Source: Planctomycetia bacterium (lineage in GTDB: Bacteria > Planctomycetota > Planctomycetia > Gemmatales > HRBIN36). Taken from it: DNA of 64,000 nucleotides. Both the position numbers and the translations under genes were made by a program. Below, one piece after another: positions 1-64,000 of the stretch. The stretch spans positions 1-64,000 of the forward strand of contig JAEUIE010000028.1 of the NCBI GenBank assembly GCA_016795155.1, in the 5' to 3' direction. How positions within the stretch are numbered: the stretch's first letter is position 1; each line of letters opens with the position of its first letter. Below the pieces are notes generated by a model. It worked only from the letters and a program-made list of their open reading frames with translations, was not told where the DNA came from and did no database searches.

Positions 1-123
1 GGACTGGGCAACAACCAAACACAACTACTCGCTGCCATCGCCAACTATCAACTTCTGCTGCGACATAACCACCGCTGCGGAAACAACAACGGGCAAATAC
101 AATGGATCCTCGATGCACTCTGA
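1..123 (+). CDS. C-terminal end of an unidentified protein (partial)
   Basis: The window opens inside a reading frame that stays open in frame 1 for 40 codons and stops with TGA at 121-123. The visible tail is hydrophilic, rich in Asn, Gln and Leu, and ends in a short amphipathic stretch (QIQWILDAL). Its composition faintly recalls the C-terminus of TolC-like outer-membrane factors, but 40 residues are too few to assign a family. It is followed by a palindrome-related repeat at 141-174 and then by a convergent gene. An open frame of this length could also arise by chance. Confidence 0.45.
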   Translation, partial: GLGNNQTQLLAAIANYQLLLRHNHRCGNNNGQIQWILDAL

Positions 124-140
124 ATTACCGGACGGCCTCT

Positions 141-174
141 ACACGCAAACCGTGGCACCCGACTCGCATGACTT
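141..174. repeat. Interspersed repeat, copy A
   Basis: This 34-base element matches 44489-44522 at 30 of 34 positions, and all four differences are transitions. The shared core is AACCGTGGCACCC followed by a CGC-TGACTT end. Copy B also carries the left arm of a long hairpin, which is degenerate here. Both copies lie between convergent genes, just past the stop of a plus-strand gene. Confidence 0.6.
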
Positions 175-180
175 CAGATA

Positions 181-924
181 TTAATCCAGTTTGAAAGCTT
201 CTGGCTTGCTGCCAGCGTGGCGTTTGGATTCACTCATCTTGGATTCGATGAGCACTTTACCTTCACGTTTGAGAACCATGTTCTTGAAAACCATCTCGCC
301 AGTAGCCAGTTTTTCATAGTCTGAAAATTCGGCGTCCTGTGTTACCTCTTTCCAACCCTGGAATTCATCCTTGACCTTATCGGTGCAGCCAGCAAGGTAG
401 TGAGTGTTCTTGTCAAAATGCAGAGTGACGTCCCGTTTGCCTTCTCGGGATACCAGCACGCTGACGACTGACTTGCCAGCAAATGAACGTTCACCCAGCA
501 GTTTCAGTTTAAAGGCTGTATCGTTTACCAGTGGTGTCAGACTGTTCACCCAAAGCTGATAGAGTGAATGGGTTGTCTCTTCCAGCTTCTCGCCTTCCAC
601 CATGCGTGATTGCCCCATGGCGCTCTCTTTGGCCTGATTGCCGTTTTGAATAAAGACGATCTCTATCTTCTGCCCCTGGAATTCGCCTTTCATCTCGAAA
701 CGGTATTTGTCGGAAGGCTCGAATGTCCAGTAGGAATCGTAAACAATGGATGCACCGCCGAAGTTCATCTTACCCTGCTCGTGCCAGGTCTGGTAATAGG
801 GCTTGCCATCGTTGGGAACGCCCATAGCAGCGATGGCTTTCTTGACAACACCCTCTGCTGATTCCTGTGCAGCTATCGCTGATGTTGCGATCAGCAGAAG
901 GGACAAGCTCGTGAAAATGCGCAT
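181..924 (-). CDS. Exported protein of unknown function
   Basis: The product has 247 residues. An N-terminal signal peptide (about residues 1-19, cleavage near AIA-A) indicates export. The rest is soluble, rich in beta-prone charged segments, and has no transmembrane helix. It resembles the many planctomycete secreted proteins with a lipocalin or LolA-like beta fold (alternating WTFEP, YRFEMKG and VTLHFDKN strands), but no catalytic motif is visible and the fold is a guess. The gene starts 23 bases after the stop of the membrane-protein gene at 948-2546 and is probably co-transcribed with it. ATG was chosen because it begins the signal peptide. Confidence 0.7.
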   Translation of the reverse strand: MRIFTSLSLLLIATSAIAAQESAEGVVKKAIAAMGVPNDGKPYYQTWHEQGKMNFGGASIVYDSYWTFEPSDKYRFEMKGEFQGQKIEIVFIQNGNQAKESAMGQSRMVEGEKLEETTHSLYQLWVNSLTPLVNDTAFKLKLLGERSFAGKSVVSVLVSREGKRDVTLHFDKNTHYLAGCTDKVKDEFQGWKEVTQDAEFSDYEKLATGEMVFKNMVLKREGKVLIESKMSESKRHAGSKPEAFKLD

Positions 925-947
925 AACAGTCTTCCTTTCTTCAATGG

Positions 948-2546
948 TTAATCAAACTGTGTGGATGCAGTATCCTGAACGTGTTTTGCAATGCCTTCAT
1001 CGGTGTTACTGATCGGCCCATGATGATTCGCGGCCAGGTAAAGCACCGAGAATGCATGGTAGCCCGGAAAGAAATTCCGCTTCGATATTCCCAGTGTAAT
1101 GATTGGCTTGGGCTTTCCGCGCTGAAATATGGTGCATTTTCCCTGCTCGATAGAAAAACCTGAAATATCGTGGTAGGAAATGGTTTGTTCAGGCTTCCTA
1201 CCATACCAACTTCCTGGAATGTAACGCAGTTGATCGTGCTCCAGTGTAACCAGATCGGCCCAGGGAACCGATTGACCGCCCTGCACTGTCTGTACCATGC
1301 GATTGCCTATGATGGCAGCGAGCGAATCACGCAGGACATCCAGAGAAGTGTCCACGTTCTTGATCGTTGTGCCGAAAACCATTTTCGGCTTATTGAGTTC
1401 AGCCCGGGGAAAGAAGGTCATTTTCAGATGGGTGCCAAGGTAAGCGCCGTTGTGATAATGCTTGGTCGCGGAATAGGTGAACTCATTCAAATCGGTGTAG
1501 AGCAATGTGTGTTCACGAAAAACGCCTCGCTGGTAGAGACCAAACTCATGACAGCGGAATATCGTTTTGAATGTGATCCAGGCGGCGATACTCATCAATA
1601 CTGCGATGGGAAGGAAACAAATCGCAAGAATCAGCATGACTTCGCGCTCATGCTTGTCTGCACCACCTGCCGCAATAACCACAATAAAAATCAGACTGGC
1701 TGCCAAGAGGAGTCCCGCTACGACGAGCAGAGATATGCCAATGCTTTTTTTGGGCTTTCGTTCGAAGATGATGCGGCCAAGCTGACCGTCCGCAACTGTT
1801 ATGTTCTGGTCGCCTCGCTTTGCGAGTATTTCTTCGATGAGCAGATGAAGAATGTGTGCGTTGGCAGCATGGATGGGAATAGCTGCAAAAGCTTCTTCTT
1901 GGCCATTCCTCCAGAATTTGAGCTTATCTTCGATAGTCTGCACTGCCACGATTTCGGACAATGGCGTTTCCGAATCTTCCGATTTCTGGTTGCGAATCAA
2001 GAGACTTGAATTGGTAAGTTCCCAGCCTTCACCCAACACGCTCTGGTTTTTGAGGCGTTCACCATCAGCCCGATCCTTGAGCAGTTTGACAATGCGAACG
2101 ATGAACTCATCAGCGGGATCGACCTGTCCTACCTTGTACTTGCTCTTCATCTCAATAAGTTCTGGCTGATTGCCGCTGGCAACGACCCAGACACGGAAGG
2201 TTCGCGTCGTGGAAGTGTGGTTGCCGTTTTCAAAATTATCCTTGTACTGCAGGGCGATGCTGACAATGTCATCGTCGCTGAATGTTCTTTCACCAATGTG
2301 ATCGGTGATGGTAAAGCGATGCGGCTCGGTTGTCAGCCACATCAGGTTGCGAACGCGTGTTGTTTCGATGTAAAAGCTGGCAAACAGCAGCAACAGCCCT
2401 GCCCCGCCCAGGCTGAAGCCGATGACGCTGTTGTTCTTGATCACAGCCAGCACAATTCCGACAATAATGAGCAGCACGCCGCCGCCACCGGTCAGATAAG
2501 CAGGCAGACGGGATTCACTGCTCCGAATGAGGATACGGTCACTCAT
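948..2546 (-). CDS. Four-helix membrane protein of unknown function
   Basis: The product has 532 residues from the ATG at 2546, which begins MSDRILIRSS. A start eight codons upstream is possible. Two hydrophobic helices lie at about residues 18-60 and two more at about 265-325. They separate a cytosolic-looking central domain (SALQYKDNFENG region, residues 75-250) from a C-terminal domain of about 200 residues with many beta strands. Both soluble parts are built like PH-type domains that read out membrane state, but this is inference. No family was recognised. The gene is upstream of the exported protein at 181-924 and divergent from the DUF2071 gene at 2634. Confidence 0.75.
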   Translation of the reverse strand: MSDRILIRSSESRLPAYLTGGGGVLLIIVGIVLAVIKNNSVIGFSLGGAGLLLLFASFYIETTRVRNLMWLTTEPHRFTITDHIGERTFSDDDIVSIALQYKDNFENGNHTSTTRTFRVWVVASGNQPELIEMKSKYKVGQVDPADEFIVRIVKLLKDRADGERLKNQSVLGEGWELTNSSLLIRNQKSEDSETPLSEIVAVQTIEDKLKFWRNGQEEAFAAIPIHAANAHILHLLIEEILAKRGDQNITVADGQLGRIIFERKPKKSIGISLLVVAGLLLAASLIFIVVIAAGGADKHEREVMLILAICFLPIAVLMSIAAWITFKTIFRCHEFGLYQRGVFREHTLLYTDLNEFTYSATKHYHNGAYLGTHLKMTFFPRAELNKPKMVFGTTIKNVDTSLDVLRDSLAAIIGNRMVQTVQGGQSVPWADLVTLEHDQLRYIPGSWYGRKPEQTISYHDISGFSIEQGKCTIFQRGKPKPIITLGISKRNFFPGYHAFSVLYLAANHHGPISNTDEGIAKHVQDTASTQFD

Positions 2547-2633
2547 GATGATGTTAGTTCCTTCATCCAATTTCCTCTGTTATGATCTTGCGTAGTTTTA
2601 CTGGAGATTGCAAGTACATCCCGGACCGGAATC

Positions 2634-3365
2634 ATGTCGAACAAGCCTTTCCTGACAGCGCACTGGCATACGCTGGTCATGCTGAATTATGTGGTTGCCC
2701 CGGAATTGATCCAGCACCTGGTACCGGCTGGAACAGAATTAGACACCTGGCAGGGACGCCATTATGTCAGCATGGTGGGATTTCGTTTTGAACAGACGAG
2801 AGTTCGTGGCTGGGCTATCCCGTTTCATCAGCATTTTGATGAAGTCAACTTACGGATGTATGTTCGTAAACGTGATGCAAACGGCTGGCGGCGAGGCGTT
2901 GTGTTTGTCAAAGAGATTGTTCCAAGATGGGTCATCGCAACAGTGGCCCGAGTTGTTTACAACGAGAACTACATCACCTTGCCGATGCAGTCCATTGCCA
3001 AAACGTCCACAGAGGATCAAAAGGGAGAAGCGAAATATCGATGGAAATGGAACGGTCATTGGTGCGAACTAGGGGCAGATTTCACAGGCCAGCCAGTATT
3101 GCCTTCTGAAGGCTCGGAAGAACAGTTTATCACTGAGCATTATTGGGGTTATGTAACCCAACGTCATGGGAGCGTGGTCGAATATGAAGTCAAGCATCCT
3201 TCGTGGCGTATCTGGAAGGCTGATCGATCCTGGCTGAATGGGGAGTTGACAGGCCTTTATGGCCCGAAGTTGGAAGAGATAGTGAAACAGCCCGCTGCTT
3301 CTGCCTTTATTGCTGAGGGATCGGCGATCAGTGTTTCACGAGCAGCCAAATTGCCAAGTGTATAG
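2634..3365 (+). CDS. DUF2071 (YqjF-like) family protein
   Basis: The product has 243 residues. The opening pattern, TAHWHTLVMLNYVVAPELIQHLVP followed by a YVSMVGFRFEQTRV block and an NLRMYVR strand, is characteristic of the YqjF/DUF2071 family, soluble proteins with an acetoacetate-decarboxylase-like fold. That family has no established reaction. Length matches the family (about 240 residues). The start is ATG at 2634 with only a weak purine-rich stretch upstream. The gene is divergent from the membrane-protein gene, sharing an intergenic region of under 90 bases, and is followed by a small unknown gene in the same direction. Confidence 0.8.
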   Translation: MSNKPFLTAHWHTLVMLNYVVAPELIQHLVPAGTELDTWQGRHYVSMVGFRFEQTRVRGWAIPFHQHFDEVNLRMYVRKRDANGWRRGVVFVKEIVPRWVIATVARVVYNENYITLPMQSIAKTSTEDQKGEAKYRWKWNGHWCELGADFTGQPVLPSEGSEEQFITEHYWGYVTQRHGSVVEYEVKHPSWRIWKADRSWLNGELTGLYGPKLEEIVKQPAASAFIAEGSAISVSRAAKLPSV

Positions 3366-3442
3366 TCATTACCAAGAAAATCGAAAAAAATGAATAGTCA
3401 CTTTGTTCCTGTTACAATGGCGAAAGGAAAGAGGGGGATTCA

Positions 3443-3781
3443 ATGTATCCATCAGGACTTTGGCGTGGCTTCTGGGAACAGCAATATTTCGGCAGGCAGT
3501 TCATGGATGATTTCACGTTGAAATTTCACAACGGCAGCATCAGCGGCGGTGGAAAGGATATCGTTGGCCTGTTTGTCATCAAGGGTGAGTATGACCAGGG
3601 GCAGATTTCCTTCGTGAAGCAGTATATCGGCAAACACAAAGTTGTTTACACCGGGCAATACGATGGCGAAGGTTCCATCCATGGAACGTGGGTGATACCA
3701 GGCGACTCAAAAGGTCCTTTCTCGCTATCACCCAGTCCCTACCAGGCCAAGGCTGATGATCCCATCCAAGAAATTGGATGA
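3443..3781 (+). CDS. Small beta-rich protein of unknown function
   Basis: The product has 112 residues, with no signal peptide or membrane helix. It reads as consecutive short beta strands with Gly/Asp turns (LKFHNGSISGGG, KGEYDQGQISF, YTGQYDGEGSIHGTW), suggesting a small beta barrel or streptavidin-like meander. A strong ribosome-binding site (GAGGGGG) sits just upstream of the ATG at 3443. The stop codon is four bases from the convergent fabI stop. No function can be assigned. Confidence 0.7.
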   Translation: MYPSGLWRGFWEQQYFGRQFMDDFTLKFHNGSISGGGKDIVGLFVIKGEYDQGQISFVKQYIGKHKVVYTGQYDGEGSIHGTWVIPGDSKGPFSLSPSPYQAKADDPIQEIG

Positions 3782-3785
3782 GATG

Positions 3786-4658
3786 TTACACACCCATCAC
3801 ATGGTAGCCACAATCTACATAGAGCACCTGACCGGTAATACCGGAAGCTAACGGGCTGCACAAAAACAGGGTTGCTTGTGCCACTTCATCAGCGGTAATG
3901 CCTCGAGGCAATGGACTCTTTTCTGCAGCGTGCTGAATCATCTGCTCAATATCACCAATGCCCTTGGCAGCTCGTGATGCATAGGGGCCTGCGGAAATGG
4001 TGTTCACCCGAATATTATCTTTGCCGTAATTGAACGCAAGTTGCTTGGTATCTATCTGCAATGCTGCTTTGGAAGTGGACATGCCGCCGCCGTAGTGGGG
4101 CACGACGCGCTCGCCTCCGATGTAGGACAGGGAAACGACGGATCCGCCTTGAGTCATTAGTGGAGAAATCGCTCGCATTAGCCCTGTCAATGAGTAGGCG
4201 CTGATGGAAAGCGCCTGCAGGTAAGCAGCCCGGCTGGTATCACGCTGTGTTTTCTTCACTTCAGAACTGAAGGCAACGGAATGAATCAGGATGTCAACAC
4301 GTGGGAAATCTGCTTTGATTTTATCGTGCATTCCCTGCAGCGAGAAATCACCATGCTTGGCGTAACGACGGTCGGTGCGAGTTTTTTCGTCAACATCGGC
4401 CATCGTATCGTAACTGACATCGCAGGGTACCACTTTATCGACCTTCAGGTTGCCTTTTCCAAAGGGCAGAACCCGGGCCTCAGCATCCTTGTCGTTGCTT
4501 AAAAACATCTCCACAATGCCGGTGACACGTGGATGGACGGCAAAAATCAGCCTGGCCCCGGCAGCCTGCAGCGTTTTGGCAATAGTCCACGCAAAGCTCT
4601 CATTGTCGGAAACACCGGTAACGAGTGCCACCTGACCTGATAAATCAAGAGGAATCAT
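3786..4658 (-). CDS. fabI: Enoyl-[acyl-carrier-protein] reductase (NADH), plant/chlamydia-like FabI
   Basis: The product has 290 residues and carries out the last reduction of the fatty-acid elongation cycle (trans-2-enoyl-ACP to acyl-ACP with NADH) in the cytoplasm. It is a short-chain dehydrogenase fold starting LSGQVALVTGVSDNESFAW. The active site reads YGGGMSTSK, with Tyr189 and Lys197, so Tyr and Lys are separated by seven residues as in plant plastid reductases rather than by the six of E. coli FabI. It also has an insert near residues 55-105 before the second Rossmann strand. ATG at 4658 was preferred over 4667 because AAGGA lies at proper spacing only for the former. It is divergent from the Nudix gene. 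Confidence 0.92.
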   Translation of the reverse strand: MIPLDLSGQVALVTGVSDNESFAWTIAKTLQAAGARLIFAVHPRVTGIVEMFLSNDKDAEARVLPFGKGNLKVDKVVPCDVSYDTMADVDEKTRTDRRYAKHGDFSLQGMHDKIKADFPRVDILIHSVAFSSEVKKTQRDTSRAAYLQALSISAYSLTGLMRAISPLMTQGGSVVSLSYIGGERVVPHYGGGMSTSKAALQIDTKQLAFNYGKDNIRVNTISAGPYASRAAKGIGDIEQMIQHAAEKSPLPRGITADEVAQATLFLCSPLASGITGQVLYVDCGYHVMGV

Positions 4659-4752
4659 GAAACCCATCCTTGCCTGAATACTGGTAACATGATGTAAATA
4701 TATTGTTGGGATAGTAGATGGCTCGTTCTCTGGTCACTTGGAGCATGATCTG

Positions 4753-5166
4753 ATGGCGGAGGGATCCACAAAACCGGAAATGCAGGTAGCCATCGGCATT
4801 GTGCGCTGGGATGATCAATTTCTCGTCGGCGCTCGCCGTGAGGATCAAACTTGGCCAGGCCGTGATGAGTTCCCCGGCGGAAAAGTGGAATATGGCGAAA
4901 CGATCGACCAGGCCGTCTGGCGGGAAGTGCGTGAAGAAACAGGCATCGATATCCGGCTCATGAACTGGCGACGGGAAGTCATCATCCCCGCTGGTCATAA
5001 AAATCTGCGACTGGTTTTTGTACTCTGTGAGCCAATTGAAGACATTGAGCCTGATGCTCCGTTTCGATGGGTAAAACGAAACGATCTGTTGAAACTCGAA
5101 TTTCCGCCAGCCAATATGCCTATTCTGGAAGAGTTGATTAAGCGAACGGATGAATCGGTTTACTAA
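4753..5166 (+). CDS. Nudix hydrolase (MutT-like)
   Basis: The product has 137 residues and hydrolyses a nucleoside diphosphate linked to another moiety, using divalent metal. The Nudix box is complete: GGKVEYGE, then seven residues, then REVREETGI, fitting GX5EX7REUXEEXGU. The neighbouring strand (GARREDQTWPGRDEFPGGK) resembles MutT/CTP-pyrophosphohydrolase enzymes that clean the nucleotide pool, but GDP-mannose mannosyl hydrolases share it and the substrate is unknown. ATG at 4753 is preceded by GGAG nine bases upstream. A TTG five codons earlier is the alternative. The gene is convergent with the UbiA-type gene, with 11 bases between stops. Confidence 0.88.
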   Translation: MAEGSTKPEMQVAIGIVRWDDQFLVGARREDQTWPGRDEFPGGKVEYGETIDQAVWREVREETGIDIRLMNWRREVIIPAGHKNLRLVFVLCEPIEDIEPDAPFRWVKRNDLLKLEFPPANMPILEELIKRTDESVY

Positions 5167-5177
5167 CAGTCATGGAG

Positions 5178-6092
5178 TTAAGCTGATTTCTGAAAACATA
5201 CATCAACAATGATAATCACCAGCATACCCACACTGATCACGCCATTCACCTGGAAGAATGCCTGATTGACTCGTGACAAGTCGTTGGGCTTCACGATAGC
5301 ATGCTCGTAACAGAGCAGACAAGCTACCAGGATGATGCCTACCAGATAGATCATTCCCAATTCAGCGATGAAATAAAGAATCAGTAAACAGAGAACCATG
5401 CAGATATGGCTCAGGAACGCAACACGCAATGCGTTGTTCACTCCAAGGGCTGCAGGGATGCTGTGCAGTTTTGCTTTGGTATCAAAGTCAACATCCTGAG
5501 TGGCATAGAGAATATCAAAGCCTGTAACCCAGAAGAGTACTGCTAAACCTAATACTACTGGCGTCCACGAAAGTGAACCTGTGATGGCCAGCCAGGCCGC
5601 AATCGGTGCCAGCATGAGTGATAAACCGAGCCAGACATGACACAGGGCGGTGAATCGTTTGGTGAAGGAGTAGCCTGCGATAAAGAGCAGCACTGGAATA
5701 CTGAGAATGAGGGGCCAAAGGTTCTCGTTCCAGACCCAGAAATGGATCGTTGATATCACAAACCCGATGGCTGAGAGTATCGCAAACCAGGTTACAGCCT
5801 GCACGGAGAGTAAGCCTGCGGGAAGATGGCGTTTTTCGGTGCGTGGATTGGCTGCATCAATCTTGCGATCAACCAGGCGATTGATTGCCATCGCCCAGGT
5901 GCGTGCAAGAACCATGCAGGGGATGATACCAGCAATATCGATAAATATCTCAAACGGTTTTGTTCTGCCTGAAGCACGCCAGGCCAGAACAGCGCCTGCC
6001 AATGCGAAAGGCAACGCGAAGAGTGTGTGGCTGAAGCGGATCATTTCCAGAAACAGACGAACCTGCTTCAGCCAGCCTGATGAGTTATTCAT
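5178..6092 (-). CDS. UbiA-family aromatic prenyltransferase (4-hydroxybenzoate/naphthoate type)
   Basis: This 304-residue integral membrane enzyme, with about eight hydrophobic helices, transfers a polyprenyl chain onto an aromatic acid in quinone biosynthesis. The first Mg-diphosphate motif is NRLVDRKID (Asn71, Asp75, Asp79), followed by AANPRTEKRHLP. The second, YATQDVDFD, lies in the second half. This subgroup is often found where menaquinone is made by the futalosine route (MqnP-like), so that is the likely role here, although no other mqn gene is in the window. The ATG at 6092 overlaps the upstream NYN gene by eight bases. An ATG at 6104 is possible. Confidence 0.88.
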   Translation of the reverse strand: MNNSSGWLKQVRLFLEMIRFSHTLFALPFALAGAVLAWRASGRTKPFEIFIDIAGIIPCMVLARTWAMAINRLVDRKIDAANPRTEKRHLPAGLLSVQAVTWFAILSAIGFVISTIHFWVWNENLWPLILSIPVLLFIAGYSFTKRFTALCHVWLGLSLMLAPIAAWLAITGSLSWTPVVLGLAVLFWVTGFDILYATQDVDFDTKAKLHSIPAALGVNNALRVAFLSHICMVLCLLILYFIAELGMIYLVGIILVACLLCYEHAIVKPNDLSRVNQAFFQVNGVISVGMLVIIIVDVCFQKSA

Positions 6093-7608
6093 CAAAAATT
6101 CCAAAGCCGAAGCCTCGACGCTGCTCTTGTTCTCGCTCTTCTACCGCAGGCTTTTCTTCGACCGGTTTGACTATGGGTGCAGGTGAAGGTTCCACAGCAG
6201 CCACAGCTATTTCGGAAGGAACATCGTGTGATACAGGAGCTTCTTCAAAAGATGCGAATGAAACCGATGCATCAACCGGCTCAGCTTTACGGGGGGTTGC
6301 AATATCATCGAACGAAATCGGCATGTCTTCAATAACCGTGGGAACCGTTACAGGCTCTTCGTTGGGTTTTTCTTTACCCTTGCCTCGCCGACGGCGCTTC
6401 TTGAATTTGTCTTTCTCTTCGGATTCGGGTGCAGCCATATCTTCGGTATCAATGACTTCAGATTCATCGACCTGCTTTTCAACAACCGGTCGTTCCGTCG
6501 TTTTCCTGGATTCAGCCAGGTTTGCCATGACTTCATCGGCGGTCGAGTTGAAGGGGCTGCGCTGAGTACCTGAGAATTCTGCAAATTCATCTTCAAAAGC
6601 TGCGGACTTTTGTTTCCCCAGAAACTGGCTGGTCTCTTCTGCAAAATCCGAGAAGCCTTGGAATCTGGTTTCACGAGGCTTGATCTCTGCTGCGATTGGC
6701 CGTGTCGCAGGGATTCGTTCCAGACCGACATCACGTTCTGGCCGGGCAGCGATGCCTCGTTTGGTTGGGGTTCCTTTAACCGGAGCACGGCTGGGGAGCG
6801 AATGTGTCTCCTTGCCCCTGGTGCGAGGGCTTTCCTTTCGGACATGCGGACTAAGCTCAGCACCAAAACGAACTACGCTGTAGGTGCCGCGTTTAGCGTC
6901 TCTTTCGAGTTCAACCAGTCCCTGAGCTTGTGCATCTTCCAGCAATGCCGAAAACGTCGCGAACCCATGATAGGTTTCGTTGAAGGAAGGCTTCTTCCGC
7001 TTCATAGTCTCCTTAATCATGGAAGCCCAGAGCACTTCCTTGTTTTCGCGACGCAGGGCCACGCATGCTTCCAGCAACAGTTCCAGCGCCTTTCGCTTGG
7101 TATCGGGCACAGGCAGATTGACCTTGGGAGTATCAGCCTTCTCCACTTCCAGGTCTTCGTAATAGATGAACTCATCACAGTTATCGCGAAGCAGATCACT
7201 GGTCGAATTGCTCATCCCCAGGCCGATGACGTGCTTGCCCATTTCCTTGAGCTTGGAGACGAGCGGGGTAAAGTCGCTGTCGCCTGAAACAATGACGAAG
7301 GTATCGATGTGAGGCTTGCTGTAAGCCAGGTCCATGGCATCGACGCAGAGGCGAATGTCTGCAGAGTTCTTGCCGGTCATGGACCGTTTCGGAATTTCGA
7401 CCAATTCAAAGGCCGCTTCATGTAACGATGCAGTGTAAGGAAGATAACGACTCCAATCTGCATACGTTTTCTTCGAGACGATTTTTCCCTTTTCCACCAT
7501 TCGCTTGAGCACACGCTGGATATCAAAACGATCCGTGCGGCGAAAACCCTGAGCAATGTTGTCAAAATCCACAAATATCGCCAATGCGCGTTCAGACTCG
7601 TTAGGCAT
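6085..7608 (-). CDS. NYN-domain (PIN-like) protein with OST-HTH/LOTUS domain
   Basis: The product has 507 residues. Residues 8-155 form a LabA/DUF88-type NYN domain, a PIN-like RNase fold, with acidic motifs VDFDN (Asp14, Asp16), SADIRLCVDAMD and VSGDSDF. Residues 168-245 match an OST-HTH (LOTUS) winged-helix module that binds RNA. The rest, about 260 residues, is a low-complexity tail alternating basic blocks (FKKRRRRGKGKEK) with acidic/proline stretches and ending RRGFGFGIFDE. The combination suggests a cytoplasmic RNA-processing or RNA-silencing protein whose target is unknown. The last eight bases overlap the prenyltransferase start, so the two are probably translated as a pair. Confidence 0.85.
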   Translation of the reverse strand: MPNESERALAIFVDFDNIAQGFRRTDRFDIQRVLKRMVEKGKIVSKKTYADWSRYLPYTASLHEAAFELVEIPKRSMTGKNSADIRLCVDAMDLAYSKPHIDTFVIVSGDSDFTPLVSKLKEMGKHVIGLGMSNSTSDLLRDNCDEFIYYEDLEVEKADTPKVNLPVPDTKRKALELLLEACVALRRENKEVLWASMIKETMKRKKPSFNETYHGFATFSALLEDAQAQGLVELERDAKRGTYSVVRFGAELSPHVRKESPRTRGKETHSLPSRAPVKGTPTKRGIAARPERDVGLERIPATRPIAAEIKPRETRFQGFSDFAEETSQFLGKQKSAAFEDEFAEFSGTQRSPFNSTADEVMANLAESRKTTERPVVEKQVDESEVIDTEDMAAPESEEKDKFKKRRRRGKGKEKPNEEPVTVPTVIEDMPISFDDIATPRKAEPVDASVSFASFEEAPVSHDVPSEIAVAAVEPSPAPIVKPVEEKPAVEEREQEQRRGFGFGIFDE

Positions 7609-7775
7609 ACTTTCATTCCAGTTACTAGATCAGGCAATTATAGTTGCCAACGTGTGAGAAAACAGCAGGATTTTGGTCTGATAAACTCCTGCAGGAATTA
7701 TTGAGCGTAGGGTAAATCATCTGACATGGATGACGAATACCCTCGATAGCAAGCATGTTTCCTCGAGACAATGTG

Positions 7776-7822
7776 GAGCCAGCAGTTCGAACAATGGGCT
7801 TGGCACAAAGAACTGCTGGCTC
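7776..7822 (-). terminator. Long inverted repeat downstream of the outer-membrane lipoprotein gene
   Basis: Arms 7776-7788 and 7810-7822 are perfect 13-base inverted repeats (GAGCCAGCAGTTC) with a 21-base loop. They lie about 20 bases beyond the stop of the minus-strand gene at 7844-8767. There is no T-tract on either side, so it may be a 3' end-protecting hairpin rather than an intrinsic terminator. Confidence 0.5.
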
Positions 7823-7843
7823 TGCATGGTATTTGCAGCAACT

Positions 7844-8767
7844 CTAAAACCGAACGGCAAAGCCAGCACCCACAAAGAAATCGTCTGATTGCTTGTTCAA
7901 ACCTACGCCAGCGCGAATATCATACTGGAAATTGGGCGTGAATTTATAGGTAAAACCGCCATCAAAGAAGTAGTATGGGCCAATGTCTGGTGCATTGCCG
8001 CTGAATGGTTCAATGCCAAACACTTCCATGTAACTGCCCAGTTTTTCAGTAAAGGCATAACCAACCGTCAACGACTGGGCGAGTTCCAGATAAGAGTGCC
8101 CCGAATCGGTTACTGCTGCATTTCCCTGGATGCTTCCACCCATCGAAATCTTGTCCGTGATGTCCCAACCAAAGAGGTAGTTCATACCAGGCAGTGTTTT
8201 ACCTGTTGTTGTATTGTCTGAGCCAGTCGGGACGGTTGCCTGGATGATGAGCGCTGATTCAGGCATGTATTCTTTTTGTTCAGTAAGGGCTAATTTGACA
8301 CCTACATAGAGGTCTTCCGGCCCTTGTGAAACAGCACCGGGCATATGAGTGCTGGAATAGTTCTGGGCGATTCGCCATTCGAACCAATCTGCAAACATAC
8401 CAATGCGGAACAAGGCTTCTGGATAGGAATGCTGATTCTGAACTCCAGCTTCACGGTTTCTGCTATAAGTGTATCCTGATTCAAGCTGTATTCGGTTGCG
8501 ACCTACAGTGGAACTCGCTTCTGTAAAGTCTGGCCTATCAGTGGCAATGACATCATTCTCAGGTTCGTTTCCGTTTTCAGAATCACCATTGGAATGCTTC
8601 TTGTCATCCTTCTCCCCGTTCTTTTTGGGCACTTCCCAGGATAGCAGTGTCTTGGCGCCCAACGCTGAAAGTCGCGAATCGCAGCAATTGTTGTCAGCAG
8701 AGTGTTGACATCCAACAATACTAATAAGCATCAAACACAGAGAACTTAACAATAATGCACGAAACAT
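7844..8767 (-). CDS. Outer-membrane beta-barrel lipoprotein, phenol-degradation MetA-like family
   Basis: The product has 307 residues from the ATG at 8767, chosen because GAGGA sits six bases upstream, whereas the ATG at 8794 has no site. It has a lipoprotein signal (LMLISIVGC, Cys about residue 20), a charged linker (KNGEKDDKK...ENEPEND), then a barrel-like domain beginning TDRPDFTEASSTVGR and RIQLESGYTY. This pattern is typical of transporter-like proteins called MetA-pathway of phenol degradation, found widely in planctomycetes and not shown to degrade phenol. Alternating aromatic strands end in FVGAGFAVRF, a C-terminal Phe usual for barrel insertion. It is transcribed alone, downstream of the sigma-54 activator. 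Confidence 0.78.
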   Translation of the reverse strand: MFRALLLSSLCLMLISIVGCQHSADNNCCDSRLSALGAKTLLSWEVPKKNGEKDDKKHSNGDSENGNEPENDVIATDRPDFTEASSTVGRNRIQLESGYTYSRNREAGVQNQHSYPEALFRIGMFADWFEWRIAQNYSSTHMPGAVSQGPEDLYVGVKLALTEQKEYMPESALIIQATVPTGSDNTTTGKTLPGMNYLFGWDITDKISMGGSIQGNAAVTDSGHSYLELAQSLTVGYAFTEKLGSYMEVFGIEPFSGNAPDIGPYYFFDGGFTYKFTPNFQYDIRAGVGLNKQSDDFFVGAGFAVRF

Positions 8768-8865
8768 GGCAGTCCTCGGAATTTGACTAAACAATAATTG
8801 TCATTATCCATTTTTTCGGCATTCTTTATTGTTTTGATGAAGCTAAATCTCAAACTTAGCTTGAC

Positions 8866-9927
8866 CTAATTTGTATCTGATTCGGTTAGGCCGAATTCCT
8901 GCATCTTTTTGTGAAGGGTATTGCGGTTGATGCCTAATCGAGTGGCTGCCTTGGTCTGTATTCCTTCGCATTCTTTGAGTACTTGCTGAATCAATTCCTT
9001 TTCCACACCGCCAACTAGATGATCATACAGCGTAGTCGATGAACTACGTGGAGCCTGCAGGCCTGTCTGAATTAATCGTTGAATCTGGTCATCCAAGCTG
9101 GCAGCTTCTTTCTTTCCGGTGCGAAGCTGTCGTTGTCCCAGCTTGGAATTGGGAGTCAGTAAGTCCAATGTTATGATAGGCGTCTGGGCAAGTACCACGG
9201 CCCGCTCCACAGTGTGTTCGAGTTCACGAACATTACCAGGCCAGCGGTGTGACAACAACCACTCCATGGCCTTCGGCTCAATTTCCTGAATGGTCTTGCG
9301 ATTTTCCTGGGAGTACTTTTTGACAAAATGATCTATCAGCAGGGAAGTATCTTCAGGTCGGCTTCGCAGTGGCGGAAGATAAACGGGCACAACATTCAGA
9401 CGATAGTACAAGTCTTCGCGAAAGCGATGTGCATCTACTTCATCTTCCAGATGCTGGTTGGTGGCTGCTACCACGCGAACATCGACACGTATGGTTCTGC
9501 TTTCGCCAACGCGCTCAAATTCTCTTTCCTGCAAGACCCGGAGTAGTTTAACCTGCAACTTGGGGCTCATGCTGCTGATTTCATCGAGAAAGATGGTGCC
9601 GGTATGTGCAGCTTCGAATCGGCCTGTTTTATTATCCAATGCACCAGTAAACGCACCTTTGACATGACCAAACAGTTCGCTTTCAAGCAACCCTTCGCTA
9701 AGCGCTCCACAGTTCACACGAATGTAGGGTCCATCCACTCGAGGGCTATAGAGATGTATAGCTCGGGCCATCAGTTCCTTGCCAGTGCCTGTTTCTCCCA
9801 CCAGCAAAACACTGGAACGTGACGGAGCGACTTGCCTGATGCGTTCCGCAACCGACTGCATGACGGGGCTTTGCCCGACGATATTGTTGAGATGAAATGG
9901 CACTGACTGATTCGATGAACTGGACAT
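8866..9927 (-). CDS. Sigma-54-dependent transcriptional activator without a receiver domain
   Basis: The product has 353 residues. An AAA+ sigma-54 interaction domain occupies about residues 12-240: Walker A GETGTGKE, GAFTGA loop (contacts sigma-54), Walker B TIFLDEISSM, and the Arg-finger region. A Fis-type helix-turn-helix follows at about 310-350 (QTKAATRLGINRNTLHKKM). No N-terminal receiver, GAF or PAS domain is present, because the AAA+ core starts almost at once, so activity must be set by expression, a partner or the ligand state of the core, as in PspF-like activators. No sigma-54 (-24/-12) promoter is evident beside it. The ATG at 9927 has no clear ribosome-binding site. Confidence 0.93.
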   Translation of the reverse strand: MSSSSNQSVPFHLNNIVGQSPVMQSVAERIRQVAPSRSSVLLVGETGTGKELMARAIHLYSPRVDGPYIRVNCGALSEGLLESELFGHVKGAFTGALDNKTGRFEAAHTGTIFLDEISSMSPKLQVKLLRVLQEREFERVGESRTIRVDVRVVAATNQHLEDEVDAHRFREDLYYRLNVVPVYLPPLRSRPEDTSLLIDHFVKKYSQENRKTIQEIEPKAMEWLLSHRWPGNVRELEHTVERAVVLAQTPIITLDLLTPNSKLGQRQLRTGKKEAASLDDQIQRLIQTGLQAPRSSSTTLYDHLVGGVEKELIQQVLKECEGIQTKAATRLGINRNTLHKKMQEFGLTESDTN

Positions 9928-10555
9928 GTAGTCATGATATATCGGAACCGCTGATTGCTAGGCTATTGCATGATGAATCCTGCTCAAGGAGCTGACGGCC
10001 ATGCTTTCAATATGCGTGCTAACATCCATTTCTCTTTGTGGTTAAGTGCTGCAGGACATCATCCTGCGAGTTGTGTGCAGCAAGATGCAAGCTCAGACAC
10101 CGACCTTTCAGGGGATGGGTAGATTTTGAAACGCTTTGGAATCCACTACTTTCGCCAACTTACCAGTTTGTTATGTCATTTTTTCAAAATGATGATTCTG
10201 ACAGGATTTAGGTCACATTGCTCTCGACAGAAAAGAAGTGATGTATTATGTGCCCCTCGCTTGAAGGCTGCTGCAGGCGGGCGACGCTTCACTGGTGGGG
10301 ACAGGAAAGGCAACCGCTTTTTCTGAAGGAACCTTAAGGAGCGTGCCGATAAGTACGAGCAGCATCGTCGCGCACTGTGACGATATCGGGGTGTTGGAGC
10401 AAGCGGGGTTGGGCGCACGAGGCGCAAGCCTGGCGACGCCGGGGAATCGAGGGGCCAGGGACGGTCGACTCGGGGGAATTGATCGTCCTGCTACGGTTTT
10501 CTTGACTTCCTGTCATCGCACGCCCGCCCAGGCTCTCCTGCCTGGGGAGGAATGC
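9928..10555. other. 628-base region without a convincing gene; GC-rich leader of the sigma-factor gene
   Basis: This stretch separates the sigma-54 activator (minus) from the FliA-type sigma factor (plus). It contains a GCAGGA/TCCTGC hairpin at 10051-10067. The last ~290 bases turn strongly GC-rich, with several short stems and a CCCAGGC/GCCTGGG hairpin at 10527-10546 just before the start codon. A frame in phase with the sigma factor is open from 10295, but its translation is Gly/Arg/Ala-rich and unlike a sigma factor, so I regard it as a 5' leader. No riboswitch consensus was recognised. Confidence 0.5.
10527..10550 (+). promoter_or_regulatory. Hairpin overlapping the ribosome-binding site of the sigma-factor gene
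   Basis: Stem CCCAGGC (10527-10533) pairs perfectly with GCCTGGG (10540-10546) around the loop TCTCCT. The 3' strand shares its last three G residues with the Shine-Dalgarno GGGGAGG (10544-10550) that precedes the ATG at 10556. Folding would partly mask the ribosome-binding site, so translation may be controlled here. Confidence 0.45.
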
Positions 10556-11332
10556 ATGGTAACGCACGTAGAGCAGGACGTGGGACAACTCTGGCGAGAC
10601 TACCGCACGGAAGCCACGTTAGATCGACGTAATCGCCTGCTCGAGCATTACTTGCCACTCGTCAAGTACAATGCCGAACGCATCTGGGCACGATTGCCTG
10701 ATGGCGTGGAACTGGACGATCTTATCAGCGCGGGCACCTTTGGACTGCTGGATGCCATCGAAGCGTTTGATCTGGATCGTGGCGTCAAATTTGAAACCTA
10801 TTGTGTGCCCCGTATCCGTGGCGCGATGCTCGATGAACTTCGCACAATGGACTGGGTTCCTCGGCTGGTTCGCAGCAAAGCCAGCAAGCTGGAACATGCA
10901 CGAAAAGCACTGGAAGTAGCATTGGGCCGTCCACCGCGACCAGATGAACTGGCAGAAAAGATGGGCATGTCCATCGAAGACTTTGCCAAGCATGCCAATG
11001 AAGCCAGTGCCGTCGGCCTGGTAAGTCTGAATAAGAAGTGGTACGAAACTGATTCGTATAAGGATGTCCGCGAGATTGACATCCTGGAAGACAAGAAAGC
11101 GGAAGATCCAACCCACCGCATTCAGAATCGCGACATCATGAAACTGGTTACCCGTGGTCTCAGTCGCAATGAACGGCTCATCATCATTCTCTACTACTAT
11201 GAAGAGATGACGATGAAAGAAATCGGGCAGACGCTTGATCTATCCGAAAGCCGGGTCAGCCAGATGCATTCGAGCATCGTGAGCAGATTGCAAAACATGC
11301 TGGCATCACGACGGCCTGAGTTTTCGAACTGA
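10556..11332 (+). CDS. FliA/WhiG-family (sigma-28 type) RNA polymerase sigma factor
   Basis: The 258-residue product directs RNA polymerase to a specific promoter set. Region 2 is visible as LPLVKYNAERI, the ELDDLISAGTFGLLDAIEAFD block and RIRGAMLDELRTMDWVPR. Region 3 includes LGRPPRPDELAEKMGMS. Region 4 carries LSRNERLIIILYYYEEMTMKEIGQTLDLSESRVSQMHSSI with its helix-turn-helix. These blocks fit the FliA/WhiG branch well. The ATG at 10556 follows GGGGAGG by five bases. The frame is open further upstream, but only leader-like sequence lies there. No flagellar, sporulation or anti-sigma gene is nearby, so its regulon is unknown. A strong terminator follows. Confidence 0.93.
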   Translation: MVTHVEQDVGQLWRDYRTEATLDRRNRLLEHYLPLVKYNAERIWARLPDGVELDDLISAGTFGLLDAIEAFDLDRGVKFETYCVPRIRGAMLDELRTMDWVPRLVRSKASKLEHARKALEVALGRPPRPDELAEKMGMSIEDFAKHANEASAVGLVSLNKKWYETDSYKDVREIDILEDKKAEDPTHRIQNRDIMKLVTRGLSRNERLIIILYYYEEMTMKEIGQTLDLSESRVSQMHSSIVSRLQNMLASRRPEFSN

Positions 11333-11359
11333 CATAGACTAACTAAATGTGTAGTTTTA

Positions 11360-11395
11360 AGCCCATGCAATGCCTTGCATGGGCTTTTTCCTTTT
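11360..11395 (+). terminator. Rho-independent terminator of the sigma-factor gene
   Basis: An 11-bp perfect stem (AGCCCATGCAA / TTGCATGGGCT) with a TGCC loop is followed by TTTTTCCTTTT. It lies 28 bases after the sigma-factor stop codon. Confidence 0.9.
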
Positions 11396-11499
11396 ATTCT
11401 CATCATTGCATTTCAAATCCATCAAATGCCTGTTTGACGCTAGATCATACGCTATAATGCCACTGTCCTACCTTTAGTCCCTCCCTCCAAGGAACAGTC

Positions 11500-12930
11500 A
11501 TGAAAGTGCGCGCCTTGATGTGGACACTTATGTTAATCAGTGTTGCCACGTTTCCCCTCTCAGCACAGCAGCCGAAAGCTCTGCATCGCTCACCACTCGA
11601 TGATTACATCCACAAAGCCGACCCCGTATATGGCTGGGAAGTAATCAAATCCATTGATGGTGAAGCTGTAAAAACTACCATCATCAAACTGCGTTCCCAA
11701 AGCTGGCGGAATGAAAAAGAAGTCAACCGCACTGTGTGGGAACACGCGGTTGTCATCAGCAAGCCGAAAAAGCTGACCAGCAAGACGGCATTCCTGATGA
11801 TCGGCGGGGGCAGCAATGAACGCCCCATGCCAGACAAAGCCGACGTGATGACCTCCATGATCGCTGCCAGCACCGGCAGTATCGTGGTGGAATTGAAGAT
11901 GGTTCCCAATCAACCACTGATTTTCAACAACGATGGCGTGAAGCGCGTTGAAGATGATCTGCTCGGTTACGGCTGGGCCAAGTTCCTGGAAACCGGCGAC
12001 GCTACCTGGGTAGGCCGCCTGCCTATGGTCAAGAGTGCTGTTCGATGCATGGATTGCATTCAGGAATGGGCACAGAAGGAAGGCACACCTGTAGAAAAAT
12101 TTGTAGTTGCTGGCGGTTCCAAGCGAGGCTGGACTACCTGGCTGACTGGTGCTACCGATCCACGCGTGGAAGCGATTGTTCCCATCGTGATTGATGTGCT
12201 CAACAGCGCTGAATCGATCAAGCATCATGGCGAAGCGTATGGCTTCTGGGCCATGGCTATCGGCAACTATTACCAGCACAACATTCTGCAGCGACAGGAT
12301 CATCCACGCATGCAGGATCTTTACAAAATTGAAGACCCTCTTTCTTACAAGGATCGACTGACTCTTCCCAAGTATGTTGTGAATGCTGCAGGCGATCAGT
12401 TCTTCCTGCCTGATTCTTCCCAGTTCTATTACGACGAGCTGAAGGGCGAAAAGCTGCTCCGCTACGTTGCTAATGCTGATCACGGCCTTAAGGACAGCGA
12501 TGCACTGCAAAGCATTACTGCCTATCATCACATGGTGATTAATGGCAAGCCACGTCCTGAATATTCCTGGACGTTCGAGCAGGATGGCAGCATCAAGGTC
12601 AAATACAAGACCCCGCCGAGCAAAGTTGTTCTCTGGCAGGCCACCAATGCCAACACCCGCGATTTCCGTGTTGATACCATTGGCAAAGCCTACACCAGCA
12701 CTGAACTGAAGCAGGAAGCAGACGGTTCCTTCGTCGGCAAGATCACTCCTCCCGAAAAGGGCTGGACTGCGTTCTTTGTTGAACTCACTTACGATGTTGG
12801 TGCACCGTTCCCACTGAAGGTAACCACCAGCGTCCGCGTACTTCCTGATGTTCTGCCTCACAAAGGCGCTGATCTGAACAAGATGAAGTATGAAGGTGAA
12901 GTCTTCCCTGAGAAGATGAAAAAGCGATAA
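11500..12930 (+). CDS. PhoPQ-activated pathogenicity-related (PqaA-type) alpha/beta-hydrolase, secreted
   Basis: The product has 476 residues. It has a signal peptide (cleavage near LSAQQ, residue 22) and a PhoPQ_related family domain: LDDYIHKADPVYGWE, FLMIGGGSNERPMP and the nucleophile-type elbow VVAGGSKRGWTTW. The family has an alpha/beta-hydrolase fold, and in Salmonella the relative PqaA is under PhoPQ control and linked to peptide resistance. The substrate is unknown, and no PhoPQ gene is seen here. AAGGAA precedes the ATG at 11500 at good spacing. A -10-like TATAAT lies at 11453-11458, but the nearest TTGACG is only 13 bases upstream of it. A terminator follows at 12956. Confidence 0.88.
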   Translation: MKVRALMWTLMLISVATFPLSAQQPKALHRSPLDDYIHKADPVYGWEVIKSIDGEAVKTTIIKLRSQSWRNEKEVNRTVWEHAVVISKPKKLTSKTAFLMIGGGSNERPMPDKADVMTSMIAASTGSIVVELKMVPNQPLIFNNDGVKRVEDDLLGYGWAKFLETGDATWVGRLPMVKSAVRCMDCIQEWAQKEGTPVEKFVVAGGSKRGWTTWLTGATDPRVEAIVPIVIDVLNSAESIKHHGEAYGFWAMAIGNYYQHNILQRQDHPRMQDLYKIEDPLSYKDRLTLPKYVVNAAGDQFFLPDSSQFYYDELKGEKLLRYVANADHGLKDSDALQSITAYHHMVINGKPRPEYSWTFEQDGSIKVKYKTPPSKVVLWQATNANTRDFRVDTIGKAYTSTELKQEADGSFVGKITPPEKGWTAFFVELTYDVGAPFPLKVTTSVRVLPDVLPHKGADLNKMKYEGEVFPEKMKKR

Positions 12931-12955
12931 GACACGTATTTCTCAGAACTATCAG

Positions 12956-12990
12956 GCCGGGTTGAAGCTTTTTCAGCCCGGCTTTCTCGT
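12956..12990 (+). terminator. Rho-independent terminator
   Basis: Arms GCCGGGTTGAA (12956-12966) and TTCAGCCCGGC (12972-12982) form an 11-bp stem with one G-U pair and a five-base loop, followed by TTTCTCGTT. It sits 26 bases after the PhoPQ-related gene. Confidence 0.8.
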
Positions 12991-13144
12991 TGCTCCAGTT
13001 GATGTCTGACTGCATATTCAGCACGACAATTCCGATAATAACGATATTGATCAACCAGATCAGACGTTGAAGTAAACCGTTAGAGTCTGCCTGTCTTATC
13101 TGGCTCGCATTTTCGACTTATTCCTCAGAATACGTGGATTAGAA

Positions 13145-14407
13145 GTGAACTTGTCAAAAATGCAACGTCCGGAATTTCGTGTAAAGTTGTCTGTGATATC
13201 AGAATTATTCAAGTTGTTGACCATCAGACAGCCCGTCGGCTTGTTGCTGCTCATTTCGTTTCTTCTCACCACTTGCGGATGCCTGTTTCATAACAAACAG
13301 ATAAATTCTCCCACTGCTGCCGGGCTGGAATCCAACTCGCTTCGCGACCCCAACACGCTGAATGAACCGGTTGAAGATATGTACCGTTCGTTGATCAAGA
13401 AGCAAACAGCATACTATGAACATGCTAATTACAATGTCCTCTGCCTTTCGGGTGGCGGCTCTTATGGAGCCTATACCGTAGGCGTGCTGACAGGCTGGAC
13501 CCAGCGTGGCGACAGGCCCTGCTTCGATGTGGTAACAGGCATCAGTACCGGGGCTTTGATTGCACCGTTTGCCTTTTTAGGCTCTGCTTTTGACCCGACG
13601 ATCCTGAGTTTATACACCAATGTGGAAACCCGCGATATCTACCGGATCAAAGGACCTTGTGGCATATTAAGCGAATCATTTGCGACCAACAAACCACTGC
13701 GCAAGATGATGGATCAAATGGTTCATCCGGAACTGGTGCAGGCAGTTGCACGTGAACACCAGAAAGGCCGCAGGTTGTACATCGGCACAACCGAAGCCGA
13801 AGGGAAACGGTTTGTCGTCTGGGACATGGGAGCCATTGCCAGTCAGGGACGGCCTCAGGATATCGAATTGATGAAGGAAATCCTGCTTGCCTCCAGTGCT
13901 ATACCGGGAGTATTTCCTGCTGCCCGTATCCCGGTATACGTGAATGGCCAGTGCTTTCATGAAATGCATGTGGATGGCACGGTGTCGCAATCAGTATTCT
14001 TCAGGCCACCGGTGCAGGCCATTCAGCATCCCAAGCCTACCAATGTGTATGTGATTGTCGCTGGGAAACTGTATGCGGATTCAGCCAGCGTTTCGCCGAG
14101 TGCCATCAACATTGCTATTGAGAACCTGCAATCCTTCAGCTATGCCCATACGCGAGGCGATCTGGTTCGCATCTGGAGCATGTGCAGCATGGCTGGGTAT
14201 GGCTTCAAGCTGGCTGCCATCCCGCAGGATTGCCCAGCTCCCAAATCAATGACCGAGTTCAAACCGGAGGAAATGCAGAACCTGGTACAGTCTGCCGTTC
14301 GCCAGATGCTGTCGGGCACCGCATGGAGGAGTACACCACCCGGCAATGAGCCGGGCGAGGAACCGCTGCTGCGAACGACTAATGAATTGATCCACCTGCC
14401 CCGATAA
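13145..14407 (+). CDS. Patatin-like phospholipase, lipoprotein
   Basis: The product has 420 residues. A basic N-terminus and a hydrophobic helix end in a lipobox-like LLTTCGC (Cys near residue 46), pointing to membrane anchoring. The patatin domain has the oxyanion motif GGGSYGAY, nucleophile motif GISTG (Ser of the Ser-Asp dyad) and a later DGT (HVDGTVSQ) carrying the catalytic Asp. It should hydrolyse acyl ester bonds of phospholipids or lysophospholipids at the envelope. The start is GTG at 13145 or ATG at 13160. The latter still keeps the signal. Its stop codon directly abuts that of the convergent membrane-protein gene. Confidence 0.88.
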   Translation: MNLSKMQRPEFRVKLSVISELFKLLTIRQPVGLLLLISFLLTTCGCLFHNKQINSPTAAGLESNSLRDPNTLNEPVEDMYRSLIKKQTAYYEHANYNVLCLSGGGSYGAYTVGVLTGWTQRGDRPCFDVVTGISTGALIAPFAFLGSAFDPTILSLYTNVETRDIYRIKGPCGILSESFATNKPLRKMMDQMVHPELVQAVAREHQKGRRLYIGTTEAEGKRFVVWDMGAIASQGRPQDIELMKEILLASSAIPGVFPAARIPVYVNGQCFHEMHVDGTVSQSVFFRPPVQAIQHPKPTNVYVIVAGKLYADSASVSPSAINIAIENLQSFSYAHTRGDLVRIWSMCSMAGYGFKLAAIPQDCPAPKSMTEFKPEEMQNLVQSAVRQMLSGTAWRSTPPGNEPGEEPLLRTTNELIHLPR

Positions 14408-15292
14408 CTACCGCTGATAATACTTCAAATACGGATTTTCCGTTTCCTTCTTCTCTTCGACTGGTGTGTTGATTCTGGTTAACCACAACGAGAGTCCACC
14501 AACACCGAGGGCGAGTGTCAATCCCAGCAAGCCGTTGATCCAGTTGCGTTGACCGATAGCCGGCAACAGCATCAACAGCACACAGAGCGGACTTAACAGC
14601 AACAGGACACCGCTGGATATTGGCACTTCTGCAAACTGCTGACCTGAAACCAGTAAGCCCATCAAGGTTACTGCAAGGACTCCAGCGACAGCCTGCCAAG
14701 TGGTAAGTGGCCACTTGATGTGTATAAAAGCCAAAACGCCAAGCACAGCTCCAAATGCAACGCTGACCAGTCCCAAACTGGCGGAGCCACTCAATGTCAA
14801 CAGCGCCCCTGCCAAACCTGCAATCCCAGCCCAGGTTCCCAGCGATAACCAACTGATAGGCAAAGGCAACGAGAGCAATGTCCACAACAGTGTCAGAATA
14901 CTGGTGATGGCTGATACCCACATCCATCTGGGTTCTGCGACACTGGTTAATTGCCAGGCCAATGCTGAACTGACTCCGGCCCGACAGATAATCAGCAAGA
15001 TATGCTTCCATGCAGCTCTGGATGATCGCCAGAGTGTTTCCATCGGCACTACCAGCACGGCCAGCCAGGCAAAGTAATGAAGTCTGCGAGTTACATCGGC
15101 AGGCCACCAATCAGCTTGGCCGCGAAGCAGCCAGTCTGCTGCCGTCAAACTTCCGCATGCACCCATGGCAAGCAACATTGCCGACACGACAGGCCACTTT
15201 CGAAGCAAAACTGCCAGGATGTATCCCAGCAGCATAACGCCAACAGGAATCACCACCAGCTTCATGGCCATCGAACTTTCAAACGTGCTCAT
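14408..15292 (-). CDS. Polytopic membrane protein of unknown function
   Basis: The product has 294 residues and is almost entirely hydrophobic, with about eight or nine transmembrane helices starting at residue 10 and short polar loops. Trp/Leu-rich segments (WLLRGQADWWPADVTRRLHYFAWLAVL) suggest a small integral membrane protein. The last 20 residues are polar (NTPVEEKKETENPYLKYYQR). GAGAGGAA stands ahead of the ATG at 15292. No transporter signature was recognised. It is followed on the same strand by nothing closer than the convergent patatin gene, and YceI lies 30 bases upstream, so it may be co-transcribed with yceI. Confidence 0.7.
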   Translation of the reverse strand: MSTFESSMAMKLVVIPVGVMLLGYILAVLLRKWPVVSAMLLAMGACGSLTAADWLLRGQADWWPADVTRRLHYFAWLAVLVVPMETLWRSSRAAWKHILLIICRAGVSSALAWQLTSVAEPRWMWVSAITSILTLLWTLLSLPLPISWLSLGTWAGIAGLAGALLTLSGSASLGLVSVAFGAVLGVLAFIHIKWPLTTWQAVAGVLAVTLMGLLVSGQQFAEVPISSGVLLLLSPLCVLLMLLPAIGQRNWINGLLGLTLALGVGGLSLWLTRINTPVEEKKETENPYLKYYQR

Positions 15293-15322
15293 GGTGATTC
15301 CTCTCTATTACTTTGTTAGCGA

Positions 15323-15886
15323 TTACTTGCGAGCGCCTTCGACACTGATGAGCAGCCAAACGCTGTCTTCGAGCATTTCAGGCATGAACTTGATGCCGAA
15401 GTCGCTACGCTTGATGGTGAAGTTAGCTTCAAAGCCCTGTCGGTAATCCTTGAAAGGCGATTCGCCTTCTCCGGTTTTGGTCAGGGTGAAGGTGACGGGT
15501 TTGGTAACGCCGCACATGGTCAGGTCGCCAGTTACTTCAAACTTGCCACCTTCGACCGCTTTAACGCTGGTACTCTTGAAGGTGCTGGTAGGAAATTGCT
15601 TCACGTTGAAGAAATCTGGCCCTTTGAGATGCTTGTCGCGATCTGCACTGTTGGTATCGATGCTGTCCGTCTTTATTTCTACAGTCAGCGTGCTCTTACT
15701 GGCATCCGCAGAATCAATCAGGAAACTGCCTGAAATCTGGTTGAAACGGCCATAGGTATAGGAAACATTCAAATGCTTGATGCGAAACATCACGCTTGAA
15801 TGAATATTATCTACCGCGTATGGATTAAGCACAGCATCGGTTGCCGGGATAGGGGAAAGTAACAGCGAAGTCAATAATGCAATCAT
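15323..15886 (-). CDS. YceI-family periplasmic lipocalin-like protein
   Basis: The product has 187 residues from the ATG at 15886, which has AGGAGGTT four bases upstream. A start at 15922 would add 12 residues before the signal and lacks such a site. A signal peptide (ALLTSLLLSPIPATDA) is followed by the YceI domain: DNIHSSVMFRIKHLNVSYTYGRF, SADRDKHLKGPDFFNVKQFPTSTFKS and GDLTMCGVTKPVTF. YceI proteins form an extended beta barrel that binds isoprenoid-type lipids in the periplasm. The MarR-family gene lies 57 bases upstream on the same strand, a pairing that suggests MarR controls both. Confidence 0.92.
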   Translation of the reverse strand: MIALLTSLLLSPIPATDAVLNPYAVDNIHSSVMFRIKHLNVSYTYGRFNQISGSFLIDSADASKSTLTVEIKTDSIDTNSADRDKHLKGPDFFNVKQFPTSTFKSTSVKAVEGGKFEVTGDLTMCGVTKPVTFTLTKTGEGESPFKDYRQGFEANFTIKRSDFGIKFMPEMLEDSVWLLISVEGARK

Positions 15887-15943
15887 CTCTAACCTCCTGA
15901 GTAATGTTGCTGACAGGACCATTCCTGCAACAACCTGAACAAA

Positions 15944-16408
15944 CTATTCTGATCGAATGGCTTCCAGCAAATCGATCAGTGCCTGCAATTGCGATGCACT
16001 GAGCATCTTCAATTGTTCCTGGTGTTTTTTTCGAATTGGCTGATCCAGACTATCCAGCAGTTTCAAGCCTTTCGCTGTGATTCGCGTGGTGACGACTCGA
16101 CGATCAACTGTGGAGCGTTCCCGTTTTGCCAGGCCGGTTTTCTCCAGACGATCGAGCAGCCTGGTCAGATCAGGATCGTACGCGACCATTTGTTCTGCAA
16201 TGTCATTGCAGGAAACGCCAGCCTCGCCATGCCCGCGCAGAATACGGAGTACGTTATACTGGCTGCCGGTTATCCCCTTTTCCTTCATCAGGTTGATGAA
16301 AGATCGGGAAAGATGCTCTGCCGTCCGCATGATGTTGAGGTACACTTCCTCTTCGATCAGGTCGAACGGCTTCTTTTTGCATAACTCAACCTGTAATTTA
16401 CCAGCCAT
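15944..16408 (-). CDS. MarR-family transcriptional regulator
   Basis: The product has 154 residues. It has a winged helix-turn-helix at about residues 45-105: ITGSQYNVLRILRGHGEAGVSCNDIAEQMVAYDPDLTRLLDRLEKTGLAKRERSTVDRRVV with the wing TRITAKGL. The flanking helices would form the dimer. MarR proteins usually repress their own operon and are released by a small ligand. Here the operon is marR-yceI. No ribosome-binding site is obvious. An imperfect palindrome overlaps the region just upstream of the start (16418-16441). Confidence 0.93.
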   Translation of the reverse strand: MAGKLQVELCKKKPFDLIEEEVYLNIMRTAEHLSRSFINLMKEKGITGSQYNVLRILRGHGEAGVSCNDIAEQMVAYDPDLTRLLDRLEKTGLAKRERSTVDRRVVTTRITAKGLKLLDSLDQPIRKKHQEQLKMLSASQLQALIDLLEAIRSE

Positions 16409-16417
16409 ACAGGTATA

Positions 16418-16441
16418 TTATTCGTTATGAGGAATATTGTC
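16418..16441. promoter_or_regulatory. Possible MarR operator
   Basis: ATATTATTC and GAGGAATAT form an imperfect (7 of 9) inverted repeat spaced by GTTAT, directly upstream of the marR start codon. MarR proteins typically bind palindromes of about this size overlapping their own promoter, so this is a candidate autoregulatory site. The assignment is inference from position and symmetry. Confidence 0.35.
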
Positions 16442-16468
16442 AAGAGGAGTATTATTGCGATGCCGTGG

Positions 16469-16529
16469 AGCACGATTGTATCGTGCTATGCTCTCTGCAT
16501 CGGAAATTCCTTTCACGATGCAATCGTGA
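16469..16529. repeat. Two CACGAT-N3-ATCGTG palindromes
   Basis: Palindrome 1 (16469-16487) is AGCACGAT-TGT-ATCGTGCT. Palindrome 2 (16513-16529) is TCACGAT-GCA-ATCGTGA. Their centres are 43 bases apart, about four helical turns, and another CACGAT half-site lies at 16532. They occupy the gene-free stretch 16409-16614. They could be operator sites or a REP-like repeat. Confidence 0.6.
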
Positions 16530-16614
16530 CCCACGATCTACCGAACGATCGAATCCCACAACCAGCCTCGAGTGGCTGCAGCAACTGTGAGGATCAAGCC
16601 GGTCATCAGTAACA

Positions 16615-16902
16615 TCATGATGTGAGACGGATGATCATTTCACCACTGGGCAACCTGACGCCAGGATCGCTGATAGCCTGGCCGGCGACGAACAGAAACG
16701 GGCAAGCCGTTCGACCAGCGCTGCAGAGCGCGATGGGAATCTTTCCACGCTTCACGCCCAGCAAACCAGTCTTGCCATCTTCGGTAGCTTCGAAAGTGAT
16801 TTGAAAGCCAAGTCCATCGACATAAAACTGCCGGGCTGTTGCAAGGTAATCGACAGGAAGTATGGGGACGGCACGTTCCAAATCTTGCTCCGGAACAGAC
16901 AC
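16615..16902 (-). CDS. Short VOC/glyoxalase-superfamily protein, probably truncated
   Basis: The product has 95 residues and starts at a GTG that overlaps by one base the TAG stop of the gene upstream (TAGTG). The first half fits a VOC (bleomycin-resistance/glyoxalase) module: RAVPILPVDYLATARQFYVDGLGFQITFEATEDG. The second half is shorter than the ~120 residues usual for the family. After the FLFV strand, the stretch leading to the final DPDG-type strand and metal ligand appears missing (ending PSGEMIIRLTS). It may be a deletion derivative without activity. It is translationally coupled to the unknown gene at 16902-17495. Confidence 0.6.
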   Translation of the reverse strand: MSVPEQDLERAVPILPVDYLATARQFYVDGLGFQITFEATEDGKTGLLGVKRGKIPIALCSAGRTACPFLFVAGQAISDPGVRLPSGEMIIRLTS

Positions 16903-17495
16903 TAGACCACTCGATCAATATGCTCAAGGCTCAGAACACGATCCAGCCGATCAGAGAGGAAGTCCAAAAGTGGAGGCAATGTATCTGTCCATTGAACCTT
17001 GGTTTGTGCTTTTCTGCGGTAAACTTTAAGCATGCCGATATCGGTTTTGAACGTTCGCAATGGCCTCAAGTCAATGATCTCTTTGACTCCATCTGGCAAT
17101 GGTTCACCTAATAGTCTGATCGAGCAATAACCTTTTGGTCGTAGTGACAAAATGCCACTGCAACCATCTATACAAATGCTCTGTCCACCACCGTAACTTT
17201 TTGGATAACCTTCAATCTGATAGGAATAGTCAAACTGCAGCAACTCGTAATCTCGTTGAATGGCTTTGAGTAATTCGGAAGCCGCTGCAAATAGCTCATT
17301 GCCCTTGCGATAAACCAGTGATCCTTTCGGGATTCCACCAGCAACAGTATAATTCTCAAACACACCAAACGCTTTGGTGAAAGCTCGCCCTTCTACAAAT
17401 CCCGGTCCTGCCGTCAACATCCAATCACGATGGGTGATTTGAATACGATGGGAAACATCGCCATCACGAATGATCGTTGCTGAATCCGAGGACAT
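16902..17495 (-). CDS. Protein of unknown function
   Basis: The product has 197 residues from the ATG at 17495. A GTG four codons earlier is the alternative. It has no signal peptide or membrane helix. Visible elements are a beta-rich N-terminal half (VSHRIQITHRDWMLTAGPGFVEGRAF), a helix (AASELLKAIQRDYELLQFDYSY), a Gly-rich SYGGGQS turn and a C-terminal helix (LLDFLSDRLDRVLSLEHIDRVV). Its stop overlaps the start of the VOC-like gene, indicating an operon. No family was recognised. Confidence 0.6.
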   Translation of the reverse strand: MSSDSATIIRDGDVSHRIQITHRDWMLTAGPGFVEGRAFTKAFGVFENYTVAGGIPKGSLVYRKGNELFAAASELLKAIQRDYELLQFDYSYQIEGYPKSYGGGQSICIDGCSGILSLRPKGYCSIRLLGEPLPDGVKEIIDLRPLRTFKTDIGMLKVYRRKAQTKVQWTDTLPPLLDFLSDRLDRVLSLEHIDRVV

Positions 17496-17600
17496 ACATT
17501 TCTTCACATTATGGTGGTTAGGTTCTTAACACTGTTACACATGTCGCTAATCTGAACACCCTTCTGCCAAGGAAGATGGGAGAACGAAACTCTTATTCTG

Positions 17601-18140
17601 TTAGACGTTCTTCTCCACCAACGCTTTCATCTTGCTGAGTCCCTTTTCGAAATCTTTGCCAATCATTTTGTCCATGTTCATCATCATGCAGAAGATTTTT
17701 CCGGCGAAGCTATTGTTCCCCACCATGCCCCAGACGAGTTTGGTTCCGCCTGCAACGGGTTCCAGTTCGTAGATGCCTTGATTCTTTGCTGCGAAAGGTT
17801 TGATGAATTCGAGATCGATCACGACTTTCTTATCGGGCACCACTTCCTTGATTTCCATTTTACCCTGTCCGACTTTGTTGTTGCCTTCCCAGGCATACTT
17901 GGCGCCAACGCCTTTTTCGCTGCCTGAATGGGTTCGACTCATGTTGGGATCGAGCTCCTCCCAGGGTGACCAATCCATCCAGCGACGAAAATCGGTCAGC
18001 ACTTCCATGATTCTGCCGGGTGGCGCTTTCATCTCCATGCTTCGTTCAACGCGAAACTGATTAGGCTGCATGGCCGCCAGGATCAGCAGCAAGACAATCA
18101 GACCAAGAATGATTCCGAGAATAATCCAGACGATAGTCAT
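17601..18140 (-). CDS. Membrane-anchored SRPBCC (START/polyketide-cyclase-like) protein
   Basis: The product has 179 residues: one N-terminal transmembrane helix (WIILGIILGLIVLLLILAAM, residues 5-24), then a SRPBCC ligand-binding fold. The fold begins with the typical RVERSMEMKAPPGRIMEVLTDFRRWMDWSPWEELDPNM, passes through GVGAKYAWEG and the YELEPVAGGTKLVWGM strand, and ends in a long helix (MIGKDFEKGLSKMKALVEK). This fold holds hydrophobic ligands. The bound ligand and role are unknown. AAGGGGAA lies at normal spacing before the ATG at 18140. It stands alone next to a 536-base gene-free region. Confidence 0.85.
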   Translation of the reverse strand: MTIVWIILGIILGLIVLLLILAAMQPNQFRVERSMEMKAPPGRIMEVLTDFRRWMDWSPWEELDPNMSRTHSGSEKGVGAKYAWEGNNKVGQGKMEIKEVVPDKKVVIDLEFIKPFAAKNQGIYELEPVAGGTKLVWGMVGNNSFAGKIFCMMMNMDKMIGKDFEKGLSKMKALVEKNV

Positions 18141-18676
18141 GTGATGTTCCCCTTAACTGATACCAGTAGCTCTTAAATCTTAGAACCATTCAAGTGAAAC
18201 TTTGATTAACACTATTTGAAGCGGTTTAGATGCGGTATTTCAAGCAAAATCGCAGGTTCAGCTTTACACACAACAACATAAGATCATATCAAATAATGAC
18301 TTATGTCGTTTCGAGGAGAGGCGTATGGTTTGAATCCTTGTGATATACATTAATCCTTCAAAAATTCCCTAGCCCCAACTTCTTGCGCCATCGGTACCTT
18401 CGGCACAATCGTTGCCAACTTCCAAGTTAATCCTTGAACATGGCACTTCGTCAAGTTAAGATGCCAACCCTCAGTCCTACTGAGGTTCAGAAAAGAACCG
18501 TTTCGGAAGACTCGCCGATATCGATGAGTCAGGGAAAAACCTTTGCATGGATGCAACTAATGTTGCTGTACACTTTATTGCTTGAACGAAGGACGTTACG
18601 ATAAAGAGAGGCCATAGGAAGTGGTCATCTCGTTATCGATTCGTCCTTTTTGTCATTATGGCAAAGGATAAGCCAC
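18141..18676. other. 536-base gene-free region upstream of the ribonucleotide reductase gene
   Basis: This is the divergent promoter region between the SRPBCC gene and nrdJ. It is more AT-rich than its surroundings. It contains two near-identical TTAATCCTT(C/G)AA segments (around 18350 and 18427) and a small CCTCAG/CTGAGG hairpin at 18469-18485. No cobalamin-riboswitch B12 box, convincing NrdR box, small gene or tRNA was found. Its length leaves room for an unrecognised leader RNA. Confidence 0.5.
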
Positions 18677-21600
18677 ATGAAAATCAGTCGCCGCTACACC
18701 ACCGCCGGGCAGGATCCCTATTCCGCGATCAAGTTCACTCCGCGGACCAGCCGGATCACCAACCCCGATGGTTCAGTCGTCTTCGAGATGAAGGATATCC
18801 TCATCCCGGAAGGCTGGTCGCAGGTAGCGGTCGATGTCATTGCCCAGAAGTATTTCCGCAAAGCCGGCGTTCCTCAAACTCTCGAAAAAGTTCCGGAGGC
18901 TGGCATTCCCGCCTGGCTGCAGCGATCTCAACCTGTTGATGGCAAAATCGACGGCGTGGGCTACGAAACAGATTCCAGACAGGTCTTCAGTCGCATGGCC
19001 GGTTGTTGGACCTACTGGGGCTGGAAGGGTGGCTACTTCGGCAACAACGAAAGCGACGCCCGTGCTTTCTACGACGAGCTGTGTTACATGCTCGCCATGC
19101 AGATGGCTGCACCTAACAGCCCACAGTGGTTCAACACCGGCCTGCACTGGGCCTATGGCATCGAAGGCCCGGCACAAGGCCATTCCTACGTGGAGCCAAG
19201 CACCGGCAAGCTGACCAAAGCCACCAGTGCCTACGAACGTTGCCAGCCTCACGCCTGCTTCATCCAGAGCGTCAGCGACGACCTGGTGAATGATGGCGGC
19301 ATCATGGATTTGTGGGTACGCGAAGCGCGTATTTTCAAATATGGCTCCGGCACCGGTTCCAATTTCTCCATGCTGCGCGGCGAAGGGGAGACACTCTCCG
19401 GTGGCGGCAAATCATCTGGCCTCATGAGCTTCCTGCGCATTGGTGACCGCGCTGCTGGCGCGATCAAATCGGGTGGCACTACACGTCGCGCAGCCAAGAT
19501 GGTGGTTCTCGATCTCGATCACCCCGATATTGAAGCCTTCATCAACTGGAAGGTGATTGAAGAACAAAAAGTTGCCTCGCTGGTCGCAGGCTCCAAGATT
19601 ACCAAGCGTTCGCTCAAGAACATTCTTGCTGCCTGCCAACCTGCAGCAGCGGGCAATGTCAAAGACCGTTTCGACCCGGCACAGAACCCGGCACTCAAGA
19701 AAGCCATGGTCGAAGCCAAGCGTAACTGCGTGGCCATGAACTATGTGCAGCGCACCATCCAGCTTGCCAGGCAGGGTGTCACGGGCATGGAGTTTGTCGA
19801 GTATGATACCGACTGGAACAGCGAAGCTTACAACACGGTAGCAGGGCAGAACAGCAACAATTCTGTTCGCATCACCAACGAGTTTATGCAGTCTGTAATC
19901 AACGATTCGATGTGGAATCTGTATGGCAGAGTGGAAAGGGAAAAAGCGAAGAAGGAACACCGCGACCCCAAGCCGAAGAAATCGCTCAAGGCAAGGGAAC
20001 TGTGGAGTGAAATCTGTGAAGCTGCCTGGGCCTGTGCCGACCCGGGCGTGCAATACGACACCACCATCAATGAATGGCACACGTGTCCGGTCGATGGGCG
20101 GATTAACGCGAGTAATCCATGTAGCGAATATATGTTCCTCGACGACACCGCCTGCAACCTGGCGTCGTTGAACTTGATGACCTTCTTCAAGAACGACAAG
20201 TTCGATATCGCCAGCTATCGCCATGCGACTCGTCTGTGGACCATCGTGCTCGAAATCTCGGTCTACATGGCCCAGTTCCCCAGCGATCCGATCGCTCAGA
20301 AATCGTACGACTACCGCACCCTCGGTTTGGGCTACGCCAATCTTGGCACCCTCCTGATGGTGCAAGGTATTCCCTACGATTCCGAAAAAGGCCGGGCGAT
20401 AGCTGGTGCCGTCACCGCGATTCTGCATTGCCACAGCTATGCCACCAGTGCTGAAATGGCAGCGGAAGTCGGACCGTTCCCCCGCTATGCCCCCAATAAG
20501 GATGCGATGCTTCGCGTCATTCGCAACCACCGCCGGGCTGCCTATACCAACATGCAGGATTATGAAGGCCTCACTGTAAAGCCAGTGCCTCTCGATTCTT
20601 CCCATTGCCCCAGCGATCTGCTGGCTTCTGCCCGCGAAGATGCTGACCGCATGGTTGCTCTTGGCGAAAAGCATGGTTTCCGCAATGCCCAGGTCACTGT
20701 TATCGCCCCAACGGGGACAATTGGCCTCGTCATGGATTGTGATACCACCGGTGTCGAACCCGACTTCGCCCTGGTGAAGTTCAAGAAACTGGCCGGCGGT
20801 GGCTACTTCAAGATCATCAACTCTTCGGTGCCCCAGGCCCTCGAACACCTTGGCTACACGGAAGACCAGATCAAGAGCATCGAACGTTATTGCCGTGGTG
20901 CTGGCACTCTCGATGGTTGTCCGCATATCAACCTGAACACTCTGAAGGCCAAGGGCTTCAGCGACGAACTCATCGCCACCATCCAGAAGATGCTGCCCAG
21001 TGTGTTCGAGTTGCGTTTCGCGTTCACCCGCTGGACGCTGACTGATGACTTCCTCAAGGGCGCGCTCGGCTTCACCCAGGCTCAGCTCGATAACCCCACT
21101 TTCGACGTCCTCTCCGCTCTCGGCTTCACCAAAGCCCAGATCGAAGAAGCCAACGATTATGTCTGTGGCACCATGATGCTCGAAGGGGCTCCGCACCTGA
21201 AAGCGGAACACTACGCCGTCTTCGATTGTGCCAACCGCTGCGGCAAGAAGGGCCAGCGCTACATCGCTTACGAAGCCCACATCCGCATGATGGCTGCCGT
21301 GCAACCATTCATCAGCGGCGCGATCAGCAAGACGATCAACATGCCTCAGGATGCCCTGGTAGAAGATGTCAATAATGCTTACATGATGAGCTGGAAGCTG
21401 GCACTCAAGGCTAACGCCCTCTACCGCGATGGCAGCAAGCTGAGCCAGCCGCTCAACACCAGCAGCGACGATCTGGAAGAAGCTGAAGCCGAGGTTACAC
21501 CCGAACCGATGGCCGCTGCGATGAAAGTCGCCGAGCGAGCCGTGCAGCGTTACGCGATGCGTCGTCGCCTGCCCGATCGCCGGGCTGGCTACATTCAGAA

Positions 21601-22288
21601 ATCAAACATCGGCAACCACAAGGTTTACCTCACCACGGGTGAATACCCCGACGGCACGCTGGGCGAAATCTTCATCACCATGCACAAGGAAGGCGCTGCC
21701 TTCCGCAGCTTGATGAACTGCTTCGCTGTCGCCATCAGCATCGGCCTGCAGCACGGCGTGCCGCTGGAAGAATTCTGCGATGCCTTCCTCTTTACCCGCT
21801 TTGAGCCGAACGGCATGGTGCAGGGCAACCCGCACATCCGCATGACCACGTCGATCATCGACTACATCTTCCGCGAGCTGGCCATCACCTACCTGGGCCG
21901 CCACGATCTGGCCCATGTACAAACCGCTGATTCAGAAGACCTCCGCAGCGATGCCATCGGCGGCGGTGCTCTAGAAGGCGCGGGCATGACCAAAGCCGCC
22001 GCCGTCGCCACGGGCACGGTGCCGCAGCGTCCAACAGCTTTTGAACGTCCCCGTACTGGTCGCCTGAATCCTGTTGGCAATGGCAACGGCCACAACCCGG
22101 TTGCAGAAACCCGCGCGAAAGTGGGCGTCGTCAGCGACAAGAAAGCCCAGCAAGCCGAGAAAGTCCGCGTCGCCCGTTTAAAAGGCTACGAAGGCGACCC
22201 CTGCCCCGAATGCGGCTCGATGACCATGGTAAGAAACGGCACCTGTTTGAAGTGCGATAGCTGCGGGAGTACGAGCGGGTGTAGTTAG
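18677..22288 (+). CDS. nrdJ: Ribonucleoside-diphosphate reductase, adenosylcobalamin-dependent (class II)
   Basis: The product has about 1,203 residues and reduces ribonucleotides to deoxyribonucleotides with a B12-derived radical. The catalytic barrel contains [64 protein letters not shown] and an [13 protein letters not shown] segment. The ~200-residue C-terminal part includes a TSCPD-like domain ([30 protein letters not shown]) and a zinc-ribbon-like tail ([16 protein letters not shown]) that carries the Cys pair that regenerates the active site. The length is normal for the long form. ATG at 18677 was chosen. The upstream TTG at 18650 is a weaker alternative. Oxygen-independent activity fits variable environments. 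No NrdAB is present in the window. Confidence 0.96.
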
Positions 22289-22303
22289 AGTAAATTCCAT
22301 TTA

Positions 22304-22328
22304 GCCACCGGCTCTTCAAGCCGGTGGC
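22304..22328 (+). terminator. Hairpin downstream of nrdJ
   Basis: A perfect 10-bp stem (GCCACCGGCT / AGCCGGTGGC) with a CTTCA loop lies 15 bases after the nrdJ stop. There is no T-tract, so it may be a Rho-assisted or 3'-stabilising structure. Confidence 0.6.
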
Positions 22329-22343
22329 GGGTTCGCGCGGAGT

Positions 22344-22526
22344 ATGGAGAAACAACAACGATTCCCGAAAGGTTGGAACGCAGAGCGAGTAGCAAAACTG
22401 CTAGCAGTAGAAGAGCAATTGGCTGCCGATGATGCGACTGTTGCGAAAGAAGAGTAGACGATGGTGGCAGTGCCGAATCGATTGTTGCCTGCTGTAAGGA
22501 AATTGCCTGTTGACAGTACGAAGTGA
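22344..22526 (+). pseudogene. Small antitoxin-like gene interrupted by an in-frame TAG
   Basis: From the ATG at 22344 the frame encodes a 37-residue peptide (FPKGWNAERVAKLLAVEEQLAADD...) ending at TAG 22455-22457. The same frame continues with MVAVPNRLLPAVRKL and stops at 22524-22526. The two parts together look like the widespread ~60-residue small proteins that start (F)PKGWDEERVRR and finish with a VP-ELVPAVRKLI segment, family known to me only as hypothetical. A single C-to-T change in a CAG or similar codon would explain the TAG. The gene is presumably broken, unless the stop is read through. It is in the same direction as nrdJ. Confidence 0.6.
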
Positions 22527-22768
22527 CAAAAGGCTATCAGACTTACCAAGCCATCAGCCGGTACCCGTTTGCTCTCGACATGTGGTTCGGAAGGCTCAAG
22601 GCTGGAGATGATCTGGCTCCGATTCTCGCTGCTAATCAGCACTACACAATGCAGCGGTTACACAATAGATTCCTCGTGGTGCGCGTACTGGCAGGGTGCA
22701 TCATGATGAGGGAAAATCATGATTGTCTGGAGTATCAGACTCAAGAGACTTTGGGGCGTCTTGCTTGA
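22523..22768 (+). CDS. Possible small protein overlapping the broken gene
   Basis: The open frame has 81 residues from a GTG at 22523 that overlaps the TGA of the interrupted small gene (GTGA). The peptide is neutral, with no signal and no recognised motif (DMWFGRLKAGDDLAPILAANQHY near the middle). The overlap suggests coupled translation, but codon use and length are not distinctive and no ribosome-binding site is clear. The region 22769-23005 that follows holds no gene. Confidence 0.25.
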   Translation: MTKGYQTYQAISRYPFALDMWFGRLKAGDDLAPILAANQHYTMQRLHNRFLVVRVLAGCIMMRENHDCLEYQTQETLGRLA

Positions 22769-23005
22769 ATTCCTGTGAACACTTCGGCTGAGAAATTAGA
22801 AAAGTGCATTAGAGTTACACAAACCAACCCACAAGGCACTGTACTTCAACAGTTCTGATGGTTATATTTGATTACTGCATGCCGCCTGCTGACTGGTGAA
22901 TAGTTTCGATGATGCGTAAAACCTCAAGTGCCCGAGGTGAATAGCCAGTCAGCGCACCCAGAGTGTGTCGCGATGTTTCCGTAAGGTCGTCTTGAGAAGT
23001 TTTCG

Positions 23006-25537
23006 ATGAAGGATCAGCCAGTTAAACCGATGCCGGATACCGTGGTTGATCCAGCAATTCTGCATGGATCAACACGGGAAGGCACGGCTGACAACCAGTT
23101 GAAAACTGCCACCTCTTCGCAGGAAATTGTTCAGGCTGAAACTGCCACCCAGGCCAGCAGCGATTTCAAGCCTGCAGTATCGCCACTGCCGCTCCGCCGG
23201 TCCGAAATACTTTCCATTCCCGGCTACGAGAACTTTACCGAACTGGGTATTGGCGGCATGGGCGTGGTCTATCGTGCCCGGCATATCATGCTCCAGCGTG
23301 ATGTAGCAGTCAAGATGATCAAGTCCGGCGAGTTTGCCGGTCAGCATGAACTACAGCGATTCCTGCACGAAGCCCGCATCATTGCCAGGCTGCGGCATCC
23401 AAACATCGTCCAGGTCTATGAAGCCGGTATCAGTAACAACAGCCCCTACCTGGTGCTTGAATACATGGAAGGTGGTTCGCTGGCCAAGCAACTGCGACAT
23501 CGGCAGTGGACGATACCGGAAGCAGTTGCCCTGGTGGAAAAGCTTGCCTTGGGAATGCAATGCGCCCACAAGGAAGGTGTCATCCATCGCGATTTGAAAC
23601 CTGACAATGTGCTACTTACACCTGAAGGCGAGCCTAAGATTGCTGACTTCGGTTTGGCCAAGCACGATCAGAGCGGACAAACGCAAACGGGTGTCGCGCT
23701 GGGCACGCCCAGTTACATGGCACCCGAACAAGCTGCAGGAAAAACTCGCGATGTAGGCCCGGCAGCTGATATCTATGCGATGGGGGTGATACTGTATGAA
23801 TTGATGACCGGCCAGCCGCCTCATGTAGGTGAATCGCCGTTGGATACTCTGCAGAAAGTGCTGCATGACCCGGTAGAACCGCCTTCGCAACGCAACCCTG
23901 CCGTGCCTGCAGAGCTGGATGCCATCTGCATGACAGCGTTGGCGAAACAGCCTGAAAAGCGATTTGCTTCAGCACAATCGCTTGCTGAAGCCTTGGACGA
24001 TGTTCGTGCGCAGCATTTCCCGCCCAAGAGGAAGTCTGGCAGTTTGCCCAGCGTCGTGGTGCAACGAAAATCACCGATCGCGTGGAAGCCACTTGTCTCC
24101 ATAGCAGCGATAGTTGCAATCCTGGCTGTTTTGGGCTGGTACGGTTGGAACTACCCCTTCCAAAATAACAACCAAACCCTCAGCGTTCCCAGCAGCGACA
24201 AACTACCCGATCCTACCGTCCCGGCAACACCACCTGCAGTTCCCACCATAACCGCAAATCACCTGAAGCTGCCTATGGTCGAACCGCATGTAATGGCCTG
24301 GCTCGATCGGCAAGTCACATCTCTTGATCTCGCACAGAACAAGAAAAGTTATCTGTTCCGCCTGGGCAATGGCGATGAAGTGCTCATTCGACTGCAACTG
24401 GACGCTGGACGAAAAATATACTTCGATTCCATGCTTTATCGAGTGCGGGCTGACCGGACTTTCGAGTTCATTGCCGGACCACAGACCCGGATTGTCTTGC
24501 GTCAGGACAAGCTGGTGGATGGCGAGTATGGCCGCTTCAGCATGGAAGGACCGCTGGCTGACCTGATCATGGAACACAATGCACTCGGTTCGTTCCGCAC
24601 CGAGAACGGAAAAACGAAAATCACCCTGCATGTCGGTCACAGCCCTGAAATGGCAAAAACCAATCGGTTGCTTGGTGAAGCCAGTGGAGAACTGCAGGTG
24701 AAACAATTCTCGCCCCTGACCAGTATCAGTGTTCAACAACCTGAATTGATCCGTGGAGATTTTCAACTGCTGTTTCAGTCTGAGAAGCCTCCAGAGTTGC
24801 GTGTACCTAATTTGCGTGTTGCATTAAACTTTGCAGAAATACGTTCCAGCTGGCTGGCGAATTTCAAGGAAGGGAAGACGTTTTCTGACATCGACATTGA
24901 AGCCAAGCTACCCGCTGATCTGAAGCCCACATTGATACCAATGCTGAGAGTTTTCGGTGTCCGCCATGTTCGCTTTTCCCAGATGCACATCACCAAAGTC
25001 GATGATCTGGCCGTAACGGTCTTACCTCCACATACTTTTTTCTTTGAGGGCAAGCTCACGTTGCAGGGAATGATCGACAAGGAATCTTTCGGATCGAAAG
25101 TAGTAAACAAGGATGTGAAGGCAGATACCGCCACAGCAGGCCTGCCCGCAGCAGTCATCAGGCAAGCCAGTAAGACGACAGACTGGCATCGTGATCCTAC
25201 TGTTCCGTTTGCGATTAACGCTGACTTTGCCTTGAAACTCAGTGGCGAGTTTTTTTGGCCTGTCGATGTTAACAAACGATTCATTCTGAAACTCGAAATT
25301 CCCAAGCTGATCGCTGAACCTGCAGCAGAGAATTCGCAAAGCGCCCTGGTAGCTAAAGTGATGGAGAGTGGTGCAAAGGTGCTTCCCAAACTGCTTACTG
25401 ATGGTCTGGTTTTCCCTCTTTCCAATGAATCGATTAATGCCGACTTGAATACTGTGCGTGATCTTAAAGTGCAATTAGACCAGAAGGATGGTTACTACAT
25501 TTGGGAAGCAGCAGTAGTGGCGGTATTTACGAAGTGA
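23006..25537 (+). CDS. Transmembrane Ser/Thr protein kinase (Hanks type)
   Basis: The product has 843 residues. A low-complexity N-terminus (1-70) is followed by a complete kinase domain at about 74-335: GIGGMGVVY P-loop, VAVKMI Lys103, catalytic HRDLKPDN (194-201), DFG (214-216), GTPSYMAPE (APE 239-241). After a proline/lysine linker, one transmembrane helix (about 361-382) leads to a ~450-residue extracytoplasmic part of beta-rich repeats without a recognised sensor domain (no PASTA, WD40 or TPR). The kinase should be active. The sensed signal is unknown. Its end overlaps the start region of the deformylase frame, but the deformylase start at 25585 follows 48 bases later. Confidence 0.93.
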   Translation: MKDQPVKPMPDTVVDPAILHGSTREGTADNQLKTATSSQEIVQAETATQASSDFKPAVSPLPLRRSEILSIPGYENFTELGIGGMGVVYRARHIMLQRDVAVKMIKSGEFAGQHELQRFLHEARIIARLRHPNIVQVYEAGISNNSPYLVLEYMEGGSLAKQLRHRQWTIPEAVALVEKLALGMQCAHKEGVIHRDLKPDNVLLTPEGEPKIADFGLAKHDQSGQTQTGVALGTPSYMAPEQAAGKTRDVGPAADIYAMGVILYELMTGQPPHVGESPLDTLQKVLHDPVEPPSQRNPAVPAELDAICMTALAKQPEKRFASAQSLAEALDDVRAQHFPPKRKSGSLPSVVVQRKSPIAWKPLVSIAAIVAILAVLGWYGWNYPFQNNNQTLSVPSSDKLPDPTVPATPPAVPTITANHLKLPMVEPHVMAWLDRQVTSLDLAQNKKSYLFRLGNGDEVLIRLQLDAGRKIYFDSMLYRVRADRTFEFIAGPQTRIVLRQDKLVDGEYGRFSMEGPLADLIMEHNALGSFRTENGKTKITLHVGHSPEMAKTNRLLGEASGELQVKQFSPLTSISVQQPELIRGDFQLLFQSEKPPELRVPNLRVALNFAEIRSSWLANFKEGKTFSDIDIEAKLPADLKPTLIPMLRVFGVRHVRFSQMHITKVDDLAVTVLPPHTFFFEGKLTLQGMIDKESFGSKVVNKDVKADTATAGLPAAVIRQASKTTDWHRDPTVPFAINADFALKLSGEFFWPVDVNKRFILKLEIPKLIAEPAAENSQSALVAKVMESGAKVLPKLLTDGLVFPLSNESINADLNTVRDLKVQLDQKDGYYIWEAAVVAVFTK

Positions 25538-25584
25538 TTGATTTGCTCAATAACACATCAGGCAACGAAGTTGAAGGATTAGTC

Positions 25585-26112
25585 ATGCCCGTTCGTTCTA
25601 TTCTTCAACTTGGCAATCCACTGCTCCTTGAAAAATCGCAGCCAGTGCACGACTGTACATCAGCAATAATCCAACAGATCATCGAAGATCTCCGCGACAC
25701 CCTGGCACATTTCCGCCAAATGCATGGTTACGGCCGGGGTATTGCTGCTGTACAGATTGGCGAACTGCAACGGATCATTTACATCCGCATGCAGCCAACT
25801 GGCTTTTGCGGAGCATTGATCAATCCTGTCATCACCTATGCAAGCAGTGAGACAATAACACTATGGGATGATTGCTTCAGTTTCCCTGATCTTCTGGTGC
25901 AGGTGAAACGGGCAACACGCATTACCGTCGCGTATCTGGATGAAGCAGGTCAGGCCCAGACACTGCAGGCCGAGGACGATTTGTCCGAATTGCTGCAGCA
26001 TGAGATTGACCATCTCGATGGTACATTGGCCATTCTTCGAGCCATTTCTCCTTCAGCATTTGCGACGCGGGAAGAGTGGCAGAGGCGGTATCAACCAATT
26101 GACAATGTTTGA
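25585..26112 (+). CDS. def: Peptide deformylase, divergent type
   Basis: The product has 175 residues and removes the N-formyl group from nascent proteins using a metal. The start is ATG 25585 (MPVRSILQLGNP) with AAGGA upstream. Motif I is GRGIAAVQIG (50-59), motif III HEIDHLDGT (HEXDH, residues 139-143). Motif II, usually EGCLS, reads DDCFSFPD, retaining the metal ligand Cys97 but not the Glu-Gly. Such degenerate motif-II enzymes occur as secondary deformylases, so it may be auxiliary or have altered specificity. No fmt (methionyl-tRNA formyltransferase) is adjacent. It is co-directional with the kinase and convergent with the amylase. Confidence 0.85.
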   Translation: MPVRSILQLGNPLLLEKSQPVHDCTSAIIQQIIEDLRDTLAHFRQMHGYGRGIAAVQIGELQRIIYIRMQPTGFCGALINPVITYASSETITLWDDCFSFPDLLVQVKRATRITVAYLDEAGQAQTLQAEDDLSELLQHEIDHLDGTLAILRAISPSAFATREEWQRRYQPIDNV

Positions 26113-26125
26113 GTGTGCTTTTTTA

Positions 26126-26151
26126 CCGCCAAGTCGCCAAGAAGCGCCAAG
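26126..26151. repeat. Triplicated CGCCAAG motif
   Basis: Three CGCCAAG-type units occur in tandem (CCGCCAAG, TCGCCAAG, GCGCCAAG) with two-base variations between. The element lies between the convergent deformylase and amylase genes. Sequences of this type recur in intergenic regions of planctomycete and other genomes as a short dispersed repeat. Confidence 0.6.
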
Positions 26152-26170
26152 AAATTTACGCTTTCACTGT

Positions 26171-27775
26171 TCACTGATTTGCATCCCGTACCCAGACGGA
26201 AACCTTGCCGCCCAGGCAGCGGAAGTGGCCCCAGCCCTCTCTATTGGTAAGAACTGGCTCTTTGATGTGTTCCGTGACATCCTGGTATCGCGCATTCGGA
26301 TGGCCGATGTCCATCCATTTTTCACCATCGTCACCATTGCTTATCAGCACAGCAAGTCCACCAGGATGGCTTGGAGTACCCAGGCGTGTCCAGCCGATGA
26401 CATTGGCATGATCGAAATAGTCTTTCTGGGGGCCGTAAGCATAACCACTACGTGCAGCAAGGAATTTATTCAGCATCCATTGATGGGAAGGCAACTTGAT
26501 GATGATTCCCTTGTCTTCGTATTCCGCACCGAAGTAATCGGGGTAGAAAACGCAGGGATAGCCTTCGCGGCGCAGCAGGATGAGTGCGTAGGCTAAGGGT
26601 TTGAACCAGGCCTCAACGGTTGACTGCAGCGCCTGCAGAGGTTGGGTATCGTGATTATCAACGAAGGTCACCGCCAGGATGGGCACCCGCTGCACCAGGC
26701 TGGTATCGAAGATTTTGCGAAGATCGTATTCTCGACCTCGCTGCCCTGCTGTCACAAAGTTGTAATGCAAGTTCACATCAAACAAGCTGAGTCGGCCTTC
26801 CGTGTTGGCGATGTACCAGTTCAGCGTGTCGTTGTTGGTGGTCCAGTATTCACCCACGGCAAAGAGTTCACGGCCGGTTTTCTGTTCGAGGGCATCAAGC
26901 CAATCCTGAAAGAAATCGCCCTGAATGTGTTTGATGGCATCAAGGCGGAAGCCATCCACGCCAATCTCTTCCAGCATCCACTCCCCCGAGTGTAACAGGT
27001 CCGCTTTCACTTCAGGATGATCGACATCGACGTCACTACCCATCAGGAAGTCGTAGTTGCCTTTCTCCAGTTCCACCTTGTCGGCAAAAGTTTTGTCCTT
27101 GATACGATAGATGCGATTCTCTCCAGCTTTGCGAGCATTGAAATCGACACCATCGAAATGATACCAATGGTACTGCATGGGGGAATACTTCCCTGCCCTG
27201 CCAGCATATTCGTAATGCGTGTACGACTTGATCTTTTCCGGCGGGCCTACATCGTGTGTGCGGTTGTTCTCATCAACGGGTATGGCTTCGAACTCCTCTT
27301 CCTTGTCGCCTCCCAGTTTGTGGTTAAACACAACATCAGCATAAATCTGCAACTTTACTTTTTTGGCAGCACGAATCAGGGCAAGCAGTTCATCCCTGGT
27401 GCCATACTTGGTAGGGATGCTGTTCTTCTGATTGAATTCGCCCAGGTCGTAGAGGTCATAGATGCCGTAGCCTACATCGTAGCCACCGGCAGCGCCTTTG
27501 CAGGCAGGAGGCAGCCAGAGCGCAGTGAAGCCGGCCTGAGCCAGTTGTGGCATGGCTTCCGCAAGCCGTTGCCAGTGTTTCTGATCAGCTGGTAAATACC
27601 AGTGGAAGCTCTGCAGTATCACACCATTGACTTCAACTGCTTTCTCATCGCGTTCTTTAGTACGCAGCCCCAGCCATGCAAGAACGGACTTGTGAATATC
27701 GGCATGCAATTCGGGTGTAACAGCCTTGCCGACATCACGCAGTCTTTTTCGCAGTTCGCTGAAGAAAGAGTTCAT
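26171..27775 (-). CDS. Cytoplasmic alpha-amylase, GH13_5-like
   Basis: The product has 534 residues, without a signal peptide, and hydrolyses internal alpha-1,4-glucosidic bonds. All GH13 motifs are present: DVVFNH (Asp147), GFRLDAIKH (nucleophile Asp279), GEYW (acid Glu309) and FVDNHD (Asp376). The Bacillus-type barrel start (GVILQSFHWYLPADQKHWQRL) and the WFKPLAYALILLRREGYPCVFYPDYFG block match the AmyS/GH13_5 subgroup. Ca-site residues (HK near 152) are plausible. An N-terminal ~45-residue extension has no motif. It presumably turns over intracellular glycogen-type glucan. It is alone on its strand between deformylase and a PEP-CTERM gene. Confidence 0.93.
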   Translation of the reverse strand: MNSFFSELRKRLRDVGKAVTPELHADIHKSVLAWLGLRTKERDEKAVEVNGVILQSFHWYLPADQKHWQRLAEAMPQLAQAGFTALWLPPACKGAAGGYDVGYGIYDLYDLGEFNQKNSIPTKYGTRDELLALIRAAKKVKLQIYADVVFNHKLGGDKEEEFEAIPVDENNRTHDVGPPEKIKSYTHYEYAGRAGKYSPMQYHWYHFDGVDFNARKAGENRIYRIKDKTFADKVELEKGNYDFLMGSDVDVDHPEVKADLLHSGEWMLEEIGVDGFRLDAIKHIQGDFFQDWLDALEQKTGRELFAVGEYWTTNNDTLNWYIANTEGRLSLFDVNLHYNFVTAGQRGREYDLRKIFDTSLVQRVPILAVTFVDNHDTQPLQALQSTVEAWFKPLAYALILLRREGYPCVFYPDYFGAEYEDKGIIIKLPSHQWMLNKFLAARSGYAYGPQKDYFDHANVIGWTRLGTPSHPGGLAVLISNGDDGEKWMDIGHPNARYQDVTEHIKEPVLTNREGWGHFRCLGGKVSVWVRDANQ

Positions 27776-27908
27776 TGATCAACCGTTTTCGACTTGCTGT
27801 TGGACAGAACAAGCCGTGGATATTCTTACTTAAGGGATGTCACCCTGCCTACTGAATTGAACAACAGGCGGGTGAATCAGCGTGACGAAGGAATGTATTT
27901 CAGAATTT

Positions 27909-28541
27909 TTATTTCTGTGCTAACCGTTTTCGGCGACAAGTCAGAATCGCTCCTACGCCGGTGGCTGTCAATAAGAATAGGCTGCCTGGTTCGGGCACTG
28001 CTACCGCTAACTGAACATTATCGAGCCCCACTGTTTCAAAGACGCCCACCTGCGATTCGAGCATGATTTCCAGTGCTGTGACATTGCTCATTATCGATGC
28101 TAGGAAATCGGGTGTCGTGCCGAAAGACGTTGCGTTCAGAATGACTGATTGCGTTGACCAGTCTGAACCGGGCAGCCCTGGTGGGACGATGTCCGCAGAG
28201 ACAAAGTTGGCGCCGTTCCGGAGAATGACGATGCCAAATGGAGCATAATCCGCGGTACCAACAATTTGCTTCACATCGAATGAAAGTGTGCCACCTTGAA
28301 AAGCTGATAAGTTACCCAGAAATGGTGCAGGTGCCATCACAAACATATCCTGCAGATCGAGATCCATCTGTTGCAGGTAGCCACCCGGGTTGCCACCCGT
28401 AGCACTGAAGGTAAGCGATCCGCCGGTGCTGGTGGTCCAGCCTTCCAGCCCGGCATCAAAGGTGCTTTGAATGGTTTGAGCTGAAACACCGAGCGGAGCG
28501 ATCATCATGCAACAGAGTACCAGCAAAGTGCGACGGAACAT
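27909..28541 (-). CDS. PEP-CTERM sorting-signal protein, exported
   Basis: The product has 210 residues. The ATG at 28541 has AGGAG five to ten bases upstream and begins a signal peptide (FRRTLLVLCCMMIAPLGVSAQ). The mature part is a beta-sandwich-like domain (FDAGLEGWTTSTGGSLTFSATGGNPGGYLQ, ILRNGANFVSADI), close to a carbohydrate-binding or discoidin-type jelly roll seen in planctomycete exported proteins. The C-terminus VPEPGSLFLLTATGVGAILTCRRKR is a PEP-CTERM signal: PEP, hydrophobic helix, then RRK. It should be recognised by an exosortase, and none is in the window. The gene is divergent from the SGNH hydrolase. Confidence 0.88.
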   Translation of the reverse strand: MFRRTLLVLCCMMIAPLGVSAQTIQSTFDAGLEGWTTSTGGSLTFSATGGNPGGYLQQMDLDLQDMFVMAPAPFLGNLSAFQGGTLSFDVKQIVGTADYAPFGIVILRNGANFVSADIVPPGLPGSDWSTQSVILNATSFGTTPDFLASIMSNVTALEIMLESQVGVFETVGLDNVQLAVAVPEPGSLFLLTATGVGAILTCRRKRLAQK

Positions 28542-28697
28542 GAAACAAACTCCTGTAAATCGAAAGTCACGTAACATGTAATCCTCATTGCATCGGGAAA
28601 TGGCCAAAGTAGTTCAGAAACTGGTTGTTGACCTCTGACAATTGACAGCGACTACTGGTTGGATAACGTAGCAACAGGAAATGAGGGGAGGATTCTA

Positions 28698-29375
28698 ATG
28701 CATTCGATTCGCTGTCTGGCTCTATTACTGTTCGTACTTTCGTCATCATCTATTGAGTTGCATGGGCAGGAGAAAATCAGAGGTCGCAACCATGAACAGT
28801 GGGCGAAGGATATCGCGAAGTTTGAAGTTCAGGACAGGGAAAACCCTCCGCCACAACAAGCCATTCTCTTCGTCGGCAGTTCGAGTATTCGTCTTTGGGA
28901 TACGGGCAAGGCGTTTCCTGAGTTAAAGACTATCAACCGCGGCTTTGGTGGTTCACAGTTGAGCGACAGTATTTATTTTGCTGAGCGGATCATACTGAAG
29001 TATGAACCCCGCAGCGTGGTACTCTATGCTGGTGATAACGATCTGGCTGACAAGGTTTCACCAGAAGAACTGGCCAAGGACTTCAATCAGTTCGTGAAAA
29101 TCATTCACACTAAACTGCCTGGCACAGAGATTTATTTTCTTGCCGTGAAGCCGAGCACCAAAAGGTGGGAATTGTTTGACAAGCAGAAAGAGGCAAACAT
29201 GTTGATCACGACACGGTGCAGCCTGGACAAACGGCTTCACTATGTGGATACTGTCACTCCCATGCTCAACAGTGAAGGGAAACCCCGCAAAGATCTGTTG
29301 CGGGATGATGGACTGCATTTGAACGACCAAGGCTATGACGTCTGGAATAAAATGTTGAAATCACTTCTTAAATGA
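28698..29375 (+). CDS. SGNH/GDSL hydrolase, exported
   Basis: The product has 225 residues from the ATG at 28698, which has GGGGAGGAT upstream and begins a signal peptide (CLALLLFVLSSSSIELHG). SGNH blocks are visible: block I ILFVGSSSI (nucleophile Ser), block II GFGGSQLSD, block III YAGDNDLAD and block V DGLHLNDQGY (Asp-His). It therefore should hydrolyse an ester, probably an acetyl or acyl group on a carbohydrate. The substrate is unknown. A second, unrelated-looking SGNH gene lies at 44543. The gene is divergent from the PEP-CTERM gene, with a ~150-base shared promoter region that contains TTGACA-like elements near 28627 and 28642. Confidence 0.88.
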   Translation: MHSIRCLALLLFVLSSSSIELHGQEKIRGRNHEQWAKDIAKFEVQDRENPPPQQAILFVGSSSIRLWDTGKAFPELKTINRGFGGSQLSDSIYFAERIILKYEPRSVVLYAGDNDLADKVSPEELAKDFNQFVKIIHTKLPGTEIYFLAVKPSTKRWELFDKQKEANMLITTRCSLDKRLHYVDTVTPMLNSEGKPRKDLLRDDGLHLNDQGYDVWNKMLKSLLK

Positions 29376-29614
29376 TCTCTCAATTTCATTCCTATGAGGC
29401 TGAAAGGCATAGAAATGATCATCAATTCAACAAGAAAATGGCACATCTACTTTCTCGATCATCCAGGATTCAACTTCACGTAACCTTAATGATTGTCAGG
29501 ATTTAGATATTCATTTCTTATGAAAGCATACCGACTGACTATTTCATAGTGCGATATATAGTACCATGAAGGAAGATTTGGACTATATGTGAAAATCGTA
29601 ACCTATACTGTCTA
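29376..29614. other. AT-rich promoter region of the kinase-tubulin gene
   Basis: There are about 240 bases without a gene. A TATACT at 29604-29609 fits a -10 element only six bases before the ATG at 29615. A TTGGAC at 29578 is 20 bases upstream of it. There is no ribosome-binding site before either ATG (29615 or 29618). If this is the promoter, transcription would begin at or next to the start codon. Nothing else was recognised here. Confidence 0.35.
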
Positions 29615-32600
29615 ATGATGGCTTTTCGTATCGAAACGCGTGCTGAACCCATTCCCGGCTATTCACTCATTGAGCGAATAGGAGGAGGAGGGTACGGAGA
29701 CGTCTGGAAGTGTGAAGCGCCCGGCGGGTTGTACAAAGCCATCAAGTTTGTGTTTGGCAATCTCGAATCAACCTCAGCTGTTGGTGAAGATGCAGATACC
29801 GGCAGGGCAGAGCAGGAACTCAAATCACTGGAGCGTATCAAGCGTATTCGGCATCCGTTTATTCTCGCGCTAGATCGATACGAAATCATTGATGGCCAGT
29901 TGATGATTGTGACCGAACTGGCTGATTGCAGTCTGCATGATCGTGTCAAGGAATGTCAGCTGCAGGGGTTGCCTGGAATTCCGCAGGATGAGTTGATGGG
30001 CTACATGCTCGAAACAGCCGAAGCACTCGACTACATGACAGAGAAGCATGATCTGCTCCATCTCGATATCAAGCCGCAAAACCTGTTCCTGCTGGCCAAC
30101 CACATCAAGATCGGAGACTTCGGTCTGGTGAAAGATGTCGAAGGCATGCTGGCCAACGTTACTGGCGGATTCACGACACTCTACGCTGCACCGGAATCGT
30201 TTGAAGGTTACGTCAGTCGTCATTCCGATCAATACAGCCTGGCGATTGTGTACCAGGAATTATTAACAGGCTCCAGACCATTTACGGGCAAGAATCCGAG
30301 GCAGTTATTACTGCAGCACGTACAAGGGACCCCGAATCTCGATGCGCTTCCTCCGGCCGAACGCCCCATCGTTGCCCGTGCCTTATCCAAGGCGCCCGCA
30401 GATCGATGGCCCAATTGCAAAGCCTTCGTGAAGGCACTTCAGCAGATACACCAAAGCTACTCACAAAGCGACCAGGCAACCGATACACAACTGGAACGCG
30501 AAGCACAAACGCAACCGATCAAAACACCCTCACCGTCTGATGGCAGCAACCTGGGGCAGTTAAGGAAAGTCACTGGCGATATCCGGCAGGATTTCAAACA
30601 GCGAAGTGATGCCAAACCCGATACTCAGATTGCCCATAACAGCCGGCGAATGCCCAAGCTGCAGTTACCCTCCAAAGAACAGATTGTTCTGCCTGAGTTT
30701 GATCCGAATCAGGGCATACTTCGCCCAACGATAGTTATCGGCCTTGGACAGTTCGGTCGAGCTACCATCAGCTGGATACAGCAGGAACTGATCTCCCATT
30801 ATGGTCAGGACGGTCATCCGCTCTTGCACTGCATGTCACTGGATACCGATGCAACTGCTCCTGCTTCTCACCTATGCACCAAGGAATCAACTGAAGATTT
30901 GCTGTTGATGGGGCTCAACCGTCCCTCCAGATACCTTCGATCGCGCGATACCCTGCCACCGGTGGAAGACTGGCTGAACACCAACCTTCTCTATCGCATG
31001 CCACGCACACTGACCACCAGCGGCATTCGCTCGCTGGGCCGATTGGCATTCATTGAGCATTACAGTGCATTCACTGCGAAGCTGGAAAGAGATATCCAGG
31101 AACTATTGTCCCCTGAATCGATGCAGAAAGCAGTACAAAAATCCGCTGCATCGATCAGACATTCCGTTCCGCGAATAGTGATCATTACCCATCTGGGTGG
31201 TGGCACCGGCAGCGGCATGTTCCTGGATTGCGCTTACGTGGTGCGAGATACGCTCCGGAAATCAGGTATCGAAAAATCGGAAATACTTGGATTGCTTTAC
31301 CTGCCTGATGCCGTGACCATGCAATCACCCGATTTGCCAGAGGCCAATGCGGTTGCAGCATTACACGAACTCTATCACTTCCAGCAGGCCGAAGTTTCCT
31401 TCCATGCCTGCTACCTTGCAAAATCCGAGCCACTGACTGAAGACAAGCCTCCTTTTGATCAGTGTCTGCTGTTTGAAACCCGCTCACTTCCACCGGCTCT
31501 CCAACAGGAGGGTTCCGATACAGCCATCTCGGTAATCCGGCAGGCAGCGGAGTGTGTTTATCGCCTCAGCCTGACATCCCTGGGCAATCTGGCTGATCCA
31601 GTACAGACTTCGAGCCAGCGTGATTTGTATCTGTCATGCGGCGTACAAGTTGCAGCGTCTCCACATCTGCCCGTGATGAATCACGCGATGAAGGTGCTCT
31701 GCAATCAGATGATTGATCACTGGTTGCGTCCCATTACCTCTCAGCAGAATGAAGCCATTCAAAAACGTATAGATGACTTCATCGAGATTGAAAAATATCA
31801 TTCCGAAGGAACATTTCAGCATCTCGAAGCAGGTCTCAGAGATGCACTGGGTAAATCGGCTGATGAAAGCATCCAGGAACTGATTGAACCTTTCCAGTTG
31901 CCGATCAAGCAAAAGCTCCCAGCGTCGCAAGCTGTTCAGGAAACGCTGCAGAAAATTCTCGATATTATCGGCAATGCCAAGGGAGATGATTCCGTCTCGC
32001 ACTCGGTGTTGAATCCCGTGACAGCTTGGGGCCATGCCATCAAAAATGCGGGAGAGTCGTTGACAAAACAGGCATACAAAAAATTTAGACATGCCATTTT
32101 CAGCCTGATGGATAAACCGGGCTTACGCATCGGCGCTGCAGATGTCGCTCAACGATACTTGTTCCGCTGCATGGACAAGCTCATGAACCATCATACCCGG
32201 CAAGCAAAGAAATCGCAGGAAGATTTTGCACTGGCACTGGCTTATCTTCGTGATGATGTGATGGAATACGATCGGATTCGAAACATCACTAAATTTCTCT
32301 GGCCCAGGATGCAGACACCTGCCGAACGACTGATGGCCGTGTACCGGGCGAGGTATGAATCGTTCATGCACGAACGCCTCAGCATGATCTATGAAAAACT
32401 CAAGAATATCTGTGTGACCTTTACACAGGAAATTGAGAAATGCAGAGCCAACCTGCTGTCCTTGCGTTACAGCAAGAATTCTCTTGAAGCGGATGTCCCT
32501 AAAGAACAAAGTGCTGGATCGACGACATCCTATCTGATGCCTGCCAGCATGGAATCACTGACAGATCTGGCACAGAAATACAGTAGCAGCTTTGGGGCAG

Positions 32601-33163
32601 AAGATCTTGAAAAGATCGACAACTTGCTCGCGCACAGCATGTCGGGCAGTTGCCCGCCACTAGGTGATGTTTACCAGATGTCGCCGGAAGCCATGCTGCA
32701 GATACGGAACCAAATACTGGGTGAGATTAAACGATTCCTGACCAAACGCGGTGTATCTATTGATGCCGCATCACTGTTCCTCGAACGATACCAGAGTGAT
32801 GCCGAATTTCTGAACCGCTATCTCACTCAGGCTCAGCCTCATGTTGCATTGACGGGTGGGCATCCATGCCATGAAAATGTCGTCTGCATGGTTCCCGATT
32901 CCGACAACAGTCGGAAACTGCAGTCACTCATCAGCCAAAGCCATCCTGAAATCCAATTGTCCAATCAGTCCACCCCGGATGAGGTAGTGATCTATCGTAC
33001 GCTCCGTGAGTTCCAACTGATGGAGTTGCATGTCCTGCAAGAAGCCGGCCAGCAGGCTTATCAGTCTGCCTTGCAGATTGAGAACTTTACACCTCATGCA
33101 AGGCAGGATATCAGCCACTGGTGCAGCCCCGAAGCCGAGTTGCCGAAAACCCGCAACCTGTAG
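29615..33163 (+). CDS. Ser/Thr protein kinase fused to a tubulin-like (FtsZ-fold) domain
   Basis: The product has 1,182 residues. Residues 15-275 are a Hanks kinase: GGGGYGDV (23-30), Lys44 of AIK, catalytic HLDIKPQN (149-156, Leu in place of Arg in HRD), DFG (168-170), YAAPE (192-194). After a ~80-residue polar linker comes a nucleotide-binding Rossmann-like start, IVIGLGQFGR (373-382), and then the tubulin/FtsZ T4 signature GGGTGSG (528-534). The remaining ~600 residues are helical (no membrane segment). This matches the bacterial tubulin-like (Tubulin_2) family with a kinase joined in front. A kinase thus may phosphorylate its own filament domain or partner. No cell-division gene is beside it. 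Confidence 0.85.
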   Translation: MMAFRIETRAEPIPGYSLIERIGGGGYGDVWKCEAPGGLYKAIKFVFGNLESTSAVGEDADTGRAEQELKSLERIKRIRHPFILALDRYEIIDGQLMIVTELADCSLHDRVKECQLQGLPGIPQDELMGYMLETAEALDYMTEKHDLLHLDIKPQNLFLLANHIKIGDFGLVKDVEGMLANVTGGFTTLYAAPESFEGYVSRHSDQYSLAIVYQELLTGSRPFTGKNPRQLLLQHVQGTPNLDALPPAERPIVARALSKAPADRWPNCKAFVKALQQIHQSYSQSDQATDTQLEREAQTQPIKTPSPSDGSNLGQLRKVTGDIRQDFKQRSDAKPDTQIAHNSRRMPKLQLPSKEQIVLPEFDPNQGILRPTIVIGLGQFGRATISWIQQELISHYGQDGHPLLHCMSLDTDATAPASHLCTKESTEDLLLMGLNRPSRYLRSRDTLPPVEDWLNTNLLYRMPRTLTTSGIRSLGRLAFIEHYSAFTAKLERDIQELLSPESMQKAVQKSAASIRHSVPRIVIITHLGGGTGSGMFLDCAYVVRDTLRKSGIEKSEILGLLYLPDAVTMQSPDLPEANAVAALHELYHFQQAEVSFHACYLAKSEPLTEDKPPFDQCLLFETRSLPPALQQEGSDTAISVIRQAAECVYRLSLTSLGNLADPVQTSSQRDLYLSCGVQVAASPHLPVMNHAMKVLCNQMIDHWLRPITSQQNEAIQKRIDDFIEIEKYHSEGTFQHLEAGLRDALGKSADESIQELIEPFQLPIKQKLPASQAVQETLQKILDIIGNAKGDDSVSHSVLNPVTAWGHAIKNAGESLTKQAYKKFRHAIFSLMDKPGLRIGAADVAQRYLFRCMDKLMNHHTRQAKKSQEDFALALAYLRDDVMEYDRIRNITKFLWPRMQTPAERLMAVYRARYESFMHERLSMIYEKLKNICVTFTQEIEKCRANLLSLRYSKNSLEADVPKEQSAGSTTSYLMPASMESLTDLAQKYSSSFGAEDLEKIDNLLAHSMSGSCPPLGDVYQMSPEAMLQIRNQILGEIKRFLTKRGVSIDAASLFLERYQSDAEFLNRYLTQAQPHVALTGGHPCHENVVCMVPDSDNSRKLQSLISQSHPEIQLSNQSTPDEVVIYRTLREFQLMELHVLQEAGQQAYQSALQIENFTPHARQDISHWCSPEAELPKTRNL

Positions 33164-33250
33164 TATGACAGTTGTCTAAATCGACCTTGACACGTCCTGC
33201 CGCACAGCGATACTGGAGCCTCGTTCACGACATCGGCAAGGAGGCCGAGC

Positions 33251-34018
33251 ATGCGAACCCTGGCAGTCATTCCCGCTCGGTATGCATCCACCCGTTTACC
33301 TGCCAAGCCCCTTCTGCGTGCCACGGGTAAATACCTCATCGAGCATGTGTACGAGAGAGCCAGCCAGGCGAAGAACATTGATCATGTTGTTGTCGCCACG
33401 GATGACCAGCGCATTGCCAGCGCTGTCCGCTCGTTTGGCGGCAATGTTACCATGACTAGGGAAGACCATGTCAGTGGCACCGATCGTGTTGCAGAGGTCG
33501 CACAGTCGCTGCAGGCTGACATCATTGTCAATCTGCAAGGCGATGAACCATTGATCGAACCTGATGCTCTCAATTTCGTTGCAGATGTATTGCATCGCAA
33601 TGCCCAGGCTTCCATGTCTACCCTGGCCACTCCGCTGCGTTCGCTGGAGCAGTATCATAATCCGAATTGTGTCAAAGTGGTGGTAGGTGATCTGGGCCAG
33701 GCATTGTATTTCAGCCGCAGCCCGATCCCATTTGTCCGCGACGGAGCGCCGCTGCTCGCATCTGAACCGTTTCAGTTCTTTCTCCATCTAGGTATTTATG
33801 CTTACCGGCGCGAGTTCCTGCTGAAGCTGTCCCAGAGTCCTGTTTCACCCGTGGAGCGATTGGAGAAACTGGAACAGTTGCGTGTCCTCGCCATGGGGCA
33901 TCGCATCCAGGTGGGTGTCATCGCGGAAGCTTCTGCCGGTGTCGATACACCTGAGGATTACGAGAGTTTTGTTGCTCAATGGAAGCAGATGCAGCAGGAA
34001 ATCAAGCTCGCTGCATAA
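33251..34018 (+). CDS. kdsB: 3-deoxy-manno-octulosonate cytidylyltransferase
   Basis: The 255-residue cytoplasmic enzyme activates KDO as CMP-KDO for addition to lipid A. The nucleotide-binding start IPARYASTRLPAKPL, the VVVATDD strand, VSGTDRVAEV and VNLQGDEP motifs, and LGIYAYRREFL and GVDTPEDYE near the end match KdsB throughout, with normal length (about 250). GCAAGGAGG precedes the ATG at 33251. Its presence supports an outer membrane with LPS, as in planctomycetes. No kdsA, kdsD or lipid-A gene is nearby, so it is transcribed separately from the rest of the pathway. Confidence 0.95.
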   Translation: MRTLAVIPARYASTRLPAKPLLRATGKYLIEHVYERASQAKNIDHVVVATDDQRIASAVRSFGGNVTMTREDHVSGTDRVAEVAQSLQADIIVNLQGDEPLIEPDALNFVADVLHRNAQASMSTLATPLRSLEQYHNPNCVKVVVGDLGQALYFSRSPIPFVRDGAPLLASEPFQFFLHLGIYAYRREFLLKLSQSPVSPVERLEKLEQLRVLAMGHRIQVGVIAEASAGVDTPEDYESFVAQWKQMQQEIKLAA

Positions 34019-34083
34019 TTCATGCTCAGAAACTCAGGTAAACTGCTATCTTGTAGAGAGAAGCACTACCTGAGAAATTCAAA

Positions 34084-35472
34084 ATGAAAATCACGTTTTT
34101 AGGCGCCGCTGGCGAAGTCACAGGATCCTCGTATCTCGTTGAAACCAATCAGTCCCGCGTCCTGGTTGATTGCGGCATCTTTCAAGGCTATGGTGCCGAC
34201 AGCAAGAACATCATTCCCAGACAACTGGAAAAAGTTCGTCTCGATGCTGTGGTGCTAACGCATGGCCATCTGGATCATGTTGGGCGATTGCCCTTGCTCA
34301 ACAAACTGTCGTTTCGTGGGCCGATCTGGGCCAATGGAGCCACGCGAGACATGGGACAACTGATCCTGCTCGATGCGGCCAAGGTGCAGGCCCAGGATGC
34401 AGACAGGAACAACAAGAAACGGCTTCGACGTGGCGATGCACCGGAAGAGCCTCTCTACCGTGCGGAGGATGTCCAGCAGACTGTATCCCTGTTTCGTTCT
34501 CTGGAATACGGCGTGAGCAAAGAGGTTGCTGAAGGAATGACAGCCAGGCTTGTGGATGCCGGTCACATGCTGGGTTCAAGCAGCATTGAATTGACCGTGG
34601 AAGAAAATGGCTCGCGCAAGATCCTAGCATTCTCAGGCGATATCGGGCCTCGTGGTGCACCGTTCCTGCGTGATCCGCAACCGATCCCGCATGCCGATGT
34701 CGTCGTACTGGAATCCACCTATGGCGACCGCGACCACAGGCCGCTGCAGGAAACGCTGAAAGAGTTTCAGAACATCGTTCGCGAAGCGGTGGATCGCAAA
34801 GGTGTCATCCTGGTGCCTGTGTTTGCAGTAGGCCGTGCCCAGCAGATGATTTATCATCTGGCTGCCATGTTCCGCACGAAACAGATACCTGCGTTCCCCG
34901 TGTATCTCGACAGCCCGATGGCTATAGATGCCGTACAGATTTACCGCAAGCATACCAGTATCTTCGATGAAGAGGCACTGGCTTTGAAACGCTCAGGCCA
35001 ACTGGATCAGGATTTCAGCATGGTCAGTGTTTCGGAAACCGCTGATGATTCGAGAAGACTCAACGACCTGGAAGGGCCGATGCTTATCATGGCTGGTTCC
35101 GGCATGTGCAACGCAGGTCGTATCCTGCATCACATGAAACATCGGCTCTGGCAACGGGATACTTATGTCGTCATCGTGGGCTATCAGGGCGAGGGGACAT
35201 TGGGGCGGGCGCTGGTTGATGGGCGAAAGCAGGTAACCATTTACGGCGAATCCATCCAGGTGAACGCGAAAATCCGAACTCTCGGCGGCTTCAGCGCCCA
35301 TGCGGGGCAGACAGAACTCATGCAGTGGTTGGGCAGCATTGCCCAAGGTAAGCCGCGCGTTGTTTTAACACATGGTGAAGATAAACAGAGGCAGGCTTTG
35401 CAGCAGAAAATCAACCAGGCACACGGCATCTCCGCCGACCTGCCTCACCTGTTTGAAGAAATGGTAATCTAA
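34084..35472 (+). CDS. Metallo-beta-lactamase/beta-CASP RNA exonuclease-like protein
   Basis: The 462-residue cytoplasmic RNA-processing nuclease has two zinc ions. Motifs: MKITFLGAAGEVTGSSYLV start, the HGHLDH zinc site (60-65), VDAGHMLGS, SGDIG and LESTYGDR, then the beta-CASP domain with VFAVGRAQQ, SGMCNAGRILHH and the final GFSAHAGQ His. It resembles archaeal/bacterial CPSF-like nucleases rather than RNase J. The likely role is RNA maturation or turnover. It follows kdsB closely but without overlap and precedes a methyltransferase gene by 78 bases. No ribosome-binding site is obvious. Confidence 0.93.
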   Translation: MKITFLGAAGEVTGSSYLVETNQSRVLVDCGIFQGYGADSKNIIPRQLEKVRLDAVVLTHGHLDHVGRLPLLNKLSFRGPIWANGATRDMGQLILLDAAKVQAQDADRNNKKRLRRGDAPEEPLYRAEDVQQTVSLFRSLEYGVSKEVAEGMTARLVDAGHMLGSSSIELTVEENGSRKILAFSGDIGPRGAPFLRDPQPIPHADVVVLESTYGDRDHRPLQETLKEFQNIVREAVDRKGVILVPVFAVGRAQQMIYHLAAMFRTKQIPAFPVYLDSPMAIDAVQIYRKHTSIFDEEALALKRSGQLDQDFSMVSVSETADDSRRLNDLEGPMLIMAGSGMCNAGRILHHMKHRLWQRDTYVVIVGYQGEGTLGRALVDGRKQVTIYGESIQVNAKIRTLGGFSAHAGQTELMQWLGSIAQGKPRVVLTHGEDKQRQALQQKINQAHGISADLPHLFEEMVI

Positions 35473-35549
35473 CGTCTCTTCACTTCCCCAACTGCTGGCA
35501 ACCCGTAAGGTAATTTGATAGCCGTTTCCGGTACTTCAACAGGGTGATT

Positions 35550-36242
35550 ATGCCTTCTGTTATTCAATCTGCCAAGCGACTGGCACGTTCCATTCTTGAT
35601 CGCGTGGATGTCTTGCTGCACAACAAGGATTACGCGTCGCGTTTTCAACAAACCTTTGAACAGAAGAAATGGGGAGCCTCGCTGGAAACGGTATCTGGTG
35701 AAGGCTCCACGATGGAGCGTACCGCTGGCATTCGTGATGGGTTGCCCAGGCTTATCCAACAGTTCCAGATCAAGTCGATGATCGATGCCCCGTGTGGCGA
35801 CTATTATTGGATGAAGCACGTCGATCTGCCTTTGGATAGTTATCTTGGCCTCGATCTGGTGCCTGCGATTATTGAAAAGAATCAGCAGGAGTTTGCCAAA
35901 CCGCCTCGCATCCAGTTTCAGGTAGGCGACCTGATTGCTGGGCCGATTCCGAAAGCGGACCTGATTATGATCCGCGATTGCTTCATTCATCTTTCGCTGG
36001 GCCACATCAAAAGTGTTTTGAAGAATGTGAAGGATGCGGGCATCACATGGTTGCTGGCATCGCAGTCGCCTGAGCAAACTTACAATCGTGATATTCCCAG
36101 CGGCCCGGGCTGCCGCGATATCAACCTGAAGCTGGCACCGTTTCTTTTGCCAGAGCCAAGATACATCATTCGGGAAACCAATCAGCCCGAACTGCCCGAA
36201 GCCCAGATGGCGCTATGGCACAGGGATGATTTGCCGTTCTGA
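35550..36242 (+). CDS. SAM-dependent methyltransferase, class I
   Basis: The product has 230 residues. A Rossmann-type SAM site begins MIDAPCGDYYWMK, with YLGLDLVPAIIEKN as the acidic second strand and RIQFQVGDL as the third. The dyad IMIRDCFIHLSLGHIKSVL follows. A long N-terminal helix and the ELPEAQMALWHRDDLPF tail are family features of unknown use. Substrate unknown; a glycan or small molecule is possible. ATG at 35550 is six bases after AGGG, preferred to a GTG at 35544. It is convergent with the large propeller gene, stops 20 bases apart. Confidence 0.8.
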   Translation: MPSVIQSAKRLARSILDRVDVLLHNKDYASRFQQTFEQKKWGASLETVSGEGSTMERTAGIRDGLPRLIQQFQIKSMIDAPCGDYYWMKHVDLPLDSYLGLDLVPAIIEKNQQEFAKPPRIQFQVGDLIAGPIPKADLIMIRDCFIHLSLGHIKSVLKNVKDAGITWLLASQSPEQTYNRDIPSGPGCRDINLKLAPFLLPEPRYIIRETNQPELPEAQMALWHRDDLPF

Positions 36243-36262
36243 ACGATTTGATTCTGCATGGT

Positions 36263-39200
36263 TTATTTCTTTTCAACCAGCTTAGGCACAAAGATCGTTG
36301 GGACGGAGAGCTTGAGAGCTTGCTCATTCAGACCGATTAAATCCGTCGATTTGAATTTCTCCCACGCGACGATGCACTGTTTCAGCTCAGTCTTGATACC
36401 GATATAGACTTCCAGTTCACCCTGCGTTGGACCGTCATCGCCGTCCAGCGCCGAGTTGTACAGGAACACCAGCCTGGAATAAAGTTTCGCTCCGCCACGC
36501 TGCGCCAGGATATCGTAAGCAATTTTTGCTTTGGGATTATGGAGCTTCTCTTCGAGCTGATCGAGCTGTTCGATCGCTTTCTTGCTCGCATCAACGAGTT
36601 TGCCCGCTTCCTTATGGTCTTTCAACAGTTCATTGCGCGATTGCAACTGTGAACGAACTGCACGCAGCGTTTCGACGGTATTCGTCAGCAGCTTGATATC
36701 TCCACGCATTTCCAGTGTGATCTTTTCCTGAAGGACTACATCACGATCGGATTGCTTGATTCGTGGATCAGGGAGTACCGTAATCGCGTTAGCGTATGTT
36801 TTCCCATCAACGATCAGGCGTGCAGTATATTTACCCGAGTTCACAGGTGGCCCTACTTCAGGGCTACCCATATCAGCAACCGCACCTTTGATGGCAGCCC
36901 CCCTCTCATGGCTCAGGTTCCAGACAAACCGATGCAGGCCCGGTTCATTCTCGAGCTCCGGTTTGGGAGTAGAACCTTCCTCAGGTTCTTGTTTCTTCTC
37001 TTTGTCGTCCTGATCTTTCTTGCCTTCAAAACTGATGATCCGGTTACCCGCAGCATCTTCAATCACCAGTTTGAGTTCTTTGGCTGGTTTCTTTTTGAGA
37101 TGATAATGCAGAACGGCTCCATACGGAGGGTTTTCGAACGATGCTGCTAAATGTGAAGTGATGGCGGAGCTTCCCATTTTCCAGCGGATGCAAGGCTCCG
37201 GCTTCAGGAACACTACCGGCTCTTCAGCTTTCTCTGCATTCAAGCTTCGGACCGGCGAAATATCATCGAGAATCCAGAGCGATCGGCCATTAGTTCCCAG
37301 CACCAGATCGTTACCCTTCACGATCAGATCGTGCACTGGCACTGGAGGCAGATTCAATTTCAGTGCTTGCCAGCTTTTGCCTGCATCGGTGCTGAAGTAT
37401 ACACCTCGCTCAAACCCCACAAACAACATGTTTGAATGTTTGGTGTCTTCTCGCACCACATGGAGGTAATCGCTGCCTGGCATGGACTGACTGAGTGATT
37501 CCCAGGTTTGCCCATAGTCTTTGGTCTTGAACAGGTAGGGCTTCGTATCGCCAAGCAGATGAGCATCCACAACAACGTAGGCAGTGCCTGCATGATATCG
37601 TGAAGCTTCGATCATTTTGATAGTTCCCCACTCGGGGAATTCAGGGAGTTGTGCTGTTACATTCTTCCATGTCTTGCCTTGATCTCTGGTGATGTGAAGT
37701 AACCCATCATCGGAGCCAGCCCAGATGACGCCAGCTTCCAGCGGTGATTCTGCTACTGCGGAAATGGTGCAATAGAACTCAGCAGTCGTATTATCGCCGG
37801 TGATAGGTCCGCCCGACCATTTCTGTTTGCTCTTATCGTTGCGAGTCAGGTCATCACTGATCTTATCCCATGTCTGGCCACCATTACGTGATCTGAACAG
37901 GACATTGGCCGCATGATACAAGGTGCCTGCTTCATGAAACGAACCAGCAATGGGAGCAGGCCAGCGGAAGCGGTATTTCATCGCTTCCCCGCCATGCCCT
38001 GATGGATTCTCTGGATAGATGGAAACATTCCTGGCTGTGCGAGTCAGCCGATCGTAGCGAGTGATGATGCCGGCATATTCACCGGCATAGACCACGTTCG
38101 GATTCTTCGCATCAAAAAGCACATAACCTGTTTCGCCACCACCAACGGGATACCAGTCGGCCAAGCGGATGCCCTGCACTGCCAGCGTATTCGATGGCCC
38201 GGCAGCAGAACCTAAATCCTGCATAGTGCCGCCTACATGGTAAGGCATCTGCTGATCCACCTGGATGCGATAAAACTGGCTGATCGGCAAAGTAGGTGTG
38301 AACCATGTTTTTCCGCCGTCCACTGTGATATCCACACCGCCATCGTTGGCATTGATCATCCGCCTGGGATTGGTGGGATCAATCCAGTGATCATGATGGT
38401 CGCCATGATGCGGCCCAGCTACGTTCTCGAATGTCTTACCTCCGTCAATGCTTTTCAGTTGTGTCACCTGCGGGCACCAAAGAACATTGGCATTGGTGGA
38501 ATCGATAGTGATCGTCGAATAATACCAGGCACGTTGTCGCAAGCGACGGTCGCCACTGGCCAGTTTCCAGGTGACACCACCATCATCCGACCTGAACAAA
38601 CCGCCCTTCTCTGCCTCAATCAAAGCGTACACACGCTGGCTGTCGCTGGCAGCAACCGCAATGCCAACCCTGCCATAGATGCCTTCAGGCAAGCCAGTCT
38701 CTTTACCGAGAGTATTCTTTGATTCCAGTTTCTGCCAGGTGTTGCCGGCATCGCGGGAGATATAGAGGCCGCTGCCTGGGCCGCCACTCGTCAGTTCCCA
38801 GGGCCGTCTACGTGTTTGCCACATGCCTGCAAAGAGAATGTTCGGATTGTTGGGGTCGAAGCAGACATCACTGGCTCCGGTTGCATCGTCATGGAACAAA
38901 ACTTTCTTCCAGGTTTTGCCTCCATCGGTAGTGCGATAGACTCCACGTTCGCTGCTGGGCACAAACGCATTCCCTAACACTGCTGCAAAACAGATGTCTG
39001 GATTGATTGGATGCACGATGATGGTGCCGATCTGGGCCTTCTGCTTCCACACGTGTTTCCAGGTGCGTCCTGCATCAACGGATTTGAAGATACCGTCGCC
39101 ACTGCAGACGTTACCTCGAATATTTGCTTCACCCGTACCTACATAGAGAATATTGGGGTTTGCTGGAGCAACAGCAACGGAGCCAATAGAAAAGGAACCC

Positions 39201-39466
39201 GTCTCATCCATGATGGATGACCAGCGCAGGCCGCCATCCATGGACTTCCACAATCCTCCCGAAGCGGTAGCTGCATAATAGGTGAGTGCATCACCCGGAA
39301 TGCCAGCCACTCGGCAGACACGTCCACCAGCTGCCGGGCCGATCTGACGATACTTCAGGTTCTTGAAGAGTTTCGGCTCAGTTTCTTTTGGTCTAAAAGG
39401 ATCGGCGTAAGTCACCGCCATAATACTGAAGAAAGCAACGATACTGAACAGGCGGAAGAAGGACAT
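36263..39466 (-). CDS. Very large exported BNR/sortilin-like beta-propeller protein
   Basis: The product has 1,067 residues from the ATG at 39466 (AGGAT eight bases upstream). A signal peptide (FSIVAFFSIMAVTYA) is followed by a ~700-residue array of BNR/VPS10-type repeats in which DGG-(K/L)TW turns recur about ten times (SMDGGLRWSS, TTDGGKTWKK, SVDAGRTWKH), the hallmark of sialidase-like and sortilin-like propellers. The C-terminal ~250 residues are a fibronectin-like domain and a helical segment (KAIEQLDQLEEKLHN) typical of planctomycete glycosyl-hydrolase-named BNR proteins. No catalytic sialidase Asp/Tyr set was identified. It probably binds a ligand at the cell surface. It is alone on its strand. 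Confidence 0.9.
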   Translation of the reverse strand: MSFFRLFSIVAFFSIMAVTYADPFRPKETEPKLFKNLKYRQIGPAAGGRVCRVAGIPGDALTYYAATASGGLWKSMDGGLRWSSIMDETGSFSIGSVAVAPANPNILYVGTGEANIRGNVCSGDGIFKSVDAGRTWKHVWKQKAQIGTIIVHPINPDICFAAVLGNAFVPSSERGVYRTTDGGKTWKKVLFHDDATGASDVCFDPNNPNILFAGMWQTRRRPWELTSGGPGSGLYISRDAGNTWQKLESKNTLGKETGLPEGIYGRVGIAVAASDSQRVYALIEAEKGGLFRSDDGGVTWKLASGDRRLRQRAWYYSTITIDSTNANVLWCPQVTQLKSIDGGKTFENVAGPHHGDHHDHWIDPTNPRRMINANDGGVDITVDGGKTWFTPTLPISQFYRIQVDQQMPYHVGGTMQDLGSAAGPSNTLAVQGIRLADWYPVGGGETGYVLFDAKNPNVVYAGEYAGIITRYDRLTRTARNVSIYPENPSGHGGEAMKYRFRWPAPIAGSFHEAGTLYHAANVLFRSRNGGQTWDKISDDLTRNDKSKQKWSGGPITGDNTTAEFYCTISAVAESPLEAGVIWAGSDDGLLHITRDQGKTWKNVTAQLPEFPEWGTIKMIEASRYHAGTAYVVVDAHLLGDTKPYLFKTKDYGQTWESLSQSMPGSDYLHVVREDTKHSNMLFVGFERGVYFSTDAGKSWQALKLNLPPVPVHDLIVKGNDLVLGTNGRSLWILDDISPVRSLNAEKAEEPVVFLKPEPCIRWKMGSSAITSHLAASFENPPYGAVLHYHLKKKPAKELKLVIEDAAGNRIISFEGKKDQDDKEKKQEPEEGSTPKPELENEPGLHRFVWNLSHERGAAIKGAVADMGSPEVGPPVNSGKYTARLIVDGKTYANAITVLPDPRIKQSDRDVVLQEKITLEMRGDIKLLTNTVETLRAVRSQLQSRNELLKDHKEAGKLVDASKKAIEQLDQLEEKLHNPKAKIAYDILAQRGGAKLYSRLVFLYNSALDGDDGPTQGELEVYIGIKTELKQCIVAWEKFKSTDLIGLNEQALKLSVPTIFVPKLVEKK

Positions 39467-39675
39467 GATGTTATCCTGTCGGAATTGCATGCGAAGTTCT
39501 TTTATAACGAATTTCCGTAATACTCCGCATCATGCAACCTGTTAGATTGCAGCAACTTCGCATCAACCAGGTCGTTACATTCGGCAAGACAACCCTGTCG
39601 GCTGTGTAATGAAGATTCGATATGCTAACTTCGTTGTCTCAAACACCAGGTTTCTGAAAAGAAGTTCATCAATCC

Positions 39676-40620
39676 ATGAATCTCCATTTGAATGCACGCG
39701 GTTTTCGTCTTGCTGAACTGCTGGAAGCCAGGGCAGAAGATTTCCGGGTTGCAGTCAGCCGAACGGCGCAAGGCTCGCGTATTATTGATGCAGGTGTAGC
39801 AGTCCCTGGCGGCTTGCACGCTGGCTTGATGCTTTCCCATATCTGCCTGGCTGATCTGGGACTGGTCAGCATACAATCTGCAACGCTGGCGGGTTACCCC
39901 CTCGTACAAGTCACCACCGATCAACCGGTAGCTGCCTGCCTGGCGAGTCAATATGCGGGGTGGATGATCAAGGTTGGCAATTTCTTTGCTATGGGTTCCG
40001 GCCCCATGCGTGCTGCTTATGGCCGCGAAGAATTGTACAAACATATTGGCTGCACTGAACTTGTTCATGCTGCCATTGGTTGCCTGGAAACCAAGCAACT
40101 GCCCAACGATGATGTGGCTCTCGACATTGCCAGCAAGTGCAATGTCAGCCCGGAGCATGTGACGTTGCTGGTTGCTCCGACGACTTCGATGGCGGGAACC
40201 TTGCAGGTGGTGGCACGAAGCGTAGAGACGTGTTTACACAAACTGCACGAACTCAAGTTCGATGTGCTTCAAGTGAAAAGCGGGCACGGAACTGCTCCGC
40301 TGCCGCCGGTAGCCAAACGCACCAATGCCGCCATTGGCCGCACTAACGATGCCATCCTCTATGGCGGCATGGTGACGCTATGGGTTGATTGCCCTGATGA
40401 CTTCATTGCTGAAGTCGGACCGAAGGTGCCTGCTTCTGCTTCACCTGATTACGGCGTTCCATTCGCAGAACTTTTTGAAAAAGTGGGAGGCGACTTTTAC
40501 AAGATCGATCCCCTGCTCTTCAGCCCGGCCAGGGTAACCTTCAACAATCTGCAAAGCGGGAGAATGTTTACTTTTGGCCAAGTGAATGAAAGACTTCTGA
40601 ACCAATCATTTTCGGGTTAG
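39676..40620 (+). CDS. mch: Methenyltetrahydromethanopterin cyclohydrolase
   Basis: The product has 314 residues and interconverts methenyl- and 5-formyl-tetrahydromethanopterin in the archaeal-type C1 pathway used by methylotrophs and planctomycetes for formaldehyde oxidation or detoxification. Characteristic blocks are NARGFRLAELLEARAEDFRV, GLHAGLMLSHICLADLG, GNFFAMGSGPMRAAYG, TSMAGTLQVVARSVETCLHKL and GRTNDAILYGG, all along a Mch-length protein. No ribosome-binding site is clear at the ATG 39676. The dapA-like gene starts three bases after its stop codon, so the two are surely co-transcribed. No other methanopterin gene (fae, mtdB, ftr, fhcABCD) is in the window. Confidence 0.93.
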   Translation: MNLHLNARGFRLAELLEARAEDFRVAVSRTAQGSRIIDAGVAVPGGLHAGLMLSHICLADLGLVSIQSATLAGYPLVQVTTDQPVAACLASQYAGWMIKVGNFFAMGSGPMRAAYGREELYKHIGCTELVHAAIGCLETKQLPNDDVALDIASKCNVSPEHVTLLVAPTTSMAGTLQVVARSVETCLHKLHELKFDVLQVKSGHGTAPLPPVAKRTNAAIGRTNDAILYGGMVTLWVDCPDDFIAEVGPKVPASASPDYGVPFAELFEKVGGDFYKIDPLLFSPARVTFNNLQSGRMFTFGQVNERLLNQSFSG

Positions 40621-40623
40621 TTG

Positions 40624-41565
40624 ATGACGATCGATCCCCTCGCCATGCTCCGCCCCCGCCGCAAGATAATGGGTATCTCAGCGATCCTGCTGCCATTCCT
40701 GGAGAATGGGGAGATCGACTGGCGGAGTTTTGTTCAGCATGTCATCCGCACCAGAGATGCCGGGTTGATGCCTGCCGTCAACATGGATACTGGTTTTGGG
40801 CCGTTCTTGAGTGATGCAGATAAGGCGAAAGCAATTGAATACACACGCTGCGAAATGGCCGGTAAACCTTTTGCTGCCGGCGTGTTTGTCAGCGATCAGC
40901 CGGGTAGCCCGTTTCAGCAAGATGCCTACGCCCGGCAAATGGAACACATTGCCCAGCAAGGCGGCATCCCGGTGGTCTGTCAATCGTTTGGGTTGACATC
41001 ATTGCCTGATGACCAACTGGTCAGAGCATATCACGATCTTGGCAGCCATGTTTCTCGATTCATTGCATTTGAACTGGGGCAGATGTTTGCACCGTTTGGC
41101 AAAATCTACTCGCTGGAAGTTTATGCTGAACTGCTCAAAGTCAAGTCGTGTATGGGAGCCAAGCATTCGTCGCTATCGCGTGAACTGGAATGGCAACGGC
41201 TCAAACTGCGTGATCAGCAGCGCCCTGACTTTCACGTCTTTACCGGAAACGACTTGGCTATCGACATGGTGATGTATGGCAGCGATTACCTGCTGGGTCT
41301 ATCCACTTTTGCTCCCCAGTTGTTCGCCCAACGGGATCAATACTGGGAAACGGGCGATGTGCGGTTTTATGAATTGAACGATAAGCTCCAGTACCTTGGT
41401 GCATTTGCCTTTCGTGAGCCTGTGCCTGCGTACAAGCACTCCGCAGCACAGTTCTTGAAACTGCTGGGCAGTATTGAGTCGTCGAAAACCCATCCGAATA
41501 GCCCCATGCGGCCGGAGAGTGATGTGGAGGTGCTTAAAGAAATCGCAACACAATTGAGCCAGTAA
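40624..41565 (+). CDS. Dihydrodipicolinate-synthase-family protein, mch neighbour
   Basis: The product has 313 residues and a (beta/alpha)8 aldolase-type barrel: MGISAILLPFLENGEIDW start, followed by AGLMPAVNMDTGFGPFLSD, with a Lys180 (GAKHSS) at the position of the Schiff-base lysine. The canonical YNxPxR Tyr-region of DapA is replaced by FELGQMFAPFGK, so it is unlikely to be a normal dihydrodipicolinate synthase. Its substrate is unknown. Its ATG lies three bases after the mch stop (a TTG at 40621 even abuts it), so the product may serve the same C1 route or methanopterin metabolism. Convergent with an unknown gene. Confidence 0.82.
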   Translation: MTIDPLAMLRPRRKIMGISAILLPFLENGEIDWRSFVQHVIRTRDAGLMPAVNMDTGFGPFLSDADKAKAIEYTRCEMAGKPFAAGVFVSDQPGSPFQQDAYARQMEHIAQQGGIPVVCQSFGLTSLPDDQLVRAYHDLGSHVSRFIAFELGQMFAPFGKIYSLEVYAELLKVKSCMGAKHSSLSRELEWQRLKLRDQQRPDFHVFTGNDLAIDMVMYGSDYLLGLSTFAPQLFAQRDQYWETGDVRFYELNDKLQYLGAFAFREPVPAYKHSAAQFLKLLGSIESSKTHPNSPMRPESDVEVLKEIATQLSQ

Positions 41566-41600
41566 CAGCATCCATAAAGTTTCTATTGTGGAAGAAGGAT

Positions 41601-42428
41601 TTACATCCGCACCGCATTAATGGTGTAATGTTTTCCCTCCATCTTGGTACTGCCCGTTTGATTGGATGGGTTAATCGGCAACTTCCATGATTCCGGTGTG
41701 CCGGAATTCCAGGCAAACTGAATCTCACCCGCTCCCACTTTCCATTTACCTTTTCCTGATTTGTTGTTGTACGGATCGCGCCAGGTAACGTTACCGTTGG
41801 CATCGAATTGGTAAATCCAGGTCCATTTATCGCATTGCACGCGCCATTCACCGACCGGATTGACATCCGGGCTGTATGTTTTGACGATGCCAGCCAGGTT
41901 GATGGAGTCGAGCGTATTATTGTTCCACTTCTCATTGATCTGATCGAGTTTGGCAGTCAGTGCAGCTTTGAATTCCGTGGTCTTATTCTGAGGGGAATTC
42001 TGGTAGATTTCGTTTTCCGATTTACCTTTGCCTTTCAGGCTGTTTGTCATCCAGTCGATGTGGATGTGGGTAAAGTGTTTCTGATCCTGTGCATAATGTG
42101 TGTAATATTCAGGCTCCCAGAAAAACCTGTCCTGAAAGATGATCTCCGTCCATTTCATCGAATCCTTCAAATCAATGAAAGCCCGTACGAGGTTCTCGCC
42201 GAGTTTCTTCTCTTTTTGCCAGTCAACACTTTTGTCGGGCGTCAGACCCTGTTTGCAGAACAGGATGATATCCAGGCAGATGCCCATCTGATGGCGGGGA
42301 TTGCCATCCGTCTGTAAGCGTGGATAGTTTTTGCCATTCCATTCCTTGTAGGATCCATTCAAAAATGGAATGGAAGTTCGCAAGGCACTGTCTAAGGTTT
42401 TTACAGCGGGACACCCATCACGGCCCAT
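41601..42428 (-). CDS. Protein of unknown function
   Basis: The product has 275 residues, with no signal peptide or membrane helix. The N-terminal half has a helix-rich region with a HMGICLDIILF block and HFTHIHIDW near residue 120, a His-rich segment reminiscent of metal-peptidase (M15-type) motifs but without the other ligands being certain. The C-terminal half is a beta-rich domain (GEWRVQCDKWTWIYQFDANGNVTW; GKGKWKVGAGEIQFAWNSG), similar to lipocalin-type add-on domains. No family was recognised. It ends 35 bases from the convergent dapA-like gene. Confidence 0.6.
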   Translation of the reverse strand: MGRDGCPAVKTLDSALRTSIPFLNGSYKEWNGKNYPRLQTDGNPRHQMGICLDIILFCKQGLTPDKSVDWQKEKKLGENLVRAFIDLKDSMKWTEIIFQDRFFWEPEYYTHYAQDQKHFTHIHIDWMTNSLKGKGKSENEIYQNSPQNKTTEFKAALTAKLDQINEKWNNNTLDSINLAGIVKTYSPDVNPVGEWRVQCDKWTWIYQFDANGNVTWRDPYNNKSGKGKWKVGAGEIQFAWNSGTPESWKLPINPSNQTGSTKMEGKHYTINAVRM

Positions 42429-42616
42429 GATGCAATCCTCCCTGGCTGGCCTTAAGTCTAAGTATTTGGAGTCTGGTTCGCAAGAAAATAGAAACGCATC
42501 TTTATCTGATCAACGAACAGGCATTTTTACAGATTCCTGAACTGTACACCTATCCAGTGCTTTACGTACTGTTTAGGCTAGAGACAGATTGCACATTATT
42601 ATTAAAGGAGGAAGCT

Positions 42617-43015
42617 GTGGATCCCGTCGTACATTTTGAAATCCCCGTCAAGAACCTTGATAAGGCACGGGCCTTTTATGGCAGCATCTTTGGCTGGCAA
42701 CTGGCCGACTGGCCCATGCCGGATGGCAGCGTTATGGTGGGTTGTGTTACCACTCCCGTCGATGAAACTACACGCGTTCCACTTAAGCCGGGCGGCATCA
42801 ACGGCGGCATATTGCTTGAGAACCAGCATCTCAAGGCCCCTGCTTTTGCCATTCATGTTGCTTCCATTGATGAACGGGTAAAGCAAGTGGAAGCAGCAGG
42901 TGGCAAAGTGATCATGCCCAAGATGGATATGATGGGAATGGGTTTCTACTGTTATGTCACTGATCCGGATGGAACAGTGATTGGTTTGTGGCAGGATGCG
43001 GCGAAAAAGGGGTGA
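42617..43015 (+). CDS. VOC/glyoxalase-superfamily protein
   Basis: The product has 132 residues and a complete VOC module: VVHFEIPVKNLDKARAFYGSIFGW, PMPDGSVMVGCVTT, AFAIHVASIDERVKQVEAAGGKVI, MGFYCYVTDPDGTVIGLWQ. The metal ligands His (VHFEI) and Glu are not all preserved, so it may be a binding protein rather than a lyase. The start is GTG at 42617, given by AAAGGAGG six bases upstream. A hairpin with TTTT at 43090-43140 separates it from the transporter. Confidence 0.88.
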   Translation: MDPVVHFEIPVKNLDKARAFYGSIFGWQLADWPMPDGSVMVGCVTTPVDETTRVPLKPGGINGGILLENQHLKAPAFAIHVASIDERVKQVEAAGGKVIMPKMDMMGMGFYCYVTDPDGTVIGLWQDAAKKG

Positions 43016-43089
43016 GGGGGCAGGGTTGAGGGGTGAGATTCAAAGCACTCATTCATTGTGATCATAAGAATGCGCTTGCCACACTGGAC

Positions 43090-43140
43090 AAGCCCGGCTA
43101 AGGTGGGGCACTTCGTTTGTTGTCTGGAAGCCGGGCTTTT
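43090..43140 (+). terminator. Terminator-like hairpin abutting the transporter start codon
   Basis: Arms AAGCCCGGCT (43090-43099) and AGCCGGGCTT (43129-43138) form a perfect 10-bp stem with a 29-base loop. They are followed by TT and immediately by the ATG at 43141. It looks like an intrinsic terminator for the VOC gene or a transcription/translation switch in the leader of the transporter, whose only SD-like sequence (TGGAAG) overlaps the stem. Confidence 0.6.
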
Positions 43141-44436
43141 ATGTTTCAATACTTCCGTACCTGGTCGCTGACTCGCTGGATTCTGCTGGCCATGATTGTC
43201 GGCACGCTCATTGGATGGCTGTTCCCCAAGCCAACTGACCCCACTGCATTTGATCCCACCACGATCTACAGCATGCTGTCGACGATCTTCATTCGCATGA
43301 TCCAGTCGCTGATTGCCCCCCTGCTCTTTGCTACCTTGGTGATCGGCATTGCCGGGCATGGCGACGACATTAAACGAGTGGGCAGGTTGGCACTCAAGTC
43401 GTTCATATACTTCGAAATCGTCACCACGCTGGCGCTCTTTATCGGCCTAGCTGCTGTCAACCTAACGCAGCCTGGCGTTGGCATCAAACCACCCGAAAGT
43501 GCCGAGAAAGCAAAGGAATTTGCCAAGAAGCAGAATTCCGCTTCCTCCATGATGGAACACATTATTCCCAAGAGCATTGTCCAGGCAGCTGCCGAGAATG
43601 AAGTGTTGCAGATTGTGTTTTGGGCAATTCTGTTTGCCATCGCTTTGACGCAGATCAAGAAACACCACCGCGACAATCTGCTGGGAGGGCTGGATGCCCT
43701 GGCTGAGGCGATGTTCAAATTCGTCGGGCTGGTGATGAAATACGCGCCGATTGGTGTGGGTGCTGCCATCGCGGGCACAGTGGCTCAGGGTGGACTGGAA
43801 GTGCTCAAAAACCTTGCCATGCTGATTCTCACACTTTACGCAGCGTTAATCGTCTTCATCGTGGTGGTGTTGCTGCCTGTCTGCTGGCTGGCACGGGTGC
43901 CCCTCAAGAGTTTCGGCAAAGCTATCGCGGAACCGGCGCTGATTGCGTTTTCCACAACCTCTTCCGAAGCAGCTTTGCCCAAGGCCATGCAGGCGATGGA
44001 AGCTCTGGGCGTACCCAAACGCATCGTTTCCTTTGTCATGCCCACCGGCTATTCATTCAACCTGGATGGAACGACTCTCTACCTGGCGGTGGCATCGATT
44101 TTCTGTCTGCAGGCATCGGGGGTGGAAACCACCTGGGGGCAGCAGATCATCCTGATGCTGGCCCTGATGCTGACGAGCAAAGGGGTAGCTGCTGTGCCGC
44201 GTGCCTCTTTGGTGATTTTGTCAGGCACATTGATTTCTTTCAATTACCCAGTGGAAGCTGTTGCAGTCATTCTCGGCGTGGATGCATTGATGGACATGGC
44301 CCGCACGACGGTAAACCTGGTGGGTAATTGCCTGGCTACGGTGGTGATGGCCCGCTGGGAGGGAGAGTTCAACGATCATGCGACGGACCCAAACGATACC
44401 ATTACCACGATGGATGCTGTTACTCAGGAAGCGTGA
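43141..44436 (+). CDS. Dicarboxylate/amino-acid:cation symporter (DAACS family, GltP/DctA-like)
   Basis: The product has 431 residues and about eight transmembrane helices plus two re-entrant hairpins. It imports dicarboxylates or glutamate/aspartate with Na+ or H+. Family motifs: PLLFATLVIGIAGHGD near helix 2, the FSTTSSEAALP serine-rich re-entrant loop, and VMPTGYSFNLDGTTLYLAVA, plus DALMDMARTTVNLVGNCLAT with the substrate-binding Asp and Asn near the end. The ATG at 43141 lies immediately downstream of the hairpin. A TTG at 43117 is the alternative. No regulator is adjacent. Confidence 0.93.
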   Translation: MFQYFRTWSLTRWILLAMIVGTLIGWLFPKPTDPTAFDPTTIYSMLSTIFIRMIQSLIAPLLFATLVIGIAGHGDDIKRVGRLALKSFIYFEIVTTLALFIGLAAVNLTQPGVGIKPPESAEKAKEFAKKQNSASSMMEHIIPKSIVQAAAENEVLQIVFWAILFAIALTQIKKHHRDNLLGGLDALAEAMFKFVGLVMKYAPIGVGAAIAGTVAQGGLEVLKNLAMLILTLYAALIVFIVVVLLPVCWLARVPLKSFGKAIAEPALIAFSTTSSEAALPKAMQAMEALGVPKRIVSFVMPTGYSFNLDGTTLYLAVASIFCLQASGVETTWGQQIILMLALMLTSKGVAAVPRASLVILSGTLISFNYPVEAVAVILGVDALMDMARTTVNLVGNCLATVVMARWEGEFNDHATDPNDTITTMDAVTQEA

Positions 44437-44472
44437 GCAAAAAAACCTTAATGTAACGATGAGGTGAATGGG

Positions 44473-44502
44473 CACGGTTAGCGTGAGTACACGCGAACCG
44501 TG
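44473..44502. repeat. Imperfect long hairpin of the interspersed repeat (copy B stem)
   Basis: CACGGTT-A-GCGTG (44473-44485) pairs with CACGC-G-AACCGTG (44490-44502) around AGTA, so 12 pairs plus one A/G mismatch. With the adjacent 44489-44522 stretch it shares 30 of 34 bases with copy A at 141-174. It lies 36 bases beyond the transporter stop and before the convergent SGNH gene, and may act as a terminator. Confidence 0.65.
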
Positions 44503-44542
44503 GCACCCAACCCGCGTGACTTATTGTGTATTAAATGAGTCG

Positions 44543-45226
44543 TTAAGGTTTGCGATTCAGTTCTTCTTTGATTTTGCCCGCGATGATTTCAGCCAGGGCC
44601 TGTGATCCTTTCTCGGTGAAATGAACATTGACCGGCCTTTGCCAGTTCTTGAGTTCGGGCAGGCAGGCGGCATAGAGGTCATTAATAGTGACGCCTTCCT
44701 CCATCATGATCTTGTGAGCAATGGCATTGTACTGCAGTACATCTTCGGTCTTGCGTGGTGGGCTTAATTTACCTTCGGGAACTGGTGTGGTGGTTGCCCA
44801 GATGAGTCGAGCACCCGTTGCCTGCAGTTGCTTCACCAGTTGTCTGAGGTTTTTCTCGTATACTTCTTGAGAAACCTGGTGGCCGTTGGCAGTCACTTTC
44901 AAATCGTGCAGTCCCCAGTTGAAATGAATGACATCCCAGTGGCGTGAGCCGTTAACCGTCAGCCACTTATCGAGTTTGGCGATGCCATTGGTAGTTGGAC
45001 CGCCGTTTTCCGGGATGCGATGCACATTGGCTTTGTCTTTGAGCAGTTTGCGGACAGGCAGCGTGTAACCCATCGAAATGGAATCGCCGATGATCAGGAC
45101 GCGCGGCAACCCGGCAACATCTTCCACACGGACCAGCGATGGATCAGGTTTTGGTTCAGGGTTTTTCTTTTCCTGAACTACTATCGAGCCAAAGATGAAT
45201 AAAACAGAGAGTAGAGCGTATTGCAT
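44543..45226 (-). CDS. SGNH/GDSL-type hydrolase, exported
   Basis: The product has 227 residues. A short hydrophobic signal (MQYALLSVLFIFGSIVVQ) is followed by an SGNH domain: block I LIIGDSISMGYT (nucleophile Ser), block II ENGGPTTNG, block III NWGLHDL and block V NVHFTEKGSQA (His). The DxxH of block V reads VNVHFT, with a shift. Block order differs from that of the SGNH gene at 28698, so the two are separate subfamilies. It probably removes an acyl ester from a carbohydrate, as in the exported SGNH family of planctomycetes. AGGTG stands before the ATG at 45226. It is divergent from the TPR gene. Confidence 0.85.
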   Translation of the reverse strand: MQYALLSVLFIFGSIVVQEKKNPEPKPDPSLVRVEDVAGLPRVLIIGDSISMGYTLPVRKLLKDKANVHRIPENGGPTTNGIAKLDKWLTVNGSRHWDVIHFNWGLHDLKVTANGHQVSQEVYEKNLRQLVKQLQATGARLIWATTTPVPEGKLSPPRKTEDVLQYNAIAHKIMMEEGVTINDLYAACLPELKNWQRPVNVHFTEKGSQALAEIIAGKIKEELNRKP

Positions 45227-45318
45227 AGGGCACCTGATTACGTCATGATGTTTTCATGATAGTATGCAGTTTGTGACAGTGACACAGAACCGCCCGACTG
45301 AAGATACAGGAGCTGAAT

Positions 45319-46041
45319 ATGACTGCACAACTCTCGGTATTCCTATGTTGCAGTTGTCTTTGTTGGCAAACAGGGCAGGACGATTGGCGTGGTTTGGCAT
45401 CCAAGGCGCAACAGGCTGAAAAGACGGGTAATCTGCAGGACGCCAGGAAGCTGCTCGATACCGCCATCAAGCTGGAACCCAAGCGGGCTGAACTGTTCAG
45501 TATGCGGGGAGGCATTCTTTTCAAACAAGCGAAGATTGCAGAATCACTGGCTGATTTCGATCAGCAGATACGTCTCAAGCCGAGTGATGCCCCTGCCCAT
45601 TGGCGACGCGGATTGACTCTTTACTATGCTGACAAATTCAGTGAAGGCGTGGCCCAGTTTGTCACTTCCGACAAGGCTGAACCTGAAGATGTAGAGAATG
45701 CCGTCTGGCATCTGCTGTGCAATGCCAAAGTCAAAGGTCTGGAGCCTGCACGCAAAGAACTACTGAAAATCAGCCAGGACAGTCGAGTTCCCATGATGGA
45801 GGTCTATGCACTTTTTGCAGGCAGAAGTTCTGTAGAGAAGGTACTTTCGGCAGCGAATGCAACAGGTGTACAGGACAAGACCTCAAGCAGATTCTATGCC
45901 TATCTGTATTGCGGCTTATTTGAAGAGATGATGGGAAACTCGATGAAATCACAGGAATATATCCGCAAGGCTTTGGAGCATCCGATTGATCATTACATGA
46001 TGGATGTCGCCAGGGTGCATGTGCAATTGCGAAAGAAGTAA
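45319..46041 (+). CDS. TPR-repeat protein, probably exported
   Basis: The product has 240 residues. A short hydrophobic N-terminus (AQLSVFLCCSCLCW, with Cys-rich content) may be a signal. Helical TPR units follow: NLQDARKLLDTAIKLEPKRAELFSMRGGILF, AESLADFDQQIRLKPSDAPAHWRRGLTLYY and later ones (MMGNSMKSQEYIRKALEHP). The TPR array should bind peptides or proteins. Partners are unknown. AGGAGCTGAAT lies at good spacing. Stops with the unknown minus-strand gene are three bases apart. Confidence 0.82.
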   Translation: MTAQLSVFLCCSCLCWQTGQDDWRGLASKAQQAEKTGNLQDARKLLDTAIKLEPKRAELFSMRGGILFKQAKIAESLADFDQQIRLKPSDAPAHWRRGLTLYYADKFSEGVAQFVTSDKAEPEDVENAVWHLLCNAKVKGLEPARKELLKISQDSRVPMMEVYALFAGRSSVEKVLSAANATGVQDKTSSRFYAYLYCGLFEEMMGNSMKSQEYIRKALEHPIDHYMMDVARVHVQLRKK

Positions 46042-46044
46042 TTA

Positions 46045-46317
46045 TCAATCGCTCCATGTTGTGCGATTCAGTCGTTCTCGTGTGCTTTCCAGCCGTTCGT
46101 CCATGGAATGAACATACACGTGCAAGTCGATCAGTTTATCCAGGCAGACCAGGGTTGTTTCAATTTCTTCCGGGTTCATGCAGCCTATTTCGCGCAGTCG
46201 CTTACCCACCTCGGTTCGTGCCTGGCGAACCAAACGCACCATTTCGCGCTGATCAGCACTCGCTTCGTGCTGCGCGTCGGCGTCCAGTGGTAAAGACGAA
46301 GTCTGCATACCATGCAT
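46045..46317 (-). CDS. Small helical protein of unknown function
   Basis: The product has 90 residues, soluble, with about 60 residues of heptad-like amphipathic helix (SADQREMVRLVRQARTEVGKRLREIG; DKLIDLHVYVHSMDERLESTRERLNRTT), suggesting a coiled-coil or helical bundle. No signal or known motif. It is divergent from the thioredoxin gene with 75 bases between, and convergent with the TPR gene. Several in-frame ATGs exist. ATG 46317 was used, though MQTSSL downstream is also possible. Confidence 0.55.
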   Translation of the reverse strand: MHGMQTSSLPLDADAQHEASADQREMVRLVRQARTEVGKRLREIGCMNPEEIETTLVCLDKLIDLHVYVHSMDERLESTRERLNRTTWSD

Positions 46318-46338
46318 GACACAACACTATCAAACAGG

Positions 46339-46367
46339 TTCACCAGCTGAATGGTCTCGCGTATAAT
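46339..46367 (+). promoter_or_regulatory. Sigma-70-type promoter of the thioredoxin-like gene
   Basis: A -35 element TTCACC (46339-46344) is separated by 17 bases from a consensus -10 TATAAT (46362-46367). The predicted start of transcription near 46374 leaves a ~19-base leader with GGAG (46382-46385), which supports the ATG at 46393 as the initiation codon. Confidence 0.6.
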
Positions 46368-46392
46368 TTGATTGTGACAAGTGGAGCACCTC

Positions 46393-46692
46393 ATGCTGAT
46401 GCACGAATTCAACTGGAAAAAGGAAGTGCTGGAATCGAAGGAGCCTGTGCTGGTCGATTTCTGGGCCGAGTGGTGTGGGCCGTGCAGAATGATGAACCCT
46501 GTTCTCGAATCACTGGCACGCGATTACAAAGTCTGCAAGGTCAATGTCGATTCGAATCAGGCATTGGCATCCGCGTATGGCGTATCATCCATCCCAGCAC
46601 TGATGATATTCAAGAATGGACAGAAAGTTGCCAGCCACGTAGGTGTGATGCAGGAGGCGGCACTCAGAAGTGAACTCGAACGACACCAATAA
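46393..46692 (+). CDS. Thioredoxin
   Basis: The product has 99 residues from the ATG at 46393 (a GTG at 46381 and an ATG at 46399 are alternatives). It has a thioredoxin fold with the canonical WCGPC redox pair (Cys28, Cys31), VDFWAEW in front, and the SIPALMIFKNG cis-Pro strand. No signal peptide, so it acts in the cytoplasm, reducing disulfides, and it may supply nrdJ with electrons. A clear promoter precedes it. The CHAD gene begins 41 bases downstream. Confidence 0.95.
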   Translation: MLMHEFNWKKEVLESKEPVLVDFWAEWCGPCRMMNPVLESLARDYKVCKVNVDSNQALASAYGVSSIPALMIFKNGQKVASHVGVMQEAALRSELERHQ

Positions 46693-46718
46693 TGCCGCTT
46701 GATTTCCATTGACATATC

Positions 46719-46736
46719 CATGACAATAATGTCATG
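46719..46736 (+). promoter_or_regulatory. Small palindrome containing the CHAD start codon
   Basis: CATGACA and TGTCATG are perfect inverted repeats with a four-base ATAA loop. The ATG at 46734 lies inside the right arm. It may be a transcription-factor operator or a weak translational hairpin. Confidence 0.35.
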
Positions 46737-47621
46737 AAAAAGGCCTCGCCACTCCCCACTGTTTCCAAAAACATCTTCCCTGCTGTTGCCAGGCTGGCCG
46801 TACGGCATGCTCAGCAAATGGGAACACTGCTCAGATCATTGCTGGCTGGCAATACTTATCAGCCTGAGCGGGTACATCAGCTGCGCATATTATCCCGCAA
46901 GTGCGCCGCTGCGTGGTCGGTGCTGAAGCTCATCAACCCATCAACGGTTCCCGACAAAGCACTTCGAGTTCTTCGTTCATTGCGCAGAAAGTTCAGCAAG
47001 CTGCGCGATGCGGATATTCGCCTGGCCTTGCTGCAGGAACATACCCGCAAACCAGATTCGGAACTCACCGCTGCACTTTTACATGATTGGCATTGCCATT
47101 ACCAGAAGGTAATCAACCAGGTACGCAGCAAGGCAGAACGCTACTTTCGTGCATTCAAAGAGTTGCAGGAACAGGGTAAGAGCGCTTACCAAACTGCCAC
47201 CACATCTACCTGGAAGAAGCGGCATCAACGCTGGCTGCATCAGCAGAGTCTTCCCTGTCAGATTTCGGGAAAGTCCTTATCTGCTGAATCGCTGCACGAA
47301 TTTCGCCTTGCGACCAAGCGGTGGCGATACCTTCTGCAAACGGTTTATCCAGCCAAGGATAACTCACCTGCTGCAAAGCTTCTGAATGATTTGACCGCTA
47401 TACAGGATGCACTGGGCAGGCAGCGGGATATCAACCAGTTGCTGGGCTGGCTTATACCTCTGCAGCAGAGTTTGTCCCATCAGGTGAATGCCAGCAGGAG
47501 TTTGCACCGATATATGGAAACATTGCGAAGATGGTGTTTGGTGGAATTGAAACGATTGGAAAAGCAGATCAACAAAACATGTCAGCAATGGCTCTCTCAA
47601 TCCTCGAGCGCCAGGTCATGA
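46734..47621 (+). CDS. CHAD-domain protein
   Basis: The product has 295 residues, a helical CHAD (conserved histidine alpha-helical) domain: VHQLRILSRKCAAAWSVLK near the start, KLRDADIRLAL, and ESLHEFRLATKRWRYLLQTVYPA. These carry conserved His residues and basic charge. CHAD proteins bind polyphosphate and localise to polyphosphate granules, so a phosphate-storage or phosphate-responsive role is likely. No polyphosphate kinase or CYTH gene is beside it. The start codon lies in the 3' arm of the palindrome CATGACA-ATAA-TGTCATG (46719-46736). Confidence 0.9.
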   Translation: MKKASPLPTVSKNIFPAVARLAVRHAQQMGTLLRSLLAGNTYQPERVHQLRILSRKCAAAWSVLKLINPSTVPDKALRVLRSLRRKFSKLRDADIRLALLQEHTRKPDSELTAALLHDWHCHYQKVINQVRSKAERYFRAFKELQEQGKSAYQTATTSTWKKRHQRWLHQQSLPCQISGKSLSAESLHEFRLATKRWRYLLQTVYPAKDNSPAAKLLNDLTAIQDALGRQRDINQLLGWLIPLQQSLSHQVNASRSLHRYMETLRRWCLVELKRLEKQINKTCQQWLSQSSSARS

Positions 47622-47760
47622 CTTCAGAATGGCTTTAGTCATCGAGAGAAATGGATGAGAACGTAACTACTCTCGAGCAGAGACGGTGTTGAAACCTTCC
47701 AGATGCAGCCTTGTCGCTAACGACATCAAGACCGGGGGCATCGACCGGGAGGTAACAAAC

Positions 47761-48453
47761 ATGTGGAAATGGTGGACAACTGGTGCGATTTTGAGCATGC
47801 TGCTTCTGGCAACGCCAGACCAGGCTCAGGATCGAGGCAATCCTGACGACCGACTGCAAAAACTGGAGAAGGAGATTGCTGACCTTCGTGCAGAGCTGAA
47901 AAAGCTGCAGGGCGGGCAATCGACTCCACCTCGCGGGCGTGACCGTCGACCAGATGCCAGGCCTGGGAATCGACCAGATGCACGACCAGAAACCCGCAAT
48001 GATCAGGTTCGTCGTCCTGGCGTACCACGGCCTGAAGCTCGCGGATTCGGCCAGGGGTTCCGCGGGTATGGCAGGTTTCAACAGAATCCGTGGGGGCCAG
48101 GGTTTGGCAGAGGCAACCCCTGGGGGCCTGGCCGAGGCTGGGGGCGTGGCCAAAACTTCAGACAAGGGTGGCAATCACCTACACCATGGCGTGGCGGGTT
48201 TAATCGAGACTTTGCTGCGCGTCGCAATTTCCAGGGCTGGGAACGTGGCTGGAATAATTTTGCACCCCGCAGCCGACCTGGCTTTGGTCCACCCTCGCAA
48301 GTACGCAGGCCCGGCTTTGATCGACCTGGGCAACCGCCTGCACGCAGCATGGAGCGTGGTCCGGATCGTCCCCGTCGCGATCCACCGCCTCCGGCTCGTG
48401 AACGTTCAAGCAGAGAGCGTGGTGACGACAACCGCCCACGCCCGCCAGCGTAA
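47761..48453 (+). CDS. Exported Arg/Gly/Pro-rich low-complexity protein
   Basis: The product has 230 residues, starting at the ATG 47761 with GGGAGG seven bases upstream. A signal peptide (WTTGAILSMLLLATPDQA) is followed by a short coiled coil (DRLQKLEKEIADLRAELKKLQGG, residues 31-50). After this comes a ~170-residue basic region of repeated PGF, GRG, RRP and PWGPG blocks, rich in Arg, Gly, Pro, Trp and Phe (RRPGVPRPEARGFGQGFR; GRGNPWGPGRGWGRG). Such a composition is typical of disordered or wall-associated proteins. No function assigned. The frame on the opposite strand is also open because of the GC-rich codons. Confidence 0.75.
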   Translation: MWKWWTTGAILSMLLLATPDQAQDRGNPDDRLQKLEKEIADLRAELKKLQGGQSTPPRGRDRRPDARPGNRPDARPETRNDQVRRPGVPRPEARGFGQGFRGYGRFQQNPWGPGFGRGNPWGPGRGWGRGQNFRQGWQSPTPWRGGFNRDFAARRNFQGWERGWNNFAPRSRPGFGPPSQVRRPGFDRPGQPPARSMERGPDRPRRDPPPPARERSSRERGDDNRPRPPA

Positions 48454-48498
48454 TTGCCGGACTGTATCTGACCAAGTTTGAGATGTAACTTGCACTTG

Positions 48499-48544
48499 CA
48501 CCATGATACGATGCCTGCGAACGCAGGAGTCTTGTATCATGGTG
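48499..48544 (+). promoter_or_regulatory. Leader hairpin burying ribosome-binding site and start codon
   Basis: The outer arms CACCATGATAC (48499-48509) and GTATCATGGTG (48534-48544) are perfect 11-base inverted repeats. The inner pair CCTGC/GCAGG (48514-48518 and 48523-48527) closes a GAAC loop. AGGAG (48525-48529) sits in the inner stem's 3' strand and the ATG (48539-48541) lies within the outer right arm. It would block translation when folded. Confidence 0.7.
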
Positions 48545-49810
48545 TTTCGCATCTTATCTCTGTTCTTTTGTGCTGTGCTTGCCATGACTCTATCACAAAC
48601 TACCGTGTGCCAAGAGAACCCCCAGGCTGTTGGCCAGCCCGATCCACTCATCAATCGCAATGGTGAAAAAGTAACCACTGCCGAACAGTGGAAATCGCAG
48701 CGGCGTCCTGAAATTCTTGAATTGTTCCGAACACAGATGTATGGCATGGCTCCAGGCCGTGTTGCCCGCTCGGAAATCAGGATTGCTCAGACTGATAAGA
48801 ACTTTCTGAATGGCAAAGCCATGCGGCTGCAGTTGCTCATCAAGCTGAAAGCCCCTAGCGGAGAGGTACATACGATTGATGTCATGCTGGTAGTGCCTCA
48901 AGGTACAACTCCTGACAAGAAATACCCTGTTTTTCTCGGTCTCAATTTCTGTGGCAATCATGGCATTCACCCTGATCCTGGAATTCCCCTGAGCACCAAA
49001 TGGATGCCTTCTTCAGGCCAAAAGGGAGTCGTTAATAACCGGGCAACGGAAGCACATCGAGGGGTGCAGGCAAGCCGCTGGCCTTTGGAACAGATCATTG
49101 ACCAGGGCTTTGGCGTGGCCACCGCGTACTATGGCGACCTGGAGGAGGATCACAAAGATGGCTGGAAGACAGGGGTCCGGTCATTATTTCCTGTAGATGG
49201 CAAAGTGGGTGATCAACTGCCTGATCATGCCTGGGGTGCTATAGGCGCCTGGGGTTGGGGGTTGTCTCGCATCATGGATGCACTCGAAATCTGGCACACC
49301 GTAGATGCCAAGCGAGTGTATGTGCATGGTCATTCCCGATTGGGAAAAACAGCACTGTGGGCTGGGGCTTGTGATGAACGCTTTGCCATGGTAATCAGCA
49401 ACAACTCAGGCGAAGGTGGTGCCGCACTGGCCCGTCGACTCAAGGGCGAACGCACTGCTGATCTGAATCGTGTGTTCCCACACTGGTACTGCAAGAACTT
49501 TCATCAGTATTCAGGACACGAAGAAAAACTGCCTTTCGATCAGCACTGGCTGATTGCCTGCATGGCACCTCGCCTTGTTTATATTGCGAGCGCCAGTGAT
49601 GATGCCTGGGCTGATCCCGAAGGTGAATTCCTGGCTGGCGTTCATGCCGAACCGGTTTTCCAGCTGTTTCATTTGAAAGGGCTGGGAACTGCCCTGTGGC
49701 CTGCGGTACAGACACCGGTGGGCAACAGCATCCGCTATCATCTGCGACAGGGGAAGCATGATGTTACCAGTTACGACTGGGAACAGTGGATGAAAGCTGC
49801 ACCCCGGTAG
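48539..49810 (+). CDS. Glucuronoyl esterase-like (CE15-type) alpha/beta hydrolase, exported
   Basis: The product has 423 residues. A signal peptide (LSLFFCAVLAMTLSQTTVCQE) is followed by an alpha/beta-hydrolase typical of CE15: ELFRTQMYGMAPG, FLGLNFCGNHG, a nucleophile elbow VHGHSRLGKTALW (Ser in GHSRLGK), NNSGEGGAALARR and the C-terminal His in YHLRQGKHDVTSYDW. CE15 enzymes cleave lignin-glucuronoxylan esters or related uronic-acid esters. Planctomycetes have many such relatives. The start at 48539 is favoured by AGGAG upstream, and both are in the leader hairpin 48499-48544. Stop is four bases from the convergent DUF1080 gene. Confidence 0.88.
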   Translation: MVFRILSLFFCAVLAMTLSQTTVCQENPQAVGQPDPLINRNGEKVTTAEQWKSQRRPEILELFRTQMYGMAPGRVARSEIRIAQTDKNFLNGKAMRLQLLIKLKAPSGEVHTIDVMLVVPQGTTPDKKYPVFLGLNFCGNHGIHPDPGIPLSTKWMPSSGQKGVVNNRATEAHRGVQASRWPLEQIIDQGFGVATAYYGDLEEDHKDGWKTGVRSLFPVDGKVGDQLPDHAWGAIGAWGWGLSRIMDALEIWHTVDAKRVYVHGHSRLGKTALWAGACDERFAMVISNNSGEGGAALARRLKGERTADLNRVFPHWYCKNFHQYSGHEEKLPFDQHWLIACMAPRLVYIASASDDAWADPEGEFLAGVHAEPVFQLFHLKGLGTALWPAVQTPVGNSIRYHLRQGKHDVTSYDWEQWMKAAPR

Positions 49811-49813
49811 AGT

Positions 49814-50473
49814 TTATTTGATCTCATGAATGCGGGCATGGCGGATCATTATCGGTTCATTGTTCCGGCTGAGATGCTGAAAACCAATATGCCCCTTGCG
49901 TGGCCGATCTTTGATGGGTAGAGCATCGGTGCCATCATGCCGCTTGACCGTTTCGGTTTGCTGGCTGAGATCGATATCCTGCACCAGCACACCGTTAATC
50001 GTGGCTTTCAGTTTGTTGCCTCGCAATTCAATGCGGAATCTATTCCATTCAGCAGGTTTGTAGACTTGCTGTGTGGGAGCTACTGCCCGGTAAAGTCCAC
50101 CTGTTAATTCGGATGGTTTCGCCTGGGTGTTGTATCGTAAGTCTGCGATCTGCAGTTCCAGCCCATCAAAGGCCGGGTCGCCTTTCAAGGGAGTGCGTAA
50201 CGCCACCCCACTGTTGCCTCGCTCGGTGAGCTTGATTTCAAATTCAAGAATGAAGTCGCTGTACTCTTTCTCGCTGATCAGCCAGGTGCCACGCTTTTCG
50301 CCGGGGTAAAGAACGCCGTTTTTAACCTTCCACTGCCCATCTTTTGAAGCCGGTTTAGCAACATCACTCCACTCAGTGACGATCCAGCCTGTAGGCGGGC
50401 CCTCGTTGGGAAAGAGTGGAATCCAGCTCGAATCATCCAAGAGGTACGTGCAGATCAAGAACAGTATGGCCAT
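49814..50473 (-). CDS. DUF1080 (3-keto-disaccharide hydrolase-like) domain protein
   Basis: The product has 219 residues. The N-terminus (AILFLICTYLLDD) is a weak signal. The main part is the DUF1080 jelly-roll: WIPLFPNEGPPTGWIVTE, WKVKNGVLYPGEKRGTWLISEKEYSDFILEFEIKL, GNSGVALRTP, WNRFRIELRGNKLKATINGVLVQDIDL and KGHIGFQHLSRNNEPIMIRHARIHEI. Planctomycetes encode dozens of these. Members have been linked to 3-keto-glycoside breakdown, but here only the fold is certain. It is alone on its strand, and 250 bases of AT-rich DNA separate it from the PEP-CTERM-like gene. Confidence 0.9.
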   Translation of the reverse strand: MAILFLICTYLLDDSSWIPLFPNEGPPTGWIVTEWSDVAKPASKDGQWKVKNGVLYPGEKRGTWLISEKEYSDFILEFEIKLTERGNSGVALRTPLKGDPAFDGLELQIADLRYNTQAKPSELTGGLYRAVAPTQQVYKPAEWNRFRIELRGNKLKATINGVLVQDIDLSQQTETVKRHDGTDALPIKDRPRKGHIGFQHLSRNNEPIMIRHARIHEIK

Positions 50474-50719
50474 GCGTTCATATTACAGATCTACTGTGAG
50501 CCGTATTGGCGTTTGAAATAATCCAACAACATTCAAGGGTTGATGCAAATTACCCAATTTTCGCAAAGACCGAAAAAATAGGAAAAATACGCATAGCTCA
50601 TAAATTCTACTTTGTCAAAAAAAATTAACTTGACAAAGGATAGTTGAAGCCTGATAACTAATCTGTGGTTGAACTTCTCGAACCATTTCATGAAAAAACA
50701 TCGCCCACAGGAGGACAGC
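50474..50719. other. AT-rich intergenic region with promoter and palindrome
   Basis: A TTGACA (50630-50635) is followed 17 bases later by GATAAC (50653-50658), a plausible sigma-70 promoter for the PEP-CTERM-like gene. The -35 is part of the perfect inverted repeat TTTGTCAA (50611-50618) / TTGACAAA (50630-50637), which is well placed for a repressor. No gene is seen in the rest. Confidence 0.5.
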
Positions 50720-51460
50720 ATGATTAGGAAGCTCATCTATTCCCTCGGCATCATTGCCTTGATGGGAGCTCTATTAACCCCAAGAGTTGAAGCTGGTCTG
50801 CTTCAAATGCGATTAACTGACAACCTTGGTAATAGCGTAACTGTTGTGGATAACGGCGCAGGTGACATACAAAACACAACAACTGGATTGATTACTTTTA
50901 GTGGTACACTTACAGGTGGTTCAGGGGCATCACCTTGGTTAGTAAATGTAACTACAGGTATTTCTGATCCTATTTTCCCAGCTTCACCTGGCTTTGCAAA
51001 AATGGATCTGAATTCGGTTAATGTTTCTTCTACAACATCAACTGGCGCTACATTACTTATTGAATTAACTTACACTGGTTTTCCAGCTTTCCCGTCAAAC
51101 GGAATTCTAACAGGAAATATCGGTGGTACAACCAATGGAACCCTTGAAGCCTGGGGTTACAAGAACGATAGCAACATTGCTTTTGATACAACAAATCCAG
51201 AAGCATCCGTACATCACGGACCCTTTTCTAATGCAGCGTTTTCGTCTATCGTGAATGATGGACATGGTCCAATCAATGGATTATACTCAATGACCCAAGT
51301 GGTCTATATTACGCACGGTGCAGGCGTGAAAAGCACTAGTTTTGACTATGAACTTGTCAACGCAGTCCCAGTCCCTGCAGGCATCGTGCTGCTCGGCATG
51401 GGTGCACCGCTCTTGGGCGCTGGTTACTGGATGCGTCGTCGACGTGTTGCAGTAGCCTAA
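50720..51460 (+). CDS. Exported protein with PEP-CTERM-like tail
   Basis: The product has 246 residues from the ATG at 50720, preceded by AGGAGG. A signal peptide (KLIYSLGIIALMGALLTPRVEA) is followed by a beta-rich, Thr/Ser/Gly-rich domain. The tail is VPVPAGIVLLGMGAPLLGAGYWMRRRRVAVA, a PEP-CTERM variant with VPxPAG instead of VPEPxx, hydrophobic helix and an RRRR end. It should be anchored or exported by an exosortase-type enzyme, none of which is in the window. The gene and its upstream region are richer in A+T than neighbours, suggesting recent acquisition. A Rho-independent terminator follows. Confidence 0.85.
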   Translation: MIRKLIYSLGIIALMGALLTPRVEAGLLQMRLTDNLGNSVTVVDNGAGDIQNTTTGLITFSGTLTGGSGASPWLVNVTTGISDPIFPASPGFAKMDLNSVNVSSTTSTGATLLIELTYTGFPAFPSNGILTGNIGGTTNGTLEAWGYKNDSNIAFDTTNPEASVHHGPFSNAAFSSIVNDGHGPINGLYSMTQVVYITHGAGVKSTSFDYELVNAVPVPAGIVLLGMGAPLLGAGYWMRRRRVAVA

Positions 51461-51494
51461 CGTTCAACCTATGGTGAGAAGTACAACCAAGAAG

Positions 51495-51526
51495 CCGCGA
51501 TCATGGCAACATGACCGCGGTTTTTT
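51495..51526 (+). terminator. Rho-independent terminator
   Basis: CCGCG-A-TCATG (51495-51505) pairs with CATGA-C-CGCGG (51510-51520) around GCAA, followed by six T. It lies 34 bases after the PEP-CTERM-like gene. Confidence 0.88.
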
Positions 51527-51552
51527 CATTGATAGCGGCTGATCAACGCATA

Positions 51553-53046
51553 CTACGTAATCAAATCCTTAATCACCTGCGCCGGTTCTACGCCGGTGAG
51601 TTTCTGATCCAAGCCTTGGAAACGGTAGGTGAAGCGTTCGTGATCAATACCCAGTCGATTCAAAATCGTAGCATGGAAGTCGCGGATGTGGACCGGGTCT
51701 TTGACGATGTTGTAGCTGAAGTCGTCGGTTTCACCGTAGACGGTGCCGGGCTTCATGCCGCCGCCTGCCATCCACATGGTGAAGCAGCGGGGGTGATGAT
51801 CGCGGCCGTAATTGGTCTTGCTGAGTTGGCCTTGCGAGTAAATCGTTCTGCCAAACTCGCCGCCCCAGATGACCATGGTACTATCGAGCATGCTTCGCGA
51901 TTTCAGGTCCTGGATCAAGCCGTAACAGGCCTGGTCAACATCCTTGCACTGGCTGGGCAGGCGGCCTGCCACGTTGCCATGCGTATCCCAGTTGTTGTGA
52001 TAAATCTGCACGAAGCGAACGCCGCGTTCGACGAGCCTGCGGGCCATCAGGGCTGTGTTGGCGAAGGAGCCGGGTTTCCTGGCTTCGTCGCCATAGAGTT
52101 TGAATGTCGATTCGGGTTCTTTGTTGATGGCAGTCAGTTCGGGCACACTGGTCTGCATGCGAAACGCCATTTCGTACTGCTGAATGCGGGTATGCGTTTC
52201 GGGATCGCCCACCAGCTTGTAATTCATTTCGTTAAGTTGCTTCAGGCCATCCAGCGTCTTGCGGCGAATATCGCTGGGCACGCCGGGCGGGTTGTTGATG
52301 TAAAGAATGGGATCGCCAGCAGAACGGAATGAAACAGCAGCATGCTCACCAGGCAGATAGCCCGATTGCCACAGACGGGCTGAGATCGCCTGCACCTGTT
52401 CGGTATTGGATGGGTTGGCCACCATCACCACGAAAGTAGGGAGGTTCTGATTGAGCGAACCCAGACCATAAGACATCCAGGCGCCCAGGCAGGGCTTGCC
52501 CGTCACCTGGTTGCCTGTCTGAATGTAGGTGATAGCTGGTTCGTGGTTGATCGCCTCGGTGTGCATGCTGCGGATGAAACAGAGGTCATCCACCATCTTG
52601 GCTTTATTCGGCAGTAATTCACTCAGCCACATACCGCTTTTGCCGTACTGTTGAAACTTGTACTTGGACGGTGCAATGGGAAAACGTGCCTGGCCACTCG
52701 TCATGGTTGTCAGACGCTGGCCTTGGCGGATCGAATCGGGCAGGTCTTTATCATAAAAATCGTTCATCTTCGGCTTATAATCGAAGAGGTCCATCTGTGG
52801 CGGACCGCCGACCATGTGCAGATAGATGATGTTCTTGCATTTGGCTGGGAAATGTGTTTCCGGCAGCGAAGCACCGATACCTGTCTTGGTGCCTTCGCCG
52901 GCAAAACTCTTCACACCCATTAGGCTGGCAAGGGCCGCGGTGCCTACCACGCTCAGACCGCGGGCAAAGAACTGCCGACGGGTTTCGGAACGAACATAAT
53001 CGTGGAAGGTGGATTCGTTGATCCAGTCTTTGATAGGGAGGTTCAT
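51553..53046 (-). CDS. DUF1501 (sulfatase-fold) protein with twin-arginine-type signal
   Basis: The product has 497 residues. A Tat-like signal contains RRQFFARGLSVVG (Arg23, Arg24) before an alanine-rich helix. The body matches DUF1501: IIYLHMVGGPPQMDLFDYKPKM, PSKYKFQQYGKSGMWLSELLPN, VVMVANPSNT, RGVRFVQIYHNNWDTHGN, MVIWGGEFGRT and DHHPRCFTMWMAGGG. The fold is related to alkaline phosphatases/sulfatases. In planctomycetes the gene usually follows a DUF1549/DUF1553 c-type cytochrome gene, but here none is adjacent. Upstream is an unusual tandem-repeat array (53158-53250). Expected to act outside the cytoplasm. Confidence 0.92.
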   Translation of the reverse strand: MNLPIKDWINESTFHDYVRSETRRQFFARGLSVVGTAALASLMGVKSFAGEGTKTGIGASLPETHFPAKCKNIIYLHMVGGPPQMDLFDYKPKMNDFYDKDLPDSIRQGQRLTTMTSGQARFPIAPSKYKFQQYGKSGMWLSELLPNKAKMVDDLCFIRSMHTEAINHEPAITYIQTGNQVTGKPCLGAWMSYGLGSLNQNLPTFVVMVANPSNTEQVQAISARLWQSGYLPGEHAAVSFRSAGDPILYINNPPGVPSDIRRKTLDGLKQLNEMNYKLVGDPETHTRIQQYEMAFRMQTSVPELTAINKEPESTFKLYGDEARKPGSFANTALMARRLVERGVRFVQIYHNNWDTHGNVAGRLPSQCKDVDQACYGLIQDLKSRSMLDSTMVIWGGEFGRTIYSQGQLSKTNYGRDHHPRCFTMWMAGGGMKPGTVYGETDDFSYNIVKDPVHIRDFHATILNRLGIDHERFTYRFQGLDQKLTGVEPAQVIKDLIT

Positions 53047-53157
53047 TACAGAGCTTTCAGCCGTCAGCTATCAGCTTTCAGCTAATCAAGAAACCGGTGG
53101 GAATGAAATATATTCTAACATACCATTTACAAATGCCTAGAGCTTGATCTCACCCAT

Positions 53158-53250
53158 CTGATAGCTGATAGCTGATAGCTGATAGCTGATAGCTGATAGC
53201 TGATAGCTGATAGCTGATAGCTGATAGCTGATAGCTGATAGCTGATAGCT
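53158..53250. repeat. Heptanucleotide tandem repeat (CTGATAG)n
   Basis: A perfect array of about 13 copies of CTGATAG (93 bases) runs up to the first base of the stop codon of the minus-strand pseudouridine synthase gene. Shorter relatives (TCAGCTATCAGCTTTCAGCT) occur at 53056-53083, between it and the DUF1501 start. Seven bases is not a multiple of three. Confidence 0.9.
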
Positions 53251-53966
53251 TACTTCTTCGCTACCATCCGCTTGAGACCGTCCAATTCTACCTGGCTCAA
53301 CTTGCGGCACTTGCCTCGTTTGAGACGGTCGATTCGGATCGGACCGATGGCTTCGCGGCGTAGTTCCATCACCTTGTGCCCGAGCTTGGCAAGCATGCGG
53401 CGGATTTCACGGTTCTTACCTTCGGAAAGAACGACTTTCAAAAGGGATGCATTCCCTTGCCTGGCAATCCGTTCAACGCGCATTGCCTTGGCGATGCCCT
53501 CACTCAATCGCACACCCTTGGTCATCCGTTGCAATTCTTCATCGGTGGCAATGCCTGCCACCAGCACGACATAGGTCTTGGTGATGCCAAAACGGGGATG
53601 CGTCAGCTTCAGTGCCAAGTCGCCATCGTTCGTCAGCAGCAACAAACCTTCGCTATCATCATCCAGTCGGCCGACGGTATAGACGCGTTCTTCTACGTGT
53701 GGAATCAGGTCCAGCACAATGGGTCGGCCTCCAGGATCGTGATTGGTACACAAATAGCCCTTAGGCTTATTCACCACCCAGTAAACATGTTTCTGCGGCT
53801 TCAGCAGCTTGCCATCGACGGTTACCTTATGCGTGGGATCGACCTTGGTTCCCAGTTCACTGACTTTCACGCCGTTGATTTCGACCCGTCCCCGCAGAAT
53901 CAACTGATCGCAGTAACGGCGGGAACCGACACCTGCATCTGCCATAAACTTATTGAGACGGATCAT
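53250..53966 (-). CDS. rRNA/tRNA pseudouridine synthase, RsuA/RluB family
   Basis: The product has 238 residues. It has an S4 RNA-binding domain (residues 2-48: LNKFMADAGVGSRRYCDQLILRGRVEINGVKV) followed by the catalytic domain with VNKPKGYLCT and the catalytic Asp in VGRLDDDSEGLLLLTNDG. Later blocks (HPRFGITKTYVVLV and EGKNREIRRMLAKLGHKV) fit RluB/RsuA. It modifies a uridine in ribosomal RNA. RluB (23S) versus RsuA (16S) cannot be separated confidently. The CTGATAG array touches its stop codon. It is divergent from the YHS-like gene. Confidence 0.93.
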   Translation of the reverse strand: MIRLNKFMADAGVGSRRYCDQLILRGRVEINGVKVSELGTKVDPTHKVTVDGKLLKPQKHVYWVVNKPKGYLCTNHDPGGRPIVLDLIPHVEERVYTVGRLDDDSEGLLLLTNDGDLALKLTHPRFGITKTYVVLVAGIATDEELQRMTKGVRLSEGIAKAMRVERIARQGNASLLKVVLSEGKNREIRRMLAKLGHKVMELRREAIGPIRIDRLKRGKCRKLSQVELDGLKRMVAKK

Positions 53967-54031
53967 GAAGAGCCTTTGCGGGCGTTGCGGGGTTGGATGT
54001 GTTATATTAATGTATTGGCTGGAGGTGCTGC

Positions 54032-54721
54032 ATGCTCACGCTTTGTTTCCTGACTGTAACGTTCGTAACTCCTGTTGATGACAAGGCCAACGCCAAGGAA
54101 GCCTTGAAAGGGTTTCAGGAACTCATTGGCGGCTGGCGAGCTACCGGCGAGGAACCCGGTTCTGGAAGCAGAAGTGCGAGCAAGGGATTCTGGAAAGAAA
54201 CAATCAGCTGGTCATGGAAGTTCAAAGGCGATGATGCCTGGCTGGCCTTCACGATGAAGGATGGCAAACATATTGCCTCCGGAGAATTGCGATCACTGGG
54301 TGAGGACAAGTTCAATCTCGTGATTAAGACACCTAAAGGTGAAACGCAGACATTTACCGGCACACTGACAAGCAATGGCAGAAAACTGGTGGCGGAACGA
54401 ACCGATGCCAATCGCACCGAGGATGCCAGGCTGACGCTATCACTGGTGGGGGATATTCGATTTCAATATATGCTGGAAACCAAACCGAAAGATCGCCGGT
54501 TGTATGCCAAGACGTTTCAGGTGGGGGCAACACGCGAAGGAGAATCGCTGGCAGGTGCAGCCAAATCCAGCGGGCCAGAATGTGTCGTCAGCGGCGGGCT
54601 GGGCACCACCAAAGTAATGCACAAAGGCGAGACCTATTACGTCTGTTGTTCTGGCTGCCTGGATGCGTTCAAGGATGATCCGGAGAAGTATATCAAGGAG
54701 TTTAAGGCGAAGAAGAAGTGA
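54032..54721 (+). CDS. Lipocalin-like protein with YHS/TRASH-type C-terminal metal motif
   Basis: The product has 229 residues. A poorly hydrophobic N-terminus is followed by a ~120-residue beta-rich region (LIGGWRATGEEPGS, ISWSWKFKGDDAWLAFTMKDGKHIASGELRSL, GTLTSNGRKLVAERT) reading like a lipocalin/YceI-like barrel. Residues about 185-225 carry CVVSGG and YYVCCSGCLDAFKDDPEKYIKEF, close to a YHS/TRASH domain that binds a metal via Cys residues. The combination could sense or carry a metal. The role is unknown. GGAGGTGCTGC precedes the ATG at 54032. The following gene is AT-rich. Confidence 0.8.
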   Translation: MLTLCFLTVTFVTPVDDKANAKEALKGFQELIGGWRATGEEPGSGSRSASKGFWKETISWSWKFKGDDAWLAFTMKDGKHIASGELRSLGEDKFNLVIKTPKGETQTFTGTLTSNGRKLVAERTDANRTEDARLTLSLVGDIRFQYMLETKPKDRRLYAKTFQVGATREGESLAGAAKSSGPECVVSGGLGTTKVMHKGETYYVCCSGCLDAFKDDPEKYIKEFKAKKK

Positions 54722-54837
54722 GCGTAACTTTGCTACATAACCTGAGAATTTGGTAATGATACTGCCTCCGAGTTGCTGTACATTGAGGAAACCACGGTAG
54801 CAGGTTGATGGGCATGTAAAATGACTAGGAGGCAAAA

Positions 54838-55434
54838 ATGCTCCAAGTACGTCATGTTATTATCACCTTAATTTGTTTGTTTGGGATCAATGCAATCGGG
54901 TGCGGTCCTCGTCAAGTCTGGACAGTTCCGACGAATCTCAAGCACCTAATCCGTTACAATATGGGCAGACAACTCGAATGCAGATATTCGACTTCAACTC
55001 AACCTGTTGATTTAGAAATAGTGATATTTGTTGTTAACAAGAACAAGTACGAATATCCAATTCTGACTACACGTTCAGAATTTCATGCTCCGAAAGATGT
55101 TGTTGAAGCTCATAAAAGTATCAGCGACTTAAGGTTTCACATTACACCGAATAAAGGCGAGTCATCCAAGTTTCTCGTTCCTATTGATGACTCAATCACA
55201 AGTTTCGTTTTGTGCATACGTGAAGGCAAGATCGGAGTGCCTCAAGATCAATCGATCAAATGGAGTTATTTTGAATTCAAGCTTACCCCAGATAACTTTG
55301 TGCAGATTCCGAATGTAGCTGCTCTCCCTTTGTTAGAATCGAACTCAAACTATAGTGCGCATTTCGCAAAACTTTCAGATGCTGAAACTGAACGCAAGGC
55401 AGAAGTAGAAGGTCTGATGATAAACAAGAATTGA
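54838..55434 (+). CDS. Lipoprotein of unknown function, AT-rich gene
   Basis: The product has 198 residues. A hydrophobic signal ends in a lipobox-like INAIGC (Cys22), so it is probably a lipoprotein. The mature part is beta-rich with a mix of charged strands (DLEIVIFVVNKNKYEYPILTT; ITSFVLCIREGKIG). No family was recognised. AGGAGGC lies five bases before the ATG. The gene is notably AT-rich compared with neighbours, so it may have been acquired. Its stop codon overlaps by four bases an in-frame start signal of the next frame, but the next gene probably starts at 55560. Confidence 0.65.
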   Translation: MLQVRHVIITLICLFGINAIGCGPRQVWTVPTNLKHLIRYNMGRQLECRYSTSTQPVDLEIVIFVVNKNKYEYPILTTRSEFHAPKDVVEAHKSISDLRFHITPNKGESSKFLVPIDDSITSFVLCIREGKIGVPQDQSIKWSYFEFKLTPDNFVQIPNVAALPLLESNSNYSAHFAKLSDAETERKAEVEGLMINKN

Positions 55435-55559
55435 TAGATCAGCGACGCGCTCGGCTCGGGCCATCTACGGAACGGCGGGGTCAGGAGACCAGTGTCACGC
55501 GAGAAGTGTTTCAACGAGTGGCAGTTTCTTGTAAGAAAGTCGACAAAGGTGAGGACGTA

Positions 55560-56054
55560 TTGCGGAAACTTTTTCGAACACTCCTGATCCTTCTAATTGT
55601 TGGTGCAGCAGCGACCACGATCAAGGCTCTCTTCTTTTTTAGAATCCAGAAGCCCGGCGATCCGCAACCATGCTTTTCTCGCGAACAAGCGAAAAACGAG
55701 GGGTTTTGGGTTCGCGATGTCACGGTTCAGCCGAATACTTTTCAATCCGGCGGAAAGACCTACCGTCTGGGTGAAGACTGGATTGAAGAAGCGTTTGAAG
55801 ATGACGATTACCGCGTGTGGTTCTCTAAGCGAACGAAGCTTGGCTGGAACCGACTATGCCTTCGAGTGCCACGATACGAGGATGGAGCAATCGAACTAGA
55901 CTATTTCGATGGGGGATACGCGGGTTCAGTTTTCCTGTATTCTAAAAAGCTTGAATCTGGTCAATACCCGACAATCCAACTCCACGTACGATTCAAAAGT
56001 TGGAACTCCGATGAGAAAATCGAGCTTGAGACGGTTGTGCTGAAACCCAATTGA
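55560..56054 (+). CDS. Membrane-anchored protein of unknown function
   Basis: The product has 164 residues from a TTG at 55560, chosen because AAAGGTGAGG stands five bases upstream and the frame from 55431 lacks a good start or a sensible N-terminus. One transmembrane helix (FRTLLILLIVGAAATTIKALFFF, about 4-25) is followed by an extracellular beta-rich domain (GFWVRDVTVQPNTFQSGGKTYRLGEDWIEEAF, GGYAGSVFLYSKKL). No family was recognised. It is in the same direction as the unknown lipoprotein gene. Start choice is uncertain. Confidence 0.6.
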   Translation: MRKLFRTLLILLIVGAAATTIKALFFFRIQKPGDPQPCFSREQAKNEGFWVRDVTVQPNTFQSGGKTYRLGEDWIEEAFEDDDYRVWFSKRTKLGWNRLCLRVPRYEDGAIELDYFDGGYAGSVFLYSKKLESGQYPTIQLHVRFKSWNSDEKIELETVVLKPN

Positions 56055-56159
56055 GCTAAAGAGATGAATACGTGCAGATGGCGAGCGGGTGAAGTTCCGT
56101 GCCGATAGCATGGCGAAGAAGAAGTTATTAGGTATAATTTCCAACAACGAGGTGATGAT

Positions 56160-56387
56160 ATGGAACACATAGTCATTGATCCAAAGATTCTATCTGGCAA
56201 GCCAATCATTCGAGGCACTCGATTGGCTGTTGAGTTCATTGTTGATTTGCTTGCTCAGGGTTGGTCATTCGAACAGATTGAAGACAACTATCCCGGAATA
56301 CACCGCGAACACATTTTAGCCTGTCTGGAATATGCTCATCAGGTTCTGAATCAGGAACGTATCTATCCAATACCGGCATCAGTATGA
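56160..56387 (+). CDS. DUF433 antitoxin
   Basis: The product has 75 residues, a DUF433-family helix-turn-helix protein: VIDPKILSGKPIIRGTRLAVEFIVDLLAQGWSFEQIEDNYPGIHREHILACLEYA. These serve as antitoxins of VapBC-like or related type-II modules, repressing their operon and binding the toxin. GAGGTGATGAT precedes the ATG at 56160, and a -10-like TATAAT lies at 56133-56138. Its end overlaps the start of the toxin gene by four bases (ATGA), the typical coupled arrangement. Confidence 0.9.
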   Translation: MEHIVIDPKILSGKPIIRGTRLAVEFIVDLLAQGWSFEQIEDNYPGIHREHILACLEYAHQVLNQERIYPIPASV

Positions 56388-56737
56388 AACTGCTCGCCAA
56401 TGAGAACTTTCCAAGAGTCATCGTAGAAGCCTTGGCTGCTTCTGGTTACGACATTCGCTGGGTACGTTCCGATGCACCGGGTATTGCTGATGAAGAAATA
56501 CTGCAATGGTCAGTCAAAGAAACGAGAGTTCTGCTGACTTTCGATAAGGACTTTGGAGAACTAACATTTCGCTCTGGCAAAGATGCCTCGGCTGGTGTCA
56601 TTCCGTTTCGAATCAAACTTCGTGATCTTGCATTCGCCACTCAGTTTGTACTCAGCACCTTCTCAAGTCGAGATGACTGGGACTGTCACTTTTCTGTTAT
56701 TTCGTACAAGAACATCCGCATGCATCCACTGCCCTGA
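56384..56737 (+). CDS. DUF5615/PIN-like toxin of the DUF433 pair
   Basis: The product has 117 residues. A PIN-like nuclease domain begins KLLANENFPRVIVEALAASGYDI and RWVRSD, then LLTFDKDFGELTFR with acidic catalytic-type Asp residues, and CHFSVISYKNIRMHPLP at the end. The Asn-Glu-Asn of the first strand replaces the usual Asp-Glu-Asn of DUF5615 toxins. It should cut RNA. The pair with DUF433 at 56160 and the ATGA overlap are strong support for a toxin-antitoxin module. Confidence 0.9.
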   Translation: MKLLANENFPRVIVEALAASGYDIRWVRSDAPGIADEEILQWSVKETRVLLTFDKDFGELTFRSGKDASAGVIPFRIKLRDLAFATQFVLSTFSSRDDWDCHFSVISYKNIRMHPLP

Positions 56738-56781
56738 CTCTTTCATAGAATGACCAAAATCATTCTCCTCTCCGGTGATTC

Positions 56782-58293
56782 ATGAGTCAGCACGTTGCAC
56801 CTCCAACCTTTCAGGGACATCATCTGATTGGTGGGAACAAGGATTCAGGTTCTCAGACATTTCAAAGCACCAGCCCGGCAGACAGCCGCGTCGTTATCGG
56901 CCAGTTTCCCAAGGCAACTGTTGCGGAAGCTAATGCAGCAGTAGCTGCAGCGCGGGCTGCTTACCCGAACTGGCGTCGCCAAAGTCGCGTTTACCGGGCT
57001 GAACTGTTCGACAACCTGGCACAGATCATCAAGCGTGAGACAGACAACCTCGCTAGACTGATGGCATGGGAATGTGGCAAAATCTTCAACGAATGCCGGG
57101 CTGAAGTGATCGAAGGGCTGCACATGGTGCAGTACGTTTTCGGCCTGGGCCGCATGCCCAATGGCGATGTCATATCCAGCGAAATACCAGAAAAAGATGC
57201 TTTCATGCGGCGTAAGCCGTGGGGCGTGGCTGCGGTCATCACGCCGTGGAACTTCCCGTTTGCTGTGCCCCTGTGGATGCTCGGGCCATCGCTGCTGGAA
57301 GGCAACACTGCCGTTTTCAAACCCAGCGAAGATACACCTGCTATTGGTCAGCGATTAGTGGAACTCTTCCTCGAAGCAGGTTTCCCTGAAGGCGTTATCA
57401 ACCTGGTGCATGGTGACGGCGTGGCGGGCGAAGCTCTTGTTCGCAACAAGGAAGTGAACATTGTTCTGTTCACGGGAAGTTACGAAGTAGGTCACAAGAT
57501 TCAGCAGATCTCTGCCGATTTCTATGATCGCATTGTCGCCAGTGAAATGGGTTCCAAATCTGCAGTTATCATCTGTGAAGATGCAAGGCTCGATCTGGCA
57601 GTAACCTGTGCGGTGCTCGCGGGGTTCAAAACCAGTGGGCAGCGCTGTGTATCCGCAGGCCGCATGCTCGTTCATGAAAAGATTTTTGATCAGTTTGCAG
57701 ATCGATACATCAGCGCGGTGAAGCGATTGAACATTGGCCATCCGCTTGACTTGTCCAATTTCACCGGACCTGTCATCAATGAAGCTGCAGTGAAGAAAAC
57801 GCTCAGCTATAACGAGCTGGCCAAGCAAGAAAAGGCCACCGTTCTGCTGGATGGCGGTCGCATGACAGATAGCGAACATGGGCATGGTTGCTTTCTGTCG
57901 CCATTTGTGTATCGGCAGGAGCATGTGCCTGGCAAACGTACCGTGCGTGAAGAAGTGTTTGGCCCGCATGTGGCTCTGGTGCCTTTCAAGGATGATGCCG
58001 ATGCGGTACGGATTTACAACGATGTGGAATATGGCCTGTCGATGGCGGTGATAACTGAAGATTTCCGCAAAATGCGTTATTACCGAGAGGAATGCGAATT
58101 TGGCATGGGCTATGTCAATCTGCCTTGCATTGGAGCTGAAGTCCATTTACCATTTGGCGGAGTGAAGAAGAGTGGCAATGGCCATCCTTCTGCTGCAGCG
58201 CTCACTGAAGCGGTGACCCACAAGATCGCCTGGACGGTGAATCATGCAGAGGAAGTGAAGATGGCTCAGGGTTTGAAAGCAGAAGTCGGTTAA
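56782..58293 (+). CDS. Aldehyde dehydrogenase (NAD(P)+-dependent)
   Basis: The product has 503 residues. Standard ALDH features: TPWNFP (154-159), FTGS at 230-233, catalytic Glu255 in SEMGSKS (usual ELGGKS changed to EMGSKS), catalytic Cys289 in GQRC, and EEVFGPHVALVPF. The sequence resembles piperideine-6-carboxylate, pyrroline-5-carboxylate or succinate-semialdehyde dehydrogenases. With the class-III aminotransferase two genes downstream it could oxidise a semialdehyde formed by transamination of lysine, ornithine or GABA. The exact substrate is uncertain. It is on the same strand as the methyltransferase that follows 48 bases later. Confidence 0.9.
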   Translation: MSQHVAPPTFQGHHLIGGNKDSGSQTFQSTSPADSRVVIGQFPKATVAEANAAVAAARAAYPNWRRQSRVYRAELFDNLAQIIKRETDNLARLMAWECGKIFNECRAEVIEGLHMVQYVFGLGRMPNGDVISSEIPEKDAFMRRKPWGVAAVITPWNFPFAVPLWMLGPSLLEGNTAVFKPSEDTPAIGQRLVELFLEAGFPEGVINLVHGDGVAGEALVRNKEVNIVLFTGSYEVGHKIQQISADFYDRIVASEMGSKSAVIICEDARLDLAVTCAVLAGFKTSGQRCVSAGRMLVHEKIFDQFADRYISAVKRLNIGHPLDLSNFTGPVINEAAVKKTLSYNELAKQEKATVLLDGGRMTDSEHGHGCFLSPFVYRQEHVPGKRTVREEVFGPHVALVPFKDDADAVRIYNDVEYGLSMAVITEDFRKMRYYREECEFGMGYVNLPCIGAEVHLPFGGVKKSGNGHPSAAALTEAVTHKIAWTVNHAEEVKMAQGLKAEVG

Positions 58294-58341
58294 CACTGCA
58301 ATTCGCCCAAGGATGGGTGAACTCACGGTAAGGAGACCAGA

Positions 58342-59031
58342 ATGCCGCCCGAAGTAAAAACGTTCACGAAAACGAGAAAGTCGGCGCGTACCACGCTAGC
58401 TGCCAAGTATCTGACTGGTCAGGGCATGGAGATTGGCGCCCTAGCCCGGCCAGTTGCTGCACTACATACGCAGGTGCAGTACTACGACCGATGCTCAGAA
58501 AACGAACTGGCTGAACTCTATCCTCACCTTGCAGATTGGCTGATTCCGCTCGATGGCATCACTGACATCGAATCGATTTCAGCCATCGAAGATCAATCAC
58601 AGGACTTCGTCATCGCCTGCCGCGTGCTTGAATATTCAAGTAATGTGCTGGCTTCTTTCCATGCCATCCGCCGGGTGCTTCGTCCGGGAGGCATTGCTTA
58701 CTTGAGTGTTTCCGACAAACGCAAGACGGCGGATCGTCACCGGCCTGTCACACCGCTGGGGCACCTGGCTGCAGATTTTGTACATGGCCCCGGCGGTTCG
58801 TGGACCGGCCATCTGGAAGAGTGGGCCACTTTCATTGAACACGGAGCTGGCGATGATCCGGAACAGCGCATGCTGTTGGCCGTGCAACATGCCCAACGAA
58901 TTCGACAACATGTCTGGACGCCCTGCGCCTGGCTTGAATTGCTTCTGGAAGTACAAAAAGGGATGGGCTTTGAACTGAAAAGCTGGCATGTCACCAGCCG
59001 GGAAATTCTGACCATTCTGGTGAGAAATTAG
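58342..59031 (+). CDS. SAM-dependent methyltransferase, class I
   Basis: The product has 229 residues. N-terminal SAM site MEIGALARP, then DFVIACRVLEYSSNVLASFHAIRRVLRPGGIAYLSVSDKRKT, the usual methyltransferase-11 motif IV and post-motif region. A C-terminal extension (HAQRIRQHVWTPCAWLELLLEVQKGMG) is specific. The substrate is unknown. The AAGGAG nine bases before the ATG at 58342 is clear. It stands between the aldehyde dehydrogenase and aminotransferase genes on the same strand and may be an unrelated insert or modify the pathway product. Confidence 0.82.
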   Translation: MPPEVKTFTKTRKSARTTLAAKYLTGQGMEIGALARPVAALHTQVQYYDRCSENELAELYPHLADWLIPLDGITDIESISAIEDQSQDFVIACRVLEYSSNVLASFHAIRRVLRPGGIAYLSVSDKRKTADRHRPVTPLGHLAADFVHGPGGSWTGHLEEWATFIEHGAGDDPEQRMLLAVQHAQRIRQHVWTPCAWLELLLEVQKGMGFELKSWHVTSREILTILVRN

Positions 59032-59056
59032 AGGAACAATACCGCCTCACCCCCAA

Positions 59057-59081
59057 CCCCTCTCCCACCAGGGGAGAGGGG
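59057..59081. repeat. GC-rich hairpin between methyltransferase and aminotransferase genes
   Basis: CCCCTCTCCC (59057-59066) and GGGAGAGGGG (59072-59081) form a perfect 10-bp stem with a five-base loop. The surrounding CTCACCCCCAACCCCTCTCCC belongs to a class of short intergenic repeats common in many genomes. A related, degenerate purine-rich stretch is at 43005-43038. Confidence 0.7.
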
Positions 59082-59108
59082 AGAACACGATTACTGCAAA
59101 GGTTTACC

Positions 59109-60434
59109 ATGTGGCAATTCGATAACCAGACTGTCCCCTCTCTCAAGATGCCGTTGCCTGGCCCGAAGGCGAAAAGTTTTCTGGAGCGGGATTCCAAGGT
59201 GGTCTCCCCTTCGTACACCCGTGGCTACCCGCTGGTGGTGGAGCGAGGCAGCGGCTGTGTCATCGAAGATGTGGATGGCAACCTGTTTCTCGATTGCACC
59301 GCGGGCATTGCGGTTACTTCTACCGGGCATTGCCATCCGGAAGTGGTGCAGGTTATCAATGATCAGGCGAACAAGCTCATTCACATGTCGGGAACTGATT
59401 TTTACTACGAGCCACAGATCATGCTGGCAGAAAGGCTCGCAGCACTGGCACCAGGCAAATCACCCAAGAAAGTTTTCTTTACCAACAGCGGCACGGAATC
59501 CATTGAAGCTGCCTTGAAACTGGCCAGGCACTCTACCGGCAGGCCGAACGTCATTGCCTTTTTTGGCTCATTCCATGGCAGAACGTATGGCTCCATGTCG
59601 CTTTCGGCATCGAAACTGGTGCATCGTAAACGCTTTGCTCCGCTGGTACCACACATTCATCACGTCAATTATCCTCGCCAATGTCAAGTAAACTGCTCTG
59701 TTGGCAGTTGTGCCTGTATCCAGCAGATCGAACAAACGGTATTCAAAAGAACAGCAGCACCTGATGAAGTTGCTGCCATTTTTGTTGAACCCATTCAGGG
59801 CGAAGGTGGTTACCATGCTGCTCCTGCCTCGTTTCTTCAATCACTGAGAAAACTGTGCGACCAGCATGGCATCCTGATGGTGGCTGATGAAATACAGTGT
59901 GGCATGGGCCGGACCGGTAAAATGTTTGCATTGGAGCATGCCGGGGTTGAAGCGGACATCACCTGCCTGGCTAAAGGTATTGCCAGCGGATTACCTCTTG
60001 GCGCGATTGTAGCCAGGAATTCCATCATGAGTTGGCCTCCGGGCAGTCATGCCAGCACCTTCGGTGGTAATCCGATTGCCTGCCGGGCTGCTCTGAAAAC
60101 CATTGACCTACTGGAACGTGAATACCTGGCCAACACGGTGGCACGGGGCGAAGAACTGCGGGCTGGTTTGAATCAGATTGCAGCGAAACACCCGCAAACG
60201 CTGCAGAATGTGCGTGGCCCGGGGCTGATGATTGCTGTCGACGTTATGAAAGATGGACATCACAATGTGGAGCTTCGTAACAAGATCGAAAACACCTGTT
60301 TCGATCACGGCCTGCTGATTCTGGGCTGCGGTGAAAGCGGCTTGCGACTCTGTCCTCCGCTATGCATCACTTCCGCACAGATTCAAACCGCCGTGCGGAT
60401 TCTTGGCGAAGTGGTGTCCAAGGTGTCACCATAG
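59109..60434 (+). CDS. Class-III pyridoxal-phosphate aminotransferase (acetylornithine/GABA-type)
   Basis: The product has 441 residues. PLP-binding signature: [22 protein letters not shown], Asp260 ([12 protein letters not shown]) and Lys289 ([14 protein letters not shown]), followed by [16 protein letters not shown]. It transfers the terminal amino group from GABA, ornithine, lysine-type or acetylornithine to 2-oxoglutarate, giving a semialdehyde that the neighbouring aldehyde dehydrogenase could use. AAAGG precedes the ATG at 59109. Its last nine bases overlap the convergent propeller gene. Confidence 0.9.
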
Positions 60435-62012
60435 TTTGATGCAGGCCATTTCCTGATGGTTACGCATATACAATCGGCCTCGTGCGATGGCAGGCACATT
60501 CCAGGTTCTGCCTGAAAAGACAGGCAAGCGCTTCAGCTCATTGAATTGCCCCGGATTGGCTTCCGCGAGAGCCAATTGTCCCTGTTCAGTTGTTATGACC
60601 AGCACCGAACCAGCAATCAACACCTGTCCGTTGCCATAACTTTGTCGGGCTTTCCAGATTCGTTCACCCGTTTTTACGTTGATGCAGGTCAGGTAGCCGT
60701 TGCTCAGGCCATAGATGTATCCCTCGTGCAGTACGGCATTGGTGAACTTGATGCCCATGTATTTGGTTTTCCAGAGCTCGTTCACTTTCCACTGACCGCC
60801 TTCCTGGCTGACTTTCACCAAAGCTCCACCATTGGAAACTTCCGATGAAAGGAAAACGGTATCTTCGCCGGTAACAATGGGCTGAGCGCAATTCATATCA
60901 AATGATGTCCGCCAGGGATACAGCCAGAGTTGTTTGCCATCGTTCAGGTCAATGCCTTTCAGCCCAGCAGCATCAAACTGGAGCAACTGGTCCACCCCTG
61001 CCAGCTTGACATACATGAGTGATGCATAGCCAGCTCCATCGTTGCCTCTGGCCCAGATCTGTTTGCCGGTCAGGCGGTCGTAGCAGATGACAGCACGATC
61101 TGTATTCTTTTCCGGATCAATCCCCGGGTTCACGTAGATTCTATCCTGTAGGACAAGAGGCGACCCGGACATGCCCCATTCGAGATTGCGGGCGCCTGCA
61201 TCGACGAGAATGTTGGTCGACCACATGACTTTGCCCGTGTTGGCCTGCAGACAATGCAGATGCCCCTGCGCTCCCAGCACATACACCATGCCCTGGTAAA
61301 TGACAGGCGTGGTGCGTGGCCCATCGCCCCCCATTGGTTCAGAGTGATGGAACTTCGACTGATATTGATGCACCCAGCGGGCTTTGCCATTCATAGAATC
61401 GTAGGCAACAATCACTTCATATTCGTCCCGCTGTTCAATCGTCACAGCTATCATGCCACCGACAGATATGCCAGCGTGACCTCCACCTAAGGGAAATTGC
61501 CAGAGTTTCTGCAGTTCCTGTCTGGCCCAGTCGCTGTTCTCTGGCGAGCCTGGCGTCGTGCCATCGTGATACATGCCGCGAAAATAGGGACTGTCTTCAC
61601 TGCCTACTGATGCATCGAGAGGCACTTCCAGTGGGCCAACCTGTAAGGCAAGCAAATGATCCTGAGGCAGTTCATCCCAGCGGAAATAAACAATCGGCCG
61701 CATTTTGCCATCAAATTCAATCAGCCTGACCAGGGCAAAAGCTGCACCCGCAAATAGCAGAAGCAACAGCAATACCAGGATTCTGGTAAGCCTTGAAAAA
61801 CGAGCGATAAGGAAAAACCAGACGATAATGATGACAGGCGCCAACATCACGCTGATGGTCATGGCCATGTTGACTGGCATGAGCATACCCGGATTCCAGT
61901 CATTTTGTTCCCAGAGCAGTTCGAGGATGATGAAGAACACAGGGAACAGTAGGACAATGATGGGAACACGCCAACGCTTCCACCACGATCTGGTTTCAGG
62001 AGGCTTTGACAT
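60426..62012 (-). CDS. Membrane protein with PQQ-binding-like beta-propeller
   Basis: The product has 528 residues. About three N-terminal transmembrane helices (WRVPIIVLLFPVFFIILELLW; MAMTISVMLAPVIIIVWFFLI; VLLLLLLLFAGAAFALV) are followed by a ~400-residue PQQ-like propeller: WVHQYQSKFHHSEPMGGDGPRTTPVIYQGMVYVLGAQGHLHCLQANTGKVMWS, LTGKQIWARGNDGAGYASL, YIYGLSNGYLTCINVKTGERIWKARQSYG. The propeller is probably outside, binding a ligand or a partner. No quinoprotein catalytic residues are evident. Planctomycetes have many such PQQ-like membrane proteins of unknown use. The stop overlaps that of the aminotransferase gene. Confidence 0.88.
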   Translation of the reverse strand: MSKPPETRSWWKRWRVPIIVLLFPVFFIILELLWEQNDWNPGMLMPVNMAMTISVMLAPVIIIVWFFLIARFSRLTRILVLLLLLLFAGAAFALVRLIEFDGKMRPIVYFRWDELPQDHLLALQVGPLEVPLDASVGSEDSPYFRGMYHDGTTPGSPENSDWARQELQKLWQFPLGGGHAGISVGGMIAVTIEQRDEYEVIVAYDSMNGKARWVHQYQSKFHHSEPMGGDGPRTTPVIYQGMVYVLGAQGHLHCLQANTGKVMWSTNILVDAGARNLEWGMSGSPLVLQDRIYVNPGIDPEKNTDRAVICYDRLTGKQIWARGNDGAGYASLMYVKLAGVDQLLQFDAAGLKGIDLNDGKQLWLYPWRTSFDMNCAQPIVTGEDTVFLSSEVSNGGALVKVSQEGGQWKVNELWKTKYMGIKFTNAVLHEGYIYGLSNGYLTCINVKTGERIWKARQSYGNGQVLIAGSVLVITTEQGQLALAEANPGQFNELKRLPVFSGRTWNVPAIARGRLYMRNHQEMACIKLW

Positions 62013-62117
62013 GCAACTGCACCAGTTGAATGAAGTTAGAAAGCATTCATTTTAGGTATTCTGTTCCCGACGCAAACGATTTTATCTGCCATGGAAGATT
62101 GTGGAGTAAAACCAATA

Positions 62118-63941
62118 TCACTTTTTCGTTTCAGGCGATTTGGGTTCAGATTTGACTGGCACTGCCTGCTTTTGCATTTCAGCCTGTTTACGGGCGATTT
62201 CTTCATTGCTTTCCTTATCGAGTTTTTCCCTGCGATAAAGAGGCAAATGACGATAATAGACTTCGAGTGTCAAGGCAGATAATGCGGTGGTGTAGATGCG
62301 TCCGCCCTGTCTTCCCCAGGTATCCCCCGTGGGATCCCAACTGCCTGCCCGATGTCCTTCGCGCTCCATGGACTGAATGAGATAGTCGCGCATGCGAGGG
62401 TTCCACTTCTGCCAGTATTCCCCGCCCATGTGGTGCATTACTTGAGCTGCATAATAGTAGGTGTATATGTTTCGATTCTGCCCTTTCTTGTATTCAGCCG
62501 GTGGCAAGCCTGTTTCCATGAGGTAATCGCAGCCCTGAATCATTTCGGCGTTGCGCGGCCCCCAGCCCAGGTAAAGCCGACCCAATAAGCCTGCCGCTGT
62601 GGTTCCTGGACCGCCGGGAGCCGAAGGATCATCGAGATTCACTGCATAGGCATACTTCAACAGGGTGCGATCAGCCCGTTTTTCTTTGTACTGAGCTAGG
62701 TCTAACCACCGTGAAACATTCTCCAGCGTTTGAGCAGGCACCGGCAAATTCGACATCTGTGCGCTTTTGAGGGCCATGATCTGCCAACCCACAACCGACG
62801 TATCGGAGCCATTGTTCGGCTGATAACGCCAACCGCCACGCTGAGTATCCTGAGCTGTGACAATGAATCGGATAGCTCGCATGGCAGAATCACGAAGAGC
62901 AGGGTCTTGCGACATTCCGTAAGCTTCACACACTGCAATGGTTGCCAGCCCCTGAGTGTACATCGTGAAACTTTCACTTTCAAACTGTCCATCAGGTTTC
63001 TGGCGATTGAGCAGGAAACGTAGAGCCAGGGCAACTGTCTTGTTTTCCGGCTTCTGACCTAGATGATGGTGGCCAGCAGCGAGAAACGGCAATACCGCCA
63101 TGGCGGTTGCTGCGACATCATCCGGATTCAAACGAGGTATTTTGGGGTCTTTGCCTTCAATGGCCTCTTTTTCCATGGCAGTTTGACAATCGCATCGGCG
63201 ATCATGCGTATGATACTTGTGAAGTGACCAGCGACCATCCGGCCCCTGATGCATCAGTAGCCAGTGTAAGGCAGATTTCACAGCACTCTCCGATTCATCG
63301 GATCCGCCCAATCTCTTGGCCACAGCAGTCAGATCACCAGTGCGCAGACCGAACCCGCCGCCAGTCGTGCTGCCTCCACCACCGCCGGTGTTAATGCCCG
63401 CGCCACCACCCAAAGGGAGGCTTCCTGTGTTGCCGAGTGCTCCCATCTCTGCAAGGATGGGATCACCTTTCAATCCTTCGGGCCCAGCCAGATTGGCGCC
63501 TTTCAGTTTTGCATCTTCACCAGCTCCAGCTCCGCCAATCGGGTCTTTCTCTGGTGGAGGCTGTGTCAACCCGGTTGGCTTCTCTTCCATGGTGGGATCG
63601 AGGGTAGGCAATGCCAGCTTTTCCGTCCGTTCAATATCTTTGGGAGCATCCATCTCTGGCGTGAAGATATCGATGGTCGATTTTTCCCGTTCGTCTTCAT
63701 TCTCGGCCAACGCAGTCTGATCTTCAGGCTGTGCCCACTTCAACCGGTTATCTGCACGCACCGCTGCAGGGTTCATGACGATCAGCACGGTCAGGAAGAC
63801 GCCATTGAGAACCACGCTTAACACGATGGCAGGCAGAACGCGTAGCCAATCCTTGACGCTCAACGGACGATGATCCAGTTCGCTCAGCGTGATGCGGAGA
63901 GAACCAGCTTGTCGAACATTCGTCTCTTTTCCTGCGGACAT
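62118..63941 (-). CDS. Prenyltransferase/squalene-oxidase-repeat protein with N-terminal membrane helix
   Basis: The product has 607 residues. One transmembrane helix (about 37-58: LPAIVLSVVLNGVFLTVLIVM) is followed by a ~150-residue low-complexity Pro/Glu/Gly-rich linker (GGGAGINTGGGGGSTTGGGFG). The C-terminal ~370 residues are alpha/alpha-toroid repeats typical of squalene cyclases and prenyltransferases: SALHWLLMHQGPDGRWS, RFLLNRQKPDGQFES and QDTQRGGWRYQPNNGSDTSVVGW. The cyclase DxDD acid motif is not seen, so it is probably a structural toroid in the periplasm, a common planctomycete membrane-protein type. It is followed by 59 bases of non-coding DNA. Confidence 0.88.
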   Translation of the reverse strand: MSAGKETNVRQAGSLRITLSELDHRPLSVKDWLRVLPAIVLSVVLNGVFLTVLIVMNPAAVRADNRLKWAQPEDQTALAENEDEREKSTIDIFTPEMDAPKDIERTEKLALPTLDPTMEEKPTGLTQPPPEKDPIGGAGAGEDAKLKGANLAGPEGLKGDPILAEMGALGNTGSLPLGGGAGINTGGGGGSTTGGGFGLRTGDLTAVAKRLGGSDESESAVKSALHWLLMHQGPDGRWSLHKYHTHDRRCDCQTAMEKEAIEGKDPKIPRLNPDDVAATAMAVLPFLAAGHHHLGQKPENKTVALALRFLLNRQKPDGQFESESFTMYTQGLATIAVCEAYGMSQDPALRDSAMRAIRFIVTAQDTQRGGWRYQPNNGSDTSVVGWQIMALKSAQMSNLPVPAQTLENVSRWLDLAQYKEKRADRTLLKYAYAVNLDDPSAPGGPGTTAAGLLGRLYLGWGPRNAEMIQGCDYLMETGLPPAEYKKGQNRNIYTYYYAAQVMHHMGGEYWQKWNPRMRDYLIQSMEREGHRAGSWDPTGDTWGRQGGRIYTTALSALTLEVYYRHLPLYRREKLDKESNEEIARKQAEMQKQAVPVKSEPKSPETKK

Positions 63942-64000
63942 ACCGGTTTCTCAAAGTTCAAACACGGGAAAATGTACAGCATTTGCTTTCTGCATTATCG

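Follow-up and report, generated by a model that had tools for sequence, protein, structure and literature searches.

A non-RD Ser/Thr kinase fused to a Tubulin_2 (FtsZl1) body in Gemmatales: a strictly kept kinase and a modified tubulin-type nucleotide pocket

We analysed a 64,000-nt stretch of a Gemmatales planctomycete genome, here referred to as the window, in which one gene (29615-33163, + strand, JAEUIE010000028.1) encodes an apparently active, Hanks-type Ser/Thr kinase followed by a Tubulin_2 body (Tub2), which by its predicted structure is a distant, enlarged relative of tubulin/FtsZ. Our best reading, held tentatively, is that the protein is an assembly-regulated kinase, whose Tub2 body would act as a nucleotide-sensitive oligomeric scaffold. 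An earlier note made from the letters alone had described a kinase and a tubulin/FtsZ-like domain in one 1,182-residue protein; the gene is indeed one frame of 1,182 aa with an ATG start, and the domain assignment was right, while the interpretation as a whole is partly supported. The protein is probably cytoplasmic. Its features are as follows.

29615..33163, + strand: kinase-Tubulin_2 (FtsZl1) fusion protein, 1,182 aa (ORF and Pfam)
29660..30334, + strand: Ser/Thr kinase domain, residues 16-240, non-RD (Pfam PF00069; 41 relatives; 69-row alignment)
30479..30673, + strand: linker, about residues 289-353, low confidence, probably disordered (AlphaFold2 pLDDT <50 over 289-334 and 336-353)
30731..31492, + strand: Tubulin/FtsZ-type nucleotide-binding domain (Tubulin_2), residues 373-626 (PF13809; model and Foldseek; conservation)
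31496..31606, + strand: core helix (H7-like) and putative T7-like loop, about residues 628-664 (helix from the model)
31661..32776, + strand: all-helical stretch, about residues 683-1054, some 370-390 residues (AlphaFold2 secondary structure)
32870..33007, + strand: three strands and a helix, about residues 1086-1131, domain assignment presumptive (AlphaFold2 secondary structure)

Domains and motifs

Both Pfam matches are far beyond chance, with 103 bits (E 2e-29) for Pkinase over residues 16-240 and 126.5 bits (E 1.9e-36) for PF13809 over residues 373-626. The curated cut-off of the latter is 27 bits, so that the family name Tubulin_2, given in the note, is confirmed. The canonical Tubulin/FtsZ profile PF00091 reaches 16.6 bits on the same protein, under its cut-off of 33 bits.

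The kinase motifs named in the note were found again at the same residues, including the Gly loop 23-30 (GGGGYGDV), K44, H149-L-D151-I-K153-P-Q-N156, DFG 168-170 and APE 192-194. K44, E68 (the alpha-C Glu), D151, N156 and D168 are all present, the invariant columns having been checked across 41 relatives, and HLD replaces HRD, which makes the kinase a non-RD type. In the C-terminal part, IVIGLGQFGR (373-382) and GGGTGSG (528-534) also stand where they had been reported; they contain the T1-like GLGQFGR and the T4 motif, and are accompanied by a T2-like DTD (410-412) and by LGRLA (474-478).

Predicted structure

Residues 361-1182 were modelled by AlphaFold2 with 58 sequences (mean pLDDT 89.0, pTM 0.83), and the full-length protein was modelled separately (pLDDT 83.7, pTM 0.63). 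Foldseek comparison of the 361-1182 model with the PDB gave 38 matches at E <= 0.001, all of them TubZ, BtubA, FtsZ or tubulins, the top one being TubZ (E 2.7e-6; probability 1.00). The proposed kinship with FtsZ/tubulin thus holds in the predicted structure, and, according to AlphaFold2 and Foldseek, the fold that carries GGGTGSG as its T4 is of the tubulin type rather than some unrelated Rossmann fold. The structural alignments show 10-16% identity. Their target-normalised TM-scores are modest (0.31-0.53), as they would be if the nucleotide-binding domain and core helix alone were aligned. PDB sequence searches with the Tub2 part alone, or with its profile, returned no tubulin; the profile matches, mostly coiled-coil proteins, were regarded as spurious.

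In the model a Rossmann-type domain is followed by the core helix (627-653), a strand (672-681), the all-helical stretch and a strand-helix-strand-strand unit (1086-1131). Two helices of the helical stretch (838-890 and 902-952) exceed 50 residues. As modelled, the helical insertion may interrupt a tubulin-type C-terminal domain that residues about 1086-1131 complete. G657 and D661 of the T7-like loop are conserved in 58 and 54 of the 58 sequences, respectively. Residues 289-353 have very low confidence in the full-length model, so the kinase and the Tub2 body appear to be tethered without a fixed predicted interface.

The earlier note had proposed that a kinase in cis with a GTPase filament domain could couple phosphorylation to polymer assembly; Tub2 would then be a cytoskeletal GTPase that forms filaments, with autophosphorylation in cis controlling its polymerisation. 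FtsZ, TubZ and tubulin, its structural relatives, form filaments, and the protein has intact T1, T2 and T4 motifs, the core helix and the T7-like acid. However, the long helical insertion in the C-terminal part may, in the model, block ordinary longitudinal contacts, and the linker that joins kinase and Tub2 is probably disordered. Moreover, Makarova and Koonin were unable to recognise T6-H7 from the sequence; in their view the family might form filaments by some new mechanism or form none at all (PMC2875224).

Conservation of the kinase and the nucleotide pocket

The family alignment comprises 69 members, among which 66 cover the kinase catalytic residues. K44, D151, N156 and D168 are intact in 65 of these 66, with the copy on contig 59 of the same genome as the sole exception, and the non-RD motif HLD[IV]KP is found nearly throughout the 69. 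T4 is one residue shorter in 16 of the 69 members, namely the 13 clade-B members that belong to the sister family and three others, and in most of clade A it has the form xGGTG(S/G)G. The pocket residues G378, D410, D412, R472, G475, R476, D538 and N578 are nearly invariant. Those outside T4 are retained in all main clades, which rules out a general decay of the GTP site. The T7-like acid is variable within the Pirellulales clade.

With 65 of 66 kinases intact and about a quarter of the members carrying a short T4, no function is conserved more strictly than the kinase, and the nucleotide pocket persists in a modified form. The shortening of T4 in 16 of 69 members, together with the variable T7-like acid in the Pirellulales clade, means that FtsZ-like GTP-driven assembly cannot be general. 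Since the 16 relatives with a short T4 nevertheless have an intact kinase, the GTPase filament with control in cis seems to us unlikely, even though the genome is without FtsZ.

The Tub2 body may instead be a nucleotide-sensing, non-polymerising module that switches the kinase on or off. Among the kinases examined, the nearest ones outside the fusion family end in a C-terminal PilZ domain and carry the motif HLD[IV]KP; PilZ thus replaces Tub2 in the same kinase subfamily, and Tub2 would stand where PilZ stands. R472, G475, R476, D538 and N578 are family-specific and invariant even where T4 is short, as a sensor would suggest. In contrast, the long coiled-coil-like helices of the model suggest oligomers, and the tubulin superfamily generally assembles. 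We regard a purely non-polymerising sensor as doubtful, and prefer the assembly-regulated kinase.

One PilZ-ending kinase is found in the same genome (L268:2587-5460, - strand), a non-RD protein of 957 aa in which Pfam gives two kinase stretches.

Distribution and phylogeny

Tubulin_2 is present in 75 of 83 Gemmatales genomes and, when the phylum is sampled evenly, in 25 of 294. Canonical FtsZ was found in none of the 83, the single PF00091 match among them being a fragment of a Tubulin_2 protein. The earlier note had seen no adjacent division gene; none adjoins 29615-33163, and moreover a search of the whole genome found no FtsZ.

The genome contains four kinase-Tub2 genes, on contigs 8, 28 (29615-33163), 57 and 59. 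In the tree, the 29615-33163 gene pairs with the contig-57 copy (100% support) in that part of clade A which its own family forms; in many sister-family genomes clade A is represented by a tandem pair. The contig-8 copy falls in clade B, and the contig-59 copy forms a long branch. This last paralogue (L007:8899-12339) has lost both the kinase motifs and T4 (HGRLKLSN, DWG and SESLATG) in a frame that is still full-length, and by its sequence it is a double pseudo-enzyme.

Genomic neighbourhoods

A search of genomes for the kinase-Tubulin_2 order, which the note had recommended, showed that the fusion recurs across relatives, with scpA, an AAA ATPase gene and an FHA-EAL gene as recurrent neighbours. 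Neither scpA nor FHA-EAL/GGDEF genes lie beside the 29615-33163 gene itself. It is flanked by a GDSL lipase gene upstream and by kdsB 87 bp downstream, neither of them conserved in relatives; kdsB could share its transcript, but was rejected as a conserved partner because the adjacency is not conserved. A defence-system reading was also rejected, as the defence models match the kinase domain alone and look generic, the tree follows host families and the neighbours look housekeeping. An Rfam search over the window gave nothing. Elsewhere in the window are an ordinary RD-type Ser/Thr kinase of 843 aa 4 kb upstream (23006-25537, +), distant from the fused kinase domain at 50.7 bits, and a class II (B12-dependent) ribonucleotide reductase of 1,212 aa with a TTG start listed (18650-22288, +).

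FtsZl1 operons in other organisms often hold a separate kinase gene, and a vWA/FtsZl1/GTPase membrane-remodelling machinery has been proposed for them (PMC2875224). Our protein belongs to the same family and could be a part of such machinery with kinase and FtsZl1 fused in one chain. However, no vWA, GTPase or OmpA-type gene was found among the typed neighbours of 29615-33163, nor was any recognised as a conserved neighbour among those typed in relatives, and we consider this reading very improbable.

We surveyed 47 scpA neighbourhoods of Gemmatales from 37 genera. In 11 of the 47 loci, or 10 of the 37 genera, scpA is immediately preceded by a kinase-Tub2 gene of the same orientation, with gaps of -89 to 194 bp; these 11 include one Tub2 gene without the kinase part and one cut by a contig end. 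It is the commonest recurring upstream neighbour of scpA in the 47 loci. The linkage is restricted to the sister family and absent from the own family of the 29615-33163 gene. Such placement for co-expression with scpA, the condensin kleisin, in many Gemmataceae suggests that chromosome organisation is among the processes in which the fusion takes part. On the other side of the fusion, mfnB is divergently oriented and retained about as often as scpA; since it is kept equally often though facing away, the scpA linkage may reflect inherited gene order instead of function.

In two scpA loci, L175 and L183, from genomes related to L184 and L186, mfnB and scpA are adjacent in the same order without the fusion, an empty site that marks where the fusion gene was lost or gained. 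The window also encodes a methenyl-tetrahydromethanopterin cyclohydrolase (MCH) of the archaeal-type C1 pathway (39676-40620, +), and we take the mfnB-like gene beside the fusion in relatives to serve the cofactors of this same pathway.

The second linkage concerns cyclic-di-GMP, the subject of the PilZ, GGDEF and EAL domains. Nine Pirellulales-type loci have the AAA ATPase gene with the fusion in 9/9 and FHA-EAL in 8/9, besides a GGDEF gene in three and a weaker CBS-GGDEF-like gene in five. FHA domains read phosphothreonine. No full-length FHA-EAL homologue was found in 21 Gemmatales genomes, the matches listed being FHA-only or EAL-only. When the high-scoring ATPase subclade was defined by more than 480 bits, it occurred in 12/12 genomes that carry the kinase fusion and in 0/36 tested that lack it. 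As a prediction from the ATPase, Tubulin_2 was found within about 6 kb of it in 7/7 new genomes above 480 bits and in 0/13 controls below that score; these genomes are related and hence not independent events.

Proposed mechanism and its meaning

The assembly-regulated kinase that we prefer would consist of a non-RD kinase and a Tubulin_2/FtsZl1 body with a large helical, coiled-coil insertion, the two connected by a linker that is long and flexible. Assembly of the body would bring the tethered kinases near each other and near local substrates, and phosphorylation would be the output. Nucleotide binding, assembly, activation in trans and substrates are all points that we infer. In Pirellulales-type relatives, the neighbour-encoded FHA-EAL protein would be the probable reader, linking the kinase to cyclic-di-GMP; for the 29615-33163 copy no substrate is indicated. 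In many Gemmataceae, expression with scpA would make chromosome organisation one of the processes served.

A bolder proposal, which we offer as speculation with little expectation that all of it is right, is that in FtsZ-less Gemmatales and Pirellulales nucleotide-dependent kinase-Tubulin_2 assemblies organise kinase signalling, keep chromosome condensation coordinated with the cell cycle and provide input to cyclic-di-GMP control. If true, they would be signalling scaffolds based on tubulin, a type not yet described in bacteria. Planctomycetes divide without FtsZ, and here a signalling enzyme is joined to a tubulin-type body in a family near-universal in Gemmatales. The scpA and FHA-EAL/GGDEF links turn a named architecture without a function into concrete testable pathways, partly in the cultured Zavarzinella formosa and Limnoglobus roseus.

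Comparison with known systems

The kinase-Tubulin_2 architecture is not new, having been published for Planctomycetes, and it is ordinary for Gemmatales. Makarova and Koonin defined the family as FtsZl1 in 2010, with four planctomycete members carrying an N-terminal kinase (PMC2875224); the combination was restated in 2023 (PMC9871819), and a 2024 survey found the tubulin-like domain to be the commonest partner of purely cytoplasmic planctomycete kinases (PMC11032199). In the literature searched, no data on filaments, GTP binding or phosphorylation were found for the family. For the scpA and FHA-EAL/AAA links no paper was found in a search of mainly open literature, and the 2010 supplement may list such neighbours. 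What is new here is the contrast between kinase and T4 conservation, the scpA linkage, the AAA and FHA-EAL linkage, and the sister kinases ending in PilZ.

The known systems can be compared with our protein in three respects. First, FtsZl1 is defined by a GGGTG(S/T)G loop, then a coiled coil, then a mostly helical C-terminal part (PMC2875224), and our protein shows the profile match, this layout and the N-terminal kinase. With the planctomycete branch it shares the kinase, the FtsZ-like domain, the coiled coil, the helical C-terminal part and the phylum, whereas typical members elsewhere are without a kinase and are frequently encoded in vWA/GTPase operons, none of which was recognised among the typed neighbours; such partners are common but not universal, and hence not decisive for membership. 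Second, Tub2 shares with FtsZ, TubZ, BtubA and tubulin the predicted nucleotide-binding fold, the core helix and the T1/T2/T4 motifs, but differs from them in its large helical insertion, its family-specific pocket residues and its PF00091 score under the cut-off. Third, planctomycete kinase-PilZ proteins such as L268 have a non-RD HLD[IV]KP kinase like that of the fusion, while their C-terminus is PilZ in place of Tub2.
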